DNA of 64,000 nt from Planomonospora sp. ID67723 (GTDB lineage Bacteria > Actinomycetota > Actinomycetes > Streptosporangiales > Streptosporangiaceae), in the NCBI RefSeq assembly GCF_015711605.1, contig NZ_JABTEZ010000001.1, positions 400,001 through 464,000 of the forward strand, given 5' to 3'. The notes below the pieces were generated by a model. The model was not told where the DNA came from. It did not search any database and worked only from the letters and a program-made list of their open reading frames with translations. Below, one piece after another: positions 1 through 64,000 of this stretch (position 1 is its first letter; each line of letters starts with the position of its first letter). The position numbers and the translations under genes are program-made.

Positions 1-748
<748 letters not shown>

Positions 749-879
749 ATGTTTTCGAGTTGTTCCCGGCTGAAAGCACACCGCCACCGCAGCCGTCATG
801 GCCGCGCGGCGGGTGTATCAACCAAAGGAATTCCGTCCTCCCACGCGTGGTGGGTGGGACGGGGTTGTGCTTCATGCAC

Positions 880-912
880 TGGCTTTTAACACACTGTTGA
901 GTTCTCAAGAAA
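880..912 (-). promoter_or_regulatory. rRNA leader element, conserved actinobacterial processing/antitermination region
   Basis: Read on the minus strand, this stretch holds TTGAGAACTCAA followed by the AACAGTGTG-type sequence that precedes 16S genes in many actinobacteria. TTGAG and CTCAA form an inverted repeat at 897-908. It lies about 150 bases before the 16S 5' end and downstream of the predicted promoter, as expected for a leader element. Identity rests on recalled similarity to other actinobacterial rrn leaders. Confidence 0.6.
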
Positions 913-995
913 CGGACGCGTACACCGTCGGCGCGGGACCCGGGTTCCACCGGCTCCCGACCTGCGGGGCGTTTCGTTCGCTTCGTTGTGTCTTT

Positions 996-1024
996 ATTCT
1001 TTCAGACCGGCTTTTCCGTGTCAA
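996..1024 (-). promoter_or_regulatory. rrn promoter (-35 TTGACA, -10 AAGAAT, 17-bp spacer)
   Basis: On the minus strand a perfect TTGACA (1019-1024) is separated by 17 bases from AAGAAT (996-1001), about 250 bases before 16S. Further upstream, a 10-bp direct repeat GAACCGATCT occurs at 1037-1046 and 1115-1124, which may mark a second promoter or an activator site. Region 1140-1280 shows no other feature I can name. Confidence 0.65.
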
Positions 1025-1287
1025 TTTGACCCGTTCGAACCGATCTGTCGGGAATTCTGACCGCCCCGTTTCCGGGGCAACCCCTCAAACTTACCAGCCA
1101 TTGAGCGGTTCTGCGAACCGATCTCTGAAACCGTTAGTTTCAAGGGGATGCCGGCAAGCACAGGGCAGCACACACCAAGGTCACCTAGTGATTGGAGTGG
1201 TTTGCGCCGGATCTTGCCGACGACAAAAGATTAGCAGTCCTGGTGACCGCTTGTGACGGAACCTCGGAGTCGGCCGCGCCGGACATC

Positions 1288-1341
1288 GGGCGTGACGGCG
1301 GGCGTGACGGCGGGCGTGACGGCGGGCGTGACGGCGGGCGT
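1288..1341. repeat. 12-bp tandem repeat, four full copies plus a partial one
   Basis: The unit GGGCGTGACGGC occurs at 1288, 1300, 1312 and 1324, then breaks off in a fifth copy at 1336. It sits between the rrn promoter region and the oligopeptidase gene. The unit length is a multiple of three, so the plus-strand frame stays open through it into the peptidase. The copies are identical, which suggests recent expansion. Confidence 0.9.
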
Positions 1342-1494
1342 CGGCACAGGAGGTTCAGCATAGGAGGTACAGCGGTGCGGGGCGGTGTGCCATCCCTCGT
1401 CCCGTACGCGCGGACCCCGCCCCGTACCCGCCGCGCGACGCGAAGGCCCGGAGTAACCGGGGCCGAAAGCGGCCGGAAACATAGACTCGGCGAG

Positions 1495-3555
1495 GTGAGC
1501 AGCGAGACGCCGCCTATGGCGAAGAAGGTTCCCAGCGAGCGCGTGCACCACGGGGACACCGTGGTCGATGACTACGCATGGCTGACCGTCAAGGACGACC
1601 CCGAGACGATCGCCCACCTCGAGGCCGAGAACGCCTACACCCAGCAGATGACCGCCCACCTCGGATCCCTCCAGGAGACGATCTTCCAGGAGATCAAGGG
1701 CCGGACCCTGGAGACGGACCTCTCCGTCCCCACTCGCAAGGGTGACTGGTGGTACTACTCCCGCACTGAGGAGGGCAAGCAGTACGGCATCCAGTGCCGG
1801 GTGGCCGCGGATGGGGAGACCCCTCCCGAGCTGAAGGCCGGCGAGCCGCTTCCCGGGGAGCAGGTCATGCTCGACGGCAACGAGCTCGCCGGGGAGAGCG
1901 ACTTCTTCGCCCTCGGCACCAGCTCGGTGAGCCCGGACGGCACCCTGCTGGCCTACTCCGTCAACTTCACCGGCGACGAGCGCTTCACCCTCAAGGTGAA
2001 GAACCTCGTCACCGGCGAGACCCTCCCCGACGAGATCCCCGGCATCTTCTACGGCGGCGCCTGGTCGGCCGACGGCACCACGTTCTTCTACACGACGGTC
2101 GACGAGGCCTGGCGGCCGGACAAGGTCCACCGCCACGTGATCGGCACCCCGGCGGCCGACGACGTGCTCGTCCACGAGGAGACCGACGAGCGGTTCTGGA
2201 TCGGCGTCGGCCTCACCCGCAGCGAGCGCTACCTCGTCCTCTCCGCGGGCAGCAAGGTCACCAGCGAGGTCCGCATCCTGGAGGCGGACGACCCTGCCGG
2301 CGAGTTCCGCGTCGTCCGGCCCCGCAAGACCGGCGTCGAGTACGGCATCGACCACGCGGGCGACCGGTTCCTGGTCCTGCACAACCAGAACGCCGAGAAC
2401 TTCGAGCTGGCCACCGCACCGATCGACGACCCCGCCGCCTGGACTCCGCTCGTCGAGCACCGCGAGGACACCCGCCTGCTCGACGTCGACGCCTTCGAGG
2501 ACCACACCGTCGTGCACTTCCGCAGGGACGGCCTCACCGGCATCCGCGTCCTGCCTGCGAGCGGCGAGCCGTACGAGATCTCCTTCCCCGAGCCGATCTA
2601 CGACGCGGCGCCCTCGGGCAACCCCGAGTTCGTCACCGGGCGGCTCCGGCTCGGCTACACCAGCATGATCACTCCGCCCTCGGTCTACGACTACGACCTG
2701 CGGACGCACGAGCTGATCCTGCTGAAGCGCAAGCCGGTGCTCGGCGGTTACGACCCGGACGACTACGAGCAGTTCCGCGAGTGGGCCACCGCACCGGACG
2801 GCACCCGCATCCCGATCTCCATCGCCGTCAGGAAGGGGAGCCCGCGTCCCGCGCCCACCGTCCTGTACGGCTACGGCAGCTACGAGATCTCGATCGACCC
2901 GTCCTTCTCGGTGGCCCGGCTGAGCCTGCTCGACCGGGGCTTCGTCTTCGCCATCGCGCACATCAGGGGCGGCGGCGAGATGGGCCGCCGGTGGTACGAG
3001 GACGGGAAGTTCCAGCAGAAGAAGAACACCTTCACCGACTTCGTCGCCTGCGCCGAGCACCTCAAGGAGCACGGCTGGTCGTCCGAGGTGATCGCACGGG
3101 GCGGCTCGGCCGGCGGGCTGCTGGTGGGCGCGGCGCTCAACCTCGCGCCGGAGACCTTCGCGGGTGCGGTCGCGCAGGTGCCGTTCGTGGACGCGCTGAA
3201 CACGATCCTCGACCCGTCACTCCCTCTCACCGTCATCGAGTGGGACGAGTGGGGCGATCCCCTGCACAACCCGGACGTGTACCACTACATGAAGTCCTAC
3301 ACCCCGTACGAGAACGTGGACGGGCGGATCTACCCGCCGATCCTCGCGATCACGAGCCTCAACGACACCCGGGTGTTCTACCACGAGCCCGCCAAGTGGA
3401 TCGCGAAGCTCCGCGACACCGCGCAGGGCGGGCCGTTCCTGCTCAAGACGGAGATGGACGCCGGGCACGGCGGCCGCAGCGGCAGGTACGATGCCTGGCG
3501 CGAGGAGGCCTTCGCCCTCGCCTGGATCCTCGACACGGCGAAGGTGACGCAGTGA
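1495..3555 (+). CDS. ptrB: Oligopeptidase B / prolyl oligopeptidase family serine peptidase (S9A)
   Basis: The 686-aa protein matches the length of bacterial oligopeptidase B. An N-terminal beta-propeller (about 1-410) precedes an alpha/beta-hydrolase domain. The catalytic triad is visible: Ser538 in GGSAGG, Asp624 in LNDTR and His658 in GHGG. The RGGGEMG motif and the run after it resemble E. coli PtrB closely. The enzyme should cleave short peptides after basic residues in the cytoplasm. The frame is open back to 1192, but family similarity begins near residue 4 of the GTG start chosen here. TAGACT (1482-1487) ends seven bases before that GTG and there is no Shine-Dalgarno, so a leaderless mRNA is likely. 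ATG at 1516 is an alternative. The next gene overlaps by 4 bp. Confidence 0.9.
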   Translation: MSSETPPMAKKVPSERVHHGDTVVDDYAWLTVKDDPETIAHLEAENAYTQQMTAHLGSLQETIFQEIKGRTLETDLSVPTRKGDWWYYSRTEEGKQYGIQCRVAADGETPPELKAGEPLPGEQVMLDGNELAGESDFFALGTSSVSPDGTLLAYSVNFTGDERFTLKVKNLVTGETLPDEIPGIFYGGAWSADGTTFFYTTVDEAWRPDKVHRHVIGTPAADDVLVHEETDERFWIGVGLTRSERYLVLSAGSKVTSEVRILEADDPAGEFRVVRPRKTGVEYGIDHAGDRFLVLHNQNAENFELATAPIDDPAAWTPLVEHREDTRLLDVDAFEDHTVVHFRRDGLTGIRVLPASGEPYEISFPEPIYDAAPSGNPEFVTGRLRLGYTSMITPPSVYDYDLRTHELILLKRKPVLGGYDPDDYEQFREWATAPDGTRIPISIAVRKGSPRPAPTVLYGYGSYEISIDPSFSVARLSLLDRGFVFAIAHIRGGGEMGRRWYEDGKFQQKKNTFTDFVACAEHLKEHGWSSEVIARGGSAGGLLVGAALNLAPETFAGAVAQVPFVDALNTILDPSLPLTVIEWDEWGDPLHNPDVYHYMKSYTPYENVDGRIYPPILAITSLNDTRVFYHEPAKWIAKLRDTAQGGPFLLKTEMDAGHGGRSGRYDAWREEAFALAWILDTAKVTQ

Positions 3556-4577
3556 CCTCCGGCGACTACAGGGCCGCGGCCGACCGTTACGACGGGCGGC
3601 AGCCGTACAACCGGGTGGGCAGGAGCGGGCTCAAGCTGCCCGCGGTCTCGCTCGGGCTCTGGCACAACTTCGGCGACGACAAGCCGTTCGAGGTGCAGCG
3701 GGCCATCCTGCGCAGGGCCTTCGACCTCGGGGTGACCCACTTCGACCTGGCCAACAACTACGGCCCGCCGTACGGCTCCGCGGAGAGCAACTTCGGACGG
3801 CACTTCCGCGACGACTTCGCGCGCCACCGCGACGAGCTGGTCATCTCGACCAAGGCCGGCTACGACATGTGGCCCGGGCCGTACGGCGAGTGGGGCTCGC
3901 GCAAGTACCTGCTGGCCAGCCTGGACCAGTCGCTGAAGCGGATGGGCCTGGACTACGTCGACATCTTCTACAGCCACCGGTTCGATCCGGACACGCCGCT
4001 GGAGGAGACGATGGGGGCGCTGGACCACGCGGTCCGGTCGGGCCGGGCGCTGTACGCCGGGATCTCGTCCTACTCGCCCGAGCAGACCGCCGAGGCGGCG
4101 CGGATCCTGCGCGAGATGGGCACTCCGCTCCTGATCCACCAGCCGTCCTACTCGATGCTCAACCGGTGGATCGAGGGCGGCCTGCTGGACGTGCTGGAGG
4201 CTGAGGGCGTGGGCTGCATCGCGTTCTCGCCGCTGGCGCAGGGCATGCTGACCGACCGCTACCTCGACGGCGTCCCGGAGGGCTCGCGGGCCTCGCTGGG
4301 GCGTTTCCTCAAGCCGGAGATGCTCACCGACGAGACCATGCGGCACATCCGCACGCTCAACGGGATCGCCTCCGCGCGCGGCCAATCGCTGGCGCAGATG
4401 GCCCTGGCCTGGGCGCTGCGCGACCGGCGGGTGACCTCGGTGCTGATCGGCGCGAGCAGCGTGGCGCAGCTGGAGAACAATCTCGCGGCGGTGGAGAACC
4501 TCTCCTTCACCCCGGAGGAGCTGGCGGCCATCGACAAGGACGCGGTCGAGGCGGGCGTCGACCTCTGGGCCGTCTAA
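3552..4577 (+). CDS. yghZ: Aldo/keto reductase, YghZ (L-glyceraldehyde 3-phosphate reductase)-like
   Basis: The 341-aa protein is very similar throughout to E. coli YghZ (about 346 aa), which reduces L-glyceraldehyde 3-phosphate with NADPH and is linked to methylglyoxal detoxification. The AKR tetrad is recognisable: Asp and Tyr in FDLANNYG, Lys in ISTKAGY and His in FYSHR. SVLIGAS near the C-terminus contributes to cofactor binding. The GTG start overlaps the ptrB stop (GTGA), so the two are translationally coupled. A hairpin follows at 4586-4613. The YghZ-type family is clear; the true substrate is inferred. Confidence 0.88.
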   Translation: MTSGDYRAAADRYDGRQPYNRVGRSGLKLPAVSLGLWHNFGDDKPFEVQRAILRRAFDLGVTHFDLANNYGPPYGSAESNFGRHFRDDFARHRDELVISTKAGYDMWPGPYGEWGSRKYLLASLDQSLKRMGLDYVDIFYSHRFDPDTPLEETMGALDHAVRSGRALYAGISSYSPEQTAEAARILREMGTPLLIHQPSYSMLNRWIEGGLLDVLEAEGVGCIAFSPLAQGMLTDRYLDGVPEGSRASLGRFLKPEMLTDETMRHIRTLNGIASARGQSLAQMALAWALRDRRVTSVLIGASSVAQLENNLAAVENLSFTPEELAAIDKDAVEAGVDLWAV

Positions 4578-4585
4578 ACGCCCCG

Positions 4586-4613
4586 GGAGCCGTATCCGTC
4601 CGGGTACGGCTCC
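4586..4613. terminator. Bidirectional hairpin between convergent genes
   Basis: A 9-bp perfect stem (4586-4594 with 4605-4613, GGAGCCGTA/TACGGCTCC) with a 10-base loop lies between the end of the reductase gene and the end of the convergent membrane-protein gene. There is no clear U-tract, as is common in high-GC actinobacteria. Confidence 0.6.
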
Positions 4614-4649
4614 GCTCCGGCCTCCGTGTCCGTCAGGCCGGGCGGGAGG

Positions 4650-7073
4650 TCACAGGGCCTCCTTGCGCTGCAGGTAGGTGAACGAGGCCCAGCCCGGCAG
4701 GACCGGGAACCAGAAGGTGAGCAGCCGGAACAGCAGCACCGCCGAGGTGGCGACGTCGGGGGACAGACCCGCGAGCCTGAGACCGGCGATGAGGGCCGCC
4801 TCCACCGCGCCGAGGCCACCGGGGGTGGGGGCGGCGGAGCCGATGGCGTTGCCCGCGAGGAAGACCACCGCGACGGCGGCGAAGTTGAGGGAGCCGCCGA
4901 AGGCGCGGACGCAGGCGTCGAGGCAGACCACGAAGAAGATCGTCAGCAGCAGGGTGCCGCTGAACCCCTCGGCGATCTTCCGGGGGGACTGGAGCACGTC
5001 CAGCAGGCGGGGCAGGACGCCGGAGAACAGTGAGCGCAGGCGCGCGGTCACCACGCGGCGCAGCCGCGGGATGCCCAGGACGATGACGAACACCGCCGTC
5101 ACGGCCAGCAGCACGAACACCAGCGTGCGCGACGGGGTGAAGGACGCGGCCGTGCTGGAGCCGGTGATGTAGGCGAACAGCAGCAGCAGCGTGATGTGGA
5201 AGGCCAGCCCGGTGACCTGGGAGGCGCCCACGCTGGCCACCGCCTGGCCCGGCGGGACGCCGCGCTTCTGCAGGTAGCGGGTGTTGATGGCGACACCGCT
5301 CACCGCGGCCGGGGCGACCAGCTTGACGAACGATCCGGCGAACTGCACGAGGATGGTGCGGCTCAGCGGGAGCTTCTCCGGCACGAAGCCCATGAGCATC
5401 AGCGCGGCGGCCACGTAGCTCAGCATCGCGGCGGCCAGCGCCACGCCGGTCCAGCCCCACTTCGCCGAGGTGACCATGTCCAGGTTGATCTGGGTCAGGT
5501 AGTAGACCAGGAAGTACGCGGCGAAGGCGCTGGCGATGATGGTGACGAGGGTCCGCGGGCGGAACCGCTCCAGCCGGACCTCGCCGGCCTCGACCTTCGG
5601 TTCGAGCTCGACGATCTGCTCCCGGATCGCGGTCAGCAGTTCCTTCTGCTTGTTCAGGGCGGCCCGGGTCTCGCGGGTGAGCGCGATCCGCTGGAGCAGC
5701 GGGAGGGCGCCGGCCAGCATGTTCGGCCCGGTCACGGCCGCCGCGGCGCGGACCGAGCGCTCGGCTCCGACGCGCAGGCCGAGATAGGTGAGCAGCTGGG
5801 CGATGTCCAGGCGGAGCAGCAGATCGCCGGCGGCGATCTCGCCGCTGCGGGCGTCCATCAGCAGGACCCGGCCCTCGCCGTCGACGTGGATGCTGTCGCC
5901 GGTCAGCCGCCGGTGGGCGAGCCGCTGGACCTGCAGGAGCAGGACCTGCTCCCAGATCTGGGCGAGGAGGTCGTCGTCGATCTCCTCGTCGGGGATGTCG
6001 TCGAGCGCGCGGGTGGCGATGTGCTCGTAGACGAGCAGCGCGGCCTCGGAGCCGATCTCGCTGGTGCCGACCAGCCGGGGGGTGCCCGCTCCGGCGGCGT
6101 GCGTGGCGTAGGCCATGAGGGCCTCGCGCTCCAGCTCGGCGCGGAGCGAGCGGATGGCCTTGCGGCGGGTCTCGGAGTTGAGCCGGATCCGCCGCCAGAG
6201 GCGGTAGAGCAGCCCGGCGACCTGGCGGTCTCGGTCGAGGACGGTGACGTCGAGCCGGCTGCCGTCCTTCAGCCCGATCGCGTATCTGCGGCTGCCCTGG
6301 TGGTCGTCGTCAAGCCGGCGGGCCTTGACCGGGTGGAAGCCCAGTCTGCGGACCGCGGTGACGATCGCGCTGCCCGGCGGGCGGGTGTTGGGGCTGCCGA
6401 CGCCGTACAGCGTGGCGTAGCCGACGGCGAGCCCGACGACGATGGAGACGACGATGCCGAGGATCGTGGCGGCCAGCCCGGCGAACAGGGCGACCGCGTT
6501 GACCGCGACCGCGCTCCACAGGGCGACGCGCCAGGTGGGGCGGCGGGAGATCCGCATCGCGGTGACGTAGGCGATGACCGAGGTGAGCAGGGTGTTGATC
6601 GGCTCGACCCCGGCCCTGCCTCCGGTGAGCAGCAGCCGCAGGTCGTCGAGGCCCGTGGTGAGGATCCACTCGCCGAGGACGAAGGAGAGCACCATGCCGG
6701 CGATCGCGGCGAACAACCCCTCCGCGACGCGCAGGCCGTCGCGGTGGAGCACCCGCTCGACCGCGTAGGCGGCCGGGATGGCGAGCATGGCGACGCCGCC
6801 CAGCACGCCGACCAGACCGCTCAACAGGAACGGGACCCGCCTGGTGCCGTCGGCGACGTCGGCCTCCAGGCCGTTGAGCGTCTTCTGCGCCACCAGCGCG
6901 AGCAGGATGACCGCCGCCAGGCCCAGCAGCGTGACCAGGAAGCGCAGCGCGTCGGACGGGCGCCGGATGCGCTGCGGGAGCAGCGGCTCGACGACGAGCA
7001 CGACGGGGTCACGCCCGGCCCGCGGCGTGCCGCCGGCCGACGTCGTGTCGTCGCGTTCCTTGATGTCCTTCAC
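4650..7073 (-). CDS. Membrane protein: N-terminal membrane part, kinase-like domain and LPG-synthase/flippase-like C-terminal domain
   Basis: The 807-aa protein has three parts. Residues about 40-240 hold several hydrophobic segments. Residues about 255-480 are soluble and resemble aminoglycoside-phosphotransferase/RIO-type kinase folds. Residues about 500-800 form a polytopic domain like the lysylphosphatidylglycerol-synthase transmembrane family (UPF0104/TIGR00374), with PTPGGLGAVEA near the end. The kinase-like part reads AHRRLTGDSI where active kinases have H-x-D, then LLMDARSG where D-F-G is expected, so the catalytic base appears absent. These proteins are thought to move or modify lipids, but the function here is unknown. 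The GTG start has no strong ribosome-binding site. Confidence 0.75.
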   Translation of the reverse strand: MKDIKERDDTTSAGGTPRAGRDPVVLVVEPLLPQRIRRPSDALRFLVTLLGLAAVILLALVAQKTLNGLEADVADGTRRVPFLLSGLVGVLGGVAMLAIPAAYAVERVLHRDGLRVAEGLFAAIAGMVLSFVLGEWILTTGLDDLRLLLTGGRAGVEPINTLLTSVIAYVTAMRISRRPTWRVALWSAVAVNAVALFAGLAATILGIVVSIVVGLAVGYATLYGVGSPNTRPPGSAIVTAVRRLGFHPVKARRLDDDHQGSRRYAIGLKDGSRLDVTVLDRDRQVAGLLYRLWRRIRLNSETRRKAIRSLRAELEREALMAYATHAAGAGTPRLVGTSEIGSEAALLVYEHIATRALDDIPDEEIDDDLLAQIWEQVLLLQVQRLAHRRLTGDSIHVDGEGRVLLMDARSGEIAAGDLLLRLDIAQLLTYLGLRVGAERSVRAAAAVTGPNMLAGALPLLQRIALTRETRAALNKQKELLTAIREQIVELEPKVEAGEVRLERFRPRTLVTIIASAFAAYFLVYYLTQINLDMVTSAKWGWTGVALAAAMLSYVAAALMLMGFVPEKLPLSRTILVQFAGSFVKLVAPAAVSGVAINTRYLQKRGVPPGQAVASVGASQVTGLAFHITLLLLFAYITGSSTAASFTPSRTLVFVLLAVTAVFVIVLGIPRLRRVVTARLRSLFSGVLPRLLDVLQSPRKIAEGFSGTLLLTIFFVVCLDACVRAFGGSLNFAAVAVVFLAGNAIGSAAPTPGGLGAVEAALIAGLRLAGLSPDVATSAVLLFRLLTFWFPVLPGWASFTYLQRKEAL

Positions 7074-7146
7074 CGCCAGTGATTCTGCCTGTTTCGCATT
7101 ACAAGTGCGTCACCGATCTTTCCGTCCAGTGTCCACAATCAGAGTC

Positions 7147-7347
7147 ATGCGCATCTCACTGGCCTCCGACAGTCTTGACGGCATAGCTCCTATTCTGATC
7201 AACGACGCCGACGTGCTGGCGCTCAGCCTCAGGCTGACCTCGGTCCCGCCGCCGGAGGAGATCCTGGGCGCGTGGTTCGGCGGGAGCGTCAGCGCCGACG
7301 AGGCGGACATCGCCAACATCGCGTATATCCCCGAGATGGAGAATTGA
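7147..7347 (+). CDS. Small acidic protein of unknown function (66 aa)
   Basis: I do not recognise a family. The 66-aa product begins MRISLASDSLDG and ends IPEMEN. It has a hydrophobic middle, a PPPEEILGAWFGG stretch and an acidic tail. Most codons end in G or C, as in neighbouring genes, which supports coding. CACAAT (7134-7139) lies seven bases before the ATG and no Shine-Dalgarno is present, so translation may be leaderless. The gene is divergent from the membrane fusion gene, 73 bp away. The size and charge would also fit a peptide precursor or small regulator, but no modification enzyme sits nearby. Confidence 0.5.
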   Translation: MRISLASDSLDGIAPILINDADVLALSLRLTSVPPPEEILGAWFGGSVSADEADIANIAYIPEMEN

Positions 7348-7704
7348 CCTTCCGGTCCGCGGTGATGACGGCTCGGGCGGGTCGGCGGCTGGAAAGCTGG
7401 GCTTCATGCGCCGCCCGCCCGCCCCGCGTCCCGCCGCGCGCCGCCCGCCCGCCGCGCGCCCCCGTCCGGCCGTCTCCGGGTGCCGCCTTCCGCCCATCCC
7501 GCTGCGGGTATCGCGACCGGGGTCCTTACGCCAGGGACACCGCAGAGGTCAAGTAGGCCCGGAGAACACCCGGAACGCTGATTCGACTCTGCTCGATAAC
7601 AAATGTCGGAAAGGTCTTACAAGGTCACATTCTTCCCCTATAGGTTCCGTTTCATCGCGATCACGGGGGATTTTCCTGCTCCAATGGCGTTAGAGGAGTT
7701 TCGC
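7348..7704 (+). promoter_or_regulatory. Intergenic region with candidate promoter for the aminopeptidase
   Basis: This 357-bp gap holds a very GC-rich Pro/Arg-like repeat stretch (about 7405-7480) and a lower-GC part before the peptidase gene. In that part TTACAA (7617-7622) and TATAGG (7639-7644), 16 bp apart, are a plausible promoter. No RNA gene or riboswitch could be recognised. Confidence 0.35.
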
Positions 7705-9261
7705 ATGCGCGCACGCGCGTACAAGGGCCTGCTGGCCGCCGTCACCGCGGCCTCGGCCATGGTCCTGCCCGTCATCTCCGCCACCCCGGCCAGCGCCGAC
7801 CCTGACCCCAAAAGGCTCAGCCAGACGGTCAAGGGCCCGGCGGCCAAGCGACACCTCCTGAAGTTCCAGGAGATAGCCGACGCCAACGGCGGCACCCGCG
7901 CCTCCGGCACCCCGGGCTACGACGCCTCGGTCGCCTACGTCGCCGGCAAGCTCCGCAGGGCCGGATACAAGGTCACCCTGCAGGAGTTCGAGTTCCCGTT
8001 CTTCCGGGAGGTCACCAAGTCCACGATGGACCGGGTCGCCCCCGCTCCGAAGACCTACGTGCGCAACACCGACTTCAGGACGATGACCTACTCCGGCTCG
8101 GGCAGCGTCACCGCCGCCGTGCAGCCCGTGGACGTCATGATCCCGCCGGGCGCGGCGCCCAACAGCTCCACCTCCGGCTGCGAGGCGAGCGACTTCGCCG
8201 GGTTCACGGCGGGCAACATCGCGCTCCTGCAGCGCGGCACCTGCAGCTTCCAGATCAAGGCCGAGAACGCCCAGGCCGCCGGGGCCAAGGGTGTGATCAT
8301 CTTCAACGAGGGCCAGCCCGGCGAGGGCCCGGCCGACCGCCGCGTCCTGCTCGGCGGCACTCTCGGCGCCCCCACCACGAACATCCCGGTCGTCGGGACC
8401 ACCTACGCCATCGGCGAGGAGCTGGCCGCCGCCGGGACGACGGTCACGCTCGTCACGAACACCGAGAGCGACCCGAAGCGCAAGACGCACAACGTCCTGG
8501 CCGAGAGCCGCTGGGGCGACCCGGACAAGGTCGTCATGGCCGGCTCGCACCTGGACAGCGTCGTCGACGGCCCCGGCATCAACGACAACGGCTCGGGCAG
8601 CGCGGGCGTGCTGGAGACGGCCCTGAAGGCCGGGCTGTTCCCCACCAAGAACAAGCTGCGCTTCGCCTTCTGGGGAGCCGAGGAGCTGGGCCTGCTCGGC
8701 TCCGAGCACTACGTGGCCAACCTCTCCGCCGAGGAGAAGGCCAAGATCAAGCTGTACCTGAACTTCGACATGATCGCGTCCCCGAACTACACCTTCGGCA
8801 TCTACGACGGTGACGACTCCGACGGCGTCGGCGCCCCGGCCGGACCGGCGGGTTCGGACCAGATCGAGAAGCTCTTCGAGTCGTACTTCAAGGCCGTCGG
8901 CCAGCCGTACACCGGCACCGACTTCACCGGCCGCTCGGACTACGGGCCCTTCATCGAGGTCGGCATCCCGGCCGGCGGCCTGTTCACCGGCGCCGAGGGG
9001 ATCAAGACCCCCGAGGAGGCCGCGAAGTTCGGCGGTGAGGCCGGGGTGGCCTACGACAAGTGCTACCACCTGGAGTGCGACACCATCGCCAACGTCAACG
9101 ACAAGGCCCTCGCCGTGAACACCGGCGCGATCGCCACCGCGACGTTCGTCTACGCCTACAGCGCGGAGCTGCCGGGCGGCGGCACCCCGGGCTCCAACCA
9201 GCCGGGGACCGGCGGCGGCGGTCACGACCACGAGCACGACCACGTCGGCGTTCCGATGTAA
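7705..9261 (+). CDS. Secreted M28-family zinc aminopeptidase with PA domain
   Basis: The 518-aa preprotein starts with a Sec-type signal peptide ending near residue 32 (ATPASA). A protease-associated insert follows (about 130-250), then an M28 domain that closely resembles Streptomyces griseus aminopeptidase. Predicted zinc ligands are His282 (GSHLDSV), Asp294 (GINDNGSG), Glu327, Asp355 (NFDMI) and His455 (CYHLECD), with Glu326 as general base. It should release N-terminal hydrophobic residues from extracellular peptides. GAGGAG at 7693-7698 fixes the ATG at 7705 rather than the in-frame ATG at 7684. The C-terminus is unusual: a Gly-rich linker then HDHEHDH (507-513), possibly a metal-binding tail. 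Confidence 0.92.
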   Translation: MRARAYKGLLAAVTAASAMVLPVISATPASADPDPKRLSQTVKGPAAKRHLLKFQEIADANGGTRASGTPGYDASVAYVAGKLRRAGYKVTLQEFEFPFFREVTKSTMDRVAPAPKTYVRNTDFRTMTYSGSGSVTAAVQPVDVMIPPGAAPNSSTSGCEASDFAGFTAGNIALLQRGTCSFQIKAENAQAAGAKGVIIFNEGQPGEGPADRRVLLGGTLGAPTTNIPVVGTTYAIGEELAAAGTTVTLVTNTESDPKRKTHNVLAESRWGDPDKVVMAGSHLDSVVDGPGINDNGSGSAGVLETALKAGLFPTKNKLRFAFWGAEELGLLGSEHYVANLSAEEKAKIKLYLNFDMIASPNYTFGIYDGDDSDGVGAPAGPAGSDQIEKLFESYFKAVGQPYTGTDFTGRSDYGPFIEVGIPAGGLFTGAEGIKTPEEAAKFGGEAGVAYDKCYHLECDTIANVNDKALAVNTGAIATATFVYAYSAELPGGGTPGSNQPGTGGGGHDHEHDHVGVPM

Positions 9262-9289
9262 CGACCGCCCTGTGACGAGGGAGTGACGA

Positions 9290-9319
9290 GGGGGTACGGC
9301 CGGGCCTGGCCGTACCCCC
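9290..9319 (+). terminator. Strong hairpin terminator after the aminopeptidase gene
   Basis: A perfect 12-bp stem (9290-9301 with 9308-9319, GGGGGTACGGCC/GGCCGTACCCCC) with a six-base loop lies 28 bp after the stop codon and is followed by TTCCC. The GGGGTACGGC core recurs in the terminator after purL. Confidence 0.8.
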
Positions 9320-9372
9320 TTCCCGTGTGCGACCGGCCCTGTCCCCTCCGCACGCGCCGGTAAAGTCAGACC

Positions 9373-11376
9373 ATGACGGGTGAGTTGCGAGTTCTGGGTG
9401 CATGTCCGCTGGACTGCCCGGATACGTGTTCGTGGGTGGTCACGGTCGAGGACCGCCGGGCCGTGAAGATGCGCGGCAACCCCGAGCACCCGTACACCCG
9501 CGGCGCGCTGTGCGTGAAGGTCAACCGCTACCTGGAGCACACCGGGGCGGCCGACCGCATCCTCCACCCGATGCGCAGGGTCGGCCCCAAGGGCTCGGGC
9601 CGGTTCGAGCGGATCTCCTGGGACGAGGCCCTGGAGGAGATCTCCGTACGGCTGCGCGCGATCGTCGACGAGCACGGCGGCGAGGCGATCTGGCCCTACA
9701 ACGGCACCGGGAGCCTGGGTTACCTGCAGGGCTGCGAGGGCGTCGCGGGCCGGCGGTTCTGGAACGTCCTGGGCGCCTCCCGGCACTTCCTGAACATCTG
9801 CTCCACGGCGGGCAACACCGGCCTGACGGAGACCAACGGCACGCCGGGCGGGATGGACCCCGAGACCTTCGCACTGTCGAAGCTGATCCTGCTGTGGGGC
9901 ACCAACACCCTGACCAGCGGGCACCACCTGTGGAAGTTCATCCAGGACGCCCGCGCAGCCGGGGCGCACGTGGTGGCGATCGACCCGATCCGCACCCGCA
10001 CCGCCGAGCAGGCCGACGAACACCTGCCGATCCGGCCGGGCACCGACGCGGCCCTGGCGCTCGGGCTTCTCCACGTCGTGCTGGCCGAGGGCGCCGAGGA
10101 CCGCGACTACCTGGAGAACCACACGGAGAACTGGGAGGCGTTCCGCGAGGAGATCCTCAGGCACCCCCCGGCGCGCGTCGCCGAGCTCACCGGGCTGCCC
10201 GAGGCGGACATCCGGGCCCTGGGCCTGCGCCTGGCGCACACCCGGCCCACCGGCATCCGCGCCACGATGGGCATCCAGCGGCACGCGGGCGGTGGCGCCG
10301 CGATGCGCGTGATCGCCGCGATCCCCGGAGTGACCGGCGACTGGCGCCGTCCCGGCGGCGGGGTCGCCTACTCCACCAGCGGCCACATCCACCTGAACAT
10401 CGACACCCGCGACGACCTGCTGGCCCGGCCGGTCCGCACGCTCACCATGACCCGGCTCGCCGGCGAGCTGGACGAGTCGGTGAAGTGCCTGTGGGTCTAC
10501 ACCGCCAACCCGGCGGGCTCCTCCCCCGACCAGAACCGCATCCGCGAGAAGCTCGCGCGCGAGGACCTGTTCACGGTCGTGATGGAGCAGTTCCCGACGG
10601 ACACCGTCGACTACGCCGACATCGTGCTGCCCGCGACCATGCAGACCGAGCACCTGGACCTGCACGCGGGCTACGGCCACATGTACCTGATGTGGAACGA
10701 GCAGGCCGTCGAGCCGCCGGGTGAGTGCCTGTCCACCACCGAGACCTTCCGCAGGCTGGCCCGGCACATGGGCCTGACCGAGCCGTCGCTGTACGACTCC
10801 GACCTGGAGCTGGCCGAGCAGCTGCTCTCCTCGGGCCACCCGTCCCTGGACGGGATCACGGTGGACCGCCTGCGCAAGGAGGGCTGGGTCCGGCTCAACG
10901 TGGCGCGGCCGTTCGTGCCGTTCACCGACGGGTTCCCCACCCCGTCGGGCAGGCTGCGCTTCCCCCGGGGGGCCGCCTACGCCCCGCCGCACACGGCGAC
11001 GGCGGCGCGGGAGCCGTACCCGCTGGCCCTGGTCACCCCGGCCTCCCACACCTTCCTCAACACGACCTTCGGCAACAACCCCGAGCTGCTGCGCCGATCC
11101 GGAGGCCCGCGGGTCCTGGTCAACCCGGCTGACGCGGCGGCCCGCGGCCTGACCGGCGGGCAGCGGGCCCGGGTGTTCAACGCGGGCGGCGCGTTCGAGG
11201 CCGAGGTGGAGGTCAGCGAGCGGGTACGGCCCGGCGTGGTGGCGGCTCCCAAGGGGCACTGGCCGAAGCTGAGCCCGGGGGGCGCGGGGGTCAACGCGGT
11301 GGTGGAGGAGCGCGACGCCGACCTGGGGCGGGGCGCCGTCTACCACGACAACCTCGTGGAGATCGAGCCGGTCTGA
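9373..11376 (+). CDS. Molybdopterin-dependent oxidoreductase (formate dehydrogenase/BisC-like)
   Basis: The 667-aa protein has the N-terminal [4Fe-4S] motif of the DMSO-reductase family: Cys11, Cys15, Cys19 and Cys47. Molybdopterin-oxidoreductase signatures follow, including the segment around LLWGTNTLTSGHH and a C-terminal molydopterin dinucleotide-binding domain (about 540-667). No export signal is visible, so it is probably cytoplasmic. The physiological substrate cannot be told from sequence; no partner Fe-S or membrane subunit is adjacent. TAAAGT (9361-9366) lies six bases before the ATG and there is no clear Shine-Dalgarno, which suggests a leaderless transcript. Confidence 0.85.
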   Translation: MTGELRVLGACPLDCPDTCSWVVTVEDRRAVKMRGNPEHPYTRGALCVKVNRYLEHTGAADRILHPMRRVGPKGSGRFERISWDEALEEISVRLRAIVDEHGGEAIWPYNGTGSLGYLQGCEGVAGRRFWNVLGASRHFLNICSTAGNTGLTETNGTPGGMDPETFALSKLILLWGTNTLTSGHHLWKFIQDARAAGAHVVAIDPIRTRTAEQADEHLPIRPGTDAALALGLLHVVLAEGAEDRDYLENHTENWEAFREEILRHPPARVAELTGLPEADIRALGLRLAHTRPTGIRATMGIQRHAGGGAAMRVIAAIPGVTGDWRRPGGGVAYSTSGHIHLNIDTRDDLLARPVRTLTMTRLAGELDESVKCLWVYTANPAGSSPDQNRIREKLAREDLFTVVMEQFPTDTVDYADIVLPATMQTEHLDLHAGYGHMYLMWNEQAVEPPGECLSTTETFRRLARHMGLTEPSLYDSDLELAEQLLSSGHPSLDGITVDRLRKEGWVRLNVARPFVPFTDGFPTPSGRLRFPRGAAYAPPHTATAAREPYPLALVTPASHTFLNTTFGNNPELLRRSGGPRVLVNPADAAARGLTGGQRARVFNAGGAFEAEVEVSERVRPGVVAAPKGHWPKLSPGGAGVNAVVEERDADLGRGAVYHDNLVEIEPV

Positions 11377-11390
11377 GCTCGCGGGCCCGT

Positions 11391-11840
11391 TCAGTCCAGC
11401 GCGAGCTTGAACCCCTCGTGGGAGGCGGCGAAGCCGAGGGAGTCGTAGAACCGGTGGGCGTCCTTGCGCCTTTTGTCGGTGGTGAGCTGGACCACGGCGC
11501 AGCCACGCTCGCGACCCCGCTCGATCGCCCACTCCATCATCTTCCGGCCGATCCCCCTGCCGCGCAGGGCGGCGGTGACCCGTACGGCCTCGATCTGCAG
11601 GCGGAGCGCGCCGCGCCGGGAGATCCCGGGGATGTAGGTGAGCTGCATCGTGCCCACCACCTCGCCGTCCCGCTCGGCCACGACCAGTTCGTTGTTCGGG
11701 TCGGCCGCGATGGCCTCGAACGCGGCGCGGTGCTCCGGGCCGTACGCGCCGGTGCGGGCGGCGGCGATGGAGTCATCGGCGATCATGGCGACGACGGCCG
11801 GGAGGTCGTCCAGGCGGGCGATGCGGAAGTCGACGGGCAT
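11391..11840 (-). CDS. GNAT-family N-acetyltransferase
   Basis: The 149-aa protein is a single GNAT domain. The acetyl-CoA-binding signature R-G-R-G-I-G lies near residue 95 (ALRGRGIGRKMMEWA), followed by the typical RFYDSLGF C-terminal strand. It should transfer an acetyl group to an amine, but the substrate is unknown. The ATG at 11838-11840 is preferred over an in-frame TTG nine bases upstream. TAGGTT (minus strand, 11848-11853) ends seven bases before the ATG, which fits a leaderless start. It converges on the molybdopterin enzyme gene. Confidence 0.85.
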   Translation of the reverse strand: MPVDFRIARLDDLPAVVAMIADDSIAAARTGAYGPEHRAAFEAIAADPNNELVVAERDGEVVGTMQLTYIPGISRRGALRLQIEAVRVTAALRGRGIGRKMMEWAIERGRERGCAVVQLTTDKRRKDAHRFYDSLGFAASHEGFKLALD

Positions 11841-11922
11841 GCCGATCAACCTAGCCGGGGTCGGGGGTCAGGGGTGCGTCAGGGTTGCTCCCCGATGTGG
11901 ACAAGGGCTCTCGGAGGGCACT

Positions 11923-12399
11923 GTGGATGTCATGAAAGACGAACTGACTCGACGTGACGAGGTGTCCCTCGCCGGGGCGGCCCTGCAGGGGGCGCCCTGG
12001 AAGACCGCCGCGGCGACCGGCGGCGTGGCGGCGGCGACCAGCTTCGGCCTGGGCTGGATCCTGCCGGGAAGCCCCGACCTGACCTGGGCGCTCTGTCTGG
12101 GGATCAGCCTTTTCTCGCTGGTGGCGACGGTCGGTTCGGTCGCCAGGCCCGGCACCGGCGACCGGGTCACCCGGCAGGCCCGGCTCTGGGCGCTGCGGCA
12201 CCCGTGGCGCTTCTCCCTCTATCCGGCGCTCGGCTCCGCCGCGCTCATGTATCCGGTGCAGCTCGTCATCGACGGCGAGGGTCCGTTCAGCGCGGCCCTG
12301 GACGCGCTCCAGGGCGGTGTCGTGGTCTATCTGATCACCGCGGTGCTGGCGCTGACCATGAAGGGACGGGGCCAGTCGTCCCTTCCCCCCGGCCGCTGA
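11923..12399 (+). CDS. Small integral membrane protein of unknown function
   Basis: The protein of about 158 aa has roughly four hydrophobic segments (about 28-48, 53-72, 95-115 and 126-146). The cytoplasmic N-terminus is charged (KDELTRRDEV) and the C-terminal tail is short and basic. No enzymatic motif is visible. GGAGG (11913-11917) is five bases from the GTG at 11923, so that start is preferred. The ATG at 11932 would leave a 14-base spacing. It is divergent from the acetyltransferase gene. Confidence 0.6.
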   Translation: MDVMKDELTRRDEVSLAGAALQGAPWKTAAATGGVAAATSFGLGWILPGSPDLTWALCLGISLFSLVATVGSVARPGTGDRVTRQARLWALRHPWRFSLYPALGSAALMYPVQLVIDGEGPFSAALDALQGGVVVYLITAVLALTMKGRGQSSLPPGR

Positions 12400-12413
12400 C
12401 CATCGGCCCCTGA

Positions 12414-12442
12414 CCGCCAGGCCCCGGCTCGGGACCTGGCGG
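12414..12442. terminator. Hairpin between convergent genes
   Basis: CCGCCAGG...CCTGGCGG forms a stem interrupted by a small bulge in the short gap after the membrane-protein gene. The minus-strand SRPBCC gene ends on the other side, so it may act in both directions. Confidence 0.5.
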
Positions 12443-12496
12443 CGGCGCGACCGGCATCGGGCCGGTTCCGGCGCCGCGGCCTCCCTGCGGCGACCC

Positions 12497-12964
12497 TCAC
12501 GGGCGCTCCGCCACGGCCTTCAGGTTCTCCAGGGTCCGGCGCATGTTGGCGGCGTTGTGGCCCGCCCGGTCCGCCACGCCGGTGGCCAGGCGCCCCGCGG
12601 CGCGGACGAACCGCCCCCGGGTGTCCCAGGTCTTCTGCTCCACCAGGCAGCCGCCCCGCGTCGCCGTGATGTCGAACCTCCAGATCGCCACGTCCACCAC
12701 ACCGCCCGCCCGTACGTGGTAGGCGAACGTCCGGCCTGGCTCGGCGGCGGTGATCGTGCAGACCGTCGACCAGCGCCGCCGTCCGTTGCGGTTGCTCCCC
12801 CGGAACCTGGCTCCGGGACGCGGCTCCCTGATCCGCCCGACCCAGCGGACCCTCTCGCACTCGACGTTCCAGCCGCTCATGCCGGTGACATCGGCGACCA
12901 GGTCGTACACCGCCTCGGGCGGCGCGGAGATCTCGATGCTCGCCGACGCGCTGGGGACACTCAT
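12497..12964 (-). CDS. SRPBCC (polyketide cyclase/START-like) family protein
   Basis: The 155-aa protein has the SRPBCC pattern: an N-terminal strand with IEISAPPEAVYDLVADVTGMSGW, a central beta-sheet and a long C-terminal helix (HNAANMRRTLENLKAVAE). Such folds form a hydrophobic ligand pocket. Actinobacterial members of this type have mostly unknown ligands. A hexamer CATGCT lies six bases before the ATG on the minus strand, so a leaderless start is possible. It stands alone between convergent and same-strand neighbours. Confidence 0.8.
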   Translation of the reverse strand: MSVPSASASIEISAPPEAVYDLVADVTGMSGWNVECERVRWVGRIREPRPGARFRGSNRNGRRRWSTVCTITAAEPGRTFAYHVRAGGVVDVAIWRFDITATRGGCLVEQKTWDTRGRFVRAAGRLATGVADRAGHNAANMRRTLENLKAVAERP

Positions 12965-13056
12965 GACCGCAGCATGACCGCCGGGACATCACTCCGGCAA
13001 GGGCCCGGTCCGCGCCTCCTCCGCACCCGGCCGGAGCGGAAGCCGCGCCCCGCGGG

Positions 13057-13434
13057 TCAGCCCTGCTCCCTCTCGGCCTGGCTCCGGCAGACGCAGAACT
13101 CGTTGCCCTCCGGATCGAGCATGGTCACCCAGCCGCCGCCGTCGGCCTCGCGCCGGTCGGCCTGGACCGTGGCGCCCAGCGCGAGCAGCCGCTCGACCTC
13201 CTGGTCGCGGGTGGTGCCCGCGGAGCCGGTGACGTCCAGATGCACGCGGTTCTTCACGGTCTTGCCCTCGGGGACCCTGATGAAGAGCAGGTTGGTCTTC
13301 TCCCCGACCAGCAGGACCTCGTCGTCGTCCTTCTCCGTCGCCGGGTGGAACCCGAGCCCGGTCGCCTCGCTCCAGAACGCCGCCAGCTCGTACGGCTGCG
13401 CGCAGTCGAAGGTCACATAGTGGATGTCAATCAT
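13057..13434 (-). CDS. VOC (glyoxalase/bleomycin-resistance-like) family protein
   Basis: The 125-aa protein has the paired beta-alpha-beta-beta-beta modules of the vicinal-oxygen-chelate fold. It starts MIDIHYVTFDCAQPYELAAFW and ends with the DPEGNEFCVC motif typical of this family. The first module includes a metal-ligand-like His (VHLDV). The reaction is unknown. An in-frame start lies 36 bases upstream, but family similarity begins at the ATG used here. Confidence 0.82.
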   Translation of the reverse strand: MIDIHYVTFDCAQPYELAAFWSEATGLGFHPATEKDDDEVLLVGEKTNLLFIRVPEGKTVKNRVHLDVTGSAGTTRDQEVERLLALGATVQADRREADGGGWVTMLDPEGNEFCVCRSQAEREQG

Positions 13435-13541
13435 GGGGACAGCCAACCGCGACACCACCAAAACCGTCAAGCAGGTTTCGTAACCCTCTATGAACCTAAG
13501 CCGGTTATCCTGCTCCCGCGCCGGTCAGGCCGGCCCGGTGG

Positions 13542-14381
13542 TCACGGCAGGTCCCACCAGAGCGTGACCCAGTGGTCCCGGGGAACGGGCCACATGTCCA
13601 GCTCGGCGACGGCCGCGACGACCTCCTCCGCCCTGGCGGGATCGAGGCAGAGCCTGCGGCAGGCGCTCTCCGCCAGCTCCTCCACGTCCGCGAACCTGCT
13701 CAGCGGAGCCGGCCGCTCCTGGCGGCGGACGCCGTACCCCAGCCGCTCCGCGATGGCGGCCACGTCGTCGGCCGTGGGCCGCTCGGGGCGGATGATGCCG
13801 TGGAAGTGGGCCCAGAGCGGGTTGAGCCAGCTCATCGGGTGCCGGTACGGCAGCTCCAGGACGACGCGGCGGCGGGCGTGACCGGTCAGCGCGGTCAGGA
13901 AGTCCGCCAGGTCGGGCACGTTGTAGACGACGTGGGCCGCGACCGCGACGTCGGCCGCGGGCGTCCGCCCCGCGACGTCGGGCCAGCGGCCCCTGATCGT
14001 CCGCACGGGTACGTCCAGCGCCTCGGCCCGGGACACCAGCGCGGCCAGCATCGCCTCCGAGGTGTCCACCGCGACCAGTCCCCCGAGGGTTCCGCGCCCG
14101 TCTCCCGGCGCGCCGCCCCCGCCGAGCCGGGCCAGCGGAAGCGAGGCCGCGCCGGTTCCCGCTCCCACGTCGAGGACGTCGCCGTTGTCCGGCAGGGCCT
14201 CGGCGATCCGGGCCAGGGTCGGGCCCTCCGGGTCCGCCAGCGCGCGATCGGTCCGCCCGGCGAACCGGGCCGGCGAGTGCTCCCACGGGTCGGCCGGGGC
14301 TCTCGCGGCGATCTCGTCGGGTATGCCCCACTGCGCGAGCTCCGCCCGCCAGCGCTCTTCCAGTCCGCCCGGCCCGTCCAT
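13542..14381 (-). CDS. Class I SAM-dependent methyltransferase
   Basis: The 279-aa protein has SAM-binding motif I (VLDVGAGTGAASLPLA, about 69-84), an acidic residue ending the second strand (LVAVDTSEAML) and a post-I/II pattern. The C-terminal part (HPMSWLNPLWAHFHG) is family-specific. It probably methylates a small molecule. The substrate is not evident. TAGGCT (minus strand, 14089-14094 offset within 14389-14394) ends seven bases before the ATG, consistent with a leaderless mRNA. The transporter gene lies 25 bp upstream on the same strand. Confidence 0.8.
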   Translation of the reverse strand: MDGPGGLEERWRAELAQWGIPDEIAARAPADPWEHSPARFAGRTDRALADPEGPTLARIAEALPDNGDVLDVGAGTGAASLPLARLGGGGAPGDGRGTLGGLVAVDTSEAMLAALVSRAEALDVPVRTIRGRWPDVAGRTPAADVAVAAHVVYNVPDLADFLTALTGHARRRVVLELPYRHPMSWLNPLWAHFHGIIRPERPTADDVAAIAERLGYGVRRQERPAPLSRFADVEELAESACRRLCLDPARAEEVVAAVAELDMWPVPRDHWVTLWWDLP

Positions 14382-14406
14382 GAGGACGAGCCTAGAACGG
14401 ACGGCC

Positions 14407-15789
14407 TCAGAAGAGCTTGCCGAACTGGTCGATCAGTGTCAGGACCGAGAAGTACCCGAAGAACGCGAAGGTCAGCAGCACGATCACCAGGCGGTAGCCG
14501 CGGACCCGGATGGGCTCGGGCAGCAGCTTGCGGTTGAGGAGGGCGAGCAGCGCCGAGTAGAGGAACATCATGATCCCGCCGACGCTCGCGGAGATCACCA
14601 GCAGTGTGATCGGCTGGTCGAAGCCGATCGTGAGCATGGCGATGCCGAAGAGCACGATGAACCAGACGACCAGGCTGTAGATGCGGCTCTCGGTCCACCG
14701 CGCGCTGCCCGGCAGGTAGACCGTCTTGACGTTGTCGGCGACCATCCGGGCGACGTAGTCGCAGATGCCCATGCTCGCCGCGAAGAGCGAGAGCGCGCCG
14801 ATGGCCCAGAAGAAGGTGCCGAACCACGACAGCCGCTGGTTGAGCACCTCCCCCTCGGTCCGCAGGAAGGTCACGTTGCTCGCGGTGTCGGCCCCGAAGA
14901 CCGTGGAGTAGGCCAGCATCGACATCAGGAAGATCGTGAAGATGGTGATGGCCACGAACGAGACGAGCTGCTCGATGTTGGCCACCCGCCACCACCCGCG
15001 CCAGCGGGCCATGTTCGCCTCGTCGGGCTCGAAGGAGTAGCCGGTGGCCGGGGCGGCCTGGTCCTCGCCGGTCACCGGTGAGACCAGGCGCGGGATCCGC
15101 GCGCCCATGCCCATGTTCTTGTCGCGGATCCAGTTGCTCTGCACGAGGTTCTGCCCGCCGCCCGCACCGGCGAAGGCCATGGCCCCCAGCACCAGGGCCG
15201 CGCCGAGCTGGGCGGGGACCTGGCCGACGTGGGTGACCGCCTCGCCCAGTCCCCGGTAGGCGTCCCCGGTGATGGCCAGGAAGAGGGCGATCACCAGGAA
15301 GACCAGGACCGCGCCGACCTTGACGAACTGGGTCGCCTCCACGGTCCGGTAGATGACCGGCGAGAGGGTGAGCGCCGCGCCGATCACCAGCAGCTCGACC
15401 ACGGCGATGACGGTGATGTCCCCTCCGCCGACGGCGTAGGTGAGCACGGTGGCCGAGCTGGTGGCCCAGCCGGGCCAGATGTTGGCCAGCACCGCCAGGA
15501 GGGCGAACACCAGGCCCCAGTGCCGCCACAGGCGGCTGAACCCGGTCAGCGCGGTCTCACCGGTGGCGAGCGTGTAGCGCTCGATCTCCATGTTGAGGAA
15601 GTACTGCGCGACCACCCCGACCACCGCCGCCCACAGGAAGACCAGGCCGACGTTGGCGGAGATGTACGGCCAGATGACGAACTCGCCGGAGGCGAGACCG
15701 ACGCCCGCCGCGATGACCCCCGGGCCGAGAACCCTCCGGAGCGGCTGGGGTTCGGGGAGATCAGCCGGACGTAATCCAGGGATTGTCAT
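14407..15789 (-). CDS. Nramp-related membrane transporter lacking canonical metal-binding motifs
   Basis: The 460-aa protein has about 11 hydrophobic segments and an overall Nramp/APC-like organisation. In true Nramp metal transporters helix 1 carries DPGN and helix 6 MPH. Here the corresponding helix 1 region reads GLASGEFVIWPY and the helix 6 region GAMAFAGAGGGQNLVQSNW, so neither metal-binding motif is present. The transported substrate may therefore not be Mn2+/Fe2+. A GGGAACGGGA stretch precedes the ATG. It shares a 142-bp intergenic region with fadE5, including the repeated palindrome at 15851-15890. Confidence 0.75.
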   Translation of the reverse strand: MTIPGLRPADLPEPQPLRRVLGPGVIAAGVGLASGEFVIWPYISANVGLVFLWAAVVGVVAQYFLNMEIERYTLATGETALTGFSRLWRHWGLVFALLAVLANIWPGWATSSATVLTYAVGGGDITVIAVVELLVIGAALTLSPVIYRTVEATQFVKVGAVLVFLVIALFLAITGDAYRGLGEAVTHVGQVPAQLGAALVLGAMAFAGAGGGQNLVQSNWIRDKNMGMGARIPRLVSPVTGEDQAAPATGYSFEPDEANMARWRGWWRVANIEQLVSFVAITIFTIFLMSMLAYSTVFGADTASNVTFLRTEGEVLNQRLSWFGTFFWAIGALSLFAASMGICDYVARMVADNVKTVYLPGSARWTESRIYSLVVWFIVLFGIAMLTIGFDQPITLLVISASVGGIMMFLYSALLALLNRKLLPEPIRVRGYRLVIVLLTFAFFGYFSVLTLIDQFGKLF

Positions 15790-15850
15790 AAGAATCCCGT
15801 TCCCCTGGCCGATGTGACAAACGTCCCCATCGGCGCTGTTTTTCAGGGGT

Positions 15851-15890
15851 TACTGACGGGTAGCATTGTCGGTAAGGTTACTGACCAGTA
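15851..15890. promoter_or_regulatory. Duplicated palindromic operator between the Nramp-like gene and fadE5
   Basis: TACTGACCAGTA (15879-15890) is a 12-bp palindrome with a two-base centre. A degenerate copy, TACTGACGGGTA, lies at 15851-15862. Both share GGTTACTGAC and are offset by 28 bp. The layout resembles TetR-family operators of fatty-acid genes in actinobacteria. No TetR gene is adjacent, so the cognate regulator would be encoded elsewhere. The site lies 42-81 bp before the fadE5 ATG. Confidence 0.6.
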
Positions 15891-15931
15891 CGTCCCGAGT
15901 CCCGGTTCCCCGGTTTCAAGGAGCAGAGCCC

Positions 15932-17755
15932 ATGGGCCACTACAAGAGCAACATCCGTGACCTGGAGTTCAATCTCTTCGAGATGTTCGGACGCCGGGAC
16001 ATCCTGGGCACCGGCCGTTTCGCCGAGCTCGACGAGGACATCGTCCGCAGCATGCTCGACGAGCTCAACCGCATGGCCACCGGCGTGCTCGCCGACTCCT
16101 TCGAGGAGGGTGACCGCACGCCTCCGGTGTTCGACGCCGCGACCGGCACGGTGACCATGCCCGCGGGCTTCAAGAAGTCCTTCGCCGCCTTCCGCGACGC
16201 CGGCTGGACCAACCTCGACCTGCCGGTCGAGCTGGGCGGCCCGGGTGTGCCGCGCAGCGTGGCGTGGGCGCTGGCCGAGCTGGTACTCGGCGCGAACCCG
16301 GCGATCTGGATGTACTCCAGCGGCCCCGGTTTCGCCCACATCCTGCACACCATCGGCAACGACGAGCAGAAGCGCTTCGCCGAGCTGGCCATCGAGCGGC
16401 AGTGGGGCTCCACCATGGTGCTCACCGAGCCCGACGCGGGCTCCGACGTGGGCGCCGGCCGGGCCAAGGCCGTGCAGCAGCCCGACGGCACCTGGCACAT
16501 CGAGGGCGTCAAGCGCTTCATCACCAGCGCCGAGCACGACATGGCCGAGAACATCTTCCACATGGTGCTGGCCCGCCCCGAGGGCCACGGCCCCGGCACC
16601 AAGGGCCTGTCGATGTTCCTGGTGCCCAAGTACCACGTGAACCTGGAGACCGGCGAGCTCGGCGAGCGCAACGGCGTCTACGTCACCAACGTCGAGAAGA
16701 AGATGGGCCTTAAGGTCTCCACGACCTGCGAGCTCACCTTCGGCGACAAGCACCCGGCGATCGGCACGCTGGTCGGCGACGTGCACGAGGGCATCAAGCA
16801 GATGTTCATGGTCATCGAGCAGGCCCGCATGATGGTCGGCACGAAGGCCATCGCGACCCTGTCCACCGGCTACCTGAACGCGCTGGAGTACGCCAAGTCC
16901 CGCGTGCAGGGCGCCGACCTGACCCAGATGGCCGACAAGTCCGCCCCGCGCGTGACCGTCACCCACCACCCGGACGTGCGCCGCGAGCTCATGCTCCAGA
17001 AGGCCTACGCCGAGGGCATGCGGGCGCTGGTACTGCTGACGGCCACCTACCAGGACTCCGTGCAGATCGCCGAGTTCGATGGTCGCCGCGACGAGCACGC
17101 GGAGGCGATGAACGACCTGCTGCTCCCGCTGGTCAAGGGTGTCGGCTCCGAGCGCTCCTACGAGATGCTCGCCCGCTCCCTGCAGACCCTGGGCGGCTCC
17201 GGCTACCTGCAGGAGTACCCGATCGAGCAGTACATCCGGGACGCCAAGATCGACTCCCTCTACGAGGGCACCACCGCGATCCAGGGCCTGGACCTGTTCT
17301 TCCGCAAGGTCCTGCGCAACCAGGGCGCCGCCCTCGGCTCGCTCTACACCGACATCAAGGCCTTCGCCGCCTCCGAGGCGGGCAACGGCCGCCTGAAGGA
17401 GGAGCGCAAGCTCCTCGGCGAGGCCGCCGACGAGGTCAAGGCCATGGCCGACACCATGGCCGGCTGGGCGCTCGGCTCGCTGGAGAACGCCAAGGAGGTC
17501 TACAAGGTCGGCCTCAACACCACCCGGTTCCTGCTCGCCCTGGGTGACCTGGTCATCGGCTGGCTGCTCCTGCGCCAGGCCGAGATCGCCCTGGCCGCGC
17601 TGGGCTCCTCCGATGAGGACAAGGCCTTCTACACCGGCAAGGTGGCCGCCGCGTCCTTCTTCGCCCAGACCGTCCTTCCCCGCCTGTCCGCCGAGCGCCG
17701 CATCCTCGCGGCCACCGGCCAGGACCTGATGGAGCTTCCGGAGGACGCCTTCTAG
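15932..17755 (+). CDS. fadE5: Acyl-CoA dehydrogenase, FadE5-type
   Basis: The 607-aa protein aligns end to end, from memory, with Mycobacterium tuberculosis FadE5 (611 aa). It starts [17 protein letters not shown] and ends [10 protein letters not shown]. The FAD/substrate loop [16 protein letters not shown] and the catalytic base Glu445 in [10 protein letters not shown] are intact. Members have an extra C-terminal helical domain compared with the usual 380-aa enzymes. It should catalyse the first step of fatty-acid beta-oxidation with broad chain-length specificity. AAGGAG (15918-15923) is eight bases from the ATG. The duplicated palindrome upstream suggests repression, and a strong hairpin follows the gene. 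Confidence 0.93.
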
Positions 17756-17808
17756 GGGTCCGGAAGGGCGGATGGACAGACCACCTGCTCCCGCGGCAGG
17801 TCAGCGAT

Positions 17809-17841
17809 GAGGGGCGGTCCCGTGTCACGGGACCGCCCCTC
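17809..17841 (+). terminator. Strong hairpin terminator after fadE5
   Basis: A 15-bp perfect stem (17809-17823 with 17827-17841) with a three-base loop, followed by GTTCGTTCC, separates fadE5 from the Nudix operon promoter. Confidence 0.85.
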
Positions 17842-17886
17842 GTTCGTTCCCGCCCCTCCCGTACGGCCGGGCCGCGATGCAGAGTG

Positions 17887-17935
17887 TTGACACACCCCCT
17901 CGTTATTCTCATACTGAGATTATCTCAATCTGAGA
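17887..17935 (+). promoter_or_regulatory. Promoter with two tandem 13-bp palindromic operators
   Basis: TTGACA (17887-17892) is followed after 17 bp by CATACT (17910-17915). Two palindromes of form TCTCA-N3-TGAGA, TCTCATACTGAGA (17907-17919) and TCTCAATCTGAGA (17923-17935), lie three bases apart (16-bp period). They cover the -10 and the expected transcription start. Binding there would block transcription. The first gene encodes a Nudix protein with an NrtR-type winged helix, so autoregulation is the simplest reading. Confidence 0.8.
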
Positions 17936-17945
17936 AGGACGGGCG

Positions 17946-18680
17946 ATGAGTGAGAGTGAGTACCTGGCGGCTTACGACCCGCGCGCCTTCCCGGCGGTCG
18001 CCGTGACGGTCGACGTGGTGGCGCTCACGATCATCGGGGGCGTTCTGCACGTGCTTCTGGTCGAGCGGGGGGAACCGCCCTACGCGGGGCGGTGGGCGCT
18101 GCCGGGCGGGTTCATCCGGCCCGGCGAGGACCTCGACCGGGCCGCGGCCAGGGAACTGGCCGAGGAGACCGGGATGACCCAGCGGGTGCACATCGAGCAG
18201 CTCGCCAGCTACGGGGCGCCGGACCGGGATCCGCGGATGCGGATCGTCTCGGTCTCCTACCTGGCCTTCGCACCCGACCTGCCCGACCCGCAGGCGGGAT
18301 CCGACGCCGCCGACGCCGCGTGGTACGGCATCGACCGCCTGCCGAAACTGGCCTTCGACCACGAGCGGATCCTGGGCCACGCCCTGGAGCGCGCGCGGGC
18401 CAAGCTGGAGTACACCCCGCTCGCCACCGCGTTCGTGGGCGAGACGTTCACCATCTCCGAGCTCCGCCGGGTCTACGAGGCGGTGTGGGGGCTCCCGCTG
18501 CACGCGGGCAACTTCCACCGCAAGATCCTTTCGGTTCCGGGGTTCGTGGAGAGCACCGGGGAGACCACCGAGAGCGGCGGGAGCAGAGGCGGCCCCCGGG
18601 CCAAGCTCTACCGCGCGGGAGACGCCCGGCTCCTCCATCCCGCTCTGCTGCGACCAGAGCGGGAGGAGGAGATCCGGTGA
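17946..18680 (+). CDS. Nudix hydrolase with C-terminal winged helix (NrtR-like regulator)
   Basis: The 244-aa protein has a complete Nudix box at about residues 55-77 (G-x5-E-x7-RE-L-x-EE-x-G-M). A C-terminal segment (about 155-210, from EYTPLATAFVGETFTISELRRVYEAV) resembles the winged helix of NrtR-type regulators. NrtR proteins bind ADP-ribose and repress NAD-metabolism genes. The intact box leaves hydrolase activity possible. The last ~35 residues are a Gly/Ser/Arg-rich tail. AGAAGGACGGGCG precedes the ATG. The promoter carries two palindromes this protein probably binds. It is the first gene of a four-gene operon, and its stop overlaps the next GTG. No NAD gene is present in the operon, so the signal may be another nucleotide derivative. 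Confidence 0.85.
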   Translation: MSESEYLAAYDPRAFPAVAVTVDVVALTIIGGVLHVLLVERGEPPYAGRWALPGGFIRPGEDLDRAAARELAEETGMTQRVHIEQLASYGAPDRDPRMRIVSVSYLAFAPDLPDPQAGSDAADAAWYGIDRLPKLAFDHERILGHALERARAKLEYTPLATAFVGETFTISELRRVYEAVWGLPLHAGNFHRKILSVPGFVESTGETTESGGSRGGPRAKLYRAGDARLLHPALLRPEREEEIR

Positions 18681-19732
18681 CCACCACGGCCCAGGCGATC
18701 GCCCTCGTGAACGCCGCCGCGACTCCGGGGGACCTGTTCGGCGGGGACACCCCAGAACGGGTCTACCGGCGGCTCGCGCGGCTCCTCCACCCCGACCTCG
18801 CCCCCGGGGCGGAAGCCGCGGCGGCCTTCGTCAGGCTGGCCGAGCTGTGGGCGACCCGCGGCGCCGCCGCCCGTCACGGGAGCGCGGACGGCGGACGCGA
18901 GCATGCCGGCGGCCACCGGAGCGGGGGCCCGGGAGCCGGGAGCGTCATCACCACCCGGCGGGGGACCTACCGGATCGGCGGGGTCTTCCGCAGGGGCGCC
19001 ACGGCCGTGCTGTACGAGAGCGGCGGCGACACCCTGCTCAAGCTGCCCCTCCGGCCGGCCGACAACGACCTCATGCGGCGCGAGGCCGAAGCGCTCAGGA
19101 CGGTCGAGCGCGAGGGCGATCCGCGGCTGCTGCCGTACGTGCCCCGGCTGGTGGAGTCGTTCCGCTACCGCTCGGACGGGGCGGAACGGCAGGCGAACGT
19201 GGTCAGCCGGGCACCGGACGGGTTCCTGACGCTGGCCGAGATCGCGCGGCGGCGCTCACCGCTGGACCCCCGGGACGCGGCGTGGATCTGGCGGCGGCTG
19301 CTGGTGGCGATCGGCACGGCCCACCGGGCCGGGGTCGTGCACGGCGCCGTCTTCGGCCACCACGTGCTGGTCCACCCGATCGAGCACGGTCTGATCCTCG
19401 TCGACTGGAGCCAGTCGGTCCCGCTCGGCACCCCGCTGACCGCCCTGGTGTCCCGGCACCGCGACGACTACCCGCCCGGCGTGTTCACCGGTGAGCCGGC
19501 CGCCGAGGCCCTCGACATCCGGCTCGCCACCCGATGCGTCGCCGCGCTCATGGGCGTCCGTGCGGGCGCGGGCGCCACCGCCGGGACCGGCCGCGTCCCC
19601 TCGCGGATGCGCGCCTTCGTCCGGGGGAGCATGCTGAGCCCTCCGCGCGACGCCTGGCGGCTCCTGGAGGAGCTCGACGAGCTCCTCGGCGACCTCTACG
19701 GCCCCCGGAAGTACCGGCCCCTCGACCTGTAG
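18677..19732 (+). CDS. J-domain-like / protein kinase-like (probable pseudokinase) fusion protein
   Basis: The 351-aa protein begins with a DnaJ-like helical hairpin (about 25-60) that keeps the HPD tripeptide (38-40). A Gly/His-rich linker (about 61-90) leads to a protein-kinase fold (about 95-350). A VAIK-type lysine (Lys122 in LLKLP) and an acidic residue in the next helix are present. The HRD motif is replaced by HGA (222-224), followed by HHVLVH, and DFG by DWS (243-245). The catalytic Asp is therefore missing, so it may bind nucleotide without phosphorylating. The GTG start overlaps the Nudix stop (GTGA). The HPD loop suggests recruitment of a DnaK partner. The combination is unusual and its role is unknown. 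Confidence 0.75.
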   Translation: MTTTAQAIALVNAAATPGDLFGGDTPERVYRRLARLLHPDLAPGAEAAAAFVRLAELWATRGAAARHGSADGGREHAGGHRSGGPGAGSVITTRRGTYRIGGVFRRGATAVLYESGGDTLLKLPLRPADNDLMRREAEALRTVEREGDPRLLPYVPRLVESFRYRSDGAERQANVVSRAPDGFLTLAEIARRRSPLDPRDAAWIWRRLLVAIGTAHRAGVVHGAVFGHHVLVHPIEHGLILVDWSQSVPLGTPLTALVSRHRDDYPPGVFTGEPAAEALDIRLATRCVAALMGVRAGAGATAGTGRVPSRMRAFVRGSMLSPPRDAWRLLEELDELLGDLYGPRKYRPLDL

Positions 19733-19764
19733 CGATCCCCTCCACCCCGAAAGGGAGTTCCCCA

Positions 19765-20730
19765 ATGGGAAGCGGAATCTGGTCCACCGACGTCTACTCC
19801 GCCGCCAAGCACTTCCGCGACGCCAGCGGTGCCAGCGCCTTCGCCCACAGCGACAGCGGCGCCCGGACGGTACACGACGATCTCAATCCCTACGGCGTGG
19901 CGGTCCGCGAGAGCCGCGACTCCGCCGAGCACCCGGTCTCCCTGGCCATCGCCGTCCTCTTCGACGTCACCGGCTCGATGGGCGGCGTGCCCCGCGCGCT
20001 GCAGAGCAGGCTCCCGGACCTGCTCGGCCTGCTGCTCCGCAAGGGATATGCCACCGACCCGCAGATCCTGTTCGGCGCGATCGGCGACGCCACCTGCGAC
20101 CGGGCGCCGCTGCAGATCGGGCAGTTCGAGTCCGACAACCGGATGGACGAGCACCTGGGCAACATCCTGTTGGAGGGCGGGGGCGGCGGCCAGATGAGAG
20201 AGTCCTACGAGCTCGCGATGTACTTCATGGCCAGGCACACCTCGATCGACTGCTTCGAGAAGCGGGGCCGCCGGGGCTACCTGTTCATCATCGGTGACGA
20301 GCTGCCCTACCCGAGGGTGAAGCGGCAGGAGGCCGGCGGCGTCATCGGCGACCGGCTGGAGCGCGACGTCCCGATCGAGGAGATCGTCACCGAGCTGACC
20401 CGGATGTACGACGTCTACTACATCATCCCCGCCGGCGCCTGCCACGCCGGCAACGGCGACGTGCTCGCCGTCTGGCGCAGGCTGCTCGGGCAGAACGTGC
20501 TGGAGCTGGACGACCTGGGAGCGGTCTGCGAGACCATCGCGCTCACCGTCGGCCTCGGCGAGGACGCCATCGGTCTCGACGAGGGCCTCAGCGACCTGGA
20601 CGAGCTCGGCTCAGCCGCCGGGGCCTCGGTGGGCAGGGCGCTGGCCAAGCTGGACCGCGGCACGCTCGTGGTCGGCGACGGCCTCGGCCACGAGCACGAC
20701 CACGGCGGAAGCGGGGTGACACGGCTATGA
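19765..20730 (+). CDS. von Willebrand factor A (vWA) domain protein
   Basis: The 321-aa protein has a vWA fold with an intact metal-ion-dependent adhesion site: Asp67, Thr69 and Ser71 in FDVTGSM. Downstream strands include LFIIGDELPYP and YDVYYIIPAG. The C-terminus ends in a short His/acidic stretch (GHEHDHGG). There is no signal peptide or membrane helix, so it is cytoplasmic. vWA proteins commonly act as Mg2+-dependent adaptors in stress, tellurite-resistance or conflict systems. AAGGGAG lies before the ATG. Its stop overlaps the start of the PurA-like gene (ATGA), so both are coexpressed. Confidence 0.82.
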   Translation: MGSGIWSTDVYSAAKHFRDASGASAFAHSDSGARTVHDDLNPYGVAVRESRDSAEHPVSLAIAVLFDVTGSMGGVPRALQSRLPDLLGLLLRKGYATDPQILFGAIGDATCDRAPLQIGQFESDNRMDEHLGNILLEGGGGGQMRESYELAMYFMARHTSIDCFEKRGRRGYLFIIGDELPYPRVKRQEAGGVIGDRLERDVPIEEIVTELTRMYDVYYIIPAGACHAGNGDVLAVWRRLLGQNVLELDDLGAVCETIALTVGLGEDAIGLDEGLSDLDELGSAAGASVGRALAKLDRGTLVVGDGLGHEHDHGGSGVTRL

Positions 20731-22034
20731 GAGACCACGTCATCGTCGTCGACCTCGGGTACGGCGACGCGGGCAAGGGGGGCGTCGTGGACTGGCTCTG
20801 CGCGCAGGGCGGCGTGACGGCCGTGGTCAGGTTCAACGGAGGAGCACAGGCGGGCCACAACGTCGTCCTGCCCGACGGGCGGCACCACACCTTCTCCCAG
20901 TTCGGCTCCGGCACCCTGCGCGGCGTGCCGACGCACCTGTCCCGGTATGTGGTGGTCGATCCCTTCGCCCTCTCGGCCGAGGCCGATCACCTGCGCCGGA
21001 TCGGCGTCCCGCATCCCTACAGCATGATCACCATCGACCGCGAAGCCCTGCTCGCCACGCCGTACCACATCGAGGCCGGGCGGGCCCGCGAGCTGGAGCG
21101 CGGCGAGGGCCGGCACGGATCCTGCGGGATGGGCGTCGGCGAGGTGATGGCCTACGCCCTGGAGAACCCGTTCGTGGCGCCCAAGGTCGGCGACTGCGAG
21201 CGGCCCGGCCTGCTGGCGCAGAAGCTCGGCCTGCTGCGCGAGCGGCTCGGGGTGACGGGACCGCCGGTCGCCGACTGCGTGGCCGCCTACCGGGCGTTCG
21301 CCGACCGGGCGACCCTGGTCGACCCGTCCCACGTCACGGAGCTGCTGCGCAGGCGGCCCGTGGTCTTCGAGGGCGCCCAGGGGGTCCTGCTCGACGAGTG
21401 GCACGGCTTCCACCCCCACACGACCTGGAGCACGACGACCTTCGACAACGCGTTCTCCCTGCTGGAGGGGGCGCACGCCGTACGGCTCGGCGTGCTGCGC
21501 ACCTACACTCCGCGGCACGGGCCGGGCCCGCTGGTCACCGAGGACCCCCGGCTGCGCCTTCCCGAGCCGCACAACAGGACGGGCCGCTGGCAGGGCCCGT
21601 TCAGGACCGGGCACTTCGACGCCGTCGCCCACCGCTACGCGCTGGCGGCGGCGGGCGGGGTGGACGCCCTGGCCCTCACCCACCTGGACGCGCCGGTGTC
21701 GCGGCTGTGCGACTCCTACGACATCGGCGAGCTGCCGGTGGGCAGGAAGGGCGACCTGGACGGCCAGGCCGAGCTGACCGCCCGGCTGGGCCGCGCCCGC
21801 CCGCACTACACCGACGGGATCACCGACTGGCCCTCGGCGGTCTCGGAGGCCCTGGGCGTGCGCGTCTGGCTCGGCTCCTCCGGTCCGACCGCCGCGGCCA
21901 AGGCGCTGATCGCCTCGACCCCGACGCGCCGCAAGGGCCTGCACGTGATGGTGAGCGCCCGATCGCTTCGGGAGCTGCCGGGATCCCGGCCCCACCCCTG
22001 CCCCGAACCGCCCGGCCACGGGATCTCCGCCTGA
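20727..22034 (+). CDS. Divergent adenylosuccinate synthetase homologue (PurA paralogue)
   Basis: The 435-aa protein is a full-length PurA homologue by length and order of motifs but is clearly diverged. The GTP-site motif GDEGKGK reads GDAGKGG (13-19): catalytic Asp14 and Lys17 remain, while the Glu and last Lys are lost. His44 (AGH) matches the catalytic His. FEGAQGVLLD is conserved. The aspartate/IMP loop around TGRWQGPFRTGHFD differs from the usual TTGRRRR-type motif by an insertion. It may ligate an amino acid to a purine nucleotide other than IMP. It is last in the Nudix operon rather than with pur genes, which argues for an accessory role. A true housekeeping purA is expected elsewhere. 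Confidence 0.8.
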   Translation: MRDHVIVVDLGYGDAGKGGVVDWLCAQGGVTAVVRFNGGAQAGHNVVLPDGRHHTFSQFGSGTLRGVPTHLSRYVVVDPFALSAEADHLRRIGVPHPYSMITIDREALLATPYHIEAGRARELERGEGRHGSCGMGVGEVMAYALENPFVAPKVGDCERPGLLAQKLGLLRERLGVTGPPVADCVAAYRAFADRATLVDPSHVTELLRRRPVVFEGAQGVLLDEWHGFHPHTTWSTTTFDNAFSLLEGAHAVRLGVLRTYTPRHGPGPLVTEDPRLRLPEPHNRTGRWQGPFRTGHFDAVAHRYALAAAGGVDALALTHLDAPVSRLCDSYDIGELPVGRKGDLDGQAELTARLGRARPHYTDGITDWPSAVSEALGVRVWLGSSGPTAAAKALIASTPTRRKGLHVMVSARSLRELPGSRPHPCPEPPGHGISA

Positions 22035-22153
22035 CCGACGCAGGAACGCCCTCAGCCCGCTCGGGGGCGCCGGTGAACCGACCGGGGAACGCCCGCAGCG
22101 AGGGACGAGCGAGGACGTGACGAGGGCGGGAGCCGGTTACCAGCCCCCGAGCC

Positions 22154-22172
22154 GGCCGTGCGCAGCACGGCC
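22154..22172 (+). terminator. Hairpin after the Nudix operon
   Basis: GGCCGTGC-GCA-GCACGGCC is a perfect 8-bp stem with a three-base loop. It lies 120 bp after the PurA-like stop and overlaps the first unit of the 13-bp repeat. It could terminate both the operon and the convergent Dabb gene. Confidence 0.5.
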
Positions 22173-22216
22173 CATGAGCACGGCCCATCACCACAGCCCA
22201 TGAGCACGCCCCATCA
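22165..22216. repeat. 13-bp tandem repeat, four units
   Basis: Units start at 22165, 22178, 22191 and 22204. The consensus is GCACGGCCCATGA, with the last bases alternating TGA and TCA. It lies between two convergent genes and ends just before the Dabb stop codon. Confidence 0.85.
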
Positions 22217-22223
22217 GCGCAAC

Positions 22224-22523
22224 CTAGCCCCCGACGGTGTACTGGACGGCGGCGCGGGAGGCCAGGATCGGCTTGATGTGCTCGGCGATCACGGCCTGGT
22301 GAGCCGGGTGGTCGCGGTAGACGAGATAGTCGTCGACGCTGTCGAAATCCGCGATGAGCGCGAACTCGTGGTTGCCCGGGTTCACTCCCGCGTCGGTGCC
22401 GAGAGTGTAGGCGCGGATCTCGGGGATGATCTCCGGCAGCCTGCCGAGTTCGGTCGCCACCGCGGTCCTCTGCTCGTCGGTGGTTCCATCGGCCCAGGTG
22501 AACAGCACGACGTGGCGGAACAT
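22224..22523 (-). CDS. Dabb (stress-responsive alpha/beta-barrel) domain protein
   Basis: The 99-aa protein is a single Dabb domain. It begins MFRHVVLFTW and has the FALIADFDSVDDYLVYRDHPAHQAV motif typical of this ferredoxin-like dimeric barrel. Functions in bacteria are mostly unknown; some relatives are cyclases or stress proteins. AAAGGA precedes the ATG by about six bases. It lies downstream of, and on the same strand as, the oxoacid dehydrogenase operon, 81 bp after that operon's stop. Confidence 0.85.
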   Translation of the reverse strand: MFRHVVLFTWADGTTDEQRTAVATELGRLPEIIPEIRAYTLGTDAGVNPGNHEFALIADFDSVDDYLVYRDHPAHQAVIAEHIKPILASRAAVQYTVGG

Positions 22524-22604
22524 GGCCGTCCTTTCTGTTCGGGTGCCCCGCCAGCGTACGGCGGGAGCGGGAGCGGCAGGCTCCCGCCCCCGCGATTGAC
22601 CGGG

Positions 22605-24056
22605 TCAGCCCCAGGCGAGCATGCGCAGGGGATCCTCCAGCATGGCGCCGACATCGCGGAGGAACAGCGAGCCCAGCTCACCGTCCACGACGCGGTGGTC
22701 GAAGGAGAGCGCGAGCGTGCACACCCTGCGCGGCACGATCTGCCCGTCCACCACCCACGGAAGCTCTCTGACCTGGCCGAACGCCAGAATGCCAGACTCG
22801 CCGGGATTGAGGATCGGGGTTCCGGCGTCCACCCCGAACACGCCCACGTTGGTGATCGTGAACGTGCCCCCGGACATGTCGGCGGGCTGGGTGCGGCCCG
22901 CCCGCGCGGTCTCGGTCAGCGAGCCGAGCGCCGCCGCCAGCTCGGGGAGCGACAGGGCCTGGGCGTTCTTGATGTTGGGGACGAGCAGGCCGCGCGGGGT
23001 GGCGGCGGCGATGCCGAGGTTCACGTAGTGCTTGACCACGATCTCCTGTGCCGCCTCGTCCCACATCGAGTTGATCATCGGATGGCGCCGCGCGGCGACG
23101 AGCACGGCCTTGGCGACCAGGAGCAGCGGCGAGACCTTGACCTCGGCGAAGTCGGGCAGGGCGCGCAGCCGCGTGACCGCCTCCATGGTCGCGGTCACGT
23201 CGACCTGGAGGAACTCGGTGACGTGCGGCGCGGTGAACGCGGAGGCCGCCATGGCCTGCGCGGTCGCCTTCCGCACGCCCTTGACCGGGATCCGCTCCTC
23301 GCCTCCGGCCGGTACGGCGCGCACCGCCGGCCGTGCGGCCGCGGTCTCCCGGTCCGGCGCGGCGTTCGCGGCCGCGTGCACGTCGTCGCGGGTGATCGAG
23401 CCCTGCGGCCCGGTCCCCCTCAGCACGGTGAGGTCGACCCCGAGCTCCTTGGCCAGCTTGCGCACCGGCGGCTTGGCCAGCACCGCGACTCCCGGCGTGC
23501 CGGATGCGGCCGGCCCGGCGGTCGCGGGGGCGCTCTGCCCTCCGGCGCCGGGCCGCGCGTTCCCCCCGGCGACCCGCGCGCCCGCCGGGGAGGTGTGGCC
23601 GCCGGGAGCCGTGGGGGGCTGCTTCCGGGGACGGCGCTTGGCCGCGCCCATCTTGACGCCGTACCCGACCAGGACGGGCTGACGCTCCTCCTTGGGAGGT
23701 GCGGGGACCATGTCGTCGGCCAGCGCCTGGCCGCGGTCCGCGGGCTCGGCGGCCGCCTCGCCCTCCCCGCCGGACAGCGCCTCCCCGCCCGCGCGACCGG
23801 CCTGGGCCCGCACGGGGGACGAGCCGTCGTCGACCGCGATGATGGGCGTGCCGACGTCGACGGTCTGCCCCTCCTCCACCATCAGCGCGGCGACCACGCC
23901 CTCGAACGGGCAGGGCAGCTCGACGATGGCCTTGGCGGTCTCGATCTCCACGATGGTCTGGTTGACCTTGACCGGGTCACCGGCCTTCACGTGCCAGCGG
24001 ACGATCTCGGCCTCGGTCAGCCCCTCGCCCACGTCCGGGAGCTTGAACTCCTTCAT
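22605..24056 (-). CDS. bkdC: Branched-chain 2-oxoacid dehydrogenase complex, E2 (dihydrolipoyl acyltransferase)
   Basis: The 483-aa protein has an N-terminal lipoyl domain (1-78) with lipoylated Lys42 in ETAKA. A Pro/Ala/Gly-rich linker follows, then a peripheral subunit-binding domain (about 190-225, PPVRKLAKELGVDL). The catalytic domain ends in the active-site motif FDHRVVDG. It transfers acyl groups from E1 to CoA. The single lipoyl domain and adjoining split E1 subunits favour a branched-chain oxoacid complex over pyruvate dehydrogenase, but specificity is inferred. It is the third gene after E1 alpha and E1 beta, 11 bp downstream. No E3 gene is adjacent. Confidence 0.88.
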   Translation of the reverse strand: MKEFKLPDVGEGLTEAEIVRWHVKAGDPVKVNQTIVEIETAKAIVELPCPFEGVVAALMVEEGQTVDVGTPIIAVDDGSSPVRAQAGRAGGEALSGGEGEAAAEPADRGQALADDMVPAPPKEERQPVLVGYGVKMGAAKRRPRKQPPTAPGGHTSPAGARVAGGNARPGAGGQSAPATAGPAASGTPGVAVLAKPPVRKLAKELGVDLTVLRGTGPQGSITRDDVHAAANAAPDRETAAARPAVRAVPAGGEERIPVKGVRKATAQAMAASAFTAPHVTEFLQVDVTATMEAVTRLRALPDFAEVKVSPLLLVAKAVLVAARRHPMINSMWDEAAQEIVVKHYVNLGIAAATPRGLLVPNIKNAQALSLPELAAALGSLTETARAGRTQPADMSGGTFTITNVGVFGVDAGTPILNPGESGILAFGQVRELPWVVDGQIVPRRVCTLALSFDHRVVDGELGSLFLRDVGAMLEDPLRMLAWG

Positions 24057-24067
24057 CCATCCCTCTC

Positions 24068-25048
24068 TCAGAACGCGAACGCGCGGTCGACGGCCTCGAG
24101 GACCCGGTCCAGGTCGGGCAGGTAGTGCTCCTCCAGCCGGGAGGGCGGGTACGGGGTGGACGGGCCGCCGACGCGCAGCACCGGGGCCTCCAGGCTGTAG
24201 AAGCACTCCTCGGTGATCCGGGCGGCGAGCTCGGCGCCGAACCCTCCGAAGACGGGCGCCTCGTGCACCACGATGCACCGCCCGGTGCGCCGTACCGACT
24301 CCACGACCGTGGGCGTGTCCAGCGGGTTGAGCGAGCGCAGGTCGACGACCTCCAGCGAGCGGCCGTCCTCCTCTGCGGCGGTCGCGGCCTCCAGGCAGGT
24401 CTTCACCATCGGCCCGTAGGCGAGCAGGGTGACGTCGGCGCCGGGCCGTACGACCCGGGCCCGGTCGAAGGGGTGCCAGCCCTCCTGAGTGGAGGTGTCG
24501 ACCTCGGCCTTCTCCCAGTAGCGCCGCTTGGGCTCGAAGAAGATGACCGGGTCGTCGCAGCGGATCGCCTGCTGGATCATCGTGTAGGCGTCCGCCGGGT
24601 TGGAGCAGGCCACCACCCGCAGGCCCGCGGTGTGCGTGAAGTACGCCTCGGGGGACTCGCTGTGGTGCTCCACCGCCCCGATGCCGCCGCCGCACGGGAT
24701 GCGCACGACCACCGGCAGCCTGAGCGTGCCCAGCGAGCGGAGCGGCATCTTGGCGAGCTGGGTGATGATCTGGTCGGCGGCGGGGAAGACGAACCCGTCG
24801 AACTGGATCTCGCAGACCGGGCGGTAGCCGCGCAGCGCCAGGCCGACGGCGGTGCCGATGATACCCGACTCGGCCAGCGGGGTGTCGATCACCCGCTCCT
24901 CGCCGAAGTCCTTCTGCAGCCCGTCGGTGACGCGGAAGACGCCGCCGAGCTTGCCCACGTCCTCGCCCATGACGAGGACCTTGGAGTCGTCCTCCATCGC
25001 CTTGCGCATGCCCTCGTTCAGGGCCTTGGCCAGGGTGAGCGTCGTCAT
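24068..25048 (-). CDS. bkdB: 2-oxoacid dehydrogenase E1 beta subunit
   Basis: The 326-aa protein is a standard E1 beta subunit. It has the pyrimidine-binding region GEDVGKLGGVFRVTDGL with the activating Glu and the IDTPLAESGIIGTAVGLA segment. The C-terminal transketolase domain contains GADVTLLAYGPMV. It pairs with E1 alpha to form the ThDP-dependent decarboxylase. Its ATG overlaps the E1 alpha stop by four bases, which couples translation. Confidence 0.9.
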   Translation of the reverse strand: MTTLTLAKALNEGMRKAMEDDSKVLVMGEDVGKLGGVFRVTDGLQKDFGEERVIDTPLAESGIIGTAVGLALRGYRPVCEIQFDGFVFPAADQIITQLAKMPLRSLGTLRLPVVVRIPCGGGIGAVEHHSESPEAYFTHTAGLRVVACSNPADAYTMIQQAIRCDDPVIFFEPKRRYWEKAEVDTSTQEGWHPFDRARVVRPGADVTLLAYGPMVKTCLEAATAAEEDGRSLEVVDLRSLNPLDTPTVVESVRRTGRCIVVHEAPVFGGFGAELAARITEECFYSLEAPVLRVGGPSTPYPPSRLEEHYLPDLDRVLEAVDRAFAF

Positions 25049-26163
25049 CGGCTGCTCTCCTCGCTCTCGAACCCGGCGAAATAGGCGGCGAAGCGGGCCC
25101 GCTCCTCGTCCATCAGGCGGTGCGGCTCCGCGTAGACGTGTTCGAAGATCGCCAGCGGCTCGGGGTCGGGCATCTCCAGACAGCGCCTGCGCACGTCCTT
25201 GCCGAGCTCGTCGGCCTCGGCCTCGATCTTGTCGAAGAACTCCTGGTCGGCGAGCTGGTTCTTGAACATGTAGGCCCGGACCCGCTCGATCGGGTCCTTG
25301 AGCTTCCACGCCTCCAGCTCGTCCTGCACCCGGTAGCGGGTCGGGTCGTCGGAGGTGGTGTGCGCGCCCATCCGGTAGGTGAAGGCCTCGATCAGCATCG
25401 GGCCCTGCCCCTCGCGGGCGTTCTTCAGGGCCTGGCGGGTCACCGCGAGGCAGGCGAACACGTCGTTGCCGTCGACCCGGACGCCGGGGAAGCCGAACCC
25501 GCTGGCCCGGCGGTAGAGCGGGATGCGCGACTGCTTCTCCAGCGGCTCGGAGATCGCCCACTGGTTGTTCTGGCAGAAGAACACCACGGGCGCGTTGAAC
25601 ACCGACGCCCAGATGAACGACTCGTTGACGTCGCCCTGGGAGGTGGCGCCGTCGCCGAAGTAGACGATCGTGGCGGCGCCGTTCTCGCCGACCGCGCCGT
25701 CGCGCTGGATGCCCATGGCGTAGCCGACCGCGTGCAGGGTCTGGCTGCCGATGACGATCGTGTAGAGGTGGAAGTTGTGCTCGGCGGGGTCCCAGCCGCC
25801 GTGGTTGACCCCGCGGAACAGGCCGAGGAGGTTCACCGGGTCGACCCCGCGGCACCAGGCCACGCCGTGCTCGCGGTAGGTCGGGAAGGCCATGTCCGCA
25901 TCGGTGAGCGCCCGGCCGGAGCCGATCTGCGCGGCCTCCTGGCCGAGGAGGGAGGCCCAGATGCCCAGTTCGCCCTGGCGCTGCAGGGCCACGGCCTCAA
26001 GGTCGACGCGGCGCACCAGGACCAGGTCGCGGTAGAGCCCGCGGATCTCCTCCGGCGTCAGGTCGATGTCGTAGTCGGGGTGCTCGACCCGCTCTCCTTC
26101 GGGGGTCAGCAACTGGACGAGTTCGGGGGGTGCTTGCGCACCACGAGAGGCGTCGGCTGTCAC
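25045..26163 (-). CDS. bkdA: 2-oxoacid dehydrogenase E1 alpha subunit
   Basis: The 372-aa protein carries the thiamine-diphosphate motif GDG...NN (GDGATSQGDVNE through FCQNNQWAIS) and the YRMGAHTTSDDPTRYR phosphorylation-loop region. It decarboxylates branched-chain 2-oxoacids derived from Val, Leu and Ile. Valine dehydrogenase at 44 kb would supply one such substrate. A GTG start is preceded by AGGAG at seven bases. It is the first gene of the bkd operon and is divergent from purS across 354 bp. Confidence 0.9.
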   Translation of the reverse strand: MTADASRGAQAPPELVQLLTPEGERVEHPDYDIDLTPEEIRGLYRDLVLVRRVDLEAVALQRQGELGIWASLLGQEAAQIGSGRALTDADMAFPTYREHGVAWCRGVDPVNLLGLFRGVNHGGWDPAEHNFHLYTIVIGSQTLHAVGYAMGIQRDGAVGENGAATIVYFGDGATSQGDVNESFIWASVFNAPVVFFCQNNQWAISEPLEKQSRIPLYRRASGFGFPGVRVDGNDVFACLAVTRQALKNAREGQGPMLIEAFTYRMGAHTTSDDPTRYRVQDELEAWKLKDPIERVRAYMFKNQLADQEFFDKIEAEADELGKDVRRRCLEMPDPEPLAIFEHVYAEPHRLMDEERARFAAYFAGFESEESSR

Positions 26164-26517
26164 GTGCCGCTCCTGTGTGCTCGGGGCCGTCCGAATGGGT
26201 TGGCCACTCTTGTCCGGCCGGTTAGCGACGCATCCGATCCTTGTGGTAGTGGTTCGTCTGCGTTTGTGGACATCGTGGCAGAGGTCACATACCCGTGCGC
26301 AAGCCCTTGCGAGACCTCCATGTCCTCCCCGTTCCCTCTCCGCCCTTTTTCACCCCCTCCGCAGGGGTACGGCTCCGCTCCGGAAAGGCGCGGGCGGCGG
26401 CCCTTTCGCCGGCACGGGCCGGGTCTCCGCCGCGGACGCGGACCCGGCGACGGGCGGCCGCGCGCGACCGTTACGCTTGAGGCGCCCGACCGTCCCGCTC
26501 ACACCTGGAGGAACACC
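26164..26517. promoter_or_regulatory. Divergent intergenic region between bkdA and purS
   Basis: These 354 bases should hold both promoters. For purS, TACGCT (26472-26477) is a possible -10 about 40 bases before the start. Near 26360-26390 is a GGGGTACGGCTCCGCTCCGG half-site resembling the local terminators, but no full stem forms. I could not identify an operator for the bkd genes. Confidence 0.3.
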
Positions 26518-26763
26518 GTGGCGCGCGTCATCGTCGACGTCATGCTGAAGCCCGAGATTCTCGACGCGCAGGGCCAGGCCATCGCCCGCGCGCTCCCTCG
26601 GCTCGGTTTCTCCGGTGTCTCCGCGGTGCGGCAGGGCAAGCGGTTCGAGGTGGAGCTCGACGGCCCGGCCGACGAGGCGGCACTTTCGGACGTCCGAAAA
26701 ATGGCCGAGACTCTCCTGGCGAACACGGTCATCGAGGACTTCACGGTCACCGTGGCGGAATGA
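26518..26763 (+). CDS. purS: Phosphoribosylformylglycinamidine synthase subunit PurS
   Basis: The 81-aa protein matches PurS in length and motifs (VDVMLKPEILDAQGQAI, VRQGKRFEVEL). PurS bridges PurQ and PurL in the complex that converts FGAR to FGAM in purine synthesis. GGAGG (26507-26511) is six bases from the GTG. Unlike the usual purS-purQ pair, here a histidine-kinase-fold gene lies between purS and purQ. Confidence 0.93.
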   Translation: MARVIVDVMLKPEILDAQGQAIARALPRLGFSGVSAVRQGKRFEVELDGPADEAALSDVRKMAETLLANTVIEDFTVTVAE

Positions 26764-26935
26764 ACCGTCACACAGGACACACGAGTTTCCCGTGGTCACG
26801 CGCCGATTCATTGATGACGCGCGCCAAACGCCATGCCCTGACCAACGGTAGATAACATCACAGTTATTTTGCGGTTAGGCCGGATTGCAGGCGGGAAACC
26901 TTCACAAGGTGACGTCTGGCCCCGGGAGGGATCCG

Positions 26936-27376
26936 GTGGATATCGAGTTCTCGTTGGCTCTGCCAAGAGAGGCCGTCGGCATTCCCATGGTCCGCAGAGT
27001 GCTCGGCGACTCCCTCCGCTCGCTCCACGTCACCGAGACCTGCGTCTCCGACATCCTGCTCGCGGTCAGTGAGGCCTGCGGCAACGCGGTGCGCCACGGC
27101 GGTCCGGCCAACCGCTACCAGGTCGAGGCCGCGATCGGCTACGGCCGCTGCGACGTCCGCGTCATCGACGCGGGGCACGGCCAGGTGCGGATGCCCGACC
27201 GCTACCCCTCCCCCGACGTCGAGAACGGCCGCGGCATCCTGATCATGCAGGCCGTGGTGGACGAGATCTCCTTCGACGCCGCCCCCGGCCGGGGGACCAC
27301 CGTGCACCTGCGCAAGCGCCTCGACCTGGAGGAGGACGCCGTCCGGGCCCGCTCCCGGCAGCTCGCCTCGGTCTGA
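26936..27376 (+). CDS. Anti-sigma factor-type serine kinase (RsbW/HATPase_c-like)
   Basis: The 146-aa protein is a GHKL ATPase of the RsbW type. The N-box is ILLAVSEACGNAVRHG, the G1 motif is VIDAGHGQ and the G2 motif is NGRGILIM. Such proteins bind sigma factors or phosphorylate STAS anti-anti-sigma factors. GGAGG (26925-26929) six bases from the GTG fixes the start. It has no adjoining sigma or STAS partner; the nearest STAS gene is at 53 kb. Its position inside the purS-purQ-purL run is unusual. Separate promoters are possible, as the gaps are 172 and 199 bp. Confidence 0.85.
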   Translation: MDIEFSLALPREAVGIPMVRRVLGDSLRSLHVTETCVSDILLAVSEACGNAVRHGGPANRYQVEAAIGYGRCDVRVIDAGHGQVRMPDRYPSPDVENGRGILIMQAVVDEISFDAAPGRGTTVHLRKRLDLEEDAVRARSRQLASV

Positions 27377-27575
27377 CCCGTCGCGCCGCTTCCGCCATGC
27401 CGTTCGTACGATCCTCCAAAGACGGAGCCGGTCGCGCGACGGCGACCTGTGCGATCCGACGGGTCCCGGGTGCGATTCGCCTCCGGGGAGCGGATAGCCT
27501 GGGCGCACCGCCGCAGACCGCCGTCCGCCGTGTGAGACGTCGGCGCGGCGCTCGTTTGTGGAGGGGAACGCTGCC

Positions 27576-28259
27576 ATGAGTGCTGCCCGCGTGGGCGTCG
27601 TCACTTTTCCCGGAACTCTTGACGATCAGGACGCGGCCCGCGCCGTGCGCTACGCGGGCGGCGAGGCCGTCCCGCTCTGGCACGCGGACCCCGATCTCAA
27701 GGGTGTGGACGCCGTCTTCCTGCCCGGTGGGTTCTCCTACGGGGACTACCTGCGGTGCGGGGCCATCTCCAGGTTCGCGCCGCTGATGGAGGAGCTGATC
27801 CCCGCAGCCAAGGCCGGGCTCCCCGTCCTGGGCACCTGCAACGGCTTCCAGATCCTCTGCGAGGCCCACCTGCTGCCGGGCGCGCTGATGCGCAACGCCG
27901 GACTGCACTACGTCTGCCGCGACCAGGGCATCCGCGTGGAGAGCACCGCCACCCCCTGGACGTCCGACTTCGCCGAGGGCCAGGAGCTCGTACTGCCGAT
28001 CAAGCACGGCGAGGGCCGCTACGTCGCCGACGAGGCGACCCTGTCCGCCCTGGAGGCGTCCGGCCGGGTGGTCTTCCGCTACTCCGGCGGCAACCCCAAC
28101 GGCTCCCTGAACGACATCGCCGGCATCTGCAACGAGGCCGGCAACATCGTCGGCCTGATGCCCCACCCCGAGCACGCCCTCGAGGACCTGACCGGCGCCC
28201 CGAGCACCGACGGCCGCGGGTTCTTCACGTCGATCCTGAAGAAGCTGGTGAACGCATGA
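27576..28259 (+). CDS. purQ: Phosphoribosylformylglycinamidine synthase subunit PurQ (glutaminase)
   Basis: The 227-aa class I glutamine amidotransferase has its nucleophilic Cys in [10 protein letters not shown] and the His/Glu pair in MPHPEHALE. It releases ammonia for PurL. GGAGGGG lies nine bases before the ATG. The stop overlaps the purL start (ATGA). TAGCCT around 27496 is a possible -10 for a purQL promoter. Confidence 0.95.
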
Positions 28260-30529
28260 GTGAGAGGACGGCCCCCGCCCTCGACACCGTCAAGCGCGCC
28301 GAGGGCACCCCCGAGGAGCGCCAGCCGTACGCCGAGCTGGGCATGAAGCGCGACGAGTACGACCGGGTCCGCGAGATCCTCGGCCGTCGCCCGACGAGCT
28401 CCGAGCTGGCCATCTACAGCGTCATGTGGAGCGAGCACTGCTCCTACAAGTCCTCCAAGGTGCACCTGCGCCAGTTCGGCACCAAGGCGCCGAAGTCCGA
28501 GGCGCTGCTCGTCGGCATGGGCGAGAACGCCGGCGTGGTGGACGTCGGCGACGGGTGGGCCGCCACCTTCAAGATCGAGTCCCACAACCACCCGTCCTAC
28601 GTCGAGCCGCACCAGGGCGCGGCCACCGGCGTCGGCGGCATCGTCCGCGACATCATGTCGATGGGCGCCCGGCCGGTCGCGGTCATGGACGCCCTGCGCT
28701 TCGGCGGCGCCGACCAGGCCGACACCCGCCGCGTGCTGCCCGGCGTGGTCGAGGGCATCAGCCACTACGGCAACTGCCTGGGCCTGCCCAACATCGGCGG
28801 CGAGGTCGTCTTCGATCCCTGCTACATCGGCAACCCGCTGGTCAACGCGCTCTGCGTGGGCCTGCTGCGCAAGGACCAGATCAAGCTGGCCACCGCGCCC
28901 GGCCCGGGCAACAAGGTCGTGCTGTTCGGCGCGCTGACCGGCCCCGACGGCATCGGCGGCGCGTCGGTCCTGGCCAGCGCCACGTTCGAGGACGAGTCTC
29001 AGGCCAAGCGGCCCAGCGTGCAGGTCGGCGACCCGTTCATGGAGAAGCTGCTGATCGAGTGCTGCCTGGAGCTGTACCAGGCGGACGTGGTCGTCGGCAT
29101 CCAGGACCTCGGCGCGGCCGGCGTCTCCTGCGCGACCACCGAGCTGGCCGCCAAGGGCACCGGTGGCATGGACGTCCAGCTTGACCTGGTGCCGCTGCGC
29201 GACCCGTCGCTGCGGCCCGAAGAGATCCTGATGAGCGAGTCGCAGGAACGCATGATGGCGGTCGTCACCCCCGACGACATCGACGCCTTCATGGCGATCT
29301 GCGCCAAGTGGGACATCCCCGCGACGGTGATCGGCGAGGTCACCGACTCCGGCCGCCTGGTCATGACCTGGTACGGCGAGACCATCGTGGACATCCCGCC
29401 GGGCACCGCGGCCGACGAGGGCCCGGTGTACGAACGCCCCTTCGCCGAACCCGCCGGGCAGGCCGCGCTCAACGCCGCCTCCGCCACGGAGCTGCCGCGC
29501 CCCGAGGACCTGCGCGCCACCCTGCTGCAGCTCCTCGGCTCGCCGAACCTGGCCTCGAAGGAGTGGGTGACCTCCCAGTACGACCGGTACGTCCGGGGCA
29601 ACACCGTGCTGGCCCAGCCCGCCGACGCCGGGGTGCTGCGGATCAGCGAGGCCATGCCGGGCGCCGAGGAGACCACCCGCGGCATCGCGCTGGCCACCGA
29701 CGGCAACGGCCGCTACGCCCGCCTCGACCCCTACGCCGGGGCCCAGCTCGCCCTGTCCGAGGCCTACCGGAACGTGGCCGTGACCGGCGCCACCCCGCTG
29801 GCGGTGACCAACTGCCTGAACTTCGGCTCCCCCGAGGATCCGGAGGTCATGTGGCAGTTCGCCGAGGCGGTGCGCGGCCTGGCCGACGCCTGCAAGGCCC
29901 TCGGCGTCCCGGTGACCGGCGGCAACGTCTCCTTCTACAACCAGACGGGGTCCACCGCGATCCACCCGACCCCGGTCGTGGGCGTGCTGGGCGTGATCGA
30001 CGACGTGGCGAAGCGGGTGCGCAGCGGCTTCACCGGCGAGGGCGACCGGGTCGTCCTGCTCGGCGAGACCCGCGAGGAGCTCGGCGGCTCGGAGTGGGCC
30101 CACGTCGCCCACGGCCACCTCGGCGGCCTGCCGCCGGCGGCCGACCTGGAGGCCGAGCGCGCCCTCGCGCTCGTGCTCACCGAGGCGGCCTCCCGCGGTC
30201 TGCTCACCGGTTCCCACGACCTGTCCGACGGCGGCCTGGCCATCGCCCTGGCCGAGGCCTGCCTGGCGCGGGGCGTCGGCTGCACGGTCTCGCTGCCGGG
30301 CGACGACGCCTTCGTCGACCTGTTCAGCGAGTCGTCGGCCCGTGCACTGGTGACCGTGGCTCCGGAGTCCTTCGACGCCTTCGCCGAGCTCTGCGGGGCC
30401 CACGAGGTCCCCTGCTACGGCCTGGGCACCACGGGCGGCGTCTCGCTGACGGTCGAGGACGTGCTGGAGATCCCGGTCGCGGAGCTCCGCGAGGTCCACA
30501 CGGGCACCCTGCCGGCCATCTTCGGCTGA
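28256..30529 (+). CDS. purL: Phosphoribosylformylglycinamidine synthase subunit PurL
   Basis: The 757-aa protein is a small-type PurL, which needs PurQ and PurS. Conserved segments include [24 protein letters not shown] and the repeated AIRS-like domains ending with [15 protein letters not shown]. It aminates FGAR to FGAM using ATP and ammonia delivered by PurQ. It starts inside the purQ stop codon, and a strong hairpin follows. Confidence 0.96.
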
Positions 30530-30542
30530 TCCGCGAACGCAA

Positions 30543-30578
30543 GAAGGGGTACGGCTCCCGCACGGGCCGTACCCCTTC
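30543..30578 (+). terminator. Strong hairpin terminator after purL
   Basis: A 13-bp stem (30543-30555 with 30566-30578, core AAGGGGTACGGC) with a ten-base loop lies just after the purL stop. It shares its GGGGTACGGC core with the terminator at 9290. Confidence 0.8.
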
Positions 30579-30649
30579 GCAGTTCTTCCATCAAACGGTG
30601 TCCGGCCGGGTGAGCGGTCCCCGCCTCCGCCGAAGTCACCCGGAGGATC

Positions 30650-31228
30650 TCAGGAGAGCAGCTCCCGCATCGTTACGGTGATGGGAAAGGGCACCGTGAG
30701 CCGGAGCTTCTCCCTCTCGATGGCGGTCGGCACGTATGCACCGGTGGTGTGGTCCAACTCGTACACGTGCACAACAGGATGACTGTTCTCGTTCTCGATC
30801 CGCCAGAAATGACGGATACCGGCCTGCGCGTATCGCTCCGGTTTGACCTTCCGGTCGCGCTCCTCCGAGTCCGGTGAGACCACTTCGATCGCGAGGACCA
30901 CCTCGTCGGGCTGATACGTCGTCCGGTCCAGCCCTGCCCCAGGAGTCTCCCGGACGACCATGATGTCCGGCTCCGGCCGCTGGCGTCTTCCCAGCGTGAC
31001 CGTCATCTCACGTACCGCGTCGAATCCCTCGGGGGCTGCAGACCGCAGAACCCGGATGAGGTTGTCGATGACCCTCATGTGGAACTTGGTCTGGGGGGAC
31101 ATCACGATGAGGGCTCCGTCGACGAGTTCGAGGCGGCGCGGCGCTTCGGGGGGGAGCCTGTCGAGGTCCTCGGCGACCCAGCCGTCAGCCGGCGGGTAGA
31201 ACCAGGAAGGCAGCGCTTCAGCGGTCAT
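30650..31228 (-). CDS. Uma2 family (DUF820) PD-(D/E)XK endonuclease-like protein
   Basis: The 192-aa protein has the Uma2 pattern: an N-terminal RLELVDGALIVMSP strand and PEPDIMVV with the first acidic residue. The core LAIEVVSPDSEERDRKVKPERYAQAGIRHFWRI carries the E-x-V and Lys region. The fold is restriction-endonuclease-like, but biological roles are mostly unknown. GGAGGGGG lies about eight bases before the ATG, which decides the start over an upstream in-frame codon. It is a single gene with no partner methylase or toxin-antitoxin mate. Confidence 0.85.
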   Translation of the reverse strand: MTAEALPSWFYPPADGWVAEDLDRLPPEAPRRLELVDGALIVMSPQTKFHMRVIDNLIRVLRSAAPEGFDAVREMTVTLGRRQRPEPDIMVVRETPGAGLDRTTYQPDEVVLAIEVVSPDSEERDRKVKPERYAQAGIRHFWRIENENSHPVVHVYELDHTTGAYVPTAIEREKLRLTVPFPITVTMRELLS

Positions 31229-31752
31229 CTCGTCCCCCTCCGAATCCGTCCCCACTTTACGGTTCACCTCCGTTCACCTCAGGTCTTTCCACGAACGCCT
31301 CTCCCGCCCACCTTCTCATTCCCGGCGAACGATTACATTCATCCGTTCCCGGACTCCGGCTCGGCGGTCGCAGCCGACGCGGACGGCCGTCCTGCATTTC
31401 CCGTCCATGGACTCGGCGACACGGCCGAGGGGGCGTCCCGCACGGATCGGACGGAGGCGTCTCCGGCTCGCTCCGCCGTCTCCCGCCGGCGTCCGGCTCA
31501 GGAAGACCGTCCCGTGACCTGTGGAAAACTGCAGTGATTCGACAGCGACCGCGGTGTTACTAACGATCCGGCGTCACAGGAGTGACCGCCGGATCCGGAA
31601 TCCGCTCCTCCCACCGGATCACCCCGCCGCCACGCCGTTGGCAGCACCGGCGGTGGACCGGAATAATCGGAGCGTTCGGGGGAGCCCTGTCCCATGGACG
31701 GGGGCGGACGCGACAGGGGGCCACGCGGCCCCCGCTGAATACGGAGGCCACT
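31229..31752. promoter_or_regulatory. Intergenic region between the Uma2 and cyclase genes
   Basis: This 524-bp gap separates divergent genes. GTTCACCTCC and GTTCACCTCAG form a direct repeat at 31262-31282. A large inverted repeat lies at 31565-31595, listed separately. Open frames crossing this region look like non-coding extensions of the cyclase frame. I see no RNA gene. Confidence 0.4.
31565..31595. repeat. Inverted repeat upstream of the cyclase gene
   Basis: GATCCGGCGTCAC, a four-base loop AGGA and GTGACCGCCGGATC form a 13-bp stem with one bulged base. It lies 158 bp before the cyclase start. It may be an operator, an attenuator or a terminator of an upstream transcript. Confidence 0.6.
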
Positions 31753-33807
31753 GTGCCGACGAACGACCCGACGGTCATCACGAGCGTGAGCGGCGCCGGG
31801 CGAGAGCCGTACCTCCCCCCGGCGACGCAGCCGGTCCGCGCGGTGGTCTGGGTGATCCACCTGGCGCTGCCGATGCTCGGCCTCTGGCTGCTGCTCGCCC
31901 ACCACGAGGTCATCAACGTCAAGTGGCAGCACAATCCCAGCCACTTCTGGATGATCATTATCGTCGCGGGAGTCAACCTGATCCTGGGCGCGATGATCAG
32001 CCAGGCGTCGGCCCGGCGGTCGGACGCCAGGCTGCTGCTGCTCTCCCTGGTCTTCCTGAGCAGCTCCGGGTTCTTCCTCATGCACGGCCTGGCCACCCCG
32101 AAGGTCATCCTCCCGTCCGGCAGCTACGGGTTCGACCTGTCCCAGCCGATCGGACTCCTCGTCGCCTCGGGGTTCGCCTTCGCCTCGGCGCTCCCGCTGA
32201 ACGAGCGCGCGGCCGCCGCCGTGCTGCGCTCGCAGGCCTGGCTCCGCGGCGGGCTCGCACTGCTGCTGGCCGTCTGGGGCGTGCTCTCGCTCGTCGACGG
32301 CCTCACCCCGCTCAGTTCCAGGCCGCCCGAGCTGGGGGCCGGCCTCGGCGGCGCCGAACTGCTCGGCCTGTTGCTGTACGGCACCGCCACGGTGATGCTC
32401 TTCCGGCTCCACCGCAGGCGCCCGGCGGCGATGCTGATCAGCATGATCACCGCCTACGCGCTCCTCGCCGAGGCGATGATCGCCGGGATGTACCGCCTCA
32501 ACTGGCACCTGTCCTGGTGGCTGTGGCACCTGCTGCTCACCTTCGCCTTCGTCTTCGTCGCCTACGGCGCCCACATCCAGTCGCGCCGGGAGGGCTCCAC
32601 CTCGGGGCTGTTCGACTCGGTCGCGCTGACGGCGACCGTCCGGAGGATCAGGGCGGACTACGAGCAGGCGCTGGAGGAGCTCGTCGGCCACCTGCGGCGC
32701 AGGGCCGACAGCCGGGTCCCGGTCGCGACCCGGCTGTCGGGCAAGTTCGGGCTCACCGAGGCGCAGGCCGCCGTGCTCGACCGGGCGGGCGAGGCGCTGG
32801 CCAACGAGCGGGAGCTGTCGGACCGGCTCGCCGCCCTGGTGGACCTGGGCAACCGGGCCCGGGTGGGCCTGCCGGAGGACGAGCTCCTCGTGCAGTCCCT
32901 GGACCGGGCCCGGCAGGCGTACGGGGACGTGCGCATCGCGCTGGTCTCCGACGAGCGGGTCACTCTCGGCTCCGCCGAGTACCGCCAGGAGGACTTCTCC
33001 GCGGACGGGCCGATCCGGCTCGGCGACTCGGTGATCCATCCGCTGACGGTCAAAGGACTGCTCGCCGGAGCCCTGCGGGTGCCCGTCGGCACGACCCCGC
33101 AGGACGAGGCGCTCGCGGCCACGCTGGCCGGGCAGCTCTCCATCTCGCTGGAGAACGCCCGGCTCTACCGGGAGCTGGAGACGCTGTTCCGGCAGTACAT
33201 GTCCCCGGACGTGGCCAAGTCGCTGCTGGCCGACCCCAGGACGGCCGAGCTCGGCGGCGAGCTGGTCGAGCTCACCGCGCTCTTCGCCGACCTGAAGGGC
33301 TTCACGAGCTTCTCCGAGCGGGTCCAGCCCGGGGAGATCGTGGAGATGCTGAACCGCTACCACACGGCGGCCGTGCCGATCATCCTCGGCAACGGCGGCA
33401 CGATCGTGCAGTTCGTCGGCGACGCCCTGCTGGCGCTGTTCAACGCCCCGGCCCGGCAGGCCGACCATGCCGAGGCCGCGGCCCGCGCGGCCCTGGCCAT
33501 GCAGGAGGCCGCCGCGCGGATCGCCGCCGAGACGCCCGGCTACCCCCTGTTCAGGATCGGGATCAACACCGGGCCCGCTCTGGTCGGCAACATCGGCAGT
33601 CCCCAGTTGCGCGGGTTCAACGCGATGGGCGACTGCGTGAACGTGGCCGCCCGCCTGGAGGGCGTCGCCGAGCCCGGCACCGTCGTGATCGGGCAGAGCA
33701 CCCTCGACCTGATCGGCCCACGTGCCGACGCGCGCTCCCTGGGCGAGCTGAGCCTCAAGGGCAAGGAGAAGCCCGTCCACGCCTACGTGCTCACCGCGCT
33801 GGCGTGA
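31753..33807 (+). CDS. Membrane-bound class III adenylate/guanylate cyclase
   Basis: The 684-aa protein has about seven N-terminal membrane helices (30-275), a coiled/GAF-like sensory region (about 300-470) and a C-terminal cyclase domain (about 490-680). The metal-binding aspartates are Asp513 (LFADLKGFT) and Asp557 (FVGDALLA), and the VNVAARLE region supplies the transition-state Asn and Arg. The purine-selecting Lys and Thr/Asp positions appear to be Gln553 and Asn623. A Gln/Asn pair of this kind is known from M. tuberculosis Rv0386, which still makes mainly cAMP. GGAGG lies five bases before the GTG. The Crp-like gene directly downstream is its probable reader. Confidence 0.88.
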   Translation: MPTNDPTVITSVSGAGREPYLPPATQPVRAVVWVIHLALPMLGLWLLLAHHEVINVKWQHNPSHFWMIIIVAGVNLILGAMISQASARRSDARLLLLSLVFLSSSGFFLMHGLATPKVILPSGSYGFDLSQPIGLLVASGFAFASALPLNERAAAAVLRSQAWLRGGLALLLAVWGVLSLVDGLTPLSSRPPELGAGLGGAELLGLLLYGTATVMLFRLHRRRPAAMLISMITAYALLAEAMIAGMYRLNWHLSWWLWHLLLTFAFVFVAYGAHIQSRREGSTSGLFDSVALTATVRRIRADYEQALEELVGHLRRRADSRVPVATRLSGKFGLTEAQAAVLDRAGEALANERELSDRLAALVDLGNRARVGLPEDELLVQSLDRARQAYGDVRIALVSDERVTLGSAEYRQEDFSADGPIRLGDSVIHPLTVKGLLAGALRVPVGTTPQDEALAATLAGQLSISLENARLYRELETLFRQYMSPDVAKSLLADPRTAELGGELVELTALFADLKGFTSFSERVQPGEIVEMLNRYHTAAVPIILGNGGTIVQFVGDALLALFNAPARQADHAEAAARAALAMQEAAARIAAETPGYPLFRIGINTGPALVGNIGSPQLRGFNAMGDCVNVAARLEGVAEPGTVVIGQSTLDLIGPRADARSLGELSLKGKEKPVHAYVLTALA

Positions 33808-33812
33808 CGGCC

Positions 33813-33854
33813 CTCGCGGATCCGCACCCGCCGTACGGTCTGCGGATCCGCGAG
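33813..33854 (+). terminator. Perfect 14-bp inverted repeat after the cyclase gene
   Basis: CTCGCGGATCCGCA (33813-33826) pairs perfectly with 33841-33854 across a 14-base loop. It starts five bases after the cyclase stop and probably limits read-through into the Crp-like gene. Confidence 0.7.
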
Positions 33855-33937
33855 AGGACGAATCCGTTCTCGTCCGAGGACAGGACCGACATAATCGACA
33901 GCGCATCCGCACGGCGCCGCACCGCCTGGAGGTTCCT

Positions 33938-34606
33938 GTGAGTCCTGTGTCCGAACCCGGGGAGTTCCTCGCCCTGCTCACCGACGACGAGATCGCCGCA
34001 CTGCGGGCGGCGGGCCGGATCCGGCGCTGGGACCGGGGGGCGACCCTGATGACCGAGGGCGACGTGTCGGACTGGGTCCTGGTCCTGACCTCCGGCCGGG
34101 TCAAGGTCTCCTCGCACACCGAGAGCGGGACCGAGGTCGTGCTCGCCGTGCGCGGGCCCGGCGCGCTGCTCGGCGAGTTCTCGGTCATCGACGGGCTGCC
34201 CCGGTCGGCCACGGTCACCGCGCTGGAGCCGGTCGAGGGCATCGCCGTCCGCGACTTCACCGCGTTCCTGCAGGAGAACGGCCGGGTCGCGGTGCTGCTG
34301 CTGGAGATGGTGACGAGCAGGGTGCGCGACGCCGACCGCAAGCGGATCGAGTACGGCGCGTTCGACACCACCGGGCGGGTGGCGACCCGGCTGGTGGAGC
34401 TGGCCGAGCGGTACGGCAAGCCCTCCAACGGAGGGATCCGGGTGGAGCTGCCGCTCTCCCAGGACGAGCTGGCCGGGTGGACCGGCGCCTCACGCGAGGC
34501 GGTCAGCAAGGCCCTGCGCTCGCTCCGGGACCGGGGCCTGATCGAGACCGGCCGCCGCCGCGTGATCGTCCACGACCTGGAGGGCCTGCGCAAGCGGGCC
34601 AGGTGA
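33938..34606 (+). CDS. Crp/Fnr-family transcriptional regulator (cAMP receptor-like)
   Basis: The 222-aa protein has a cyclic-nucleotide-binding barrel (about 10-125) and a winged helix-turn-helix (about 150-222, LSQDELAGWTGASREAVSKAL). The phosphate-binding cassette keeps Glu80, Arg89 and Ser90 (GEFSVIDGLPRSATV), the residues that contact cAMP in Crp. It lacks the N-terminal Fnr cysteines. GGAGG is five bases before the GTG. A CATAAT hexamer at 33890-33895 may be its own -10. Its position beside the cyclase supports a local cAMP signalling pair. Confidence 0.88.
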   Translation: MSPVSEPGEFLALLTDDEIAALRAAGRIRRWDRGATLMTEGDVSDWVLVLTSGRVKVSSHTESGTEVVLAVRGPGALLGEFSVIDGLPRSATVTALEPVEGIAVRDFTAFLQENGRVAVLLLEMVTSRVRDADRKRIEYGAFDTTGRVATRLVELAERYGKPSNGGIRVELPLSQDELAGWTGASREAVSKALRSLRDRGLIETGRRRVIVHDLEGLRKRAR

Positions 34607-34736
34607 CCGGGAGTCCGTGCTCCGGTCTCGGCGGCCGGGCGAGCCGCCGCGTGGGCTCCGGACCGGCGCGGCGTCCCGGACCGGCGCCGAGCACCCCGGA
34701 CAGAACGGGCGTACGCCGTACGTCAGACTGGACCCC

Positions 34737-36227
34737 ATGGTCGCGATCCCTCAGGACCTGCCCGGCTCGCCGGAGTACGCCTCCAGGCTCCGCTACGCCT
34801 GGCGGGTCTGCTCGGTCACCAGCCTCGGCCTGGTGCTGATCGGCATCTCCGGGAGCACGCTGAACGTGGCCCTGCCGGAGGTGGTCAGGCACTTCCGCGC
34901 CGACGCGTTCGCCTCGGGCTGGATCCTCCTGTCGTTCCTGCTGGTCAACACCGCGACCCTGGTGTTCTTCGGCCGGGTGGCCGACCTCCTCGGCCGCCGG
35001 GAGGTGTACCTGGCCGGATTCGCCCTCTTCACCGCCGCCTCGTTGCTCGCCGGGCTCTCCCCGAACGTCTGGTTCCTGATCGCGATGCGGGCGGTGCAGG
35101 CGGTCGGCGCGGCGATGATCCTCGCCAACGGAACCGTGATCATCACCGACGCCTTCCCGCCCGACCGGCTCAGCCAGGGCATGGGCGTCTACATCGGCAC
35201 GCTCTCGGTCGCCCAGCTCGCCGGGCCCACGCTGGGCGGCCTGGTCGCCGATACGGCCGGCTGGCAGTGGATCTTCTGGGTGAACGTGCCCGCCGGGCTG
35301 ATCGCCCTCGTCTGGGGGGCGTTCACCCTGCGGAAGGTCGCACGGGGCCCCCGTAAGCCGGTGGACGCCCTGGGCAACCTCATCGTCTTCGCCGCCCTGT
35401 CGGCCGCCCTCGTCGCTCTCTCCGAGGCGGGCTCGCGCGGCCTGGGCAGCCCTGCCGTGATCGCCGGCGCGGCGGTCACGGCGGTCCTGGTCCCGGTGCT
35501 GATCGTCGTGGAGCGCCGAGCCGCGCATCCGGTGCTCGACGTGCGGCTGTTCGGCGAGCGCATGCTGGCCTTCGCCAACCTCGCCTCGTTCTGCAACGCG
35601 CTGGCCCGTGCGGCGCTGATCCTCCTGGTCGCCCTCTACTTCCAGGCCGCCAGGGGCGTCGACGCCGTCACCGCCGCCCTGGGCGTGCTGCCGGTCCCGA
35701 TCGGCATGGCCCTAGCCTCCCCGATCGCCGGCGCCCTCGGCCGGCGGATCTCCCCCTACGCCCTGTCCGTCGGCGGCTCCCTCCTGAGCGCCTCCGGGCT
35801 GGGGGTCCTGATGCTGAACACCGCCCCCGCCACGCCGTACTGGGTCATCGGGGTCGGGCTGTTCCTGTGCGGCTGCGGCAGCGGGACGTTCCTGACCGGC
35901 AACACCACCCAGGTGATGAAGGCCCTGCCCGCCGGGAGCCTCGGCGTGGTGAACGGCTTCCGGCTCATGGTGATGAACGTCGGCATCGTGCTCAGCGTCG
36001 CCCTCACCCTGAGCGTGCTCACCAGCGCGGTCAGCCCGGCGCTGCGCGCCCAGGTCTACGCCGGCACCCTGTCGCGCATGTCCCCGGTGGCGGTGGAGCA
36101 GCTCATGAACGGATTCCAGAAGACGTACGGCATGCTGTTCGCGGTCGCCCTGGCCGGCGCCCTGCTGGCCGCGCTCGCCCGCAGCCGGCGTCCGCGGCGG
36201 CCGGAATCCGGAGCCGGGAGCCGATGA
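34737..36227 (+). CDS. MFS transporter, DHA2 (14-helix) drug-export type
   Basis: The 496-aa protein has about 14 hydrophobic segments. It shows the MFS signature FFGRVADLLGRREVY in the loop after helix 2 and the antiporter-like motif LAGPTLGGLVADTAGWQWIFWVNVPAG. DHA2 members export drugs or metabolites using the proton gradient. CAGACT (34724-34729) ends seven bases before the ATG and no Shine-Dalgarno is visible, which suggests a leaderless start. The frame remains open for 120 bases upstream. Substrate unknown. It may be controlled from the Crp region, which lies 130 bp upstream. Confidence 0.85.
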   Translation: MVAIPQDLPGSPEYASRLRYAWRVCSVTSLGLVLIGISGSTLNVALPEVVRHFRADAFASGWILLSFLLVNTATLVFFGRVADLLGRREVYLAGFALFTAASLLAGLSPNVWFLIAMRAVQAVGAAMILANGTVIITDAFPPDRLSQGMGVYIGTLSVAQLAGPTLGGLVADTAGWQWIFWVNVPAGLIALVWGAFTLRKVARGPRKPVDALGNLIVFAALSAALVALSEAGSRGLGSPAVIAGAAVTAVLVPVLIVVERRAAHPVLDVRLFGERMLAFANLASFCNALARAALILLVALYFQAARGVDAVTAALGVLPVPIGMALASPIAGALGRRISPYALSVGGSLLSASGLGVLMLNTAPATPYWVIGVGLFLCGCGSGTFLTGNTTQVMKALPAGSLGVVNGFRLMVMNVGIVLSVALTLSVLTSAVSPALRAQVYAGTLSRMSPVAVEQLMNGFQKTYGMLFAVALAGALLAALARSRRPRRPESGAGSR

Positions 36228-36292
36228 TCGACGCGGAGGTGCCGGAGTCCGCCGCCGGACGCCCCGCCGTGCCGGTGTCCCAGGGAGGCGGT

Positions 36293-36353
36293 TGCGGCCT
36301 GCGTTCCCCCTCGGGCCCCGCCCAGGGCCTCCCCGAAGGGGACGCAGGCCGCA
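36293..36353. terminator. Long bidirectional hairpin between the MFS and phoX genes
   Basis: TGCGGCCTGCGT (36293-36304) pairs with 36342-36353, extended by CCCC/GGGG, around an apical region with its own GGCC-rich stem. It lies in the gap between convergent genes. Confidence 0.75.
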
Positions 36354-36360
36354 GCCGGGC

Positions 36361-38460
36361 TCAGGAACCGATCTTCTTGCCCTGCGTGTGCCAGGCCACC
36401 GCGACCGAGGGCCGCGGCTGGCCGGCGCCGCCGTCGGGCCAGTGGCTGGCGGGGGCCTCGGGCGAGGCGCCGTCGACCTCACCCGGGTGCTGGACGGCGA
36501 CGAAGACGCTGCGCTGGTCCTGGGTGATCAGCGGGCCGCAGGTCTCCGCGCCGATCGGCACGGTGAGGAACTGACGGAGGTAGCCGCGCTCCGGACCGGT
36601 GACCGGCATGACGAACAGGCCGTCGTTCAGGCGCTCGCCGCCGGAGGTGAGGGCGTTGCCGTCGGTGGAGATCCACAGGTTGCCGTCGCGGTCGAAGGCG
36701 ACGTTGTCCGGGCAGGAGATCGGCGAGACCTTGGTCTTGTCGAATCCGGCGAAGTAGGTGGCGGAGTCGTTCGGGTCGCCGCAGACCAGCGGGAGCGACC
36801 AGGCGAAGGCCGTGGCCGCGGCGTCGTTGCGCTGCTCGGCGATCTCCAGGACGTGGCCGTGCTTGTTGGCCGGGCGCGGGTTGGCCTCGTCCACCTGGGC
36901 CGGGGCGCGGCGGGTGTTGTTGGTCAGCGCCAGGTACACGCCGCCGGTGACGGGGTTGCGCTCGATGTCCTCGGGGCGGTCCATCTTGGTCGCCCCGACC
37001 TTGTCGGCGGCCAGCCGGGTGTGCACGAGGACCTCGGCGGCGGTCATGCCGGGCACGTGCGAGACGTTCCCGGTGACCAGCGGGATCCACTCGCCGGAGC
37101 CGTCGAACCGCCCGTCGGCGGGGAGCCTGCCCGAGCCGTCGATCTCGGTGGCCGGGCTGTCGCCGGTGAACTTCGCCACGTACAGCGTGCCCTCGTCCAT
37201 GAGGGTGCGGTTGTGGCGGTCGAAGCCGGGGATGTAGCGCTTCTTGGAGACGAACTTGTAGACGTACTCGAAGCGGGAGTCGTCGCCCATGTAGGCCACG
37301 ACCCGGCCGTCCCTGGCCAGGGTGGTCGTGGCGCCCTCGTGGGCGAGACGGCCCAGGGCGGTGCGCTTGACCGGGGTGGAGTCGGGGTCGAACGGGTCGA
37401 TCTCCACGATCCAGCCGAAGCGGTTGGCCTCGTGCGGGTGCTTGGACAGGTCGAAGCGCTCCTCGACGCGCTCCCACCCGCGCCCGCTCGGGGCGGTGGA
37501 GGCGGTGTCGATGCCGTACCGGGCGAGGGCGGCCTTCTGATCGGCGGGGGCGCCGCCGCCCATGGCGAAGTACTGGTTGAAGTTCTCCTCGCCGCTCAGC
37601 ACGGTTCCCCACGGGGTGGTGCCTCCGGCGCAGTTGTTGAGCATGCCGAGGACGGTGGTGCCGGCCGGGTCGGCGGCGGTCTTCAGCAGGTCGCTGCCCG
37701 CGGCCGGGCCGGTGAGCTTGATGGGGGTCTGCGCGGTGATGCGCCGGTTGTAGCGGCGACGGCCGGTGGTGACCAGCTTCCACTGGCCGGAGCCCCCGAC
37801 CCGCTCGATCTCGACGACCGAGCCGCCGTGCGCGGCCAGGCCGATCCGGATCTGCTCCTCGGTCGCGGCGGCCCCCCCGGTGTAGCCGCGGAACATCAGC
37901 GCCTCGTCGGAGTACTCGTGGTTGACCCAGAGCAGGCCGCGGCGGCCGCCGAGCGGGAAGAACGACACGTAGTCGCAGTTGTAGCCGAACTGCTTGGCCT
38001 GCGCCGCGGCGGTCTGGTTCTCGAAGTCGAACGCCGGGGCGTCGGGCAGGACCGGGTCGCCCCAGCGCACGACGGGCGCCGACGCGTACCCCTCGGGGAC
38101 GATGACGCGGTCTTCCCTGTTCGGGGCGACCGCGGCGAAGCGGAGCCCGCCCCGGCCGCCGCGGTTCCCGTGGCCGAAGGACTGGACCTGCGGGTCGGGG
38201 TCGGCCGCGGCGGGCACGGCCCCGGCCACCCCTGCCACCCCGGCACCGGCGGCCAGCACGCCGAGCGCACCGGCGCGCAGCATTCCGCGGCGGGAGAGGG
38301 CCGAGGCGACCACGTCGCCGAAGTAGGCGTTGTCGCTGGTGTTCGAGACGTCGTGGGCGCAGGCGTTACCGCAGCGGAATTCACAGGTCAGCGCGGAGCG
38401 CCCGCCCTTGTGAGGGCTCGTGAGCAGCGGGAGCGTTCGGCGCGGCGACGGGTTCGCCAC
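36361..38460 (-). CDS. phoX: PhoX-family (DUF839) phosphatase, Tat-exported
   Basis: The 699-aa protein belongs to the PhoX family, iron/calcium alkaline phosphatases. It has a twin-arginine signal (SRRGMLRAGALG, about 60-71) followed by an Ala/Gly/Val-rich hydrophobic stretch. Family segments include WVNHEYSDE, LSGEENFNQYF and RPEDIERNP. It should release phosphate from phosphoesters outside the cell. The GTG start is preceded by GGAGG at five bases. An in-frame extension upstream is rejected because the operator lies there. The promoter region carries 11-bp direct repeats like the PHO box, so induction by phosphate starvation is likely. Confidence 0.88.
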   Translation of the reverse strand: MANPSPRRTLPLLTSPHKGGRSALTCEFRCGNACAHDVSNTSDNAYFGDVVASALSRRGMLRAGALGVLAAGAGVAGVAGAVPAAADPDPQVQSFGHGNRGGRGGLRFAAVAPNREDRVIVPEGYASAPVVRWGDPVLPDAPAFDFENQTAAAQAKQFGYNCDYVSFFPLGGRRGLLWVNHEYSDEALMFRGYTGGAAATEEQIRIGLAAHGGSVVEIERVGGSGQWKLVTTGRRRYNRRITAQTPIKLTGPAAGSDLLKTAADPAGTTVLGMLNNCAGGTTPWGTVLSGEENFNQYFAMGGGAPADQKAALARYGIDTASTAPSGRGWERVEERFDLSKHPHEANRFGWIVEIDPFDPDSTPVKRTALGRLAHEGATTTLARDGRVVAYMGDDSRFEYVYKFVSKKRYIPGFDRHNRTLMDEGTLYVAKFTGDSPATEIDGSGRLPADGRFDGSGEWIPLVTGNVSHVPGMTAAEVLVHTRLAADKVGATKMDRPEDIERNPVTGGVYLALTNNTRRAPAQVDEANPRPANKHGHVLEIAEQRNDAAATAFAWSLPLVCGDPNDSATYFAGFDKTKVSPISCPDNVAFDRDGNLWISTDGNALTSGGERLNDGLFVMPVTGPERGYLRQFLTVPIGAETCGPLITQDQRSVFVAVQHPGEVDGASPEAPASHWPDGGAGQPRPSVAVAWHTQGKKIGS

Positions 38461-38509
38461 AGGGGCCTCCAAGGTGGTGCACAGATGTTCCGGCCGGGAC
38501 GCTACGGAG

Positions 38510-38553
38510 GCCGGCCGAACCGGAGGTGAACGAGGTTTGCCCAGCCGATGAAC
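38510..38553 (-). promoter_or_regulatory. PHO-box-like array of 11-bp direct repeats upstream of phoX
   Basis: Read on the minus strand, four consecutive 11-base units are GTTCATCGGCT, GGGCAAACCTC, GTTCACCTCCG and GTTCGGCCGGC. Three keep the GTTC core that PhoP recognises in Streptomyces direct-repeat units, and the second is degenerate. The array lies 50-93 bp before the phoX start codon. PhoP itself is not encoded in the window. Confidence 0.7.
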
Positions 38554-38722
38554 CGTTCGTCGCCAATGACCGATCAGCCGCTCCACCGGCACGGGGCGGC
38601 GGGATCGGCCGGGTCCGGTCCGGTGGCGTCCTCCCCGTCCGCCGGCGCGGGAGGGCGCGAGCCGATCCCCTCACCGGGGCGCCCCGTCCGCCGGTACGGC
38701 ACGGGCGGGCATGATGGGACGC

Positions 38723-39169
38723 GTGCCGCCGTACAAACCTGACGCCGCCAAGGTCCAGGCCGCCCTGGACGCCCAGCTGACCGCCCTCGGCGAGCCGCCC
38801 TACGACGGTCCCGAGGCCCTCGGCTCGCTGCTGGGGGCCTGCGTCACGGTGGTCCTGCGGGCCTACGAGCGAGGACTCCGGCCGGAGCGGGAGGCGGCGC
38901 GCTTCGCCGTACGGCACCTGCTGGACCGGCTCGCCACGGCGGCTCCGGGACGGACCGTCGAGGTGCGGGTCCCGCCGTATGCGGCCGTGCAGTGCGTGGA
39001 GGGCCCCCGGCACACGCGGGGCACCCCGCCGAACGTGGTGGAGACCGATGCCCGGACCTGGCTGGAGCTGGCCACCGGGCGGCTGGCGTGGGCCGAGGCG
39101 ATGGCGGCCGGAAGCGTCGCGGCGAGCGGCGCCCGGGCCGACCTGGCGGAGTACCTGCCGCTCGCGTGA
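38723..39169 (+). CDS. Sterol carrier (SCP2-like) family protein upstream of purF
   Basis: The 148-aa protein resembles the small sterol-carrier family protein encoded just upstream of purF in mycobacteria and other actinobacteria (Rv0807-like). It has no signal peptide and its middle region (AVRHLLDRLATAAPGRTVEVRVPPYAAVQC) is the most typical. The ligand is unknown. The GTG start is preferred because CATGAT (38710-38715) lies seven bases upstream, which would be a leaderless start. In-frame ATGs at 38711 and 38714 overlap that hexamer. It converges with the DUF4190 gene nine bases away. Confidence 0.72.
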   Translation: MPPYKPDAAKVQAALDAQLTALGEPPYDGPEALGSLLGACVTVVLRAYERGLRPEREAARFAVRHLLDRLATAAPGRTVEVRVPPYAAVQCVEGPRHTRGTPPNVVETDARTWLELATGRLAWAEAMAAGSVAASGARADLAEYLPLA

Positions 39170-39178
39170 ACCGCCGCG

Positions 39179-40348
39179 TCAGCCCGGGGGCCGGATGTCG
39201 ATGCCGAACCTCTCCTCGACGCAGCGCTGCTGGAGGTCGCGGGGCAGTTCCAGGCAACCGCCCACCTTGTTGACGAACCAGGCCAGGAAGACCGCGGCGA
39301 TGATCAGCGCAAGGGCGCTCAGGAGCAGTCCCACCCAGGCCCGGCCGCGGTTGGAGTCCTTGACCACCGCGACGATGCCGATGACCACGCCGACGATCGC
39401 CGTCAGCACGCCGGCTCCGCAGGCGAAGAGCAGGACGAGGCTGACGATGCCGAGCACGAGGGCCGCGGTGCCGAGCCCGCCGCCCTGCCCGCGTTTGGGC
39501 CAGTCCCCCTGGGGCGGCGCCGGGTAGCCCGCCGGTCCCGGGTAGGCGGGACCGCCCGCGGGAGACGGCTGCGCCTGCTGCTGCCCGTAGGGCTGGCCTC
39601 CGTACGGCTGCCCCCCGTACGGCTGGCCTCCGGGCGCTCCTGGCGCCCCGTGGGGATGCGCTCCGCCGGGCTCCGGGCCCTGCCCGGCGTACGCACCGGG
39701 GGGCGGCCCGCCGTACGGACCGCCCGGGGCGGACGCGCCGTGCGGACCGCCCGGGCCGGGGGCGCCGTACAAGTCTCCCGGCACGGGCGCCCCGTGCGGG
39801 ACGCCGGGCGGCGGCGGGTCCGGCGGGAACCCTCCGGCGACGGGTTCGGTGGCCCGGGGCGGGACGGTGGTGGCGCCCCCGGGGGTCGGCGGGTCGTACC
39901 GCGAGGGCTGGGAGGCGCCCGGCGGGACCTCCTGCTCGTCCGCGGACTGCTCCGCGGCGCCCTCCCACCCCGGATAGACCGGCGGCGCGGCCCCGGGCAG
40001 GGGGTGGGACGGCGGTTCCGCCTGGACCGGCCGGGGTACCTCCGGCGCCTTCGGCAGGTCCGGGTGAGGCGGCACCGGCTCCTTCGGAGCCGGCTCGGGC
40101 GGGCTCGGCGGCGTCTCCCCCGGTTCGGGACCGGGACCACCCGGCGGCGCCTCCCCGGGCCCGGAGGGCTCCACGACGGGCGGCGGCATCTCCCCCGGCC
40201 CGGAGGGGTCCGCGACGGGCGGCGCCTCCCCGGGGCCGGAGGGGTCCGCGGTGTCCCGCGGACGCGGAGCGGGCTCCTCCGGCTCGGACGGCCGGCCCCC
40301 CGGTTCCCGCCACGGGCCAGGCTGGGATGGGTCAACAGGTGAGGTCAC
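39179..40348 (-). CDS. DUF4190 membrane protein with long proline/glycine-rich N-terminus
   Basis: The 389-aa protein has about 280 residues of low-complexity Pro/Gly/Glu sequence with repeats such as PSGPGE-A/M-PP and GGQPYGGQPYGGQPYG. Two membrane helices of the DUF4190 type follow (about 305-365, LGTAALVLGIVSLVLLF and GLLLSALALIIAAVFLAWF) and a short Cys-containing tail. The disordered part is likely cytoplasmic and protein-binding. Function unknown. GGAGAG lies about eight bases before the GTG. It shares a 172-bp region with purF. Confidence 0.75.
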   Translation of the reverse strand: MTSPVDPSQPGPWREPGGRPSEPEEPAPRPRDTADPSGPGEAPPVADPSGPGEMPPPVVEPSGPGEAPPGGPGPEPGETPPSPPEPAPKEPVPPHPDLPKAPEVPRPVQAEPPSHPLPGAAPPVYPGWEGAAEQSADEQEVPPGASQPSRYDPPTPGGATTVPPRATEPVAGGFPPDPPPPGVPHGAPVPGDLYGAPGPGGPHGASAPGGPYGGPPPGAYAGQGPEPGGAHPHGAPGAPGGQPYGGQPYGGQPYGQQQAQPSPAGGPAYPGPAGYPAPPQGDWPKRGQGGGLGTAALVLGIVSLVLLFACGAGVLTAIVGVVIGIVAVVKDSNRGRAWVGLLLSALALIIAAVFLAWFVNKVGGCLELPRDLQQRCVEERFGIDIRPPG

Positions 40349-40520
40349 GTCTGCTCTCCCGACGGGTCGATATGCCGGATACCCCACCATCCCCCGACCC
40401 TCCCCAACGAAACGGGGAGGCCACGGCAAAACGCCGATGAATGTTCGGTCAGCCTGCCGTCACGAGGAAGACTCCCGACCCGGGGTACGAGCAGCACAGG
40501 GGCCGACCTACACTGAAGCC

Positions 40521-41990
40521 GTGCTGAAGGGCGACGGCCAGCTGAGCCATGACCTTGACCCCCACGACCGACCCCCGAAGGACGCCTGTGGCGTCTTCGG
40601 CGTATGGGCCCCAGGGGAGGAAGTCTCCAAACTCACCTACTACGGGCTGTACGCGTTACAGCACCGTGGCCAGGAATCCGCGGGTATCGCGGTGAGCGAA
40701 GGCAGCCGCATCCTCGTCTACAAGGACATGGGCCTGGTGGCCCAGGTCTTCGACGAGTCGGTGCTGGGCACCCTCCGCGGCCACCTGGCCATCGGGCACT
40801 GCCGCTACTCGACCACCGGGTCGAGCGTCTGGGAGAACGCCCAGCCGACGCTGAGCTCGACCGAGGTCGGCGGGCTCGCGCTCGCCCACAACGGCAACCT
40901 GATCAACACCAGGGAGCTGGCCCAGCGCCTCGCGCCCGGTGTCACCCGGGCGACCACCGACACCGAGGTGCTGACCTCGCTGCTGGCCCAGGACCGCAGC
41001 CAGCCCATCGACGACGCGGCCGCCGAGCTCCTGCCCCAGGTCAAGGGCGCCTACTCCCTCGTCTTCATGGACGAGCGGACCCTCTACGCCGCCCGTGACC
41101 CGCAGGGCATCCGCCCGCTGGTCCTCGGCCGGCTGCCGGGGGCGGAGGGGCACAGCCACGGCGAGACGAAGAGCGGCTGGGTGGTCGCCTCCGAGACCGC
41201 CGCGCTGGACATCGTGGGCGCCGCGTTCGTCCGCGAGATCGAGCCCGGCGAGCTGATCACCATCGACGAGCGCGGCGTGCGGTCCCGCAGGTTCGCGCTG
41301 GCCGAGCCCAAGGGCTGCCTGTTCGAATACGTCTACCTCGCCCGTCCCGACACCACGATCGCCGGGCGCAGCGTGCAGTCCACCCGCGTCGAGGTCGGCC
41401 GCGTGCTGGCCCGCGAGCACCCGGTGGAGGCCGACCTGGTCATCCCCACGCCGGAGTCGGGCACCCCGGCCGCCGTCGGCTACGCCGAGGCGAGCGGGAT
41501 CCCGTACGGCCAGGGCCTGGTGAAGAACTCCTACGTCGGCCGGACCTTCATCCAGCCGTCGCAGACCATCCGCCAGCTCGGCATCCGGCTCAAGCTGAAC
41601 CCGCTCAAGGAGGTCGTCGCCGGCAAGCGCCTGGTCGTCGTGGACGACTCGATCGTGCGCGGCAACACCCAGCGGGCGATCGTCAAGATGCTGCGCGAGG
41701 CGGGCGCGCGTGAGGTCCACGTCAGGATCTCCTCTCCTCCGGTCGCCTGGCCGTGCTTCTACGGCATCGACTTCGCCACCCGGGCCGAGCTGATCGCGGG
41801 CTCGCTCAGCGTGGAGGAGATCCGCGACTCCCTGGGCGCCGACTCACTCGGCTACATCTCCCAGGAGGGCCTGGTCGAGGCCACCACGATCCCCTCCGAA
41901 CGGCTCTGCCGGGCCTGCTTCGACGGTGAGTACCCGATCGCCATCGACCGCGACAACGTGGGCAAGTACGTCCTGGAGGCACAGGCATGA
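40521..41990 (+). CDS. purF: Amidophosphoribosyltransferase
   Basis: The 489-aa enzyme performs the first committed step of purine synthesis, making phosphoribosylamine from PRPP and glutamine. A 22-residue propeptide precedes the nucleophile Cys23 (DACGVFGVW). The PRPP motif is LVVVDDSIVRGNTQR. The C-terminal Cys residues (RLCRACFDGEYP, plus CLFEYVY and WPCFYGIDF) fit the iron-sulfur-containing type. TACACT (40509-40514) lies six bases before the GTG and no Shine-Dalgarno exists, so the mRNA is probably leaderless. It overlaps purM by four bases. Confidence 0.96.
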   Translation: MLKGDGQLSHDLDPHDRPPKDACGVFGVWAPGEEVSKLTYYGLYALQHRGQESAGIAVSEGSRILVYKDMGLVAQVFDESVLGTLRGHLAIGHCRYSTTGSSVWENAQPTLSSTEVGGLALAHNGNLINTRELAQRLAPGVTRATTDTEVLTSLLAQDRSQPIDDAAAELLPQVKGAYSLVFMDERTLYAARDPQGIRPLVLGRLPGAEGHSHGETKSGWVVASETAALDIVGAAFVREIEPGELITIDERGVRSRRFALAEPKGCLFEYVYLARPDTTIAGRSVQSTRVEVGRVLAREHPVEADLVIPTPESGTPAAVGYAEASGIPYGQGLVKNSYVGRTFIQPSQTIRQLGIRLKLNPLKEVVAGKRLVVVDDSIVRGNTQRAIVKMLREAGAREVHVRISSPPVAWPCFYGIDFATRAELIAGSLSVEEIRDSLGADSLGYISQEGLVEATTIPSERLCRACFDGEYPIAIDRDNVGKYVLEAQA

Positions 41991-43012
41991 GCAGTTACGC
42001 CGCCGCGGGCGTGGACATCGACGCGGGCGAGCGCGCCGTCGAGCTGATGAAGTCGAAGGTCGCCCGGTCCCGGCGGCCCGAGGTCGTCGACGACCCCAGC
42101 GGGTTCGCCGGCCTGTTCGACGCCTCGGCGCTGCTGAGCTACCGCCGGCCGCTGCTCACCACCTCGACCGACGGCGTCGGGACCAAGGTCATGCTGGCCC
42201 AGAAGCTGGGCAAGCACGACACGATCGGCATCGACCTGGTCGGCATGGTCGTGGACGACCTGGTGGTCTGCGGCGCTGAGCCGCTGTTCATGACCGACTA
42301 CATCGCCTGCGGCAAGGTCGTCCCCGAGCGGATCGCCGAGATCGTGGGCGGGGTCGCCGAGGGCTGCCGCCTGGCGGGCGCCGCGCTGATCGGCGGCGAG
42401 ACGGCCGAGCACCCGGGTGCCATGGGCGCCGACGAGTACGACCTCGCGGGCGCCGCCACCGGTGTGGTCGAGGCCGACGAGCTGCTCGGCCGGGACCGGG
42501 TCCGCGAGGGCGACGTGGTGCTGGCGCTGGCCTCCTCGGGCGTGCACTCCAACGGTTACTCGCTGGTCAGGCACATCATCAAGCTCGCCGGACTCTCCCT
42601 TGAGCAGGAAGTCGCCGAGTTCGGCCGGACCCTGGGCGAGGAGCTGCTGGAGCCGACCAGGATCTACTCGCTGGACTGCCTGGAGCTGGCCCGCTCGGTC
42701 GAGGTGCACGCCTACGCGCACATCACCGGCGGCGGCCTGGAGGGCAACCTGTCCCGCTCGCTCCCGCCCACGCTGGACGCGCTGCTGGACCGCTCGTCCT
42801 GGACCCCGCCCGCCGTCTTCGGGGTGCTCGCCCGGCACGGCGAGGTCGAGCAGGCCGACATGGACCGCACCTTCAACCTGGGTGTGGGCATGGCGGCGAT
42901 CGTTCCCCCGGACGCGGTCGACCCGGCCCTGGCCCTGCTCAAGGAGCGGAACCTGCCCGCCTGGGTGCTGGGCGAGGTCGTCGCCGGCACCGGCCGGGCC
43001 CGCTACCGGTAG
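41987..43012 (+). CDS. purM: Phosphoribosylformylglycinamidine cyclo-ligase
   Basis: The 341-aa AIR synthetase converts FGAM to AIR. Conserved segments are STDGVGTK, GIDLVGMVVDDLVVCGAEPLF and LIGGETAEHPG. The ATG overlaps the purF stop (ATGA). Two hairpins follow the gene. The purF-purM-DUF3073 order matches mycobacteria and Streptomyces. Confidence 0.96.
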   Translation: MSSYAAAGVDIDAGERAVELMKSKVARSRRPEVVDDPSGFAGLFDASALLSYRRPLLTTSTDGVGTKVMLAQKLGKHDTIGIDLVGMVVDDLVVCGAEPLFMTDYIACGKVVPERIAEIVGGVAEGCRLAGAALIGGETAEHPGAMGADEYDLAGAATGVVEADELLGRDRVREGDVVLALASSGVHSNGYSLVRHIIKLAGLSLEQEVAEFGRTLGEELLEPTRIYSLDCLELARSVEVHAYAHITGGGLEGNLSRSLPPTLDALLDRSSWTPPAVFGVLARHGEVEQADMDRTFNLGVGMAAIVPPDAVDPALALLKERNLPAWVLGEVVAGTGRARYR

Positions 43013-43023
43013 GTCCGCCCACC

Positions 43024-43151
43024 GTGCCCGGCGACGGAGGACCAGCCGCCGGGCACGTGTGGAGAGGGCCTCGGGGCGTTCGGAGCCCGTACGAAGAATC
43101 CAGGCATACGGATAGGACACCCGGAGGCTCACGGCCCCCGGGTGTCCTTTT
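43024..43151 (+). terminator. Two consecutive hairpins after purM
   Basis: The first is a 10-bp stem (43024-43033 with 43047-43056, GTGCCCGGCG/CGCCGGGCAC). The second is an 11-bp stem (43114-43124 with 43138-43148, AGGACACCCGG/CCGGGTGTCCT) followed directly by TTT. The second is a classical intrinsic terminator and may also serve the convergent DUF3073 gene. Confidence 0.85.
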
Positions 43152-43172
43152 CACGTCGAAGCTGAAACCGGC

Positions 43173-43406
43173 CTAGCGGCGGCCGGGCGGGCCCTCGTCC
43201 CGGTCCTCGTCGGAACCGAAGTCGTCGGCGTAATCGGCATAGCGATCCGCCAGCTCGTCGTAGGAGTCGTCGGCGTCGTCATTGTGGTTGGGGTCATCCC
43301 TGACCCCCAGCTCGTCACGAAGACGCTCAAGATCAGTGCCACCGCTGTTGTACTTCAGCTGGCGAGCAACCTTGACCTGCTTGGCCTTTGCTCGGCCGCG
43401 CCCCAT
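43173..43406 (-). CDS. DUF3073 family protein
   Basis: The 77-aa protein has the DUF3073 signature: a basic N-terminus (MGRGRAKAKQVKVARQLKYNSGGTDLERL) followed by an acidic, Asp/Tyr-rich tail. It is conserved next to purM in actinobacteria. The strong charge segregation suggests nucleic-acid binding, but no function is established. A GAGGGGG stretch lies upstream of the ATG. Confidence 0.9.
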   Translation of the reverse strand: MGRGRAKAKQVKVARQLKYNSGGTDLERLRDELGVRDDPNHNDDADDSYDELADRYADYADDFGSDEDRDEGPPGRR

Positions 43407-43555
43407 TGGCTCGACCCCCTCGTGTGGGGTCGCTTTGACCCCTCGTCGCTAACGCACCACGCACTGACGCCGCCTGACTTGAGGCGTCAGCTCTCGTTCG
43501 ACTACAACCGTACCTGTTTTGCGCCCGGCTCGGTACGTCGTATGGTCGTGCGGAG

Positions 43556-44659
43556 CTACTGGCCTAGCCAAATGCCCCTAATTCGCCCGACTTCCGACAT
43601 TCTGCGCTCGGCTAGCCTATCCGCTGCGACCGCCGGAGGGACGCCATCCTCCGCCGCCGTGGCGAAAATCTTGAGAGTCGTGGCGTAGATCTTGGCGGCC
43701 TTTGCCCTCGCCCGCTCCATGTCGAATCCCTGGATCTCGTCGGCGACCTGGATCACTCCGCCGGAGTTGACCACGTAGTCGGGCGCGTACAGGATCCCCC
43801 GGTCGGCGAGCTGCTTCTCCACACCCGGGTGGGCGAGCTGGTTGTTGGCCCCGCCGCAGACGATCGTGGCCCGCAGCCGGGCGACCGTCTCGTCGTCCAG
43901 CGCCCCGCCGAGGGCGCACGGCGCGTAGACGTCGACCTCCGCCGCGGTGAGCTCGGCCTTGTCGGCGACGACCTCCACCTGGGGGTGGCGCTGCCGCACG
44001 CGCTCGACCGCCTGCTCGCTGACGTCGCAGATCACGACTTCGGCGCCGTCCTCTATGAGGTGGTCGACCAGCCGGTGACCCACCTTGCCCACACCCTCGA
44101 CGCCGATCCGCCTGCCGTGCAGCGAGGGCGTGCCGAAGGCGTGCTCGGCCGCGGCGCGCATGCCCTGGAACACGCCGAAGGCGGTCAGGATCGAGGAGTC
44201 GCCCGCGCCGCCCTGGGCGAGGGTCCGCCCGGTCACGTAGGAGGTCTCGCGGGCGACGATGTCCATGTCCTCGCTGTAGGTGCCGACGTCGCACGCGGTG
44301 ACGTAGCGCCCGCCGAGGGACTGGATGAACCGGCCGTAGGCCCGGAGCATCGCCTCGTTCTTGTCCTTCTCCGGATCGCCGATGATCACGGCCTTGCCGC
44401 CGCCGAGGTCGAGGCCGGCGAGGGCGTTCTTGTAGGCCATCGCCCGCGAGAGGTTGAGCACGTCCGCCAGGGCGGCCTGCTCGCTCTCGTAGGGATAGAA
44501 CCTGGTGCCGCCGAGGCCGGGGCCGAGGGCGGTGTTGTGGATCGCGATGATCGCGTGGAGGCCGCTGCGCTCGTCGGAGCAGAAGATGACCTGCTCGTGC
44601 CTGGCCTGACCGCTCACTGGGCTGTCGTCCTTGTGGGAGAGCCCGAAGACGTCCGTCAC
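43556..44659 (-). CDS. vdh: Valine dehydrogenase (Glu/Leu/Phe/Val dehydrogenase family)
   Basis: The 367-aa NAD-dependent enzyme deaminates valine and other branched-chain amino acids to 2-oxoacids. The catalytic Lys lies in [10 protein letters not shown], and the Rossmann motif is [20 protein letters not shown] and [11 protein letters not shown] are typical of the Vdh/LeuDH group, and similarity to Streptomyces Vdh is high. Its product feeds the oxoacid dehydrogenase encoded at 22.6-26.2 kb. The start is GTG. In Streptomyces the gene also lies between the purFM region and bldC. Confidence 0.92.
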
Positions 44660-44938
44660 GGTGGTGACTCCTGGTCGTCAGGTCCGCCGCGCCGTCGCGG
44701 CGGAGATCACTCTCAGGGTAGCCACAACCCGCCGGTGCGGAGGAGGGATAATCTCCCTTCTCACCTGCTGGGACACAACGCCGTATCCGGCGCGTCGCGA
44801 CACGCCGGGCGCGGCCGCCGTACGAACCGGCGCGCCACACCTCGGGCCGGCCGCACCGGGACCCGGGAACGTGCCACCGGTGAGGGAAAACGGGGGCCAT
44901 ACCGGACAGGGAAGGGCTCTTCGTGGCACGATGCGTGC

Positions 44939-45796
44939 GTGCTGCCCTATGCCGCGTATCTCCGCGTCTACGAACCTCTGGCCGCCTTCAGCCCCTCGGA
45001 GCGCGTCTCCTGGGAGGCCTACGCCGAAACACGTGACCGGCCGCGCCGGGCGAGCGCGCTGCACGCCGAGCACGGGGAGGCCGTCGCGCGGCTGCTGGGG
45101 GTCCCCCCGGCTCCGGCGCCCGCGCACGAGAGCCCCAACGCCTATCTCAGGCGCGTGGAGGACGTGCTCTACGTCTGCCCCTGGCAGAGCAGGCTGCGCT
45201 CGTGGCTGGCCTTCTCGCGGTTCCGGGGGACGACCCCCGCCAGGCTGGTGGAGCGGTTCGTGCCGATCTCCGTCGTCGAGCAGACCGCCGACGACTTCGA
45301 CCGGTTCAAGCGGCGCAGCAGCTCTGCCGCCCTGCGCACCCACATCCGCACCTCGACCTGGCACGTTCCGGCCTCCTGGTTCGTCCCCTTCGACGGCAAC
45401 GAGCGCTGGCTGGTCCTGGACGGCGACCCCACCCCCGCGGGCGCGACCACCACCCGCAACCTCATCTACGTCACCTCGATGGGACACGCCCGGCGCCGCA
45501 CCGCCCGCGCGCTGCAGATCATCCGCCGCCAGATGGGCGACGCCGGGGTGACCATCGAGGTCGAGGACGTCGCACGGTGGCTGGAGGAGTTCCACCCCCA
45601 CTCGCTGGTCGAGCTGGACTACGGCGGCATCGTCCACCTCATGGACGACGAGAAGCTCCGGGCCGACCAGTCCGTGGCGGAGCTGGCGGCGGCGCTGACC
45701 GGTCTGGAGACGGGCCAGGAAGAGCTCGCGTTCGCCATGTATCAGCGGGTGACCCTCCGCTGGAAGTCAATACAACTTCTCGAATCAGCAAACTGA
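44939..45796 (+). CDS. Conserved hypothetical protein between vdh and bldC
   Basis: The 285-aa protein has no domain I can name. It has a helical N-terminus (LRVYEPLAAFSPSERVSWEAYA) and a middle region with Trp/Arg-rich segments (CPWQSRLRSWLAFSRFRG). The C-terminus is mixed alpha/beta with LVELDYGGIVHLMDDE. It is soluble. An equivalent gene occupies the same slot next to bldC in Streptomyces, so it is conserved. CACGAT (44927-44932) ends six bases before the GTG, suggesting leaderless translation. Confidence 0.75.
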   Translation: MLPYAAYLRVYEPLAAFSPSERVSWEAYAETRDRPRRASALHAEHGEAVARLLGVPPAPAPAHESPNAYLRRVEDVLYVCPWQSRLRSWLAFSRFRGTTPARLVERFVPISVVEQTADDFDRFKRRSSSAALRTHIRTSTWHVPASWFVPFDGNERWLVLDGDPTPAGATTTRNLIYVTSMGHARRRTARALQIIRRQMGDAGVTIEVEDVARWLEEFHPHSLVELDYGGIVHLMDDEKLRADQSVAELAAALTGLETGQEELAFAMYQRVTLRWKSIQLLESAN

Positions 45797-46115
45797 GTCG
45801 CATATCACCCCTCTGACCTGCATAAGTGGGGCTGTCAACGTCCGGTGACGCATCTGCGAACTGAGTAGTTTGCCGTTTTCACTGCGATACCACGAAACGT
45901 GTCGCTAGAATCACCGAGCGTGACTACAGCGCGTACACAAGAGAGATGAGTCGCACAAAGACTCGCCAATCGCTCTGCGTGGCTGTATGGTCACATCGGG
46001 TGATGCCGCATATGGTCCCAACAGCCGCACGCAAAGGGCCATAGAAGGACATCCGTGACAAGCGTCAAGTCGCAGGATCGCTGTCGCCGGTCCACACGGA
46101 GGAGAGGCCGCACAA
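45797..46115 (+). promoter_or_regulatory. Long upstream region of bldC
   Basis: This 319-bp gap is relatively AT-rich compared with the rest of the window. TAGAAT at 45906-45911 is a good -10 candidate, about 200 bp before bldC, but its -35 is weak. If it is used, the leader would be long. A long untranslated region would fit a developmental regulator. No riboswitch is recognisable. Confidence 0.4.
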
Positions 46116-46319
46116 ATGTCAGCTCGTACACCTGAGGCCGAGCCGCTGCTCACCCCGGCGGAGGTCGCAACCATGTTCCGCGTCGACCCCAAGACCGTCA
46201 CCCGGTGGGCGAAGGCCGGCAAGTTGACGTCCATCCGCACGCTGGGTGGACACCGCCGCTACCGGGAGACCGAGGTTCGCGCGCTGCTCGCGGGTATTCC
46301 GCAGCAGCGCTCCGAGTGA
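46116..46319 (+). CDS. bldC: Developmental regulator BldC (MerR-like DNA-binding protein)
   Basis: The 67-aa protein is nearly identical, from memory, to Streptomyces coelicolor BldC (68 aa), a single MerR-type winged helix (LTPAEVATMFRVDPKTVTRWAKAGKL) with the wing TLGGHRRY. In Streptomyces it binds cooperatively to direct repeats and holds cells in vegetative growth. Its presence fits a spore-forming mycelial actinomycete. GGAGG and GAGAGG lie 13 and 8 bases upstream of the ATG. Confidence 0.97.
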   Translation: MSARTPEAEPLLTPAEVATMFRVDPKTVTRWAKAGKLTSIRTLGGHRRYRETEVRALLAGIPQQRSE

Positions 46320-46464
46320 GTCGGGATCGCCACGCCGATCCCCGGGGGAGCCAGATGCGCGTTCCGCGCGAGCGCGCAGGTCAGACGACTTGTGTGGGGA
46401 GCGGCGCCGCCCGCCCGGCGCCGCCCCACCGGGTTCCCGCAGTTCCCGTGCGGCTCCGGCCGCG

Positions 46465-47154
46465 CTACAGCAGCTGATCGCGGACGAGGTCCTCAAGCAG
46501 GCTCTCGACCTGCGGATCGTGGTTCGCGGCCACTCCGAGCAGTGCCACCATGTGGTCGACCAGCATGCGCTCCAGCACGGGCCGCTCGATGTCGCGATGC
46601 TCCAGCCAGTCGAGACCGGCCGTCTCGACGGAGGCGATCCACGAACGCAGCGTGATGCGGAGGCTGGGACAGGGCTCCTCGACCCGCATCTGCTTGGTTA
46701 TGAGGTTGAACAGGCGGTGCCGGACGCTGTCGACGATCTCCCCGATCTCGCCGCTGCGGTTGGCCGGGCCCCCCTTGAGCAGCGCGGCGAATCCGGCCGC
46801 GTGCTCCTCGACGAAGTCGAAGTAACGTCCGAGCCCCAGAGCCAGCTCGTCCAGCGGGCGGCCGTTGCCCTGCGGCCTCAGCCGCGCCTCCAACTGGGTC
46901 GCGGCGCTCTTCAGCGCGGCGACATAGAGCTCCTGCTTGCCGCCGAAGTAGTGGTAGACCAGCGCGCGCGACGCCCCGGCGGCCGAGGCGACATCGTCGA
47001 TGGAGACGTCTTCGGCGTCGTGCTTGCTGAACAGCTCGAGCGCGGCCGCCATCAGCTCCTCGCGACGCCGGTCCACGCTGAGTCTGCGCCGCGCCGGCCG
47101 CGCGTCACCCGCCGCAGGTTTCTCCTGCTTGGCGGCTCCCGATGTCGAACCCAC
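46465..47154 (-). CDS. TetR-family transcriptional regulator
   Basis: The 229-aa protein has a TetR helix-turn-helix (about 38-68, VSIDDVASAAGASRALVYHYFGGKQELY) and a helical ligand domain. Its N-terminus (about 25 residues) is Lys/Arg/Ala-rich and probably disordered. TAGTGT (minus strand, 47162-47167) ends seven bases before the GTG chosen here, so a leaderless start is likely and a longer in-frame extension is rejected. Target genes are unknown. It is divergent from the LacI-type regulator. Confidence 0.85.
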   Translation of the reverse strand: MGSTSGAAKQEKPAAGDARPARRRLSVDRRREELMAAALELFSKHDAEDVSIDDVASAAGASRALVYHYFGGKQELYVAALKSAATQLEARLRPQGNGRPLDELALGLGRYFDFVEEHAAGFAALLKGGPANRSGEIGEIVDSVRHRLFNLITKQMRVEEPCPSLRITLRSWIASVETAGLDWLEHRDIERPVLERMLVDHMVALLGVAANHDPQVESLLEDLVRDQLL

Positions 47155-47356
47155 GCCTCGCACACTATCGGAGTCGGTGCCCAATAACGTCGGCGCGGCG
47201 GTCCGAGACACGCGCGTCAAGCCCCGGGAGCCGCCCGTCAAGATCTTGAGGTCCGTTCCGCCGAAGCCGTACCCCATTCGGAACTCGATCGTTTTGAGTG
47301 AGAGGGCATCCAGACACCCGCACCGGTGCCCACCCACCATCCACGGGGGAGAGGCC

Positions 47357-48451
47357 ATGTCAGGACCGCCGGTCAAGACCACCGTCACCCGGGCCCGCGA
47401 GCTCGCCGTCACCGTCCCGCCGGACGGTTCCGGGCCGCGACCACGGCCCACGATCCGCAACGTCGCCGAGCGAGCAGGCGTCTCCAAATCGCTGGTCTCG
47501 CTGGTCCTGCGCGGATCACCGCACGTCAGCGAGCACCGCAGGCAGGCCGTGCTGGAGGCGGCCAGAGACCTCGGCTACCGGCCCAACGCGGTCGCGCGGA
47601 GCCTGGTCGAGGGCCGCACCCACCTGGTCGGGGCGCTCGTCGCCGACCTGCACAACCCCTTCTACGCCGAGTTCCTCGACGGTCTGCAGGAGAGCCTGCA
47701 CGGCGACGGGCTCCGGCTGCTCATCGGCAACAGCCAGTGGGACCCCGCCTTCGAGGACGAGGCGGTCGAGGCGTTCCTGGAGCTCCGGGTGGACGGGCTC
47801 GTCCTGCTCGGCATCCCGCCCACCAGCGAGACCCTGATCGAGGCGACCGCGTACACCCCGACCGTGGTCGTGGGCGAGCGCGACATCGACAGCGCCCTCC
47901 TGGGCGGCGTGGACATCGTCGTCGACGACGACCAGCTCGGCTCCCGCCTGGCCGTCGACCACCTCGTGGAGCTCGGCCACCGCAGGATCGCCCACATCGA
48001 GAGCTCCTGCTCCTCCTCCGGAAGGTTCCGGTGCGAGGGCTACCTGGTCGCGATGCGCAGGCATGCGCTGGCGCCGTACATCACGGTCGAGCAGGGCGAG
48101 GCCACCGAGGAGGGCGGCGCGAGGGCGGCGCGGAGTCTGCTGACCCGCGACCCCCGGCCCACCGCGATCTTCGCCGTCAACGACCGGGTGGCCGTGGGCG
48201 TGCTGTCCGCCGCGGCCGAACTCGGCCTGCGGGTGCCCGAGGACCTGTCGGTGGTCGGCTACGACAACTCCCGGCTGTCGGGGACCGCCCCGATCTCGCT
48301 GACCACCGTCGACCAGCCCCGCCGGGCCATGGGCCGCTCGGCCGCGGCGCTGCTCAGCGACCGGATCGGCGAGCCCGGCAAGGCCTCCCGGCTGCGCCAG
48401 GTGACCCCCCAGCTCGTCGTACGGCGCAGCAGCGGCCCCATCGAAGCGTAA
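47357..48451 (+). CDS. LacI-family transcriptional regulator
   Basis: The 364-aa protein has an N-terminal LacI helix-turn-helix (about 34-80, TIRNVAERAGVSKSLVSLVLRG), a hinge and a periplasmic-binding-protein-like sensor domain. It probably represses sugar-use genes. The GH20 hexosaminidase 1.5 kb downstream is a possible target but this is speculation. GGGGGAGAGG precedes the ATG. The N-terminal 30 residues before the HTH are longer than usual. A hairpin follows the gene. Confidence 0.88.
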   Translation: MSGPPVKTTVTRARELAVTVPPDGSGPRPRPTIRNVAERAGVSKSLVSLVLRGSPHVSEHRRQAVLEAARDLGYRPNAVARSLVEGRTHLVGALVADLHNPFYAEFLDGLQESLHGDGLRLLIGNSQWDPAFEDEAVEAFLELRVDGLVLLGIPPTSETLIEATAYTPTVVVGERDIDSALLGGVDIVVDDDQLGSRLAVDHLVELGHRRIAHIESSCSSSGRFRCEGYLVAMRRHALAPYITVEQGEATEEGGARAARSLLTRDPRPTAIFAVNDRVAVGVLSAAAELGLRVPEDLSVVGYDNSRLSGTAPISLTTVDQPRRAMGRSAAALLSDRIGEPGKASRLRQVTPQLVVRRSSGPIEA

Positions 48452-48454
48452 ACG

Positions 48455-48489
48455 GCCCGCCTGGAGCGTTACACCGTTTCCAGGCGGGC
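48455..48489 (+). terminator. Hairpin terminator after the LacI gene
   Basis: GCCCGCCTGGA (48455-48465) pairs perfectly with TCCAGGCGGGC (48479-48489) across 13 bases, starting three bases after the stop codon. Confidence 0.8.
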
Positions 48490-48563
48490 GCCAAGGCTTG
48501 GGCAAACCCCCTCTGGCGCGGTGGGTCGCAGGTGTTGACTCTGGTCGTGATAAGGGGGTAACT

Positions 48564-48812
48564 ATGCGTGATCCAGAACTGGTGTCATGCGCTCAGCGCG
48601 CCGCCTCCGAGCTGGAGCGGGCGTGGGCTCAGTGGCGCGCCTTCCGCGGCCGGAGCGAAGAAGCCACGGCCGAGTCCGTGGCCAGTTACGTGGCCCATTC
48701 GATCGACCATCCGTGGGGACGCCCGCGCGTGGTCCTCGGCGTGGACGCCGAGGACGCCCGTGAACTGGCCGCGCTCCTGCAGCGGCAGGACATCGGGGAA
48801 CACGTCTGGTGA
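48564..48812 (+). CDS. Small conserved-looking hypothetical protein (82 aa)
   Basis: I do not recognise the family. The 82-aa product is largely helical at the N-terminus (MRDPELVSCAQRAASELERAWAQWRAF), followed by an alpha/beta segment containing VVLGVDAEDARELAALLQ and ending EHVW. AGGGGG five bases before the ATG supports the start. No membrane segment is visible. It lies between a LacI regulator and a cell-wall amidase on the same strand and could be expressed alone. Confidence 0.6.
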   Translation: MRDPELVSCAQRAASELERAWAQWRAFRGRSEEATAESVASYVAHSIDHPWGRPRVVLGVDAEDARELAALLQRQDIGEHVW

Positions 48813-48878
48813 CCTGACCCCGGGCCCGCCGCCGGACGCGTAAATTGGGGGCCGACGGTTACCACGGGGGGAATGAAC

Positions 48879-49829
48879 GTGACTGGCAGAGCACTCGCGG
48901 CGGCCCTTGTCCTGTGCGGCCTGACCGCCGCGGCCTGCGGCGGCTCCCCGGACGACGTCGGCGCGGGCCCGGACCAGACGACCGGGTCCGCGCCGGCTCC
49001 GGCGGTGACCTCCCCCGGCCCCCCGGACCCCGAGGGCCCCCCGGATCCCGAGGGTTCTCCGGCCCCCGACACCGCTGAGGGCTCCCCGGAGGCCACCCCC
49101 ACGGACCCCTCGACGGCCACCGCCTCCGGCGCCGGCGAGACGCCCGCGACGGGCGGAGCCCCCGGGGCCAAGCCCCTGCAGGGCAAGCTCGTGGTCATCG
49201 ACCCGGGGCACAACGAGCGCAACTACCGGCACACCGCGGAGATCAACAAGCAGGTCGACGTCCTGACCCAGAAGAAGGCCTGCGACACCACCGGCACGAC
49301 CACCGCCGACGGCTACACCGAGGCCGCGTTCGCCACCGACGTCTCCAGGCGCATGGCCGCGATCCTGCGGGCCAGGGGCGCGACGGTGAAGCTGACCCGC
49401 GACAGGAACACCCCGTACGGCCCGTGCATCACCGAGCGCGCCGCGATCGGCAACCGGCCCCCGGCGGACGCCGCGGTCTCCGTGCACGCCGACGGTGCGG
49501 GCGCCGGCGAGCACGGCTTCCATGTGATCATGCCGAAGAAGATCAGGAGCCAGACGAGCCGGATGGTGACCGAGTCCAGGAAGCTCGGCCTCGCCGTACG
49601 GGACGCCTTCCGCAAGGGCACCGGCCTGCCGTACTCCACCTACATCGGCGACCGGGCGCTGAACTTCCGCGACGATCTGGGCGGGCTCAACCTCTCGGCG
49701 GTGCCCAAGGTCTTCATCGAGTGCGGGAACATGAAGAACCCCACCGAGGCGGCGAAGTTCCAGGACGCGAACTTCCGGCAGCGGATCGCGCTCGCCCTGG
49801 CCAACGGGGTGCAGGACTACCTCCGGTAG
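48879..49829 (+). CDS. N-acetylmuramoyl-L-alanine amidase (Amidase_3), lipoprotein
   Basis: The protein of about 316 aa has a lipoprotein signal with lipobox L-T-A-A-A-C followed by a Pro/Thr/Ala/Glu-rich spacer (about 25-95). The zinc amidase domain carries DPGHNERN (first His), DAAVSVHAD (second His) and FIECGNMKN (catalytic Glu region). It should cleave the glycan-peptide bond of peptidoglycan at the outer face of the membrane. GTG at 48879 sits six bases from GGGGGA, while the ATG at 48873 directly abuts it, so GTG is preferred. Confidence 0.87.
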   Translation: MTGRALAAALVLCGLTAAACGGSPDDVGAGPDQTTGSAPAPAVTSPGPPDPEGPPDPEGSPAPDTAEGSPEATPTDPSTATASGAGETPATGGAPGAKPLQGKLVVIDPGHNERNYRHTAEINKQVDVLTQKKACDTTGTTTADGYTEAAFATDVSRRMAAILRARGATVKLTRDRNTPYGPCITERAAIGNRPPADAAVSVHADGAGAGEHGFHVIMPKKIRSQTSRMVTESRKLGLAVRDAFRKGTGLPYSTYIGDRALNFRDDLGGLNLSAVPKVFIECGNMKNPTEAAKFQDANFRQRIALALANGVQDYLR

Positions 49830-49974
49830 GCCGTCGCCCGGCATCGGGGCTCCGGCAGGAGCAGGGGGACCCGCGCAGGAGTCACGGTACGCGGGGACGG
49901 CGGAGCGGTTCCGGTATGCACAACACTTGGGATGTTCCCGAGGGGTTTCCGGGATGGTTTGGGATGATTTGCCC

Positions 49975-51612
49975 ATGAACGACCTCCTGCCCCGGCCCCT
50001 GTCCGCCGTCTCCACCGGGCCCGGTTCCCTCGCTCTCTCCCCCGGAGACACGATCTCCGGCCCCGCCGGACTGGTGGAGGCCGTACGGCGGGCGCTCGCC
50101 GCACTCGACCTGCGGCCCGCCGCGTCCGGAACCGTTCAGGTCGAAGCCGACGCCTCGCTGGGTGCGGAGGCCTACCGGCTGGAGGTGTCCGCCGAGGGCG
50201 TGCGGATCGCGGCGGCGGACCGGTCCGGCGCGTTCTACGCCGGGCAGACGCTGCGGCAGCTCCTTCCCGACGCGGCGTTCCGGAGCGTCCCGGCAGGGGG
50301 GAGCGTGCCGCTGGTACGGGTGGAGGACGCGCCGAGGTTCTCCTGGCGCGGGGTGCACCTGGACGTGGCGCGGCACTTCCTGCCCAAGCGGGAGGTGCTG
50401 CGGATGATCGACCTCATGGCGGCGCACAAGCTCAACCGGCTCCACCTGCACCTGGTGGACGACCAGGGATGGCGGTTCGAGAGCAGGGCCTACCCCCGGT
50501 TGCACGAGGTGGCCTCGCACCGGCCGCAGACGATCACCACCTACTACAAGGAGGAACCGGCCTACGACGGCGTCCCGCACGGCGGCTACTACACGCTGGA
50601 CGACCTGGCGGAGATCGCCGCCTACGGCAGGGCGCGGGCCGTGACGATCGTGCCGGAGATCGACGTTCCCGGGCACGCCTCGGCCGTCCTCGCCGCCTAT
50701 CCCGAGTTCGACGCGCGGGCGACCGGCGGGCGGACGCCGGAGCCGTTCCCCGTGCTGGAACGGTGGGGCATCTCCCCGGCGATCCTCTCCCCGCTGCCGC
50801 CGACGGTCGGCTTCCTGACCGTCGTGATCGACGAGCTGCTCGGGGCACTGGGCGAGGCACCGTACGTGCACGTCGGCGGCGACGAGTGCGTGCTCGACGA
50901 CTGGGCCGCCTCGCCGGAGATCACCGCCTTCCAGGCCGAGCTGGGGCTGTCGAGCCTGCCCGAGGTGCACGCGTGGTTCCTGCGGCGGCTCGCGGACGTG
51001 CTGGCCGAGCGGGGCAGCAGGGCGGTCGTCTGGGACGAGGCGTTCGTCAGCGGCATGCTGCGGCCCGACACGATCGTGATGCCGTGGCGCGGGATGGACG
51101 TGGCCAGGCGTGCCGCCGGGGCCGGGCACGACGTGGTGCAGACGCCGATCTTCCCGCTCTACTTCGACTACGCCGAGGCGTCCTCGGCGGAGGAGCCGGT
51201 CGCCATCGGCGACGCGATCACGCTGGCCGACGTGGCGGGGTTCGAGCCGGTGCCCGGGGCGTGGACGGAGGAGGAGCGCGGGCACGTGCTGGGCGCGCAG
51301 TTCCAGCTCTGGAGCGAGCGCCTGCCCGACGGGCGGGCCGTCGACTACCGGGCCTGGCCGCGCGGGTGCGCGCTGGCGGAGGTCGCCTGGTCGGGCTCCG
51401 CCGACGCCTCGTTCGCCGTACGGCTGGAGCGGCACCTGCGGCGGCTGGACGCACTGGGCGTGGAGTACCGCCCGCTGGACGGGCCACGGCCCTGGCAGCG
51501 CGGCGGGACCGGATGGCGCCGTCACCGCCCGGGAGTCGTCAGGGTCGACGAGGCCATGAAGCACGTGGAGGAACTGGCCCTCACGGCCGACTCCACCCGT
51601 CCCAGCCTCTGA
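49975..51612 (+). CDS. Beta-N-acetylhexosaminidase (glycoside hydrolase family 20)
   Basis: The 545-aa protein has an N-terminal GH20b domain (1-120) and a TIM-barrel catalytic domain. The family signature HVGGDEC contains the Asp303-Glu304 pair used in substrate-assisted catalysis, with the GVHLDVARHF and HLHLVDDQGWR motifs upstream. It removes terminal GlcNAc/GalNAc from chitin or peptidoglycan fragments. No signal peptide is visible, so it probably acts on imported oligosaccharides. There is no Shine-Dalgarno at the ATG. It follows a cell-wall amidase gene, which fits wall turnover. Confidence 0.92.
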   Translation: MNDLLPRPLSAVSTGPGSLALSPGDTISGPAGLVEAVRRALAALDLRPAASGTVQVEADASLGAEAYRLEVSAEGVRIAAADRSGAFYAGQTLRQLLPDAAFRSVPAGGSVPLVRVEDAPRFSWRGVHLDVARHFLPKREVLRMIDLMAAHKLNRLHLHLVDDQGWRFESRAYPRLHEVASHRPQTITTYYKEEPAYDGVPHGGYYTLDDLAEIAAYGRARAVTIVPEIDVPGHASAVLAAYPEFDARATGGRTPEPFPVLERWGISPAILSPLPPTVGFLTVVIDELLGALGEAPYVHVGGDECVLDDWAASPEITAFQAELGLSSLPEVHAWFLRRLADVLAERGSRAVVWDEAFVSGMLRPDTIVMPWRGMDVARRAAGAGHDVVQTPIFPLYFDYAEASSAEEPVAIGDAITLADVAGFEPVPGAWTEEERGHVLGAQFQLWSERLPDGRAVDYRAWPRGCALAEVAWSGSADASFAVRLERHLRRLDALGVEYRPLDGPRPWQRGGTGWRRHRPGVVRVDEAMKHVEELALTADSTRPSL

Positions 51613-51751
51613 CTCCCGCGGCCGTGAACGGGTGGGACCGGTTCGCCGGGCGGCGTGGCGGCGGGGGGCCGTCGCGGCCGGGGAGCGTGGGGTGACGGGC
51701 CGCGCCCCGGTCGGCGGGTGGCGACGACCGGGGCGGAGCCGTACGGGCGGG

Positions 51752-51955
51752 TCAGCCCGCGACCGCGTAGCCGGCCTCCTCGATGGCCGCACGGATGGCC
51801 GCGTCGTCGAGGGAGTCGCCGGTCACGTCGACGCGGCCGGACTCCAGGTCCACCTCGACAGCGGTGACGCCGGCGACCTCGCCGACCTCCTCCTTGACCG
51901 AGCTCACGCAGTGGCCGCAGGTCATGCCGGTGACGGTGTATGTGGTCACGCTCAT
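51752..51955 (-). CDS. copZ: Copper chaperone, heavy-metal-associated domain
   Basis: The 67-aa HMA domain has the metal site MTCGHC (Cys13, Cys16). It should deliver Cu(I) to a P-type ATPase, which is not encoded nearby. GGAGG lies six bases before the ATG. A CsoR-like palindrome sits 25-39 bp upstream in the short gap after pyrD, so it probably has its own copper-induced promoter. Confidence 0.92.
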   Translation of the reverse strand: MSVTTYTVTGMTCGHCVSSVKEEVGEVAGVTAVEVDLESGRVDVTGDSLDDAAIRAAIEEAGYAVAG

Positions 51956-51979
51956 CGTGCCCCTCCAATGTCCCTGAGT

Positions 51980-51994
51980 TACCCACCCAGGGTA
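51980..51994 (-). promoter_or_regulatory. CsoR-like operator upstream of copZ
   Basis: TACCC-TGGGT-GGGTA (minus strand) is a 15-bp palindrome with five-base half-sites. It matches the TACCC...GGGTA pattern of actinobacterial CsoR copper repressors and lies upstream of a copper chaperone. Confidence 0.7.
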
Positions 51995-51998
51995 TTAC

Positions 51999-53066
51999 TC
52001 AGTTCGCGGTGCGGCCGATGATCTGGCGCAGATCGGTGACGCCGTGGCGGCGCATGCGCCGGGCGAGCCGCCGATTGACGCGGTGGGCCCAGAACGGCCC
52101 CTCGTAGATCAGAGCGGTGTAGCCCTGGACCAGCGTGGCCCCGGCGAGCAGGCGCTCCCAGACGTCGTCGACGTCCTCGACGCCGCCGACGGAGACGAGG
52201 GTGAGCCGGTCGCCGACCCGGGCGCGCAGCCGGCGGAGCACCTGCAGCGAGCGCGCCTTCACCGGGCGCCCGGACAGGCCGCCGGTCTCGGTGCTGGCCA
52301 CGCCCTCGCGGCTGATCGTGGTGTTGGTCGCGATGACGCCGTCGAGTCCGAGCTCCAGGGCCAGGTCGGCGACGGCGTCCACGTCCTCGTCGGCCAGGTC
52401 CGGAGCGATCTTGACCAGCAGCGGGGTGCGCCTCGGGGTGCCGTCGGCGACCTCCTTGACCGCCTGGAGCAGCGGGCGCAGCAGTTCCACGGCCTGGAGG
52501 TCGCGCAGGCCGGGGGTGTTCGGCGAGCTGACGTTGACGACCAGGTAGTCGGCGAGCGGGGCCAGCTCCTTGGCGCTGGCCACGTAGTCGTGAACCGCCT
52601 CGGACTCGGGCACCACCTTGGTCTTGCCGATGTTGATCCCGACGATCGCCGGAACGCCGCGGGTCCTGGCCAGTGTCCTGGCCGCCGCGGCGGCGCCCGC
52701 GTTGTTGAATCCCATCCGGTTGATGACCGCCCTGTCCCCGGGCAGCCGGAACAGCCGGGGCCTGGCGTTGCCGGGCTGCGCGTGGGCGGTGATCGTGCCC
52801 ACCTCGACGTGGCCGAAGCCGAGCGCGGACATCGCCTCCACGCATCCGGCGTCCTTGTCGAAGCCGGCCGCGAGCCCGAACGGGCTGGGGAAGTGCACGC
52901 CGAAGGCCTGCACCCGGAGCGCCGGGTCGCGCGGAGCGAGGCGCCGGTGGAGCAGCTTCTTGACCACCGGCGTCACCGACAGGAGGCGGAGTCCGCGGAC
53001 CGTCAGGTGGTGCACGTCCTCCGCGTCGAGGCGGCTGAGGATCTGCGTGAAAACGAATCGATACAT
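51999..53066 (-). CDS. pyrD: Dihydroorotate dehydrogenase, quinone-dependent (class 2)
   Basis: The 355-aa class 2 enzyme oxidises dihydroorotate to orotate in pyrimidine synthesis and passes electrons to quinone at the membrane. The N-terminal helical extension (about 1-40) is the membrane-association domain. FMN/substrate segments include [29 protein letters not shown] with the catalytic Ser, and LVSVGGV. A GTG three bases upstream is an alternative start. TAACCT lies eight bases before the ATG. Confidence 0.94.
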
Positions 53067-53077
53067 CACCGGCCAGG

Positions 53078-53413
53078 TTAGTCCCCCTGGCCGGCGCGGC
53101 CCGCGCCGACCACCCCTTCGATCGATAGGTACCGGTCGAGACCGAGCAGCCCGAGCAGCCGCACCACCGGGGTGGAAGGGTCCACGACGGCGAACGTCCC
53201 GCCTCTCTTCCGCACGCGCGTGTCGGCCCAGAGCAGGCTCCGGGCGCCCGCGCAGTCGAGGAAGGCCACCCGGGAGAGGTCGAGCTCCACCCTGGCCGCG
53301 CAGGTCTCGTCCAGCGCGCGTCGCAGCACGCCGGAGGTCGCGGCGTCGAGGTCGCCTTCGGCGGTGATCCTCACGACGCGCGGACGGGTCTCCTCCGAAA
53401 AGACGGTGATCAC
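53078..53413 (-). CDS. STAS-domain protein (anti-anti-sigma factor-like) lacking the usual phospho-serine
   Basis: The 111-aa protein is a single STAS domain (ITAEGDLDAATSGVLRRAL, ARVELDLSRVAFLDCAGARSLLW). In SpoIIAA/RsbV the helix starts D-S-S-G, where the second Ser is phosphorylated by the anti-sigma kinase. Here it reads D-C-A-G, so normal phosphorylation control is unlikely. It overlaps the GAF-ANTAR gene (GTGA), so the two are coupled. An RsbW-like kinase exists at 27 kb, but pairing is not implied. Confidence 0.85.
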   Translation of the reverse strand: MITVFSEETRPRVVRITAEGDLDAATSGVLRRALDETCAARVELDLSRVAFLDCAGARSLLWADTRVRKRGGTFAVVDPSTPVVRLLGLLGLDRYLSIEGVVGAGRAGQGD

Positions 53414-54117
53414 CCCGGCTCGCCCGCTCCTTCGGCGAGCACCTCGGCCGCCAGGTCGGAGACCCTTCGACGGCTGTCCCTGGCCTTCTTTCGCAGGCCG
53501 GTGAAGGCCTGCGCGGCGGTGAGATCGTGCTTGCCCATCAGGTAGCCGATCGCGCGCTCGATGACCACGCGGTAGTCCAGGGCGTACTGGAGCTGGTCGG
53601 CCAGAGCGCTCTTCTCCTCGGCCGCCATCGCGGCGGTGAGGATCTGCTCGATGACGTGGGCGTAGGCCTGCAGCGTCCGGACGTCGGACTCGTTCCAGTG
53701 GTAGGGGGCGGACTGGTAGACGTTCAGCGTGCCGACGGGCTCTCCGCCGAGCCGTACGGGCACGCCGGCGACCGCGCGCACCTCGGGGTGGAGCAGCTCG
53801 GCCAGTTTCGGCCAGCGCGGGTCGGTCTGAACGTCGAACGAGGTCACCGCGGAGTCGTTTTCGTAGGTGGACATGCACGGCCCCTGACCGACATGGAGCT
53901 GGGCCCCCTCAAGGCTCCGGCCCGCGTCGTCGGTGGCGACCAGATAGCGCAATTCTCCGCTCTCTCCGACGAACATCAGGCCCGCTCCCGCGTAGCCGAA
54001 CAACGTGTCCACGACCTCGACCGCCCGCTCGAGCTGGTGGACGATCCCCGTGGCCGGGACAGTCATCTGAAGTCCTCTGAGACTGGCGACCAGCGCTTCC
54101 TGGTCAATGTGCGTCAT
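53410..54117 (-). CDS. GAF and ANTAR domain protein (RNA-binding antiterminator type)
   Basis: The 235-aa protein has a GAF sensor domain (about 20-160) and a C-terminal ANTAR domain (about 170-228, ALDYRVVIERAIGYLMGKHDLTAAQAFTGLRKKARD). ANTAR domains bind paired RNA hairpins to prevent transcription termination. The ligand of the GAF domain is unknown. An upstream GTG would add six residues; ATG at 54115-54117 is preferred. It sits between another GAF gene and a STAS gene on the same strand. Confidence 0.88.
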   Translation of the reverse strand: MTHIDQEALVASLRGLQMTVPATGIVHQLERAVEVVDTLFGYAGAGLMFVGESGELRYLVATDDAGRSLEGAQLHVGQGPCMSTYENDSAVTSFDVQTDPRWPKLAELLHPEVRAVAGVPVRLGGEPVGTLNVYQSAPYHWNESDVRTLQAYAHVIEQILTAAMAAEEKSALADQLQYALDYRVVIERAIGYLMGKHDLTAAQAFTGLRKKARDSRRRVSDLAAEVLAEGAGEPG

Positions 54118-54163
54118 ATGTGTGGCGCCTTTCACAGCGTCTACCCGATTGCTGACCTAGGAT

Positions 54164-54634
54164 CTACGACTGCCCTGAGAACGGGGACTTATGGGCGAGG
54201 GCCTTCAGGACCATGACCATCAGCTCCGCAAGCCGTCCTCCGGCCCGGACCTCCGCGGGTTGCCACTCATGGCTGACGCGGTCGTAGAAGTCCAGGGAGC
54301 CGATCACCCGATCGTCTGCGCGCAGCGGCACCGAGAGCACCGCCCGTACCCCGTAGGTTTGCGCGGCCACGCCGGGGAAGCCCGAGGGCCGCTCCGCGTA
54401 CAGATCGTTGATCAAGACGTCCTCGTCTCGCGCGAGACTCTCGATCGAGGGGCCCGAACCGCTCCGTTCCTGGGCCAGCTCCAGCCGCCGGCCGTCGGCG
54501 TCGGTGCCGCCGACCGCGCGCGGCCGGTCGTGGTCGTCGATGAGCATGAGGGCCGCCCCGTCGGCGCCGAGGACCTCGGCGAGAGCGTTCAGGGTACGGT
54601 CGACGACATGGGTGAAATGGGCGCCGTGGGTCAT
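54164..54634 (-). CDS. GAF-domain protein
   Basis: The 156-aa protein is a stand-alone GAF domain (LADVL...ALMLIDDHDRPRAVGGTDADGR to GSLDFYDRVSHEW). It closely parallels the GAF part of its downstream neighbour but lacks an ANTAR domain. GGAGG lies nine bases before the ATG. It is likely the first gene of a three-gene sensory cluster. The 46-bp gap to the next gene allows cotranscription. Confidence 0.82.
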   Translation of the reverse strand: MTHGAHFTHVVDRTLNALAEVLGADGAALMLIDDHDRPRAVGGTDADGRRLELAQERSGSGPSIESLARDEDVLINDLYAERPSGFPGVAAQTYGVRAVLSVPLRADDRVIGSLDFYDRVSHEWQPAEVRAGGRLAELMVMVLKALAHKSPFSGQS

Positions 54635-54817
54635 AACGGGCTTCCTCCATGAGGGGGCAGCTCCGCGGACACAGGGCGGAATCATCTGTATGGAGAGCGT
54701 AGTGCTGCCCGGTGGCTCCGCCAAGCGGTTCCCGGAGCGGGTGGTCTCACGAAGTTCGCATATCACCGTCAATACCTTGTTAAACATTCGTCAAGCGAAG
54801 ATCGGCAAGCTGCCGTC

Positions 54818-55201
54818 ATGGACACTCCTTCCCGTTCCACCGCCGTCCGGCGCCGTCGCACCCTGGCGCACGTCGTACTCCGCGACCTCGCTGAGACCGG
54901 GCACACCACCGTCCCGTCCTGGTGGGAGCCGGAGATCGAGCGGGAGTTCGGCGGGCTGGACGGATTCCTGGCCGAACTGAGCCGCCAGTGGTGGACGGCC
55001 TACGCCGCGCACCTGGATGCGCTGATCGAGCTCGGTTCGGGCGGCCCCAGCCAGGCATGGCGCGACCTGAGCGAGCAGCTGCCGCAGCTGCGGGCCGTGC
55101 TCGACTCCTACGCCGGCTCACCCGCGCTCGCCGAGGCGGAGCGGCGCCACTGCGACGTGCTGCGCTGGACCGCCCGCCGCGAGTGCCGCCCGGCCGCCTG
55201 A
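54818..55201 (+). CDS. Hypothetical protein (127 aa)
   Basis: I do not recognise the family. The 127-aa protein is charged and mainly helical, with Arg-rich ends (STAVRRRRTLAHVVLRDL and the C-terminal RRECRPAA) and several Trp residues (PSWWEPEIE, RQWWTAYAAHLDALIEL). It has no membrane segment or signal peptide. The upstream 180 bp is comparatively AT-rich and separates it from the divergent GAF cluster, so a shared regulatory region is possible. Confidence 0.65.
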   Translation: MDTPSRSTAVRRRRTLAHVVLRDLAETGHTTVPSWWEPEIEREFGGLDGFLAELSRQWWTAYAAHLDALIELGSGGPSQAWRDLSEQLPQLRAVLDSYAGSPALAEAERRHCDVLRWTARRECRPAA

Positions 55202-55378
55202 GAGGCCCGCGCCGCCGGCCGGGAAGGAGCTCCCCGGAGCGTCCGCGCATCCGCCCGGAACCCTCGCGTCACCGCCCGGGACGTCCGAACCGTCGCACCG
55301 GTCGCCTGCCAGGCGCGTGAACGCACGGCACTTTCATCCTCCGACGCATGAATGCGTGGTTTCGGGTAGCCATCAGTA

Positions 55379-56110
55379 ATGGTCACCATGCTCGATCGTC
55401 AGCACTCAGATCGCCGCCTGGGAGTGCGGCTCACCCTGGCCACGGTCGCCGTCGCGCTGTTCTCGGTGCCGTTCGTCGTGCTGCTGGTGCTGGTCATGTC
55501 CTCCTTCACGCCGCTGAACGACTTCGACCAGAGCATGGCCGAACGCTTCTTCGCGCACGCGCTGTCCATCCCCGGCTACACGGACTTCCTCAGCGTGGCG
55601 ACCGAGGTGTTCGGCCCGTGGACCTGGCGCGTCCTGGCGGTGCTGGCAGCGGTCCTGCTCTGGGCGCGGGGGTGGCCGCGCCTGGCGATCTGGTCGGTCG
55701 TCACGATCACCGCCAGCGGCCTGCTGAACCTGGCGGTCAAGGAGCTCGTCGACCGGGCCCGCCCCATCCTGCCCGACCCGGTGACGTGGGCGCCGGGGGC
55801 CTCGTTCCCCTCCGGCCACGCGATGGCGGCGGCGACGGGGACGAGCATGCTCGTGCTTCTCCTGCTGCCGGTCCTCAAGCGCCGGGGCCCGCGCCTGATC
55901 GCCTGGGCGGTCGCCCTCGTCATCACCGTCTTCGTCGCCTACAGCAGGGTCGCGCTCGGCGTCCACTGGGTCAGCGACGTGGTCGCCGGTGTGGCTCTGG
56001 GCTTCGCGATGGTCGCGGCGACCGCCTCGGGGTACGAGACCTGGCGCCGCGACGAGGGCCGCAGGCCGGCCGTGCCGTACGAGGAGGGCGTGGAGCCCGA
56101 GGCGTCGTGA
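55379..56110 (+). CDS. PAP2-family membrane phosphatase
   Basis: The 243-aa protein has six hydrophobic segments and all three PAP2 motifs: KELVDRARP, FPSGHA and SRVALGVHWVSD. It should dephosphorylate lipid phosphates such as undecaprenyl diphosphate or phosphatidate at the membrane. A palindrome ACGCAT-GA-ATGCGT lies 22 bp upstream of the start. ATG at 55388 is an alternative start. A second PAP2 gene follows. Confidence 0.88.
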   Translation: MVTMLDRQHSDRRLGVRLTLATVAVALFSVPFVVLLVLVMSSFTPLNDFDQSMAERFFAHALSIPGYTDFLSVATEVFGPWTWRVLAVLAAVLLWARGWPRLAIWSVVTITASGLLNLAVKELVDRARPILPDPVTWAPGASFPSGHAMAAATGTSMLVLLLLPVLKRRGPRLIAWAVALVITVFVAYSRVALGVHWVSDVVAGVALGFAMVAATASGYETWRRDEGRRPAVPYEEGVEPEAS

Positions 56111-56160
56111 GACCGCCGCGTCTCGCACCGCCCTCCGAGGCGTCGTGAGGCCACCGCGCC
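56098..56160. repeat. Imperfect direct duplication around the PAP2 stop codon
   Basis: CGAGGCGTCGTGAG occurs exactly at 56098-56111 and 56136-56149, with degenerate similarity continuing for about 20 more bases. The first copy contains the stop codon of the first PAP2 gene. Confidence 0.7.
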
Positions 56161-56345
56161 TGCGGCCCGCTCCCGGCACGCGGTGGAACCTCCCCGCGAG
56201 GCGGCTCTCGCGCGGACGTCCGGGGCCGGGCGGGACGGCGCTCCCGGTCGTTTACGGAAACGCTCTCGGACCCTCAGGTCATGGCATGCGGCACATACTT
56301 CTCGAAAGGCGTTCCTTGAGCGGCATTTGGGGTAGCTGGCGCTCC

Positions 56346-57053
56346 ATGTCGAGAATGCCGGTTGATCTCAAGGGCGCCGTCCGCCTGATCCTGGTGCCGC
56401 TGGCCCTCATGGCCGCACTGACGATCGGCGTCGGACTACTGATCACCAAGGTCCTGGAGACCACGACCATCGGCGCGAACGACCGGGGGGTCAACGAGGA
56501 CCTGGCCGACGGCCGTACGACGTTCTGGAGCGATGTCACCGACGTGATGTCAGGCCTGTCCGACACGCCGGTGATCGTCGTCTCCACCGCCGTGCTCGTC
56601 GTCGTCTTCCGGCTGGCGTTCAAGCGCTGGAACGAGTCGATCTTCCTCGTGGTCGCCGTCTGGTCCCAGTCGATCATCTTCCTGCTCTCGACCGTCCTGG
56701 CCGAGCGCAAGCGGCCCGCGGTCGAGCACCTGGACCCCGCGCCGCCCACCTCCAGCTTCCCGTCCGGGCACACCAGCGCCGCGGTCGCCTTCTACTGCGG
56801 CGTCGCCCTGGTGCTGACCGTCCACACCCAGCGCCACACAATCCTGAACGCGCTGTGGTGGCTGGTCGGCCTGGCGATCCCGCTGGGGATCGCCTACTCC
56901 CGGATGTATCGCGGCATGCACCATCTGAGCGACGTGGCCTGGGGATTCCTGCTCGGCCTGGTCTGCGTCGCGGTGGCCGCCAACGCGCTGCTCCTGCGCC
57001 CCGCGGCGATGGAGCAGCTCAGAAGGAGAGATCGGACGCCTCAGTCACCCTGA
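56346..57053 (+). CDS. PAP2-family membrane phosphatase (second copy)
   Basis: The 235-aa protein has the PAP2 motifs ERKRPAVEHL, FPSGHT and SRMYRGMHHLSDV, and about six membrane segments. It is not closely similar to the first PAP2 protein. Lipid-phosphate hydrolysis is the likely role. In-frame ATGs at 56286 and 56355 are alternative starts. Its 3' end overlaps the convergent isochorismatase-like gene by 35 bp. Confidence 0.85.
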   Translation: MSRMPVDLKGAVRLILVPLALMAALTIGVGLLITKVLETTTIGANDRGVNEDLADGRTTFWSDVTDVMSGLSDTPVIVVSTAVLVVVFRLAFKRWNESIFLVVAVWSQSIIFLLSTVLAERKRPAVEHLDPAPPTSSFPSGHTSAAVAFYCGVALVLTVHTQRHTILNALWWLVGLAIPLGIAYSRMYRGMHHLSDVAWGFLLGLVCVAVAANALLLRPAAMEQLRRRDRTPQSP

Positions 57054-57525
57054 CCCCCGCCGCGGCCAGCTCCTCCTCAACCTTCCGGGAGATGTCCGCG
57101 GCGGGCCCTCCGTCGTCGTAGGTGGCGTGGGCGCCGCGCACCAGAGTGACGGCGTGGCCGTGCCCCAGCGCCGCCAGCGAGGTCTCCCGGACGCACCACT
57201 CGCTCTGCATCCCGGCGACCACGACGGACACCGTCGGCGGGAGCATCCAGGCGAGACCGGTGCCGGCGAAGGCGTCCGGGGCGTGCTTGTCGACCACGAG
57301 CTCACCGGGGAGCACCTCGTGGACCAGCTCCCAGCCCGGCGTCCCGGGAGCGTCGGGATCACCCTCTCCCCCGTTGTTCCGCACGAAGATCACCGGAATC
57401 CCGGCCATGCGGGCGCGTTCCAGCAGGGCGGTGATCGCGGCGGAGACGGCCTCCGCGCCGGGCACCGGCTGCGGAGGCCGGAGCATGTTCCGCTGGACGT
57501 CGATGAGCAGCAGCACCTGATTCAC
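57019..57525 (-). CDS. Isochorismatase-like cysteine hydrolase
   Basis: The 168-aa protein has the catalytic triad of the family: Asp9 (LLIDVQ), Lys80 (VVDKHAPDAF) and Cys111 (SEWCVRETS). Members hydrolyse small amides or isochorismate; the substrate here is unknown. TAGAGT (minus strand, 57532-57537) ends six bases before the GTG, consistent with a leaderless mRNA. Its last 35 bases overlap the convergent PAP2 gene. Confidence 0.87.
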   Translation of the reverse strand: MNQVLLLIDVQRNMLRPPQPVPGAEAVSAAITALLERARMAGIPVIFVRNNGGEGDPDAPGTPGWELVHEVLPGELVVDKHAPDAFAGTGLAWMLPPTVSVVVAGMQSEWCVRETSLAALGHGHAVTLVRGAHATYDDGGPAADISRKVEEELAAAGVRVTEASDLSF

Positions 57526-57540
57526 ATGTGAACTCTAGTT

Positions 57541-57831
57541 CTAATCTTGTCCCCGCAGAAGGATTTCACCGGATTTCCCGGACGCCGGCCCGCGGAAACC
57601 AGCGACGACAGCTACCGGCACCTCGGTGGAGCTGGTACGGCTGGGACAGTCGGCGATCACCGGCCTCCCCCTGTGCTGCGGGACGGCCGTTCAGCGAATC
57701 GCTGAGACCATCACCTCAGCCATGCGCCGGGACGGCCGCCTGCCCATCCGGTCGGCGCACCCCGGTCTGGGACATCAGCGGCCTGCAAGGCTTCCCGCCC
57801 CGCGTTCGGCACGTTGCTGTCACTGGAGATC
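57541..57831. other. Non-coding stretch before the tRNA cluster terminator
   Basis: Roughly 290 bases without a gene I can support. Open frames crossing it run into the tRNA genes and show no coding signature. It probably contains only the 3' flank of the tRNA transcript and the upstream region of the isochorismatase-like gene. Confidence 0.5.
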
Positions 57832-57862
57832 AAAAAAGCCCCGGCCGTGATCGGCTCGGGGC
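57832..57862 (-). terminator. Intrinsic terminator of the tRNA operon
   Basis: On the minus strand GCCCC...GGGGC with internal pairing is followed by six T residues. It lies 23 bases after the tRNA-Phe 3' end and is one of the few classical U-tract terminators in the window. Confidence 0.92.
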
Positions 57863-57884
57863 ATCTTCGCTGCTCAGTTTGTTG

Positions 57885-57958
57885 TGGTCAGGGGCGGGGT
57901 CGAACCGCCGACCTTCCGCTTTTCAGGCGGACGCTCGTACCGACTGAGCTACCTGACC
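57885..57958 (-). tRNA. tRNA-Phe (GAA)
   Basis: A 74-base cloverleaf folds on the minus strand. The acceptor stem is GGTCAGG/CCTGACC with discriminator A. The anticodon loop CTGAAAA gives GAA. No CCA is encoded. It is the last of three tRNAs read leftwards. Confidence 0.96.
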
Positions 57959-57986
57959 TCGGTGGTGGATCGAACACCTACCAGAG

Positions 57987-58061
57987 CGGTCCTGACGGGA
58001 CTTGAACCCGCGACCTCCACCTTGACAGGGTGGCGAGCACTCCAAACTGCTCTACAGGACC
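57987..58061 (-). tRNA. tRNA-Asp (GTC)
   Basis: A 75-base cloverleaf has acceptor stem GGTCCTG/CAGGACC and discriminator G, as usual for tRNA-Asp. The anticodon loop CTGTCAA gives GTC. It is the middle gene of the cluster. Confidence 0.96.
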
Positions 58062-58168
58062 TTGCTTCGTCCGGAAGTTTGCGCTTCCGTCCGTCTTGCC
58101 TTGCTTAGCTTACCAGCTCTTCGGAGGTCTTCGACCTGCCGTTTCCCTGGTGAGCTTTCGCTCGGCCG

Positions 58169-58241
58169 TGCCCCCAACGGGATTCGAACCCGTGTCGCCG
58201 CCTTGAAAGGGCGGTGTCCTAGGCCACTAGACGATGGGGGC
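58169..58241 (-). tRNA. tRNA-Glu (TTC)
   Basis: A 73-base cloverleaf has acceptor stem GCCCCCA/TGGGGGC and discriminator A. The anticodon loop CTTTCAA gives TTC. It is the first tRNA of the Glu-Asp-Phe cluster, an order also seen in other actinobacteria. Confidence 0.96.
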
Positions 58242-58335
58242 TTACAGGACGGGTGTCCCGCTGCCTGCCGTCTTCCGCTGGAGACCTCTGAAGCATAGGG
58301 GACTTTCGCCTCCGATGCCAAAGCGGTTTCCCGGC

Positions 58336-59835
58336 TCACGGCGTTTCGGGGCCGGCGGTCGATCCCGTCGGAGACGGGCCGATCGTCGGCTCCGGAGAAA
58401 TTGTACGCCCCGGGTCGTTCTCCAGGTGACGTTGGATCTGCACCGACTGCTCGCCGAGTCCTCCGAGGGTGATGTCGTCCCAGGCCCGGAGGCGGTGCGT
58501 CTCCCTGTCGAAGTACAGAACGGACGCCATCACGGGGGTGGGCTCGTCGTGTTCGAGCGCGCGCAGACCGGCGCCGCCCGTGGAGCCCTGGACGAGCATG
58601 CGGCTGCCGGAGGGCATCAGCTCGGTGGAGCGCGCATGGGCGTGTCCCGCGAGGATCATGGGGGCCGATCCCGAGAACGATCTGGCGATCGTCGGGTCGT
58701 GCACCGCCACCAGGTCGACCGGCTCGAAGGCCTGCGCGAGCCGTACGGCGTGCGCCCGCCCGAGAGCGGCGAGGGAGTCGGGGTCGGAGTCGACCACCAC
58801 GGACTTGTCGGGGGTGAAGCGCGGGTCTCCGAGCCCGTAGATGCGCAGCCCGGCGACGGTCTCGACGGAGTCGTCGAGGACGACCGCCCCCTTCTGCCTG
58901 GCCACGGCGCGCTGTGTGGCCCTGGAGTCGTGGTTTCCCCGGACGAAGACGTAGGGGACCCCGAGGTCGCCGATCTCCTCCACGAAGTTGTCCTCGGGGC
59001 CGGTGCCGTGGTCGGTGATGTCACCGGTGTCGACGATCACGTCGATCTTGAACTGGGTGGTGATCGAGCGGATGAGGTTCCAGGAGATCAGGTTGAGGTG
59101 GATGTCGGAGACGTGCAGGACGCGGATCGCGGTCGGGTCGGCGTCGTAGACGGGCAGGGCCGAGACCGTGTCGTACAACTGGGAGACGTTGTTGACCAGC
59201 TTGGCGAGCTGCCCCCGGTAGGACTCGAACCTCGTCACGATCGACTCGGCGTCGCCGACCAGGGACGGCGCTCCGGCGAGCAGGCCGCTGTACTCCGGCT
59301 CCACCACGGAGTCCGGCCGGTACGTCATGATGGCCGCCGTGCCGATGCCGGCCATCATGACGACCCCGCTCAGCAGGCCCGCCAGGGCCGCCCGGGGGCG
59401 GCGGAAGACGATCAGGCAGCCGATCAGGGCGCCGGCCAGGCCGCAGACGATGACCCGCAGGATCAGCTCGCCGACCCCCTCACTCAGCTCCTTCTCCAGC
59501 AGCGCGGGGAGCCGGTCGGCGAGCCGGGGGTCCTCCAGCATCGTCCTGGCCCGCTCGGTGTCGATGTTCTCCAGGGTCATCCGCAGGCGGATGGGCGCGT
59601 CGTGGGTGTCGAACAGGAGCGCGCCCAGTGGGCGGGCGTCGACGACGGTCTCCCCCGTCCAGGAGAACTCGGCGGACATCCCGGTCTCGACCGGCCCCAC
59701 GGTGGCCCGCACCGGGCCGCCGGCGGCGATGCCGAGCCACGCAGAGGCGACGGCGACGATCACGATCACCGCCGCGCGCGCGATCCGTCCCGTCGCGAGG
59801 CGGCGGGCACCCTGGGTCCAGCGTCTGAAATCCAT
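58336..59835 (-). CDS. Membrane-anchored metallophosphoesterase
   Basis: The 499-aa protein has an N-terminal membrane helix (about 18-42), an extracytoplasmic stretch, two further helices (about 122-170) and a calcineurin-like phosphoesterase domain (about 235-470). Metal-binding motifs are HVSDIHLN, DTGDITDHG, RGNHDS and GHAHAR. It ends in a Pro/Ser/Thr-rich tail. It should hydrolyse phosphodiesters or phosphomonoesters; the substrate is unknown. GGGATGGGAG precedes the ATG. Its stop lies 95 bp from the tRNA-Glu 5' end. Confidence 0.88.
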   Translation of the reverse strand: MDFRRWTQGARRLATGRIARAAVIVIVAVASAWLGIAAGGPVRATVGPVETGMSAEFSWTGETVVDARPLGALLFDTHDAPIRLRMTLENIDTERARTMLEDPRLADRLPALLEKELSEGVGELILRVIVCGLAGALIGCLIVFRRPRAALAGLLSGVVMMAGIGTAAIMTYRPDSVVEPEYSGLLAGAPSLVGDAESIVTRFESYRGQLAKLVNNVSQLYDTVSALPVYDADPTAIRVLHVSDIHLNLISWNLIRSITTQFKIDVIVDTGDITDHGTGPEDNFVEEIGDLGVPYVFVRGNHDSRATQRAVARQKGAVVLDDSVETVAGLRIYGLGDPRFTPDKSVVVDSDPDSLAALGRAHAVRLAQAFEPVDLVAVHDPTIARSFSGSAPMILAGHAHARSTELMPSGSRMLVQGSTGGAGLRALEHDEPTPVMASVLYFDRETHRLRAWDDITLGGLGEQSVQIQRHLENDPGRTISPEPTIGPSPTGSTAGPETP

Positions 59836-59892
59836 GCGCTCCCATCCCTACCCGGTTTCCGATAAGTCGGTTACCCGGAAAAGCAGGGCAGA

Positions 59893-60243
59893 ATGGCGGA
59901 TGTGATCGAGGTCTCGAGGGAGAAGTTCGAGGAGCTCGTGGCCGAGGCGCTGGACACGATCCCTCCCGAGCTGACCGACGCCATGAGCAACGTGGTCGTC
60001 GTGGTCGTGGACGACCCGCCGGAGCCGGATCTCCTGGGCCTGTACACCGGCATCCCGCTCACCGAGCGCGGTGACTGGTACGCCGGGGTGCTACCCGACC
60101 GGATCGAGATCTACCGGAACCCGATCTGCGCGATCTGCGAGACCGAAGACGACGTGGTGGAAGAAGTGCAGATCACCGTCGTTCATGAGATCGCCCATCA
60201 TTTCGGCATCGACGATGACAGACTGCACGATCTCGGCTGGTAA
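59893..60243 (+). CDS. Small zinc metallopeptidase-family protein (DUF1025-like)
   Basis: The 116-aa protein carries HEIAH in VVHEIAHHFGIDDDRL, the zincin HExxH motif with a following Asp as likely third ligand. It starts with a helix FEELVAEALDTIPPEL and has YRNPICAICETEDDVVEEV before the motif. This small minimal-zincin family is widespread in actinobacteria. A peptidase activity is presumed rather than shown. It is divergent from the metallophosphoesterase gene 57 bp away. Confidence 0.85.
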   Translation: MADVIEVSREKFEELVAEALDTIPPELTDAMSNVVVVVVDDPPEPDLLGLYTGIPLTERGDWYAGVLPDRIEIYRNPICAICETEDDVVEEVQITVVHEIAHHFGIDDDRLHDLGW

Positions 60244-60292
60244 CCAAGGCCGCATTACACACAGTCCTCTCCCATGACCGATATTTCCTGAT

Positions 60293-60304
60293 CTGTAATT
60301 ACAG
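60293..60304. promoter_or_regulatory. Perfect 12-bp palindrome upstream of the MFS gene
   Basis: CTGTAATTACAG is a perfect palindrome in an AT-rich segment, 109 bp before the MFS start codon. No dedicated regulator is adjacent. Confidence 0.45.
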
Positions 60305-60412
60305 CCTGCATGAGCTTGCTCGCTCAGGTTGCGAAACGGCGTCCGACCAGGCACGGTAGGTCACATACCGAATACACACAGTCAGGTTCGCCGACACGCT
60401 CACCGGAGTCCC

Positions 60413-61708
60413 ATGGCGGCCACACAGCCCGGACGGCCGACTGGACGGCACCGCCGTCCGGCCGAGCACCAAGCCACCTACGGCGAGGTCCTCGCCATCG
60501 ACGAGTTCCGCGCGCTCTGGGCCGGCCAGGCGCTCTCCCTGCTCGGCGACCAGCTCTCGCGCGTGGCCCTGTCCGTCCTGGTCTTCGAGCGGACCGAGTC
60601 CCCGCTGGCCACCGCCTCGGTCTACGCGCTGACCTACCTGCCGCCGATCATCGGCGGGCCGCTCCTGGCCGGCCTCGCCGACCGTTACGCCCGGCGCCGC
60701 GTCATGATCGTCTGTGATGTGCTCCGCGCCGTCATGGTCGCGCTCATGGCGGTCCCCGGCACCTCGTTCGCCATGCTGTGCGTGCTGGTCTTCTGCGTGG
60801 TGCTGCTCAGCGCGCCGTTCTCGGCCGCCCGGGCCGCGCTCCTGCCCGAGCTGCTCGAGGGCGACCGCTACGTCGCGGGATCGGCCCTGCAGAACATGAC
60901 CAACCAGGCGGCGCAGATGCTCGGCTTCGCCGTCGGCGGCGCCCTGATCATGGGGATGGGACCGTACCGCGCGCTGGCCCTGGACGCGGCCACCTTCATG
61001 GCCTCCGCGCTGATCCTGGTCTCGGGGGTACGGCGCCGCCCCGCGCCCATGCGCGGCGAGGCCAACCGCCCGTCGATGTGGACGATGACCCGGGCCGGGG
61101 CCAGGCTGGTCTTCGGCGACCCCCGGCTGCGGACCCTGGTGCTCTTCGCCTGGCTCTGCGGCTTCTACGTGCTCCCCGAGGGCATCGCGACCCCCTACGC
61201 CGCCACGCTGACCGACGACCCCCAGCAGATCTCGTTCGTCGCCGGTCTGCTGATGGGCGCCATGCCCACCGGGACGGTGGTGGGCGCCTTCCTCTTCAGC
61301 CGCTACGTCGGCCCCTCCAAGCGCCTGCGCGCCATGGGGTGGATGGCGATGCTGTCCTGCGCGCCGCTGGTCCTCTGCGCGATGCGACCGCCGCTCGCCG
61401 TGGTGCTGCTGCTCTGGTTCGTCTCGGGCGTCGGCGGTGCCTACCAGCTCGCCGCCAACGCCGCGTTCGTGCAGTGCGTGCCCGCCGAACGGCGCGGCCT
61501 GGCGTTCGGCCTCGTCCAGTCGGGCCTGCTGGCCGCTCAGGGGATCGGCATCCTCATCGGCGGCGCCGCCGCCGACGAGCTCGGTCCCGAGCCCGTGGTG
61601 GCCCTGGCCGGCGCGGCGGGCCTCTTCGTCGCCGCCACGCTGGCCTTGGTGTGGACCGAGTCCCGCAAGGAGATCATCGAGAGGGTTCGCGCGGGAGCGA
61701 CCGTCTGA
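60413..61708 (+). CDS. MFS transporter (12-helix, MFS_3-type)
   Basis: The 431-aa protein has about 12 membrane segments. The N-terminal cytoplasmic stretch is basic, followed by FRALWAGQALSLLGDQLSRVALSVLVFE, typical of MFS_3 exporters, and the loop motif GLADRYARRRVMI. The substrate is unknown. GGAG lies five bases before the ATG. Its stop is one base from that of the convergent PspC gene. Confidence 0.87.
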   Translation: MAATQPGRPTGRHRRPAEHQATYGEVLAIDEFRALWAGQALSLLGDQLSRVALSVLVFERTESPLATASVYALTYLPPIIGGPLLAGLADRYARRRVMIVCDVLRAVMVALMAVPGTSFAMLCVLVFCVVLLSAPFSAARAALLPELLEGDRYVAGSALQNMTNQAAQMLGFAVGGALIMGMGPYRALALDAATFMASALILVSGVRRRPAPMRGEANRPSMWTMTRAGARLVFGDPRLRTLVLFAWLCGFYVLPEGIATPYAATLTDDPQQISFVAGLLMGAMPTGTVVGAFLFSRYVGPSKRLRAMGWMAMLSCAPLVLCAMRPPLAVVLLLWFVSGVGGAYQLAANAAFVQCVPAERRGLAFGLVQSGLLAAQGIGILIGGAAADELGPEPVVALAGAAGLFVAATLALVWTESRKEIIERVRAGATV

Positions 61709-61709
61709 C

Positions 61710-62201
61710 TCACGCCTGCGGCTTGGGCTCGTCGCCGCCCTGCGGGGGCACCGGAGCCGCGTACTGCGGAGGCACCGGCGGGGTGTACTGCGGAGCCGGG
61801 TTCTGGTACGGCGGGTGCGCCGGCTCGTGGGGCGCGGGGTAGGCCGGGGCGTCGTGGTGACCGGTGGCCCTGGTCCAGCCCTGCTCGGCCTTGGACATCC
61901 CCTCGCGCCAGCCACGCTCGGCCTTGGCCCTGGCGTCCAGCCAGACCGGGTTGTCCTTGTTCTTCTCCAGCAGGTCCTGGAGGATCGACCGGTCCTTGTC
62001 CTCGTCGGGCAGGAGCAGCCAGCCGATCGCGTAGACGGCCACCCCGAGCCCGCCGAAGAAGCTGGCGATCGCGAGGGCCGCGCGGATGATGTTGGGGTCG
62101 ACCCCGATGTAGCGGCCGAGGCCCGAGGCCACACCCGCGATGATTCGCCCGTTCCTGGTCCGGCGGAGCTGCTTCACGCCCGAGAAGTCGTTTTCGTTCA
62201 T
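61710..62201 (-). CDS. PspC-domain membrane protein
   Basis: The 163-aa protein has an N-terminal PspC domain (about 8-68, RTRNGRIIAGVASGLGRYIGVDPNIIR followed by one or two membrane helices ending WLLLPDE). A soluble helix and a Pro/Gln/Tyr-rich C-terminus follow. PspC proteins sense or respond to membrane stress. CAGTCT lies six bases before the ATG, so it may be leaderless, although GGAGG is present 14 bases upstream. It is divergent from gcdH. Confidence 0.85.
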   Translation of the reverse strand: MNENDFSGVKQLRRTRNGRIIAGVASGLGRYIGVDPNIIRAALAIASFFGGLGVAVYAIGWLLLPDEDKDRSILQDLLEKNKDNPVWLDARAKAERGWREGMSKAEQGWTRATGHHDAPAYPAPHEPAHPPYQNPAPQYTPPVPPQYAAPVPPQGGDEPKPQA

Positions 62202-62310
62202 GTCTTCAGACTGCCCTCCGGAGTCTCCCCATCACATCGGGATTCCCCCTGGCCGTACCCTGACCTCCCCGCAATACCCTGGCAGGGTCACCACGGACGA
62301 GAGGAACCCC

Positions 62311-63468
62311 ATGGACGACCTCCTTCGCATCGACGACGCGCTCTCCGAGGAGCAGCGCCTCATCCGCGACACCGTCAAGGAGTTCGTCTCCGACCGGGTC
62401 CTCCCCCACATCGGCGACTGGTTCGAGGACGCCTCCTTCCCCGCCCGCGAGCTCGCCCCGGCCCTCGGCGAGCTGGGCGTGCTCGGCATGCACCTGGAGG
62501 GGTACGGCTGCGCGGGGCTGGACGCCGTCTCCTACGGCGTGGCCTGCCGGGAGCTGGAGGCCGGCGACTCCGGCCTGCGCTCGTTCGTCTCGGTCCAGGG
62601 CTCGCTGGCCATGTTCCCCATCTGGAAGTACGGCTCCGAAGAGCAGAAGCAGGAGTGGCTGCCCCGGATGGCCGCGGGTGAGGCGATCGGCTGCTTCGGC
62701 CTGACCGAGCCCGACCACGGCTCCGACCCCGCGGGCATGCGCACCCACGCCAAGCAGGACCCCTCCGGAGACTGGATCCTCAACGGCGCCAAGATGTGGA
62801 TCACCAACGGCTCGATCGCCGACGTCGCCGTGGTCTGGGCCCAGACCGAGGAGGGCATCCGCGGCTTCGTCGTCCCCACCGGCACGCCCGGCTTCTCCGC
62901 CCCCGAGATCCACAAGAAGATGTCCCTGCGCGCCTCGGTCACCTCGTCCCTCTACTTCGACGACGTCCGCCTGCCGGCGTCGGCCGTACTGCCCGGGGTT
63001 CAAGGCCTGAAGGGCCCGCTGTCGTGCCTGTCGGAGGCCCGCTTCGGCATTCTGTGGGGGGTCGTGGGCGCGGCCCGCGCCTGCCTGGAGTCCGCCGTCG
63101 ACTACTCCAGGAGCCGCGTGCAGTTCGACAGGCCCATCGGCGGTTTCCAGCTCACCCAGGAGAAGCTCGCCTGGATGTACGTCGGTCTCGGCCAGTCCCA
63201 GCTCACCGCGCTCCACCTGGGCCGTCTGAAGGACGCCGGAGCCATCACCCCGCGCCAGATCAGCTTCGGCAAGCTGGCCAACGTCCGCGCCGCCTTGGAC
63301 ATCGCCCGCCAGGCCCGCACGATCCTCGGCGGCAACGGCATCACGCTGGAGTATCCGGTGATCCGGCACATGAACAACCTGGAGTCCGTGCTCACCTACG
63401 AGGGCACACAGGAGATCCACACGCTGGTGCTCGGCGAGGCCCTCACCGGCATCCCCGCCTACCGCTGA
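62311..63468 (+). CDS. gcdH: Glutaryl-CoA dehydrogenase-type acyl-CoA dehydrogenase
   Basis: The 385-aa protein matches glutaryl-CoA dehydrogenase over its length. Features are LRSFVSVQGSLAMFPIWKYGSEEQK, GCFGLTEPDHGSDP, the catalytic Glu364 in LTYEGTQEIH, and ALDIARQARTILGGNGI. It should oxidise and decarboxylate glutaryl-CoA in lysine and tryptophan breakdown. GAGAGG is six bases before the ATG. Family assignment is strong; exact substrate would need assay. Confidence 0.88.
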   Translation: MDDLLRIDDALSEEQRLIRDTVKEFVSDRVLPHIGDWFEDASFPARELAPALGELGVLGMHLEGYGCAGLDAVSYGVACRELEAGDSGLRSFVSVQGSLAMFPIWKYGSEEQKQEWLPRMAAGEAIGCFGLTEPDHGSDPAGMRTHAKQDPSGDWILNGAKMWITNGSIADVAVVWAQTEEGIRGFVVPTGTPGFSAPEIHKKMSLRASVTSSLYFDDVRLPASAVLPGVQGLKGPLSCLSEARFGILWGVVGAARACLESAVDYSRSRVQFDRPIGGFQLTQEKLAWMYVGLGQSQLTALHLGRLKDAGAITPRQISFGKLANVRAALDIARQARTILGGNGITLEYPVIRHMNNLESVLTYEGTQEIHTLVLGEALTGIPAYR

Positions 63469-63487
63469 GAGGACGGCGCACCGCACG

Positions 63488-63514
63488 GATCCGCCCGCGG
63501 AACACGGGCGGATC
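63488..63514. terminator. Bidirectional hairpin between gcdH and the exonuclease gene
   Basis: GATCCGCCCG (63488-63497) pairs with CGGGCGGATC (63505-63514) across seven bases. It lies between two convergent genes. Confidence 0.7.
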
Positions 63515-63535
63515 GGCCGCCTGCCGTACGCCGTG

Positions 63536-64000
63536 CTACGGGTTGATCCGCCGCTGGCGGGCCTGCCGCTGCGGCAGGCCGCACGCCCGCCACTCGGGAG
63601 CGCGCGCCGCCCTGTCCAGCCGGTCCTCCCAGGAGGCCCCCCGGCTCAGGAAGGAACGGAACAGCTCCGCGGTGGCCCGCGCGTCGACCAGCGCCGCGTG
63701 GGCGTTCACCAGGGGGACCCCCGCACGCTCGCAGCAGGCGGCGAGCGTCCACTTGCCGTGGGGAAGGAACTCCGGTGCGAGCCTCTGGGTGCACAGGGTC
63801 TCCGTCACCCAGTGGCTGCCCGGGAGGGCTTTGAGGAAGCGCAGATCGAAGGAGGCGTTGTGCGCCACCAGGACACGCCCGGCGATACGCCCCCAGATCT
63901 CGTCCAGCACCTCGTCGATCACCGGTGCTCCCGCGACCATCGCGGGAGTGATGCCGTGGACGTGTACGGCCCCCGTGTCCCGGCGGGGGTCGATGAGCGA
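63536..64000 (-). CDS. DnaQ-type 3'-5' exonuclease, partial (5' end beyond the window)
   Basis: The last 154 codons of a minus-strand gene are visible and the frame continues out of the right edge. The fragment shows VHVHGIT, then VLVAHNASFDLRFL with the Exo II Asp, and NAHAALVDARATAEL with the Exo III His and Asp, as in DEDDh exonucleases. The Exo I motif would lie outside the window. It could be a stand-alone exonuclease or a polymerase-III-epsilon-like protein. Confidence 0.85.
   Translation of the reverse strand, partial: SLIDPRRDTGAVHVHGITPAMVAGAPVIDEVLDEIWGRIAGRVLVAHNASFDLRFLKALPGSHWVTETLCTQRLAPEFLPHGKWTLAACCERAGVPLVNAHAALVDARATAELFRSFLSRGASWEDRLDRAARAPEWRACGLPQRQARQRRINP

Follow-up and report, generated by a model that had tools for sequence, protein, structure and literature searches.

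A four-gene actinobacterial operon around an altered purine-making enzyme: an apparently undescribed gene system with a possible link to NAD or ADP-ribose

Closest described systems and the locus in comparison

In the NrtR-regulated NAD+ operons, a Nudix and winged-helix autoregulator adjoins its target operon, and ADP-ribose is reported to free the M. smegmatis NrtR, whose Nudix box is degenerate and inactive, from DNA carrying GTTTTCGA-N7-TCGAAAAC (passages of PMC6800001). A Nudix-HTH repressor accompanied by a vWA protein is also a feature of the ARG-centred systems, described as predicted ADP-ribose conflict operons in passages of PMC9503650. Phages contribute two further points of comparison: PurZ and DgsS of the Z-genome phages, which are PurA-superfamily members, and the NAD+ salvage/NARP operons.

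We analysed a window of 64,000 nucleotides from Planomonospora sp. ID67723, in which positions 17946-22034 encode an NrtR-type Nudix regulator, a J-domain pseudokinase, a vWA-like protein and a PurA paralogue, confirming what had been noticed from the letters alone. Its adjoining autoregulator resembles that of the NrtR-regulated NAD+ operons, but unlike them the host operon contains no NAD gene, its operator is TTCTCA-N3-TGAGA in tandem, and its Nudix box is intact. In contrast to the ARG systems, as the passages of PMC9503650 present them, the four genes include neither an ADP-ribosylglycohydrolase nor a phosphatase, and a PurA-like protein and a J-pseudokinase are found instead; the four window proteins did not match the ADP-ribosylglycohydrolase family, and the terms "adenylosuccin" and "PurA" are absent from the main text of that paper. 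Nor do the four host genes contain the NARP-type set (NAMPT/Namat plus NMNAT or Adps). Full-text searches of open-licence PMC papers listed none recognised as describing the gene set. The operon, centred on an altered purine-making enzyme, is found across many actinobacteria and on some plasmids, and large phages carry its last three genes; it therefore has the appearance of an undescribed gene system, with a possible link to NAD or ADP-ribose.

Operon layout, predicted operator and the four proteins

The features of the locus are as follows:

15866-17755: acyl-CoA dehydrogenase gene, preceding the operon
17809-17841, no strand: perfect 16-bp inverted repeat upstream of the operon
17887-17915, plus strand: sigma70-like promoter TTGACA-17-CATACT, the sole promoter detected (shuffle mean 0.0, n = 50)
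17906-17936, no strand: tandem palindromic operator TTCTCANNNTGAGANNNTCTCANNNTGAGAA, 16-bp period, 0 mismatches here
17946-18680, plus strand: NrtR-type Nudix and winged-helix regulator, start ATG, Nudix box intact
18677-19732, plus strand: J domain fused to a kinase-fold domain (JK), start GTG, HPD kept, HGA
19765-20730, plus strand: vWA-like protein, start ATG, MIDAS-like DxTxS, PHROG 2971
20727-22034, plus strand: PurA-fold paralogue, start ATG, aspartate/IMP-phosphate site rebuilt, PHROG 1211
22154-22185: weak inverted repeat downstream of the operon

The sequence-only reading had proposed four genes behind a single promoter, with two 4-bp overlaps and one 32-bp gap, and the overlap and gap lengths proved exact. 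All genes lie on the plus strand, the overlaps fall at 18677-18680 (NrtR/JK) and 20727-20730 (vWA-like/PurA-like), the gap is 19733-19764, and one promoter was found. The terminators it had placed on both flanks were not recovered, as the terminator scan returned none and the flanks hold only the two inverted repeats. The upstream one lacks a T-run and probably marks where the transcript of the neighbouring acyl-CoA dehydrogenase gene ends.

The −10 box of the promoter sits within the tandem operator, which is the predicted NrtR site. Of 101 actinobacterial loci, 97 have a similar site (≤6 of 22 mismatches) close to the start of NrtR; the 101 combine two partly overlapping draws, and at least three contigs of equal length in both (L032/L064, L031/L062, L033/L086) are counted twice among them. 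Seven of the 101 are exceptions (L037, L053, L056, L061, L065, L071, L079): in L037 the NrtR start is misplaced and the site is present, in L053 NrtR is located downstream, in L071 a better site precedes the vWA gene, and in L079 the site precedes JK. Among two plasmid loci and three viral loci examined, none showed the operator (≥7 of 22 mismatches). In the genome, the 29-bp operator core occurs in one place at ≤3 mismatches of its 20 specified bases (reversed control, 0); our search for a regulon sharing the operator found no second site at this threshold. The single genomic operator site and the lack of an NAD gene in the host operon are observations that count against the mechanism proposed below.

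The regulator matches NUDIX (3e-20) and NrtR_WHD (2.5e-13), both above cut-off, but falls below the NCBIfam equivalog cut-off for the ADPR-responsive NtrR (126.8 vs 400 bits). Judged by these scores it is a Nudix-winged-helix relative, and the cut-off does not support NAD-type equivalog status. Its Nudix glutamates are intact, as they are in 93/101 actinobacterial loci, which suggests that NrtR could hydrolyse its ligand. ADP-ribose is the ligand expected from the family, and another one may be used: a relative, AraR, is described as serving arabinose use, so that NrtR-type proteins are able to sense other ligands. The genome has a second NrtR-type winged helix at C1:1132016, around which no NAD family was found among six ORFs (E 1e-5; one matchless; the ORF calls missed the NrtR gene itself). 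The proposal that the Nudix protein senses or clears a ligand is plausible in view of the family match, the intact glutamates and the conserved operator.

In the JK protein, a Kdo-type kinase domain was matched at 3.7e-7. DnaJ was matched at 0.012, below the Pfam cut-off, and the family profile matched J domains of known structure at 1.2e-5 and 8.7e-5. The HPD motif is present in the window protein, and its Asp in 99/101 actinobacterial rows; in 19/35 viral-contig rows the position is a gap. The HxD catalytic aspartate, the mark of an active protein kinase, is replaced by Ala (HGA) in the window protein and in all 101 actinobacterial rows, and is present in 2/35 viral-contig rows. By its sequence, the kinase-fold domain is a pseudokinase.

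The window vWA-like protein had no match in a Pfam search. We use the vWA label because of a conserved MIDAS-like motif (D67-x-T-x-S), matches of 3/60 family members to DUF444 (best 2.2e-4), which we take to be vWA-like, and a short profile alignment with nine VWA_2 domains encoded in the same genome (41 columns, probability 79, E 1.5e-5; three controls ≤0.2). A PDB sequence search with the profile gave one unconvincing match (E 1.1). The protein also carries the family motifs EGGGGGQ..ESYELA and IGDE, and its PHROG (2971) is annotated as of unknown function.

The PurA-like protein matches Adenylsucc_synt at 1.5e-50 and falls short of the NCBIfam equivalog cut-offs (132.2 vs 402 bits, 91 vs 395.55). 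The genome has two copies, a canonical one elsewhere (611 bits) and the operon one (172 bits), which ruled out that the latter is the only PurA of the organism. As in PurA, the whole fold is present in the predicted model, and the equivalents of Asp13, Lys16, His41 and Gln224 are retained. Arg131, Arg303 and Arg305, the aspartate-binding residues of PurA, are represented by Met135, Pro291 and Phe292; the 303-305 loop is aligned with a gap, so the last two replacements are less sure. The place of Arg305 in this gapped loop is taken by F/W/V/L in 101/101 actinobacterial rows. Unlike in PurA, these arginines together with Asn38, Thr129, Thr301, Lys331 and Val273 have given way to other conserved residues in most members. 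The newly conserved residues of the rebuilt site were seen in a comparison of 227 relatives, whose 122 viral rows include contigs repeated across both viral scans. The pattern suggests an enzyme that has kept the phosphoryl-transfer residues and lost the aspartate site, and it agrees with the earlier claim that the operon makes a modified purine nucleotide or responds to one.

Spread among actinobacteria, plasmids and phages

All four genes stand in the same order in 76/80 named actinobacterial loci (best 80 of 519 relatives), so the gene order is not unique to this genome and the set is not a local accident. When genomes were sampled across the class, the vWA-like protein and PurA-like subfamily co-occurred in the same 27 genomes (27/296 and 27/292), and a family draw yielded the system in 33/120. 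Within PurA the paralogues make up a lineage of their own that goes together with vWA genes. We also searched the host loci for a fifth conserved gene, and none emerged from the incomplete ORF calling: clusters reached at most 14 genus labels, counts that are inflated because named genera and unnamed labels overlap, and many of the residual clusters were short opposite-strand frames or shared flanks. Some flanking genes do recur, for example a ~600-residue ORF under 10 genus labels.

The four-gene operon is also found on some plasmids, and the kinase-vWA-PurA trio in large phages, mycobacteriophages among them; the carriers include lytic phages. The full trio is present in 57/82 viral-contig groups (the second viral scan covered the best 80 of 402 relatives). 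Like the phage NAD+ salvage/NARP operons, seven of the 82 groups have NAMPT in the locus, five of them with the full trio (in L167, NAMPT lies 4 kb upstream); among the seven we saw one NMNAT-Nudix, two NMNAT-like genes and one weakly matched PRPP-synthetase-like gene. NrtR was found in 5/82 groups, all with NAMPT, and in none of the stretches examined in the other 77. Unlike in those operons, NAMPT was unseen in the stretch examined of 75/82 groups, 52 of which have the full trio. As a general partner NAMPT found no support in the reverse test, in which 14/15 viral loci with one phage NAMPT lacked the trio (three of the 15 loci were <8 kb). Among the phage neighbours no family occurred in more than two members (100 of 204 candidate ORFs examined). 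The rarity of NAMPT beside the trio means that the NAD link may reflect shared regulation and not shared chemistry. The phage and plasmid copies and the NAMPT neighbours, unseen by the sequence-only reading, reshaped the interpretation.

Candidate mechanism and competing explanations

We propose, tentatively and at a little short of an even chance, a self-regulated system in which sensing of an ADP-ribose-type ligand controls an enzyme adapted from PurA to another task on a 6-oxopurine nucleotide and carried on a scaffold of vWA protein and J-pseudokinase, the trio being shared with phages. By binding the tandem operator, within which the −10 box lies, NrtR would repress the operon, a step with good sequence support. 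By analogy with its family, an ADP-ribose-type nucleotide, for instance from NAD+ breakdown, would release NrtR, which could also hydrolyse the ligand and so reset. The residues suggest that the PurA-like enzyme, with no aspartate site, would use a nucleoside triphosphate to phosphorylate O6 of a 6-oxopurine nucleotide, coming from NAD+/ADP-ribose turnover or infection-altered pools, and the activated 6-phosphoryl purine would be handed to another nucleophile or released. The other two members of the trio, vWA-like protein and J-domain pseudokinase, would serve as non-catalytic scaffold or co-chaperone subunits holding or targeting the enzyme. Of the earlier interpretation, the separate vWA-tied lineage stands, Nudix sensing is plausible and the purine-nucleotide part is consistent; a chaperone-linked complex is suggested only by the presence of a J domain alongside a vWA-like protein. 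In phages the trio would aid survival of NAD+- or nucleotide-based immunity, and actinobacterial chromosomes probably acquired their form of the system from the phage pool. A more specific version is rather unlikely to hold in full: a PurA-derived enzyme that does without aspartate and makes an activated 6-phosphoryl purine on an NAD+/ADP-ribose-derived nucleotide, is run by the vWA/J-pseudokinase pair under an ADP-ribose-type switch, and represents a phage counter-immunity module domesticated at least twice by bacteria.

Alternatively, the operon might be a host anti-phage defence in which NrtR senses infection-derived ADP-ribose, the PurA-like protein makes a toxic or signalling purine, the vWA protein and pseudokinase act as a gate, and the phage copies are counter-versions. 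The patchy spread (27/296 in the class draw, 33/120 in the family draw) and the homologues in phages fit it, as do the catalytically disrupted kinases and vWA proteins of conflict systems (passages of PMC7159879) and the Nudix regulators with vWA chaperones of the ARG systems (passages of PMC9503650). Yet the four genes include no nuclease, NADase or membrane effector, PADLOC matches are only weak and confined to the Nudix protein and the kinase, and the recurrent flanks are unlike a typical defence island. Carriage of the trio by phages, lytic ones included, also speaks against a defence operon, which we regard as unlikely.

That the enzyme supplies phage DNA with a modified purine in the manner of PurZ, and was recruited by hosts later, would agree with the superfamily membership, the phage distribution and the name of PHROG 1211, "2-aminooxy adenylosuccinate synthetase". 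PurZ was not the best match of the PurA-like protein among PurA-superfamily members; PurZ and DgsS are structurally more distant, and the present family differs from them in its linkage to genes for a vWA protein and a pseudokinase. We consider this origin improbable. Just as doubtful is the clearance of hypoxanthine nucleotides (IMP/dIMP/ITP) that immune systems built on deaminases, such as RADAR or Kongming, produce: IMP is the natural PurA substrate and the phage distribution is suitable, but the aspartate site that IMP re-amination would need is rebuilt, and the host loci have no recurring fifth gene such as adenylosuccinate lyase. That the protein is a second adenylosuccinate synthetase of the ordinary kind, sharing its regulation with unrelated stress genes, is very improbable, since its complete fold and catalytic residues are outweighed by the lost arginines, the newly conserved residues in 227 relatives, the strict vWA linkage and the canonical PurA already in the genome.

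The name "PurA-like adenylosuccinate synthetase" appears in two genome announcements. Under the reading preferred here, of a self-regulated system shared with phages, such "PurA-like" and "hypothetical protein" annotations, which occur in many mycobacteriophages, in large phages and in actinobacteria of the soil, become parts of a single system open to testing: its inducer is predicted, its operator is defined, and the altered site of its enzyme points to an altered reaction. Should the link to NAD+/ADP-ribose hold, it would add a purine-chemistry branch to the NAD+ conflict between phages and bacteria, and would provide an example of operon movement between phages and their hosts.

Layout and conservation of the operon

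The operon lies in the window (positions 400001–464000 of contig NZ_JABTEZ010000001.1; source genome 8.34 Mb), and Streptosporangium-group actinobacteria are the nearest relatives of the source genome among those fetched. The window ORFs and a promoter scan agreed with the sequence-only reading in all four gene positions, the overlaps, the gap and the promoter. The terminators that this reading had placed on both flanks were not confirmed, one strong inverted repeat being found upstream and only a weak one downstream:

17809–17841, strong inverted repeat
17906–17936, 31-bp tandem palindrome (predicted operator), promoter −10 box inside
17946–18680, + strand, NrtR
18677–19732, + strand, J-domain pseudokinase (JK)
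19765–20730, + strand, vWA-like protein
20727–22034, + strand, PurA-like protein
22154–22185, weak inverted repeat

Genome comparisons clearly showed that the four genes, as judged by homology and order, form a conserved unit. In the class-wide draws, vWA was found in 27/296 genomes and the PurA-like subfamily in 27/292 (matches above 120 bits, some as two pieces; the next match had 106 bits); both counts refer to the same 27 genomes. The complete ordered set on a single strand was present in 21 of 26 relatives, counting L055 (genome G132), where the JK and vWA frames are disrupted, shortened and overlapping, as if this copy were decaying or fused. Among the exceptions, L043 and L046 are cut by contig edges, NrtR was not seen in L052, the Nudix gene lies downstream in L053, and JK was not seen in L054. 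In the family draw, vWA occurred in 33/120 genomes (one match of E 4e-4 dropped) and PurA-like at E 1e-33 in 30/120, every one inside the vWA set; the three vWA genomes without PurA-like are G296, G334, where a contig ends, and G335, whose vWA is partial. A scan of named genomes gave 519 relatives, and 76 of the best 80 carried the four genes in order; JK was not seen in L076 and L084 nor, near contig ends, NrtR in L095 and PurA-like in L103. In neighbour clustering, 27–33 genus labels, which overlap, were reached by these four genes only.

The active site of the PurA-like protein

The window protein was aligned with 227 relatives (101 from actinobacteria, 122 from viruses and 4 from plasmids, some contigs entering twice) and with its genome's canonical PurA; positions follow the E. 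coli numbering. Asp13 (224/227), Lys16 (225/227), His41 (226/227) and Gln224 (227/227), which we take to serve phosphoryl transfer, are kept, and other positions are replaced as follows.

Replacements in actinobacterial, viral and plasmid PurA-like rows
Asn38 to Gln: 100/101, 120/122, 4/4
Thr129 to Cys: 101/101, 106/122, 4/4
Thr301 to Gln: 101/101, 114/122, 4/4
Val273 to His: 227/227 overall

Arginines 131, 303 and 305 of PurA bind aspartate. The first is Met, Leu or Val in 100/101 actinobacterial rows and Lys in one, viral rows being varied. In the 303–305 loop, which aligns with a gap, Arg303 persists in 12/101 actinobacterial and 11/122 viral rows, and position 305 is Phe, Trp, Val or Leu in 101/101 actinobacterial rows. 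Structure titles of PurA mutants agree with these roles: that of R303L names GDP and 6-phosphoryl-IMP and leaves hadacidin unnamed, unlike those of K16Q and R143L. At the level of aligned residues, the PurA-like site is rebuilt, and the kinase motif of JK is dead. The residue pattern, read with these roles, suggests that the phosphorylation half-reaction is retained and the aspartate half lost. The corresponding family, PHROG 1211, is named "2-aminooxy adenylosuccinate synthetase", as phage records repeat; no paper using this name turned up in a text search.

Phages, plasmids and the history of the system

Homologues showed that the system is spread across phages, plasmids and chromosomes. The 207 phage records with vWA comprise 188 from Mycobacterium, 10 from Rhizobium, 6 from Vibrio and 3 others. 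Phage Erdmann carries consecutively a kinase, vWA, one small gene and a "PurA-like adenylosuccinate synthetase", and the Vibrio and Rhizobium phages examined have vWA and PurA-like without JK. In Vibrio phage phiKT1024 (L184:9038-16911), NADAR, vWA, PurA-like, an exonuclease and TROVE lie within 8 kb, JK not being seen in this stretch. In Rhizobium phage RHph_TM30 (L185:3918-11251), genes for a HAD hydrolase, a ComF-like PRTase and a Nudix protein lie ahead of vWA and PurA-like; these upstream genes are reminiscent of the nucleoside-metabolite genes of Ter systems.

Viral-contig scans (47 loci plus the best 80 of 402) gave 82 groups at 95% identity, of which 57 hold the full trio of JK, vWA and PurA-like.

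Gene content of the 82 viral groups
Exactly the trio: 52
vWA and PurA-like: 16
Trio, NrtR and NAMPT: 4
The same plus NMNAT-Nudix: 1
JK and vWA: 3
PurA-like only: 3
NAMPT, vWA and PurA-like: 2
JK and PurA-like: 1

Among 21 plasmid records with vWA, five were examined by profile: the Agrobacterium and Rhodococcus plasmids have NrtR and the trio, the Acetobacter plasmid has the trio and an NrtR match split across two frames, PurA-like was not seen in the Rhodovulum plasmid, and NrtR was not seen in the Variovorax plasmid.

In a 75-row quick tree, whose root is unsure because the single outgroup sits on a long branch, actinobacterial rows form one set (support 96) inside viral diversity. This set also contains the Rhodococcus plasmid and five IMG/VR contigs (L136–L140), which are either prophages or host DNA in viral bins. 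In a 38-row tree, the plasmid copies from alphaproteobacteria group with those of Rhizobium and Vibrio phages (support 100), and the grouping of all bacterial rows was rejected (AU p 0.0002, long branches present). It follows from these placements and the rejection that the genes passed between viruses and bacteria at least twice, the likely direction being from phage to host.

Regulation and proposed mechanism

The predicted operator, with the consensus GTTnTTCTCAnanNGAGAnnnaCTCAnnnTGAGAAngAC, was found to be conserved in the 101 loci compared, which come from partly overlapping draws. A site with at most 6/22 mismatches lies near the NrtR start in 97/101 loci, and elsewhere in the same loci in 7/101; the NrtR-proximal site is the best of its locus in 94/101. 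Among the other seven, four Streptosporangium loci (L056:7939, L061:7939, L065:7846, L071:7953) have a second, better operator directly before vWA, which would divide the operon into two regulated halves, and in Actinoplanes italicus NrtR stands apart and the operator precedes JK. These exceptions indicate that the site follows the genes.

The operator is unlike the mycobacterial NrtR box described in PMC6800001. The mycobacterial NrtR is described there as having a degenerate Nudix box without activity, whereas the Nudix glutamates are intact in 93/101 actinobacterial loci here; they are degenerate in three plasmid rows. A second NrtR-type winged helix is encoded in the source genome (G000:C1:1132016; L272, L274), and no NAD family was recognised among its six surrounding ORFs.

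A link to NAD+ is suggested by the NrtR family itself, by NAMPT on the same strand in all five NrtR-bearing viral groups of the 82 (stretches of up to 8 kb per side), and by one weakly matched NARP1-like pair. Viral contig L205 has NrtR, NAMPT, vWA, PurA-like, JK and NMNAT-like in about 7 kb. In viral contig L253 (3690-9134), vWA, a small gene, NAMPT-like, PRPP-synthetase-like (a weak match) and PurA-like stand in a row, the two inner enzymes resembling the NARP1 pair. Two results weaken the link: 75/82 groups show no NAMPT nearby, and in the reverse test with the NAMPT of L205 the trio appeared in only 1/15 viral loci, namely that same contig.

The system is almost certainly real. In the mechanism we tentatively favour, and hold to be somewhat doubtful as a whole, NrtR would repress the operon, an ADP-ribose-type inducer would act on this control, the PurA-like enzyme would carry out a changed purine-nucleotide reaction, and vWA and JK may serve as a scaffold. 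None of the known systems compared fits; ARG-centred operons (Nudix regulator with vWA chaperone) are the closest in logic but have no PurA-like enzyme. Conservatively, what is new here is a PurA subfamily in a phage-shared operon predicted to be under NrtR control.
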